Below are positions 1 through 11,790 of a stretch of 11,790 bases of DNA, piece after piece. The position numbers and the translations under genes were made by a program. The notes below the pieces were generated by a model that worked only from the letters and a program-made list of their open reading frames with translations, did not search any database and was not told the DNA's origin. Every line of letters begins with the position of its first letter. The first letter of the stretch is position 1. The DNA comes from Methanosarcinales archaeon (GTDB lineage: Archaea > Halobacteriota > Syntropharchaeia > Alkanophagales > Methanospirareceae): contig JAUXGS010000013.1 of the NCBI GenBank assembly GCA_030621945.1, forward strand, positions 1 to 11,790, in the 5' to 3' direction.

Positions 1-196
1 GCGGGTTCAGCAGCACGATCACCAATTCGTATTCTTCGCCTTCTAGCAATCCAATGGGAATCACGTGGGACGGCACAAACGTAATATCAGCGGATAATAA
101 TACGAACAAGCATTATAAGCACAGCGGGTTCAGCAGCACGATCACCAATTCGTATTCTTCGCCTTCTAGCAATCCAATGGGAATCACGTGGGACGG
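1..196 (+). repeat. Direct repeat, 73 bp identical copies, 123-bp period
   Basis: Bases 1-73 and 124-196 are identical. The offset is 123 bp, exactly 41 codons, so the reading frame is kept. The first copy touches the window edge and the array may continue upstream. Perfect DNA identity in a coding repeat points to recent duplication or gene conversion. Confidence 0.95.
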
Positions 197-980
197 GAGG
201 TATGGGGTCACTTCAAAATCTTCTGCTGATTCGGGAATTGGCGCAGATATCCTGGCTTATTTGTCGGTTATTCTTACCCAATCGGACGTTGGTTCCGGTG
301 CGGAATCGTTAGGGGCGAGAACGTTAGGTGTACTCGATATCGGAACAGGCGCAGATGAGGCGCAACTCATAGCAACGTTAACGAAGTCGGACCAAGGAAC
401 AGGAACAGATGAACTCACAGCCATCATAAATATTCTGCTTGGTAGCGATGTTGGTTCAGGGACAGATGCACTTTCGGAGTTCATAGCTACTATTACACAA
501 TCCGATGTCGGTTCAGGCGCGGGATCATTAAGGTCAAGAGCATTGGGCGCAGCCGATCAAGGAGCAGGAGCAGACGCTCTGACAGAACTCATAGCGATTA
601 TCTCAAAATCAGACACAGGAGCAGGAACAGACGCTCTCTCCGAACTCATAGCGATCATTGAAAAATCGGATACAGGAGCCGGGGCAGATGCCTTATCGTT
701 ACTTTTAGGTATCATTACCCCTTCGGACACCGGCTCAGGGGTAGAATCATTAGGCTCGAGAGCGTTAGGTGCACGAGAAACAGGTACTGGCGCAGACGCC
801 CTCTCAGAACTCATCGCAACGCTAACCAGTTCTGATAGCGGAGCGGGAACGGAATTAGCCGCGACAATTGTAACTTTCATACTCCTTAAACTTCTTCACG
901 AAAGACAAGTAAATATAATGGCTTCGCAAGACGATAGACCGGTAAACATCACACTATCACAGGAGGCGATTACAAGTTAA
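1..980 (+). CDS. Repeat-rich tail-fibre-like protein, 3' portion (5' end outside window)
   Basis: The reading frame is already open at base 3, before the first in-window ATG (54), so the true start lies upstream. Part one holds 41-residue units containing GFSSTITNSYSSPSSNP followed by MGITWDG, which resemble beta-propeller blades. Part two (about 222-875) holds roughly twelve 16-19 residue units with consensus SDxGxGxDALxELIAxI. The tail has a short hydrophobic stretch (FILLKLL) and ends in AITS. No catalytic motif is visible. Repeats of this kind are common in phage and archaeal virus fibres and surface proteins, and the neighbours are virion genes, so a host-facing fibre or spike role is inferred. 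A cellular repeat protein cannot be excluded. The last codons carry the AGGAGG ribosome-binding site of the next gene. Confidence 0.6.
   Translation, partial: GFSSTITNSYSSPSSNPMGITWDGTNVISADNNTNKHYKHSGFSSTITNSYSSPSSNPMGITWDGRYGVTSKSSADSGIGADILAYLSVILTQSDVGSGAESLGARTLGVLDIGTGADEAQLIATLTKSDQGTGTDELTAIINILLGSDVGSGTDALSEFIATITQSDVGSGAGSLRSRALGAADQGAGADALTELIAIISKSDTGAGTDALSELIAIIEKSDTGAGADALSLLLGIITPSDTGSGVESLGSRALGARETGTGADALSELIATLTSSDSGAGTELAATIVTFILLKLLHERQVNIMASQDDRPVNITLSQEAITS
222..875 (+). repeat. Degenerate SDxGxG protein repeats (about 12 units)
   Basis: The translated region contains successive short units such as QSDVGSGAESLGARTLGVL and KSDTGAGTDALSELIAIIE. Two flavours occur: an ESLGSRALGA type that is followed by a unit lacking the leading SD, and a DALSELIAII type. 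The longer pattern looks like a higher-order repeat. The motif resembles acidic Gly/Asp turns but lacks the GGxGxD pattern of RTX calcium-binding repeats. Confidence 0.8.
961..966 (+). promoter_or_regulatory. Shine-Dalgarno AGGAGG for the 981 gene
   Basis: AGGAGG lies inside the end of the upstream gene, 14 nt before the ATG at 981, which directly follows the upstream stop codon. The arrangement suggests translational coupling. The 1323 gene shows the same 14-nt spacing. Confidence 0.6.
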
Positions 981-1271
981 ATGTCGAAACTATACCATCA
1001 AGGTGAAACGTTCCCACAAAAAGTGCTCGTCACCGATGCCGTCAAGACTCTTATAGATCCCACTTCAATCGTCATTACAATTATCGACAGTGAAAGCACC
1101 ACAAAAGTTGATGCTGAAGCGATGATAAAAGATTCCACCGGGACATATCATTATTATCATCTTATCCCCACAGACGCCGTAATAGGCACATGGACAACAG
1201 AGATAAAAGCACTCAAAGGATTCACCGCAATCGAACAGGATCAATTTACGGTAGTTGCAGCAATAGCTTAA
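981..1271 (+). CDS. Small putative Ig-like/baseplate-type protein (96 aa)
   Basis: The ATG abuts the stop of the preceding gene, with AGGAGG 14 nt upstream. The 96-residue protein is predicted to be all-beta. It has an N-terminal stretch GETFPQKVLVTD, a central IVITIIDSES, then GTYHYYHLIPTDAVIGTWTTEIKA. The pattern of a time- or value-dependent input followed by 'dSTGtYhY' and 'GtWttei' resembles Ig-like or BppU-N-like accessory domains of phage tail and baseplate proteins. That reading is by pattern only. There is no signal peptide. The tight coupling to the fibre-like gene suggests the two products are made together and may assemble together. Confidence 0.6.
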   Translation: MSKLYHQGETFPQKVLVTDAVKTLIDPTSIVITIIDSESTTKVDAEAMIKDSTGTYHYYHLIPTDAVIGTWTTEIKALKGFTAIEQDQFTVVAAIA

Positions 1272-1301
1272 GCATTTCAAGGTGAAGAAGAAAGAAAAGA
1301 C

Positions 1302-1308
1302 GAGGAGG
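1302..1308 (+). promoter_or_regulatory. Shine-Dalgarno GAGGAGG for the 1323 gene
   Basis: GAGGAGG sits in a purine-rich spacer (about 1281-1322) 14 nt before the ATG at 1323. It is the strongest ribosome-binding site in the window and fixes the start of the connector-like gene. Confidence 0.6.
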
Positions 1309-1322
1309 AAAGAAAAGAAAAG

Positions 1323-1712
1323 ATGCCACCGCTAACCACCTATGCCCGGGTTCATCATCGTCCCGGGTTTTCGGATAAAGACGTTGATTCTTCGCACGTA
1401 GAGGAATTTATCGAAGACGCTCAGGCATATATTGAAGCTGAAGCGAACCGTACCTTTGCGGTGGCCGATAGCGATTATAAATTAGCTCGCGGCGCATGTA
1501 CCGATTTGGCAGCGGCATATTCTATTCTCCACGCGCTTGGCGGTGCGTACTCTGGGTTGCAGTTTAGTGAAGATGAATTAAACATCACTGCGCAGCAGCG
1601 ATCTAAGCTTGAACTCGTTAATTTGTTTTTTTCGCGTGCTGAAAAGGCAATTGATATCCTCAAACCTCATAAAAAAACCGCTTTGATACCTAAAGCTTCA
1701 ACAGAGGAGTAA
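1323..1712 (+). CDS. Head-tail connector-like protein (129 aa)
   Basis: The 129-aa protein is predicted to be mostly helical. An N-terminal segment (YARVHHRPGFSDKDVDSS) is followed by a helix VEEFIEDAQAYIEAEANRTF, then an alanine-rich helix and a C-terminal helix with RSKLELVNLFFSRAEKAIDIL. This layout, with a short N-terminal helix, a 'DAQAYIEAEANR' helix and two long helices, resembles HK97 gp6/SPP1 gp15-type connector proteins that form the ring between portal and tail. The next gene contains two copies of a similar layout. The start is set by a GAGGAGG site. The family call rests on helix pattern and context, not on a diagnostic motif. Confidence 0.6.
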   Translation: MPPLTTYARVHHRPGFSDKDVDSSHVEEFIEDAQAYIEAEANRTFAVADSDYKLARGACTDLAAAYSILHALGGAYSGLQFSEDELNITAQQRSKLELVNLFFSRAEKAIDILKPHKKTALIPKASTEE

Positions 1713-1729
1713 AGAAAAAAGAGAGCAAA

Positions 1730-1761
1730 GTCTTAAACAATTTGAACAACATCTGTTCATT
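1730..1761 (+). promoter_or_regulatory. Candidate promoter, CTTAAACA box plus CTGTTCAT element
   Basis: CTTAAACA (1732-1739) begins exactly 30 nt before the ATG at 1762. That is the same spacing as the strong TTTATATA boxes elsewhere. CTGTTCAT follows at 1753-1760. Both elements recur before the 2977 gene. The match to a TATA consensus is weak. Confidence 0.35.
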
Positions 1762-2493
1762 ATGGCGGTTGTATATTCTTCTTCTGCGCTGATTAAAAAG
1801 GCGGTAAAGTGGATTCCGGCGGGGCTCGTGGACCCCACTGATTTTGATAATTATATATATCAAGCAGAGAGTCTAATTGACGAAAGTATGGGCAAGGTGG
1901 CGCGGGGTGCGGGTGCGGATTTTGTTTTCGATGCAAAAAGCCATGGAATAATTCAAAGGGCTGCTACGGCGATCGGGGCGTTCTACGCTATCACATATAA
2001 TGTATCGGCGTTTCCTCTTCTCGAGGAATCAGAGATGGGTGCCAACTTGCTATTTTATGATCAGCTTAGAGCTTTGACGTTGCTTTCGGATACGCGCGTT
2101 TCCGATTTCCTTCAAGATTTTTCTTCAACTGTTACCACTCTGACGTATTCCTCCGCTGCATTGGTGAAGAAAGCAGTGAAATACATGCATGCTGATCTGC
2201 TTACTGCGGACATAGAAACTTTTATCTTTCAAGCAGAGGGTCTAGTTGATGCCGTAATGCGAAAGACCGCCAGGGGTGATGCAGCTGATTTTACATTCTC
2301 TGCAACTAAGCACGGGCTTCTCCAGCGTGCTGCGACTTCAATAGCGGCTTTTTATTGCGTCACCTACGATCCTGCTTCCCACCCTCTTTTGGAAAGCGGG
2401 GAGATGAGTTGTAACCTTTTATATTATTCTCAGCTTCGTGATTTAAATCTATTGTCGGACATCAGGGTCGTGGATCATCTTTCGTCTCTATAA
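1762..2493 (+). CDS. Tandem-duplicated connector-like protein (243 aa)
   Basis: The protein consists of two homologous halves, residues about 3-118 and 127-242, offset by 123-124 residues. Paired segments include SSALIKKAVKW/SAALVKKAVKY, FDAKSHGIIQRAATAI/FSATKHGLLQRAATSI and LLSDTRV/LLSDIRV. Each half has the helix plan of the preceding 129-aa connector-like protein, including a 'YIYQAESLIDE' helix that parallels 'FIEDAQAYIEA'. A two-domain connector or neck subunit is inferred; a fused dimer could change ring stoichiometry. No Shine-Dalgarno site is evident. A weak TATA-like box 30 nt upstream suggests a leaderless transcript. The 3' end overlaps a small minus-strand ORF by 32 bases. Confidence 0.65.
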   Translation: MAVVYSSSALIKKAVKWIPAGLVDPTDFDNYIYQAESLIDESMGKVARGAGADFVFDAKSHGIIQRAATAIGAFYAITYNVSAFPLLEESEMGANLLFYDQLRALTLLSDTRVSDFLQDFSSTVTTLTYSSAALVKKAVKYMHADLLTADIETFIFQAEGLVDAVMRKTARGDAADFTFSATKHGLLQRAATSIAAFYCVTYDPASHPLLESGEMSCNLLYYSQLRDLNLLSDIRVVDHLSSL

Positions 2494-2578
2494 TCCCTTC
2501 CCGCTTTAGTGTATTTAGCACAAATTGTTCTGCATCTGTGCGTTTCAAATCACTTTCCCAGATGAAAACAGGAATCAT
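2462..2578 (-). CDS. Small ORF, minus strand (38 aa), unknown
   Basis: On the minus strand an ATG at 2578 opens MIPVFIWESDLKRTDAEQFV, continues LNTLKREGIIETKDDPRP, and stops at 2462. The composition is protein-like (hydrophobic start, amphipathic helix, charged tail) and in-frame stops lie just upstream of the ATG. It lies 61 bases downstream of the minus-strand gpF-motif gene and could be co-transcribed with it. It overlaps the 3' end of the convergent plus-strand gene by 32 bases. I recognise no family, and no promoter or ribosome-binding site of its own is clear. Confidence 0.4.
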   Translation of the reverse strand: MIPVFIWESDLKRTDAEQFVLNTLKREGIIETKDDPRP

Positions 2579-2639
2579 TTATATTTCTTATAGTGCTTTT
2601 TACGAAAGGGCAAAAGCGCATCAGCCCGTAACTTTTTAT

Positions 2640-2939
2640 TTACATTACGCAATAACCTATCGGGTAAAGTTCACAACGACAATTATCATGGAACGGCGGT
2701 ACACAGTCCTTTTCCGTCAGCATATCTATCGTGCCAATCTCCCCTATCTTTGTCTCACATAGCTCACACGCATCTCGTTCTCCTCTTACCTCATACACGT
2801 TCTCTATCCTTCTCCCCCCAATAACCGCCTCTATTTCCGCCTGCGCATCCTCGCGCACGCCGATCAACCTCCAGTAATCCTTATCCGATACCTCCGCCCC
2901 CTCAAATACCGCATTCCCAAAATATCGTGCCATACACAT
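2640..2939 (-). CDS. Mu gpF/SPP1 gp7-type minor head protein domain (99 aa)
   Basis: The C-terminal half reads RDACELCETKIGEIGTI, then about ten residues later PPFHDNCRCELYP. This CxxC ... HxNCRCxL signature is characteristic of the C-terminal domain of Mu gpF-like minor head (head morphogenesis) proteins, where it probably binds zinc. Those proteins are normally several hundred residues long, so at 99 aa this is a stand-alone domain or a fragment. An in-frame stop (TAA) lies seven codons before the ATG at 2939, ruling out a simple upstream extension. A second ATG (residue 3) is possible. It is encoded opposite to every neighbouring virion gene, which is unusual for a head gene. Confidence 0.65.
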   Translation of the reverse strand: MCMARYFGNAVFEGAEVSDKDYWRLIGVREDAQAEIEAVIGGRRIENVYEVRGERDACELCETKIGEIGTIDMLTEKDCVPPFHDNCRCELYPIGYCVM

Positions 2940-2944
2940 TCGTT

Positions 2945-2976
2945 GTCTTAAACTCTTTTAAGTCTCTTTTCTGTTC
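2945..2976 (+). promoter_or_regulatory. Candidate promoter, CTTAAACT box plus CTGTTCAT
   Basis: CTTAAACT (2947-2954) begins 30 nt before the ATG at 2977. CTGTTCAT (2971-2978) overlaps that start codon. GTCTTAAAC and CTGTTCAT both recur upstream of the 1762 gene. The similarity to a TATA box is weak. Confidence 0.35.
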
Positions 2977-3954
2977 ATGCCTCGCAGAAAGAAAAGATCC
3001 AAAATAAAACTTCCCTCTCCTACGGACAAAACCCCCCCGTTCCCTAAACTTCTTCGTGGAGCATCCGGCCCGCCACCTATTTTCCCGATTAACGTACCCC
3101 GCCGCCGATCGAAATTCGATAAATACCCGCGCATAATCCGGATTGCCCGATCAATCAAATCGCTACTCAAAGTCGAGCCTGATAAGCCTGTTCGTATGCC
3201 TTCTTTTCCAACTCTCGCGTTCCCACGACTTTATACTCGTTACTCAATCATGAAAACGTATACTGCCGTAAGCGACGCAAACGGCAAAATCACGGTAACA
3301 TTCCCGCGTGTATTCCGCAAGATCCCGGGTGTTGTCATCTCACCAAAGGATGCCGGGACTTGGTTTGAACATGTGCTTTCTACGAATGAGTTCGGATTTA
3401 CGATACAAATATTGAAGACGGCGCATGCGCATCAGCACGCGAATTCAGGCGGCGGAGGCGGACACGACCATAGTACAGGTAATTCTAATTATGCAGGGAA
3501 TCATTGGCATTATACAGATGACAAAGGTGGGCACGATCATACGATTGCGACAGATGGCGGTGTGAAAACATCAGCAGCTACGGGAACATATATATCAGGT
3601 GGACTGATTGCGGACGGGGGTGCGCAGTTAACATATTTACACGAATACTCAGCGGGATGCGCCGATCCCCCGGCTTGTTATATCAGTTGGGTTATTACCG
3701 GTATCAATGACGGGCTGGATCTAACTACAAAAACTCATACTCACACCACTGATATCGACCATTCACATTCCGAATCCACCGAACCCGACCATTATCATGA
3801 TACCGATTGGGATGGCGATCATGAACATACAATACCCAACTCAAATACCGAACCGAACCATGACCATCCAGTCCCCGATTCAAACGAAAAAGAAGCTTCT
3901 TTACTCGCTAACACCTCTGTCACATTTACGTACTTCGCACAGGAGGAAAGTTAA
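2977..3954 (+). CDS. Histidine-rich tail-spike/fibre-tip-like protein (325 aa)
   Basis: Residues 1-90 are basic and proline-rich (MPRRKKRSKIK...). Residues about 93-148 resemble an H-type-lectin or jelly-roll edge (KITVTFPRVFRKIPGVVIS). Nine HxH clusters follow at residues 150-154 (HxHxH), 163/165, 176/178, 186/188, 254/256, 262/264, 272/274, 282/284 and 295/297, and the protein ends in VTFTYFAQEES. In T4 gp37, the long tail fibre tip, HxH motifs from three chains coordinate iron along a needle, so a trimeric metal-bound receptor-binding tip is inferred. WVITG (238-242) sits between two HxH blocks. In-frame ATGs at residues 74 and 92 are alternative starts if the basic N-terminus is not real. 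It shares a promoter-like arrangement with the 1762 gene. Confidence 0.65.
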   Translation: MPRRKKRSKIKLPSPTDKTPPFPKLLRGASGPPPIFPINVPRRRSKFDKYPRIIRIARSIKSLLKVEPDKPVRMPSFPTLAFPRLYTRYSIMKTYTAVSDANGKITVTFPRVFRKIPGVVISPKDAGTWFEHVLSTNEFGFTIQILKTAHAHQHANSGGGGGHDHSTGNSNYAGNHWHYTDDKGGHDHTIATDGGVKTSAATGTYISGGLIADGGAQLTYLHEYSAGCADPPACYISWVITGINDGLDLTTKTHTHTTDIDHSHSESTEPDHYHDTDWDGDHEHTIPNSNTEPNHDHPVPDSNEKEASLLANTSVTFTYFAQEES

Positions 3955-3965
3955 AGTTAAAAAGG

Positions 3966-3973
3966 TTTATATA
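3966..3973 (+). promoter_or_regulatory. Archaeal promoter (TTTATATA) with purine-rich BRE
   Basis: AAAAAGG directly precedes TTTATATA, as expected for a TFB-recognition element plus TATA box. The box starts 30 nt before the ATG at 3996. In archaea the start site usually lies about 25-30 nt from the box, so the mRNA is probably leaderless. Confidence 0.8.
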
Positions 3974-3995
3974 TTGAAGAGGATACTACACAAAT

Positions 3996-4247
3996 ATGAT
4001 AAAAGTAAAAGGGACCCCAACACGACAATCCAACGGGAAGTCTGTATGTGTAACTTTGGAAACCCCTGAAGGAAAAGAGTATGAACGCTTTGCGAAGCTC
4101 GAACATGTTCTTGATGAGGGCATATTCAAGAGTCTGTTACAGACATGGGATAGACAGATAAAAGAGGAAGAAGCGCGAGTGGAATTAACAAAAGAAGATG
4201 TTGAGAAAGTACTGAAGAAACGCGCAAAGATGGAAATAAAGGATTGA
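3996..4247 (+). CDS. Small charged protein (83 aa), unknown
   Basis: The start is set by the strong leaderless promoter. The first half is beta-like (KSVCVTLETPEGKEYERFAKL). The second half is a highly charged helix (RQIKEEEARVELTKEDVEKVLKK) likely to form a coiled coil. There are no membrane segments or catalytic motifs. It heads a run of three closely spaced genes with the 4252 and 4490 ORFs (gaps of 4 and 19 bases). A small virion or assembly factor is possible, but no family is recognised. Confidence 0.65.
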   Translation: MIKVKGTPTRQSNGKSVCVTLETPEGKEYERFAKLEHVLDEGIFKSLLQTWDRQIKEEEARVELTKEDVEKVLKKRAKMEIKD

Positions 4248-4251
4248 TAAG

Positions 4252-4470
4252 ATGGGCGACATACTCGTACCCGGGCAAAAGGTGCAGATACCTTCTATAC
4301 CCTTCAACTTCTTAGTAGTCATAAACGATTCTTCTTATAGCTTGGATATAACGTCCATGCATAACAATATTATGAATCCGATGATAATCATTAAAGATGT
4401 AGCGAAAAAGGACGATAAAGCAACTGAAGAGCAGCTGAAGAAGCTCGAAGGCATGGAGGCTGGCAGATAA
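4252..4470 (+). CDS. Small protein (72 aa), unknown
   Basis: The ATG lies four bases after the stop of the upstream gene, so translation is probably coupled. The N-terminal two thirds look like alternating beta strands (VQIPSIPFNFLVVINDSSY, MNPMIIIKDVA). The last 20 residues form a charged helix (KDDKATEEQLKKLEGMEAGR). No signal peptide or known motif is visible. Confidence 0.55.
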   Translation: MGDILVPGQKVQIPSIPFNFLVVINDSSYSLDITSMHNNIMNPMIIIKDVAKKDDKATEEQLKKLEGMEAGR

Positions 4471-4489
4471 TACATAAATAGTCAACAAA

Positions 4490-4951
4490 ATGAACAAAGA
4501 AGAGTTCATCAGAAGGTACGGAGAAGTGGCATGGGGGAAAATGCTACATCAAAGCAAGGGTCGGAACGCGCAATTTCGTAAAGAACATCGCGAAGAAATG
4601 AATGCCAATCTTAAAGAATGGCGTGCGAGCAACCCAGATAAGGTTAAAGCGGATCATCACGAAGAGCAACGCAAAGGGGGCAGGCGATACGAGAAACATT
4701 TAAAATACAAAACAACAGGCATTCCTGGTGAAAAAGAACGCATCAGGGGAAAGCACAATTACTATTACCGCTCATGCAAAAGGATTGTTGCCCCGGGAAG
4801 CCAACTCCATCATGAGTGGATCGCCAATACCCCCAACTACAGAGGGGTAGCTTTAGTTGAGGCAGACCCACATCGTCATGGAATCATAGACCCTATTCTA
4901 ATTTTAGAAGGCGCAATCACACTCCTAACAGAAAAAGGTTTAGGCAGGTGA
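4490..4951 (+). CDS. HNH-like endonuclease (153 aa)
   Basis: The N-terminal 90 residues are very basic and helical (KEHREEMNANLKEWRASNPDKV, RKGGRRYEKHLKYK), a plausible DNA-binding region. The C-terminal part contains SQLHHEWIANTPNYRG, then GVALVEADPHRHGIIDPI. The His pair at 107-108 and His128/His130 fit a beta-beta-metal HNH fold, in which the first histidine is the general base and the later ones bind metal. HNH enzymes occur in phage packaging modules and as free-standing homing enzymes; either role fits. No terminase gene is adjacent here, so a free-standing or DNA-processing role is as likely as a packaging one. The stop codon overlaps the GTG and the AGGTGA site of the next gene. Confidence 0.6.
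   Translation: MNKEEFIRRYGEVAWGKMLHQSKGRNAQFRKEHREEMNANLKEWRASNPDKVKADHHEEQRKGGRRYEKHLKYKTTGIPGEKERIRGKHNYYYRSCKRIVAPGSQLHHEWIANTPNYRGVALVEADPHRHGIIDPILILEGAITLLTEKGLGR
4946..4951 (+). promoter_or_regulatory. Shine-Dalgarno AGGTGA pointing to ATG 4964
   Basis: AGGTGA matches the archaeal anti-SD core and ends 12 nt before the ATG at 4964. It overlaps the GTG at 4948, so it cannot serve that start. This supports 4964 as the ancestral start of the secreted protein gene. Confidence 0.5.
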
Positions 4952-5631
4952 AAAAGAAAAAGAATGAAAAAAACAGGAATAGTATTAGCTGCATGGTAAT
5001 AGCGACATTATTGGTAGGAACAGCAAGTGCAGCGCAAACAAGTTTCTCCGTAGCTGTCAATGATGGCACGGCACGAGTCCAAACATCGTTTAGGTCTACC
5101 ACCGAGGGCGACGTACCACCTTATGACGAGAGCGGATACGAGTTTAACCTCTTTGCCATTCACGCAGACCAGTTTCAAATGACACATATGGTCAACACGG
5201 ACGAAGGTGTTGAGGTGGAAAATGGAGTTGGATATAGCCCGGCAATTTATGGGCTCAAACGGATATTTATGGATGAAAAAGTTAGAACCGCAAGAGTTTT
5301 TGAAGGCGATAACGCGAGCATTTGTTGCGATAGCTCAGCCGAAACAAGGGTCAATGCGTATGTTTTAAATTATGAATCAGTAAGTGCTTCCAACAACAAT
5401 CAACTCTTGTTCGCAGTAAATTCCGCTGGCGTGGGTAATGTAAATGTGCTAACCACAGAGAACAGGCTAATAGGGAATCAGAACGGAACATGGAGTGCAA
5501 CTTATGAAAGCGATAGAATGAGCGTTAGCAATGGGGCATATAACCTGAGCGCGGAATTTATGTCCGAAGGATGCGACTACCCCGCGTTGGCAGCAGAGAA
5601 GAAAGACATGGTGTGCCCTTTCTACCCATAG
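4948..5631 (+). CDS. Secreted beta-rich protein with damaged or shifted signal peptide
   Basis: The open frame gives GTG-initiated MKKKKNEKNRNSISCMVIAT, then LLVGTASAAQ, a signal-peptide-like stretch with an ASA/AQ cleavage site near residue 29, followed by a beta-rich, Asn-rich body with a CC pair (ICCDSSAE) and a C-terminal MVCPFYP. However, AGGTGA (4946-4951) is a good ribosome-binding site for the ATG at 4964, which encodes MKKTGIVLAAW and then stops. Adding one base near 4992 would join MKKTGIVLAA to MVIATLLVGTASAA, a textbook signal peptide. The gene may therefore carry a one-base deletion or a sequencing error, or it starts at GTG 4948 or ATG 4993. The protein probably acts at or outside the envelope; its function is unknown. 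Confidence 0.6.
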   Translation: MKKKKNEKNRNSISCMVIATLLVGTASAAQTSFSVAVNDGTARVQTSFRSTTEGDVPPYDESGYEFNLFAIHADQFQMTHMVNTDEGVEVENGVGYSPAIYGLKRIFMDEKVRTARVFEGDNASICCDSSAETRVNAYVLNYESVSASNNNQLLFAVNSAGVGNVNVLTTENRLIGNQNGTWSATYESDRMSVSNGAYNLSAEFMSEGCDYPALAAEKKDMVCPFYP

Positions 5632-5662
5632 GGTGGGTCTGTCAGATAATACAAAAAATAGG

Positions 5663-5693
5663 GAGGAGAAGTTAAACGAGCTTCTCCTCTTTT
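5663..5693 (+). terminator. Terminator-like hairpin
   Basis: GAGGAGAAG (5663-5671) and CTTCTCCTC (5681-5689) form a perfect 9-bp stem with a 9-nt loop, followed by TTTTAATTTATTTAA. It sits between the secreted protein and the protease gene. It may end the upstream transcript, or it may form a 5' UTR structure of the protease mRNA, because the left arm holds a Shine-Dalgarno-like sequence. Confidence 0.5.
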
Positions 5694-5708
5694 AATTTAT
5701 TTAACCCA

Positions 5709-6740
5709 ATGTCTAAAATAAAAATAGAAGATTTGAAAAAGCAATCAGGGGCAATCCCTTCCGCCTATGATGAACGAGATTTTCCATTCAGCGTTCTCCC
5801 AACTGTAAAGAGGGAAGAGATACCTGAAGAGTTCTCGCTCCGAAGCGAGCAAACATCAGTTAAACATCAGGGAACGGTAGGTGCGTGCACGGCATTTTCC
5901 GCTTGCGCGATTAATGAGATACTGCAAAAAGTTAAAAATCTCAGCGAAGGACATCTATATTGCCGAAGAGAAAATAAACCGGGCCCGGGGATGCATCCTC
6001 GTGATGCTTGCAAAATACTACAAAAAAAGGGAGTGTGCTCTGAGAGTTGCTGGCCTTACATTTCAGATGTTAAAAGACTCTGTGGGTACTCGCCTTGCAA
6101 TACCGTGGGCATTCAATCAGAAAGATATAGGATAACCTCATATCATCGCTGCTTCAATTCTTTAAAGGATACCTTATTCTCTACAAAGTTACCCATCCTA
6201 ATTGTCGTTCCTGTATACGAGAACTGGGAAAGCATAGGTGCAGACGGAAAGGTGCCAATGCCGGGGGGCAATATGATTAGTTATCATTCTCTCGTGTTGA
6301 CCGGGTGGTCTAAAAACTACCTCGAAGTAAAGAATAGCTGGGGTGCGGATTTCGGTGACAATGGATACCTCTACATTCCAGAACATTACCCAGTTACGGA
6401 AGCGTGGCTAATGAAGAAAGAAGAGCAACCAAATGGCGAAGAAAAGGTGAACGTTGAAGATTGGCAAATAGGCAAGAAGAACCTCTTCGGCGCTAATGTT
6501 ACGTTTACGATTATCTCGACTGTAAAATGCCAAATGGGGTTATACGTCAACGGTAAAAAACCAAGATTTTCAAAGCGCATACGGGAAGGCGCAAACAAGA
6601 TCCACTTCAACATAGATTATGAACTTAATTCTGAAACGGGTCTGAGACTGGAATTTACGGAAGGCATGTTTTCCAACAAAAAGGTAATCGGAAGTTGGGA
6701 AGGAAATCTGAAAGTGGGTGCGGAGATAACCACGAAATAA
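5709..6740 (+). CDS. Papain-family (C1-like) cysteine protease (343 aa)
   Basis: The C1 peptidase signature is complete. Gln54 of KHQGTVGAC forms the oxyanion hole, Cys60 is the nucleophile, His193 sits in SYHSLVLTGW and Asn209 in VKNSWG. The pre-domain (1-40, with IPSAYDERDFPF) is typical of bacterial and archaeal papain-like enzymes. Several extra cysteines (101, 110, 114, 125, 130) lie in the insert between Cys60 and His193. A beta-rich C-terminal domain of about 100 residues (from about 235) may bind a substrate or the virion. There is no signal peptide, so it acts in the cytoplasm, is released by lysis or is virion-borne. Prohead maturation or degradation of a proteinaceous host envelope are plausible roles. 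No clear promoter or ribosome-binding site precedes it. Confidence 0.85.
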   Translation: MSKIKIEDLKKQSGAIPSAYDERDFPFSVLPTVKREEIPEEFSLRSEQTSVKHQGTVGACTAFSACAINEILQKVKNLSEGHLYCRRENKPGPGMHPRDACKILQKKGVCSESCWPYISDVKRLCGYSPCNTVGIQSERYRITSYHRCFNSLKDTLFSTKLPILIVVPVYENWESIGADGKVPMPGGNMISYHSLVLTGWSKNYLEVKNSWGADFGDNGYLYIPEHYPVTEAWLMKKEEQPNGEEKVNVEDWQIGKKNLFGANVTFTIISTVKCQMGLYVNGKKPRFSKRIREGANKIHFNIDYELNSETGLRLEFTEGMFSNKKVIGSWEGNLKVGAEITTK

Positions 6741-6748
6741 GATAGTCC

Positions 6749-6756
6749 TTTATATA
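6749..6756 (+). promoter_or_regulatory. Archaeal promoter (TTTATATA) of the TBP-like gene
   Basis: TTTATATA begins 30 nt before the ATG at 6779, predicting a leaderless mRNA. Unlike the other strong boxes here, the bases just upstream are AGTCC rather than a purine-rich BRE. Confidence 0.75.
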
Positions 6757-6778
6757 GACCTACGCGCTATACCTTATT

Positions 6779-7411
6779 ATGCCCTCGCAACCCCCGGCAA
6801 GTGAGGTGAAGAAACCAAAAGTACAAATAACCAATATCATCGCCAAGTCCCAACTCGTGCCGCCCTTCGATCTTTCTTCACTCATAGTCAAACACCCTTT
6901 TGACCACAAAGCCGTTCTGACCAGGATATTCATTCCTCACGATCATATCAAATTCTCTATCTTCCGTACCGGAACAGTTATGTCTCGTGCCACCCGATCC
7001 TTCTATGAACTCGATGCTTCTTTTAACTGGTTAGCATTTGATTTTCTTCCCGATTTCGATCTCAAACTTTCTGATAAATATGACGTTCTCAATATCGTTG
7101 CCTTTTCTGATTTTCGTTTAAAAAACCACCTCAATCTTTTTGAACTCGCACCCCTCCTCCTCAATTCTTCTTACGACCCTTCACCCCTCTTTTGTGAGAA
7201 AGACGACCACGAGCATCTTGTCGATTGTATCACGTATTACTTCCACGAAGGCAAACCTCGTTACACCGCTTTGATATTCCCCACAGGTAAAATAACGCTT
7301 ACCGGGTTCAAGTCCGTTACCGAACTCGAACTTCACGCTCATAAATTATACTCGACGCTTTCGCAAATCAGTCTCGAACACCCGGAGGTGCTAACTGAAA
7401 AGCTTAAGTAG
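6779..7411 (+). CDS. TATA-binding-protein-like transcription factor (210 aa)
   Basis: Two TBP-like repeats are visible. Repeat 1 (about 15-88) has VQITNIIAKSQL and later FSIFRTGTVMSRATRS. Repeat 2 (about 101-195) has YDVLNIVAFSDF and ALIFPTGKITLTGFKS, very close to the cellular TBP 'LIFxSGKxVxTGAKS' strand pair. The TATA-contacting Asn of each repeat appears retained (Asn19, Asn105), as does one intercalating Phe per repeat (Phe62, Phe167). Thr175 of the V/L-T-G motif is kept in repeat 2, but repeat 1 has S-R-A instead. The other intercalating Phe appears lost in both repeats (His43 in repeat 1). Length matches archaeal TBP (about 180-200 aa). It would bind promoter DNA and recruit TFB and RNA polymerase, or act as a competitor of host TBP. 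The concave surface divergence suggests altered DNA preference. Confidence 0.75.
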   Translation: MPSQPPASEVKKPKVQITNIIAKSQLVPPFDLSSLIVKHPFDHKAVLTRIFIPHDHIKFSIFRTGTVMSRATRSFYELDASFNWLAFDFLPDFDLKLSDKYDVLNIVAFSDFRLKNHLNLFELAPLLLNSSYDPSPLFCEKDDHEHLVDCITYYFHEGKPRYTALIFPTGKITLTGFKSVTELELHAHKLYSTLSQISLEHPEVLTEKLK

Positions 7412-7714
7412 GTGGGACTTTTTTATAGGATTATTATGAAAAAAGAGGTTGCAGAAGAGACGGAAGAGAATTTTATAACCGCGGAAGAGCGAGCGATGCT
7501 GAGGCACGAACTCGCGGAGAGAATAAAAGACCTCGTATTCTTCCGTGCCGAACATTCAGCCAGCGAAGCTCTCGAGCATATTGGTAATTTCCTCGGTCTT
7601 CATTCCGATTTTGCCGTCGAAGCCATATTCAAAATCCAATTCTCCGCAGGCGAGCTCCAGCAAATATTAGCGAGATCAAGAAGAAAATGAAAGGTTCTAA
7701 CGGAAAAGCTTAAG
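7386..7714 (+). repeat. Direct repeat marking a tandem gene duplication
   Basis: The 23 bases at 7386-7408 (end of the TBP-like gene, encoding VLTEKLK) recur at 7692-7714 with 21 of 23 identical. The offset is 306 bp. The second copy no longer belongs to a TBP gene, so it is a remnant carried along when the adjacent small gene was duplicated. Confidence 0.8.
7436..7690 (+). CDS. Small helical protein, copy 1 of tandem pair (84 aa)
   Basis: I prefer the ATG at 7436 to the GTG at 7412 because the paralogue downstream also starts MKK at the matching position. The protein is helical: EERAMLRHELAERIKDLVFF, then SASEALEHIGNFL, ending in LQQILARSRRK. About half of the residues match the next protein, including HELAER, KDLV, ASEAL and the identical QQILARSRRK end. 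No known family is recognised. It lies 24 bases after the TBP-like gene and is probably co-transcribed with it, so a partner or regulator role can be considered without proof. Confidence 0.6.
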   Translation: MKKEVAEETEENFITAEERAMLRHELAERIKDLVFFRAEHSASEALEHIGNFLGLHSDFAVEAIFKIQFSAGELQQILARSRRK

Positions 7715-7715
7715 C

Positions 7716-7985
7716 ATGAAAAAAAACAACCTTGCGCAATCTATTGCAGAAGTGACAAAAGTGAAATATATAACCGAAGAGGAACGTGGAACTTTAAAGC
7801 ACGAGCTCGCAGAGAGAATGAAAGACCTTGTTTACATCAATGCGGAACGCCGAGCCAGCGAAGCCCTCGCCAATATGGGCGACTTTCTTAATCTTTCTTC
7901 AGACTATACCTTTGAAGTCACGTATAAACTCAAATTCTGCGCGGGCGATTTCCAGCAAATATTAGCGAGGTCACGAAGAAAATGA
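7716..7985 (+). CDS. Small helical protein, copy 2 of tandem pair (89 aa)
   Basis: This is a paralogue of the preceding gene. It shares the EER.LKHELAER.KDLV core, ASEAL, the spacing of 'SDYTFEVTYKLKF' with copy 1's 'SDFAVEAIFKIQF', and the QQILARSRRK C-terminus. The last 30 bases are nearly identical in DNA. The start region differs from copy 1: the ATG lies one base after the TBP-gene remnant. The stop overlaps the start of the 43-aa ORF (ATGA). Function unknown. Confidence 0.6.
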   Translation: MKKNNLAQSIAEVTKVKYITEEERGTLKHELAERMKDLVYINAERRASEALANMGDFLNLSSDYTFEVTYKLKFCAGDFQQILARSRRK

Positions 7986-8113
7986 AGGGATTGCGCATCG
8001 AACAGCGCGAAAGCAGACTCCTCAAAGCCATCGAAGACGGTGATGACGCTGCAGCCCAAATCCTTGAAAACAGTATCCTTAAAAAGGGGAAAAAGAATAG
8101 TATAAAAAGGTAA
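7982..8113 (+). CDS. Small basic ORF (43 aa), unknown
   Basis: The ATG overlaps the preceding stop in an ATGA arrangement, a strong sign of translational coupling. The product, MKGLRIEQRESRLLKAIEDG followed by DDAAAQILENSILKKGKKNSIKR, is one or two amphipathic helices with a basic tail. It ends six bases before the TerS-like start. A similar ATGAAAGG overlap after copy 1 of the duplicated gene stops after eight codons, suggesting the ORF was once present there or that the motif is ancestral. Confidence 0.5.
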   Translation: MKGLRIEQRESRLLKAIEDGDDAAAQILENSILKKGKKNSIKR

Positions 8114-8119
8114 GTAATT

Positions 8120-8578
8120 ATGCCAGAAGAAACTATGCGACATTCCTCCGCATTCGAAGCCTATTACGCTCTCGGTGACAACAGGAGTCTCCCCAAACTT
8201 CGCCAACAACTCATTGATACGTTACCACCGGAAGAGGTCGTTTCGGAACGCACTTTAGAGAATTGGAGTGTGTCTTTTAATTGGCAACAGCGTGTGATTG
8301 ATAAGAATAAAAATATTTCCGCTCTTGTCGATCAGAAAAGTACCAACGATTCAGTCAAGAAGAGGATAAAATGGCTTGCCCAAGCAGAGGATCGGATTTC
8401 TACGGCGTTCAATGAAGATGGCAGCCCAAAATTCACCATCGAGGACAACAAGTCCCTAAACGAAATCGTGAAGCTCGCTTTGACGTTGATGGGAGAACCC
8501 GAGCGTAAAGAAATTGAGCATGTGCATCAGCATGAAATCAAGATCATCGAGATTAAGGAAAGCAAGAGGGAGGATTGA
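8120..8578 (+). CDS. Terminase small subunit-like DNA-binding protein (152 aa)
   Basis: Residues about 10-58 form a helix-turn-helix pattern typical of phage TerS and related proteins: SAFEAYYALGDNRSLPKL, SERTLENWSVSFNWQQRV. The spaced 'W..xFxWqxRv' ending is characteristic. The middle is helical (SVKKRIKWLAQAEDRI) and the C-terminus is His/Glu/Lys-rich. TerS recognises packaging-site DNA and stimulates TerL. The gene lies two ORFs upstream of TerL with one intervening zinc-ribbon gene, which supports the call. A TATA-like AGTATAAAAAG (8098-8108) precedes it but is too close to the ATG to be a clean leaderless promoter. It could alternatively be a regulatory HTH protein. Confidence 0.65.
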   Translation: MPEETMRHSSAFEAYYALGDNRSLPKLRQQLIDTLPPEEVVSERTLENWSVSFNWQQRVIDKNKNISALVDQKSTNDSVKKRIKWLAQAEDRISTAFNEDGSPKFTIEDNKSLNEIVKLALTLMGEPERKEIEHVHQHEIKIIEIKESKRED

Positions 8579-8589
8579 CGAAAAAAAGG

Positions 8590-8597
8590 CTTATATA
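8590..8597 (+). promoter_or_regulatory. Archaeal promoter (CTTATATA) with purine-rich BRE
   Basis: AAAAAAAGG precedes CTTATATA. Applying the same 30-nt distance seen at the leaderless genes puts the start at 8620, the first base of a hairpin. A 5-bp inverted repeat, GGCTT (8588-8592) and AAGCC (8604-8608), brackets the box and could be an operator. Confidence 0.7.
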
Positions 8598-8619
8598 CTC
8601 TGAAAGCCAATAGGTAATA

Positions 8620-8663
8620 GGGAGTGCCTAACCGCTCCCCGCGCGTTATCCGTTAGGGGATAA
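8620..8663 (+). ncRNA. Structured 5' leader: two hairpins with complementary loops
   Basis: Hairpin 1: GGGAGTG (8620-8626) pairs with CGCTCCC (8633-8639) through seven pairs, one a G-U, around loop CCTAAC (8627-8632). Hairpin 2: TTATCC (8646-8651) pairs with GGATAA (8658-8663) through six perfect pairs around loop GTTAGG (8652-8657). The two loops are exact reverse complements, so they can form a 6-bp kissing interaction. The linker is CGCGCG. The GGGGAT that could act as a weak ribosome-binding site for the ATG at 8668 is largely inside hairpin 2. Predicted to be the 5' UTR of the zinc-ribbon gene mRNA; a cis-regulatory role is inferred. Confidence 0.6.
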
Positions 8664-8667
8664 AAAG

Positions 8668-9132
8668 ATGATCGATGAAAAAGCTACATTTGAAAAGTTT
8701 GGCTATTACCCAAGTGATTTATCGCCACGTTCCAATAAGAAGGTTGTTGCGATTTGCGTTGAATGCGGGGAAGTGCGCGCCATTCGTAAAGCGGCATATT
8801 CTCCACTCTGCCGTAACTGTTCACTAGTTCGTACGAGGGGGCGGTATACACACTTACAAAATAGAATGTACAGATTTGAATTAGTTTTTATGGACTTCCT
8901 TATAGGTATTACCCTCTGGAAAACAGTCGTCAAGGCAATTCGCCCTTATGCACTCCGCGGGAATCTTTTTGCCATAGACGTATGGGGCCTCTTTGATAAA
9001 GACTTCTCATACAGTCCACAAATACATGCCGCTATTGAACGTTATTTCCTCGAAGGGAGTACTTTTAGATTACGCCATTTCTATTCAGCGAGCGAAAAAA
9101 GGGAATCAATGATAAAAGGGGGTTATTCTTAA
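8668..9132 (+). CDS. Zinc-ribbon protein (154 aa), unknown function
   Basis: A CxxC pair (Cys30, Cys33) and a second CxxC pair (Cys48, Cys51) in VVAICVECGEVRAI and SPLCRNC form a probable zinc ribbon. It is preceded by FEKFGYYPSDLSPRSNKKV, a short module often seen at the start of small nucleic-acid-binding or nuclease proteins. Residues 65-154 hold hydrophobic helices (ELVFMDFLIGITLW) and no visible nuclease motif. The gene has its own strong promoter and a structured leader, and ends four bases before TerL, separating TerS from TerL. It could be a cargo gene inserted in the packaging module, a homing-type accessory or a regulator. I cannot choose between these. Confidence 0.6.
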   Translation: MIDEKATFEKFGYYPSDLSPRSNKKVVAICVECGEVRAIRKAAYSPLCRNCSLVRTRGRYTHLQNRMYRFELVFMDFLIGITLWKTVVKAIRPYALRGNLFAIDVWGLFDKDFSYSPQIHAAIERYFLEGSTFRLRHFYSASEKRESMIKGGYS

Positions 9133-9136
9133 TCAG

Positions 9137-11704
9137 ATGAAGAAAATACCGGAACTTTATGAAATCAAAGACGAAAAATTGATTTTGAATTTGCATCCAG
9201 GGCAGCTAAAAGCTTGGCAGAGCAAAAAGAGGTTCGTATGCATACTAAGCGGAACGCAGGCCGGGAAATGTGGGCGTTTTGATGTTCTCCTTTCAAATGG
9301 CGAACGCCGCTTCGTTAAAAATCTATGCGCTGGTGATGAAGTTCTTTCTATCGGGCGCAATCTCAGAATTCATAAAGCGAGAATTAGCACAGTCTTTAAA
9401 ACGGGCAGGCAGCAATTATTCAAAGTTACTACTACAAGCGGCAGAGAGATAACCGTTACCGCCAACCATCCATTTTTAGGTGAAGATGGCTGGGTGCCTT
9501 GTAGAGATTTTAAAGAGGGGGATTTTATTGCCGTCCCTCGCATTTTACCCGATATCGGGACCGAACACCAAGATCCTAAAAAGATGAAACTATTAGGATA
9601 CCTAATCGGCGATGGTGGTTTAACAGGCAGTGTGTTATTTTCAAATGTTGATGAAGAGATATTAAGCGATTTAAAATCCTGCTTACCCCCTTCTTGTGAG
9701 CTTGTCCATGCTGATCGTTGCACTTATAGCATAAGGCGAAAATGGAAAGGTAGCTTTAATCCCGTGCTCAAGATGGTGCGCAGATGTAAAATCGATACAC
9801 TCTCAAAACATAAAAGAATCCCTTTATTTGTGTTTCGCTTAGTGACAGCTGATATAGCACCACTACTCAACGGCCTATTCGCAACTGACGGCTGGGTCGA
9901 TACTAAAGGCATAGGGTTGGCTTCTGCAAGCGAGGGGTTAATTCGAGATGTAGCGCATCTTCTTCTCAGGTTTGGAATCAACGCCAGGGTTCGCTTCAAA
10001 CCGGCAAAATGCAACGGTAAGGTTTTCAGTTCATGGTCTATGGCGATAGCGGACCTGAGGGAATTGAAGATATTCGCTCAAAGAATTGGGATTACTTCAA
10101 AACAAAACAAATTAGAAGCTCTTATTCTAAAAAAGGAAGGAAAACGGGTTAACACAAAAGACTTAATCCCTAATTTCCCCATTTCGGAGTGTTACATTAC
10201 ACTATTTAAATCGGATCTTCGCCATAGCAGGTGGAATCCCCCTAACGACATAGAAGGTTATAACCTTCTACGAGCTTGCCGTCACAAAAACATTTCTCGC
10301 CCGTTTGCGCAGAAGATAGCAGATTATTTCAATATTGGCGCCACTCAGGCGTATTCGGACATCTATTGGGACAACGTAAAATCTATTGTTGATTTGGGCC
10401 CTGATGAAACGTACGATATCGAAGTTGAGGGGGAACATAATTTCATAGCGGATGATTTTTTTGCCCATAACACTTCAATGGTTCCTTTTTGGCTTTATCG
10501 GGAAATCCAACGATGCGGGGGCGGGGATTACCTTGCCGTGACGAGCACCTATGATTTATACAAACTTAAATTTTTGCCCAGTTTGCGTAGTATATTCGAG
10601 CAAGTCCTGGGTATTGGAAAGTTTTGGTCAAGTGAAAGGGTCATAGAAATAAAAAATCCCGAGACGGGAAAGTTCGAAGCAGAAGTCGCCTCGGATCCTA
10701 TGTATGCCCGGATTATTCTTCGGTCTGCAGCCGCAGGCGCGAAGAAAGGTCGAGAGGGTGCTGGAGGCTTAGAAAGCTCCACGGCCAAGGGCGCAGTTGT
10801 AGATGAGTGCGGCTTGGATAGCTTCCCGCTTCAGGCTTGGGAAGGCATTCTCAGACGGCTTTCCTTACATGAAGGACGTGTGCTTATCACGACAACTCTG
10901 TACAATATTAATTGGATGAAGCGCGAAATATACAATCTATGGGAAAATGGGGATATGGATTATGACGTCATTCAATTTCCCAGCATAGCCAATCCCGCTT
11001 TTCCGCGAAGCGAATACGAACGCGCGAAAAAAACAATGCCCGGCTGGAAATTTGATATGATCTATAGAGGTTTGTATTCTCACCCCGCTGGCCAGATATA
11101 CAGCGACTTTGACGAAAGCGTACACGTCATCAAACCCTTTGCAATCCCTCCCGAATGGCCTCGCTATGTCGGCATCGATTTCGGTTCGATACACACCGCT
11201 GTTCTTTTTTTAGCCGAAGATAAAGCCAAAGAAACTTTTTACGTTTACAGAATCACACTCGAAGGAAATCTCACATCCAAACAACACGCAACCGCCGCGC
11301 TAAAACGCGCGACTAACGAGCGGGTTGTCGTATGGTGCGGCGGCGCAAAGTCTGAGCAGCAGAATCGATTAGATTGGCAAGAAGCGGGTGTCAATGTTGT
11401 CAAACCACCATTCTACGATGTTGAACCTGCCATTGACCGAATTGCAGAACTTCTAAAAGGCAACCGCCTTTTCTTCTTCGATAACTGTGAGCGTCATTCT
11501 CTCGCCACCACGCCCACGGAGTTCCCTACGATTTTCAGTGAATTTGGTCAGTACAGTAGAAAGTTAGATGCGAACGGCGAGCCGACACCCGAAATCAAAG
11601 ATAAGGAGAAGTATCACCGCCTTGACGCTCTCAGATACGGAATCCTTACCGCGCTACGACCCAATTTACGCAAACGCATGGTTCTTATTCCGCGTATGCG
11701 GTGA
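9137..11704 (+). CDS. terL: Terminase large subunit with in-frame intein (855 aa)
   Basis: After removal of the intein (residues 45-445) the product is 454 aa, normal for TerL. The ATPase domain has Walker A G39-T-Q-A-G-K44, continuing with Thr446 after splicing, Walker B GAVVDECG (Asp556, Glu557) and a coupling motif LITTTLYN. The RNase H-like nuclease has Asp681 in GIDFGS and Asp830 in HRLDALRY; the third acidic residue is probably in the LFFFDNCE region. The enzyme drives DNA into proheads with ATP and cuts concatemers. The start is four bases after the zinc-ribbon stop, with no clear ribosome-binding site. The host of the intein must splice it to be active, because the insertion separates the P-loop Lys from its Thr. 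Confidence 0.95.
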   Translation: MKKIPELYEIKDEKLILNLHPGQLKAWQSKKRFVCILSGTQAGKCGRFDVLLSNGERRFVKNLCAGDEVLSIGRNLRIHKARISTVFKTGRQQLFKVTTTSGREITVTANHPFLGEDGWVPCRDFKEGDFIAVPRILPDIGTEHQDPKKMKLLGYLIGDGGLTGSVLFSNVDEEILSDLKSCLPPSCELVHADRCTYSIRRKWKGSFNPVLKMVRRCKIDTLSKHKRIPLFVFRLVTADIAPLLNGLFATDGWVDTKGIGLASASEGLIRDVAHLLLRFGINARVRFKPAKCNGKVFSSWSMAIADLRELKIFAQRIGITSKQNKLEALILKKEGKRVNTKDLIPNFPISECYITLFKSDLRHSRWNPPNDIEGYNLLRACRHKNISRPFAQKIADYFNIGATQAYSDIYWDNVKSIVDLGPDETYDIEVEGEHNFIADDFFAHNTSMVPFWLYREIQRCGGGDYLAVTSTYDLYKLKFLPSLRSIFEQVLGIGKFWSSERVIEIKNPETGKFEAEVASDPMYARIILRSAAAGAKKGREGAGGLESSTAKGAVVDECGLDSFPLQAWEGILRRLSLHEGRVLITTTLYNINWMKREIYNLWENGDMDYDVIQFPSIANPAFPRSEYERAKKTMPGWKFDMIYRGLYSHPAGQIYSDFDESVHVIKPFAIPPEWPRYVGIDFGSIHTAVLFLAEDKAKETFYVYRITLEGNLTSKQHATAALKRATNERVVVWCGGAKSEQQNRLDWQEAGVNVVKPPFYDVEPAIDRIAELLKGNRLFFFDNCERHSLATTPTEFPTIFSEFGQYSRKLDANGEPTPEIKDKEKYHRLDALRYGILTALRPNLRKRMVLIPRMR
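9269..10471 (+). mobile_element. LAGLIDADG intein in the TerL Walker A motif (401 aa)
   Basis: The intein begins with Cys45 (CGRFDVLLSNG, block A) and ends ADDFFAHN445, with the penultimate His444 and Asn445 required for branch resolution, and Thr446 as the +1 nucleophile. Block B is TANH (Thr108-His111). A dodecapeptide (DOD) homing endonuclease is present: LLGYLIGDGG (Asp159) and LLNGLFATDGW (Asp251), both acidic catalytic residues retained. Block F is ETYDIEVEGEHNFIADD. A helical stretch, roughly residues 340-415, between the endonuclease and block F may add DNA contacts. All splicing residues are intact, so it should splice and home. The site, GTQAGK/T, is a classic conserved P-loop target. 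Confidence 0.92.
10251..10270 (+). repeat. Perfect 20-bp palindrome inside the intein
   Basis: TAGAAGGTTA followed immediately by its reverse complement TAACCTTCTA gives a 10+10 bp perfect palindrome. It encodes part of EGYNLLR between the endonuclease and block F. A chance match of this length is uncommon in a window of this size. Confidence 0.8.
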
Positions 11705-11707
11705 AGG

Positions 11708-11715
11708 TTTATATA
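11708..11715 (+). promoter_or_regulatory. Archaeal promoter (TTTATATA) with purine-rich BRE
   Basis: GTGAAGG directly precedes TTTATATA just after the TerL stop. The box begins 30 nt before the ATG at 11738, giving a predicted leaderless mRNA. TTATATACTC is shared with the 8590 promoter. Confidence 0.8.
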
Positions 11716-11737
11716 CTCAAAAACGTAGCTTTTAAAT

Positions 11738-11790
11738 ATGAGAAACGCGCCAAGAGAGAGGGAAATTATTGAAATTCACAAAACGGAGTA
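11738..11790 (+). CDS. Start of a gene downstream of TerL (3' end outside window)
   Basis: The ATG encodes MRNAPREREIIEIHKTE and the frame is open to the window edge. The start is supported only by the promoter spacing. In tailed viruses the portal gene commonly follows TerL, so a portal protein is a position-based guess; 17 residues are too few to identify it. Confidence 0.5.
   Translation, partial: MRNAPREREIIEIHKTE

What the first reader, a model, noticed from the sequence alone, without database searches (positions are those of the whole stretch)
6779..7411. Virus-encoded TATA-binding-protein-like factor with an asymmetric DNA surface
Seen: two repeats each with N-I-[IV]-A and an IF.(T)G strand pair; repeat 2 keeps TGxKS and repeat 1 does not (SRATRS). 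Known: cellular TBP bends TATA DNA using two Phe per repeat and central Asn residues. Inference: a diverged TBP carried in a virion gene region could redirect host RNA polymerase to viral promoters or jam host TBP. Only one Phe per repeat seems kept, so bending may be weaker. I do not know of a characterised head-tailed archaeal virus that relies on its own TBP.
Basis: partly seen in the sequence, partly recalled or inferred. Interest (0 to 1): 0.85.

Follow-up and report, generated by a model that had tools for sequence, protein, structure and literature searches.

The report
Virus-made TBP for virion-gene promoters
Head-tailed viruses of methane-metabolising archaea carry their own altered copy of the cell's promoter-marking protein (TBP), and many of their virion genes are preceded, where a TATA box would sit, by a different short DNA box that this copy probably reads.

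The parts
6779..7411 (+). viral TBP-family protein, 210 aa
6815..7078 (+). TBP repeat 1 (aa 13-100): Asn19 and Phe62 kept; Leu to Ser60, Thr to Arg70, FPG motif lost
   Evidence: alignment of 64 viral and 48 canonical rows, model
7079..7378 (+). TBP repeat 2 (aa 101-200): Asn105, Leu165, Phe167, Thr175-Gly176 kept; first Phe lost; acidic pair reduced to D133/S135
7187..7219 (+). 11-residue insertion in the repeat 2 stirrup (aa 137-147), a modelled hairpin, next to V-x-C
   Evidence: gap in 48 of 48 canonical rows, mostly filled in the viral rows (a few columns gapped in some); strands 135-139 and 144-148
7379..7393 (+). C-terminal HPEVL tail (aa 201-205): H 60, P 63, E 60, V 63, L 55 of 64 viral rows; canonical rows mostly end before it
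6749..6756 (+). TTTATATA box 30 nt before the TBP start codon: host-type, apparently leaderless promoter of the viral TBP gene
   Evidence: TTTATA also at -27 to -30 before TBP in L037, G012 and G074
1732..1738 (+). CTTAAAC box, TTAAAC starts 29 nt before ATG 1762: proposed viral TBP target
   Evidence: kept at -28 before the G074 ortholog
1762..2493 (+). gene behind a CTTAAAC box; internally duplicated; 64% identical to a G074 protein that has a weak head-tail adaptor match (E=0.004)
2947..2953 (+). CTTAAAC box, TTAAAC starts 29 nt before ATG 2977: proposed viral TBP target
   Evidence: kept at -30 before the G074 ortholog
2977..3954 (+). gene behind a CTTAAAC box; His-rich protein, probably fibre or tail (inference)
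   Evidence: no Pfam match
3966..3973 (+). TTTATATA box 30 nt before the small gene at 3996
7436..7690 (+). small gene between TBP and terminase, paralog of the next one by eye
   Evidence: no Pfam or PHROG match
7716..7985 (+). second copy of the small gene
   Evidence: only a sub-threshold Pfam match
8120..8578 (+). terminase small subunit (phrog_6299, E=1.2e-18)
   Evidence: G074 counterpart 53% identical and also phrog_6299
9137..11704 (+). terminase large subunit interrupted by an intein

Best explanation
The gene encodes a viral core-promoter factor. The host's own TBP and TFB transcribe the viral TBP gene and other small genes from ordinary TTTATA-type boxes (boxes shown; use by host TBP inferred). 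The viral TBP then takes the place of host TBP at a different box, CTTAAAC, at the TATA position of virion genes (portal, head protease, probable head-tail and fibre genes) and brings in host TFB and RNA polymerase, so that virion genes are switched on as a class once viral TBP has accumulated (inferred). The near-canonical repeat 2 would read the upstream half of the box and the altered, more polar repeat 1 (Ser60, Arg70) the downstream AAAC half with its C:G pair (inferred). No TFB was found in the virus records searched, so a host TFB is the likely partner; the changed stirrup may suit one host TFB or a viral partner (inferred).
For: Fold and homology. Family: 61 metagenome relatives, ANMV-1; 64 of 64 viral rows form one clade apart from 48 canonical rows, local support 0.88. 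Viral context: TBP, a small gene, large terminase in order in G074, L037, G006:C77 and ANMV-1, TBP then the small gene on the 3.1-kb contig G000:C7; the small gene is a PHROG small terminase in the window and G074 only, the rest by position. Boxes: among all 6-mers at -33 to -26 of ORF starts in 7 TBP-carrying contigs (192 ORFs), TTTATA ranks 1 (16 vs 1.36 expected) and TTAAAC 3 (10 vs 0.86, p=1.5e-8; about 6e-5 after correction for 4096 words). G074 alone has TTAAAC on top (5 vs 0.33, p=1.7e-5); all five lie in the 26.7 kb that I had not seen before that call. Host control: 2 vs 1.78 in 400 kb, 429 ORFs. First starts only, [CGT]TTAAAC in the -26 to -33 bin: 9 of 192 ORFs in TBP-carrying contigs (other bins mean 0.50), 0 of 162 in the TBP-less virus set (mean 0.62), 1 of 429 in host (mean 0.79). 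Prediction met: 6 of 6 portal genes whose start could be read in bins of the host family have CTTAAAC at -28 to -30; with the G074 and ANMV-1 portals 8 of 8 have TTAAAC at -28 to -31, in about 5 lineages. Window and G074 orthologs both keep the box. Genes behind TTAAAC (13) are longer than genes behind TTTATA (17): medians 349 and 85 aa, p=6e-5. No TFB in G074, G075 or ANMV-1; three two-repeat TFB-like genes in the host bin.
Against: No binding or expression data. Portal promoters in bins G005 and G003 have the box although no family TBP was found in those bins. If their four contigs (5 of 59 ORFs) are counted as TBP-less, that set becomes 5 of 221 instead of 0 of 162; the contigs are fragments and one portal copy in G005 carries stops, but the coupling is not strict. 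In G005:C76 a large terminase gene (phrog_38) has its own CTTAAAC box (-32) and no TBP was found on that contig. The capsid-like gene of G074 and two similar G006 genes have TATATA at -34 with a GGAGGTG Shine-Dalgarno-like sequence, not CTTAAAC. A DNA ligase-domain gene and a glycosyltransferase gene are also behind TTAAAC, so the class is not purely structural. Terminase, usually late, sits behind TBP in most of the loci. I first saw the motif by eye in ANMV-1 and the window, so the pooled p-value is partly post hoc; G074 and the portal genes are the cleaner tests, and the four G005/G003 portal upstreams are near-identical.
Confidence: 0.6

Rival explanations
1. The viral TBP reads ordinary TATA boxes and simply raises initiation capacity or escapes host regulation; CTTAAAC is read by some other factor, host or viral.
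For: Both boxes are enriched at the same position in the same contigs; repeat 2 is near canonical; bins G005 and G003 have CTTAAAC without a detected family TBP.
Against: The host stretches examined do not use CTTAAAC at that position (0 of 429 first starts), so a host factor dedicated to it is unlikely; the TBP-less virus set does not use it (0 of 162, with G005/G003 kept apart); repeat 1's DNA face changed in a conserved way; the box sits where a TBP binds.
Confidence: 0.22
2. The protein is a dominant-negative TBP that titrates TFB or occupies host TATA boxes to shut off host transcription.
For: Loss of two of four intercalating Phe and of one of two acidic TFB-contact residues could give a non-productive factor; an archaeal virus protein that blocks RNA polymerase is known (PMC5123050, search listing only).
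Against: Does not explain a second promoter class in the same genomes; Asn pair, second Phe pair, Asp133 and repeat 2 face are strongly kept.
Confidence: 0.1
3. The TBP saddle is an architectural DNA-bending protein for genome packaging, acting with the terminase whose genes follow it.
For: TBP directly precedes the (putative) small terminase gene in 5 contigs other than the window, touching, overlapping or within 6 bases, across two types of large terminase (phrog_2 in window and G074, phrog_38 in G006:C77 and ANMV-1).
Against: No packaging role of a TBP fold is known to me; synteny equally suits a transcription switch next to terminase, as with phage late activators (recalled); does not explain CTTAAAC.
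Confidence: 0.06

Closest known systems
TATA-box binding protein of ANMV-1 virus (KP703175, AJP62014.1; Paul et al. 2015, PMC4372165, passages read)
   Same: Homologous over 97% of the query at 39.8% identity; same place before a small gene and the large terminase; shares family features, though not all; TTAAACG box before its portal and head protease genes.
   Different: In the passages read it is used only as evidence for an archaeal host; no role or target proposed there.
Canonical archaeal TBP (PF00352; 1mp9, 2z8u, 1ais)
   Same: Two-repeat saddle, central Asn pair, second Phe pair, repeat 2 DNA face.
   Different: FPG motif lost in both repeats, Ser and Arg in repeat 1 face, YEPE to YDPS, 11-residue stirrup insertion, HPEVL tail; under all 10 NCBIfam TBP cut-offs listed.
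Beta- and gammaherpesvirus TBP mimic (KSHV ORF24 and relatives), late promoters TATTWAA (PMC12529657, passages read)
   Same: Virus-encoded TBP fold, non-TATA box at late genes, host polymerase reused, more polar DNA face, acidic TFIIB contacts lost (here one of two).
   Different: ORF24 has all four Phe, is much larger and acts in a six-protein complex; eukaryotic hosts. Sequence relation not tested here.
TBP-like and TFIIB-like pairs of large eukaryotic DNA viruses (PMC7221094, passages read)
   Same: Virus-encoded TBP-like proteins proposed to form a separate transcription system.
   Different: Almost all of those viruses, poxviruses apart, have a TFIIB-like partner by that paper; none found in the three records searched here.

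Membership tests
TBP family (PF00352) | Profile match over the curated cut-off | tested here: met
   48.7 bits vs 22.9, residues 102-196, repeat 2 only
TBP family (PF00352) | Two-repeat saddle fold | tested here: met
TBP family (PF00352) | Central Asn in each repeat | tested here: met
   N19 61 of 64, N105 64 of 64
Canonical TBP (equivalog) | NCBIfam TBP cut-offs | tested here: not met
   best 37.5 bits vs 270; 10 of 10 models listed under cut-off
Canonical TBP (equivalog) | Two intercalating Phe per repeat | tested here: not met
   second Phe kept (61 F and 3 Y; 64 F of 64); FPG Phe in 4 and 3 of 64 rows, not in the window
Canonical TBP (equivalog) | Acidic TFB-contact pair in the C-terminal stirrup (YEPE) | tested here: not met
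   48 of 48 E and E in canonical rows; viral D 63 of 64 and S 49 of 64
Canonical TBP (equivalog) | Binds TATA boxes and recruits TFB and RNA polymerase | not testable with these tools
   needs binding and in vitro transcription assays
Herpesvirus-type late TBP mimic | A box distinct from TATA at the promoters of a class of viral genes | tested here: met
   TTAAAC at -28 to -31 before portal and other probable virion genes
Herpesvirus-type late TBP mimic | Those genes are expressed late and the viral TBP binds the box | not testable with these tools
   no expression or binding data
Herpesvirus-type late TBP mimic | Common descent with ORF24/UL87 | not tested
   no comparison made; one herpesvirus protein (Ranid herpesvirus 2 ORF75, E 8e-4 in BFVD) is not proof
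ANMV-1-type viral TBP family | Homology, family signatures and place before terminase | tested here: met

The most novel reading that the evidence does not exclude
Archaeal head-tailed viruses evolved a private core promoter: a diverged viral TBP with an asymmetric DNA face that recognises CTTAAAC instead of TATA and switches host RNA polymerase to virion genes, an independent counterpart of the herpesvirus late-gene TBP system in the prokaryotic virosphere.
Probability: 0.57. Interest if true: 0.87.

Novelty: new variant of a known kind. Interest (0 to 1): 0.74.

Why it matters
A review of archaeal viral transcription factors (PMC5569661, passages read) says promoter motifs indicate that archaeal viruses are likely to use host TBP and TFB on TATA and BRE elements. 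A viral TBP paired with its own box would be, as far as my searches of open-licence papers show, the first archaeal case of a virus replacing promoter recognition itself; it would give a natural orthogonal TBP-promoter pair for studying how TBP specificity evolves, and a sequence rule for finding virion genes in such viruses.

Tried and rejected
Single-sequence searches of viral contigs with the window TBP, the ANMV-1 TBP and the G006:C77 large terminase found no relative; alignment queries found L036 and L037 and then only those or the same G074 record again. A large-terminase search added the TBP-less relative L112/G076. The distant phylum hit G107 (E=7e-21) is a canonical TBP with both FPG motifs, so not a member; of 392 phylum genomes 3 hold true members (4 loci). 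A TTAAACG at window 5672 was set aside: it lies in the loop of a terminator-like hairpin (by eye) 37 nt before ATG 5709. CTTAAG variants (before 7436, and one in ANMV-1) were not counted. Searches with A5 and A6 for further orthologs of window 1762 and 2977 gave one N-terminal A5 match with a stop inside (G006:C184), whose upstream I did not examine by itself, and no other N-terminus; in G065:C102 and G071:C128 a gene at or just before an A5-like stretch has TTTATATA at -29. Paper searches: no paper; open-licence PubMed Central only; no listed title or abstract start was a study of archaeal viral TBP function or of a CTTAAAC promoter in archaea. Borgs of methane-oxidising archaea are reported to lack a TBP (PMC9879509, passages). 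No TATA or TBP in the main text of the ANME-1 virome paper (PMC9894754, term search, one section read).

Full report

Where it comes from. The window is the whole 11,790-base contig C36 of a 1.19-Mb, 56% complete archaeal bin. The bin carries mcrA (5 of 8 genomes of the genus do), so the host is probably a methane-metabolising archaeon; contig C77 of the same-genus bin G006 is letter for letter the record DAOUYX010000096.1, titled Methanosarcinales archaeon CSMAG_938. The bin has three TBP genes: a canonical one on C80, the window's, and a second family member on C7. The window is viral: small terminase (phrog_6299, E=1.2e-18) and large terminase with an intein. The order TBP, small gene, large terminase recurs in G074 (L036), L037, G006:C77 (L038) and ANMV-1, with TBP then the small gene on the short contig G000:C7. 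The small gene is a PHROG small terminase in G074; in L037, G006:C77, G000:C7 and ANMV-1 it has no significant PHROG match and is a small terminase by position only (the L037 and ANMV-1 ones are 41% identical). The large terminases are of two types, phrog_2 (window, G074) and phrog_38 (G006:C77, ANMV-1) (L037's was not scanned). Only the window has two small genes in between.

The family. 61 of 147 candidate proteins passed in a 5.8-billion-protein search; two of them are the G074 and G006:C77 proteins. In the host family, profile A1 hit 41 of 51 genomes at E<=1e-6, but only 4 loci in 3 genomes are true members (E of 1.3e-88 or better); the next hit is 1.9e-16 and the rest score like canonical TBPs. 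In 392 genomes of the phylum the true members are the same 4 loci (with G107 rejected). ANMV-1, a methane-seep virus published in 2015, encodes a homolog (39.8% identity, 97% coverage), the only record of 50,697 in the phage collection with a match at E<=0.01. That paper mentions the TBP as evidence for an archaeal host (passages); a 2017 paper repeats it (passages). So the bare fact of a viral TBP in such viruses is known.

How it differs from host TBP (64 viral rows, 48 canonical rows; many rows are close relatives). Kept: N19 (61), N105 (64), second Phe of each repeat (61 F and 3 Y; 64 F), repeat 2 Leu165 (64), Thr175 (62), Gly176 (63). Changed: the FPG Phe, 48 of 48 canonical in both repeats, is Phe in only 4 and 3 viral rows; repeat 1 Leu to Ser60 (61) and Thr to Arg70 (55); YEPE (48 of 48) to YDPS (D 63, S 49); an insertion of about 11 residues in the C-terminal stirrup; a C-terminal HPEVL tail. 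That these positions contact DNA or TFB is recalled from TBP structures, and partly stated in PMC7221094 and PMC12529657 (passages). On a FastTree tree all 64 viral rows form one clade with a long stem (2.65 substitutions per site, local support 0.88).

Promoters. Reading upstream of the viral TBP genes showed TTTATA boxes 27-30 nt before the ATG in the window, L037, G012 and G074, and AAATATATAG in ANMV-1, so the TBP gene itself looks host-driven and leaderless; in G006:C77 and G000:C7 TBP follows another ORF closely. In ANMV-1 and the window I then noticed TTAAAC at the same place before other genes and listed its sites in those and in L036, L037, L038, L040 and L003. An unbiased count of all 6-mers at -33 to -26 of ORF starts gave TTTATA, TTATAT and TTAAAC as the top three in 7 TBP-carrying contigs (an eighth contig, G000:C32, not shown to carry a TBP, was and dropped). 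TTAAAC: 10 vs 0.86 expected. Up to four in-frame starts per ORF were allowed. G074 alone had TTAAAC at the top (5 vs 0.33); the 19.6 kb of it that I had scanned had none at that distance, and the five are all in the other 26.7 kb. In 400 kb of host DNA TTAAAC is not enriched (2 vs 1.78), nor in the TBP-less relative G076 (1 vs 0.75) nor in Methanobacterium phage psiM2 (1 vs 0.28) (TBP absence in G076, in psiM2 inferred from its annotation).

What the boxes precede. TTAAAC: portal in G074 and in ANMV-1 (PF06381, E=3e-30 and 3e-22; the ANMV-1 record calls it MutT-like), head maturation protease in ANMV-1, the window's 1762 and 2977 genes and their G074 orthologs (64% and 45% identity), a glycosyltransferase and a DNA ligase-domain protein in G074. 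TTTATA: the TBP gene and mostly small proteins. In 10 contigs, 13 TTAAAC genes have median length 349 aa and 17 TTTATA genes 85 aa (left out of that count were G000:C32, G005:C47, C76 and C80, G003:C96, G006:C184, G065:C102 and G071:C128).

Prediction test. Portal homologs were sought in 51 host-family genomes: 11 matches in 5 genomes. I gave 8 of the 11 loci to the reading script; 6 of them contain the start, and all 6 have CTTAAAC at -28 to -30. Two (G006, G012) are from bins that also hold a family TBP on other contigs; four (G005 three, G003 one) are close relatives of each other from bins without a detected family TBP. None of the ten contigs fetched around such genes holds a family TBP in the part held; in them CTTAAA is the top 6-mer (12 vs 1.02) and TTAAAC 8 vs 0.91, figures inflated by those relatives. 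With first starts only, [CGT]TTAAAC in the -26 to -33 bin counts 9 of 192 ORFs (TBP-carrying contigs), 3 of 54 (portal contigs in TBP-holding bins), 5 of 59 (contigs of G005/G003), 0 of 162 (TBP-less virus set: G076, psiM2, G065:C102, G071:C128) and 1 of 429 (host). Pooling the G005/G003 contigs with the TBP-less set would give 5 of 221.

Mechanism. The TATA register of CTTAAAC, its restriction to these viruses, its place before virion genes and the conserved change of repeat 1's DNA face point to the viral TBP as its reader. Shown: homology, fold, gene order, residue changes, two boxes, controls. Inferred: that viral TBP binds CTTAAAC, that repeat 1 reads the C:G end, that host TFB and polymerase follow, and that the genes are late. 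No TFB was found in G074, G075 or ANMV-1 (fragments possible), and the host bin has three two-repeat TFB-like genes.

Against. G005 and G003; a large terminase gene with its own box and no TBP on its contig in G005:C76; the G074 capsid-like gene with TATATA and a Shine-Dalgarno-like sequence; two non-virion genes behind the box; the partly post hoc discovery. On rechecking, the pooled 5 of 221 made me lower the confidence slightly, from 0.62 to 0.60.

Noticed in passing
window 9137-11704: The large terminase carries an intein with a LAGLIDADG domain, inserted in the ATPase P-loop region (SGTQAGK before it; uninterrupted GGTQSGKT in G074).
   Followed up: partly
window 5709-6740; G000:C32 1281-2198: Papain-like C1 protease (PF00112, E=4e-17) in a virus contig, with a 73% DNA-identical stretch on another contig of the same bin.
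   Followed up: no
L069 1913-3193 (ANMV-1): Annotated as MutT-like phage hydrolase in the record but matches phage portal protein (PF06381 E=3e-22; phrog_146 E=2e-30).
   Followed up: yes
window 7436-7690 and 7716-7985: Tandem paralogous small genes wedged between TBP and small terminase, absent from that place in the other loci read.
   Followed up: no
window 1762-2493: Protein made of two similar halves of about 115 aa; half-length matches with a stop inside in G006, G065 and G071.
   Followed up: partly
window 3-980: Run of about 25-30-aa repeats (SDxGxGxDALSELIA-like, by eye), open at the contig start, perhaps a fibre.
   Followed up: no
window 2977-3954: Very His-rich stretches (HDH, HWH, HTH) suggesting metal binding in a virion surface protein.
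   Followed up: no
G005:C47, C76, C80 (L140-L142): Several partial portal copies in one bin, one with stop codons inside, suggesting decayed proviruses; on C76 a 567-aa large terminase (phrog_38) with an extra N-terminal part resembling the small gene.
   Followed up: partly
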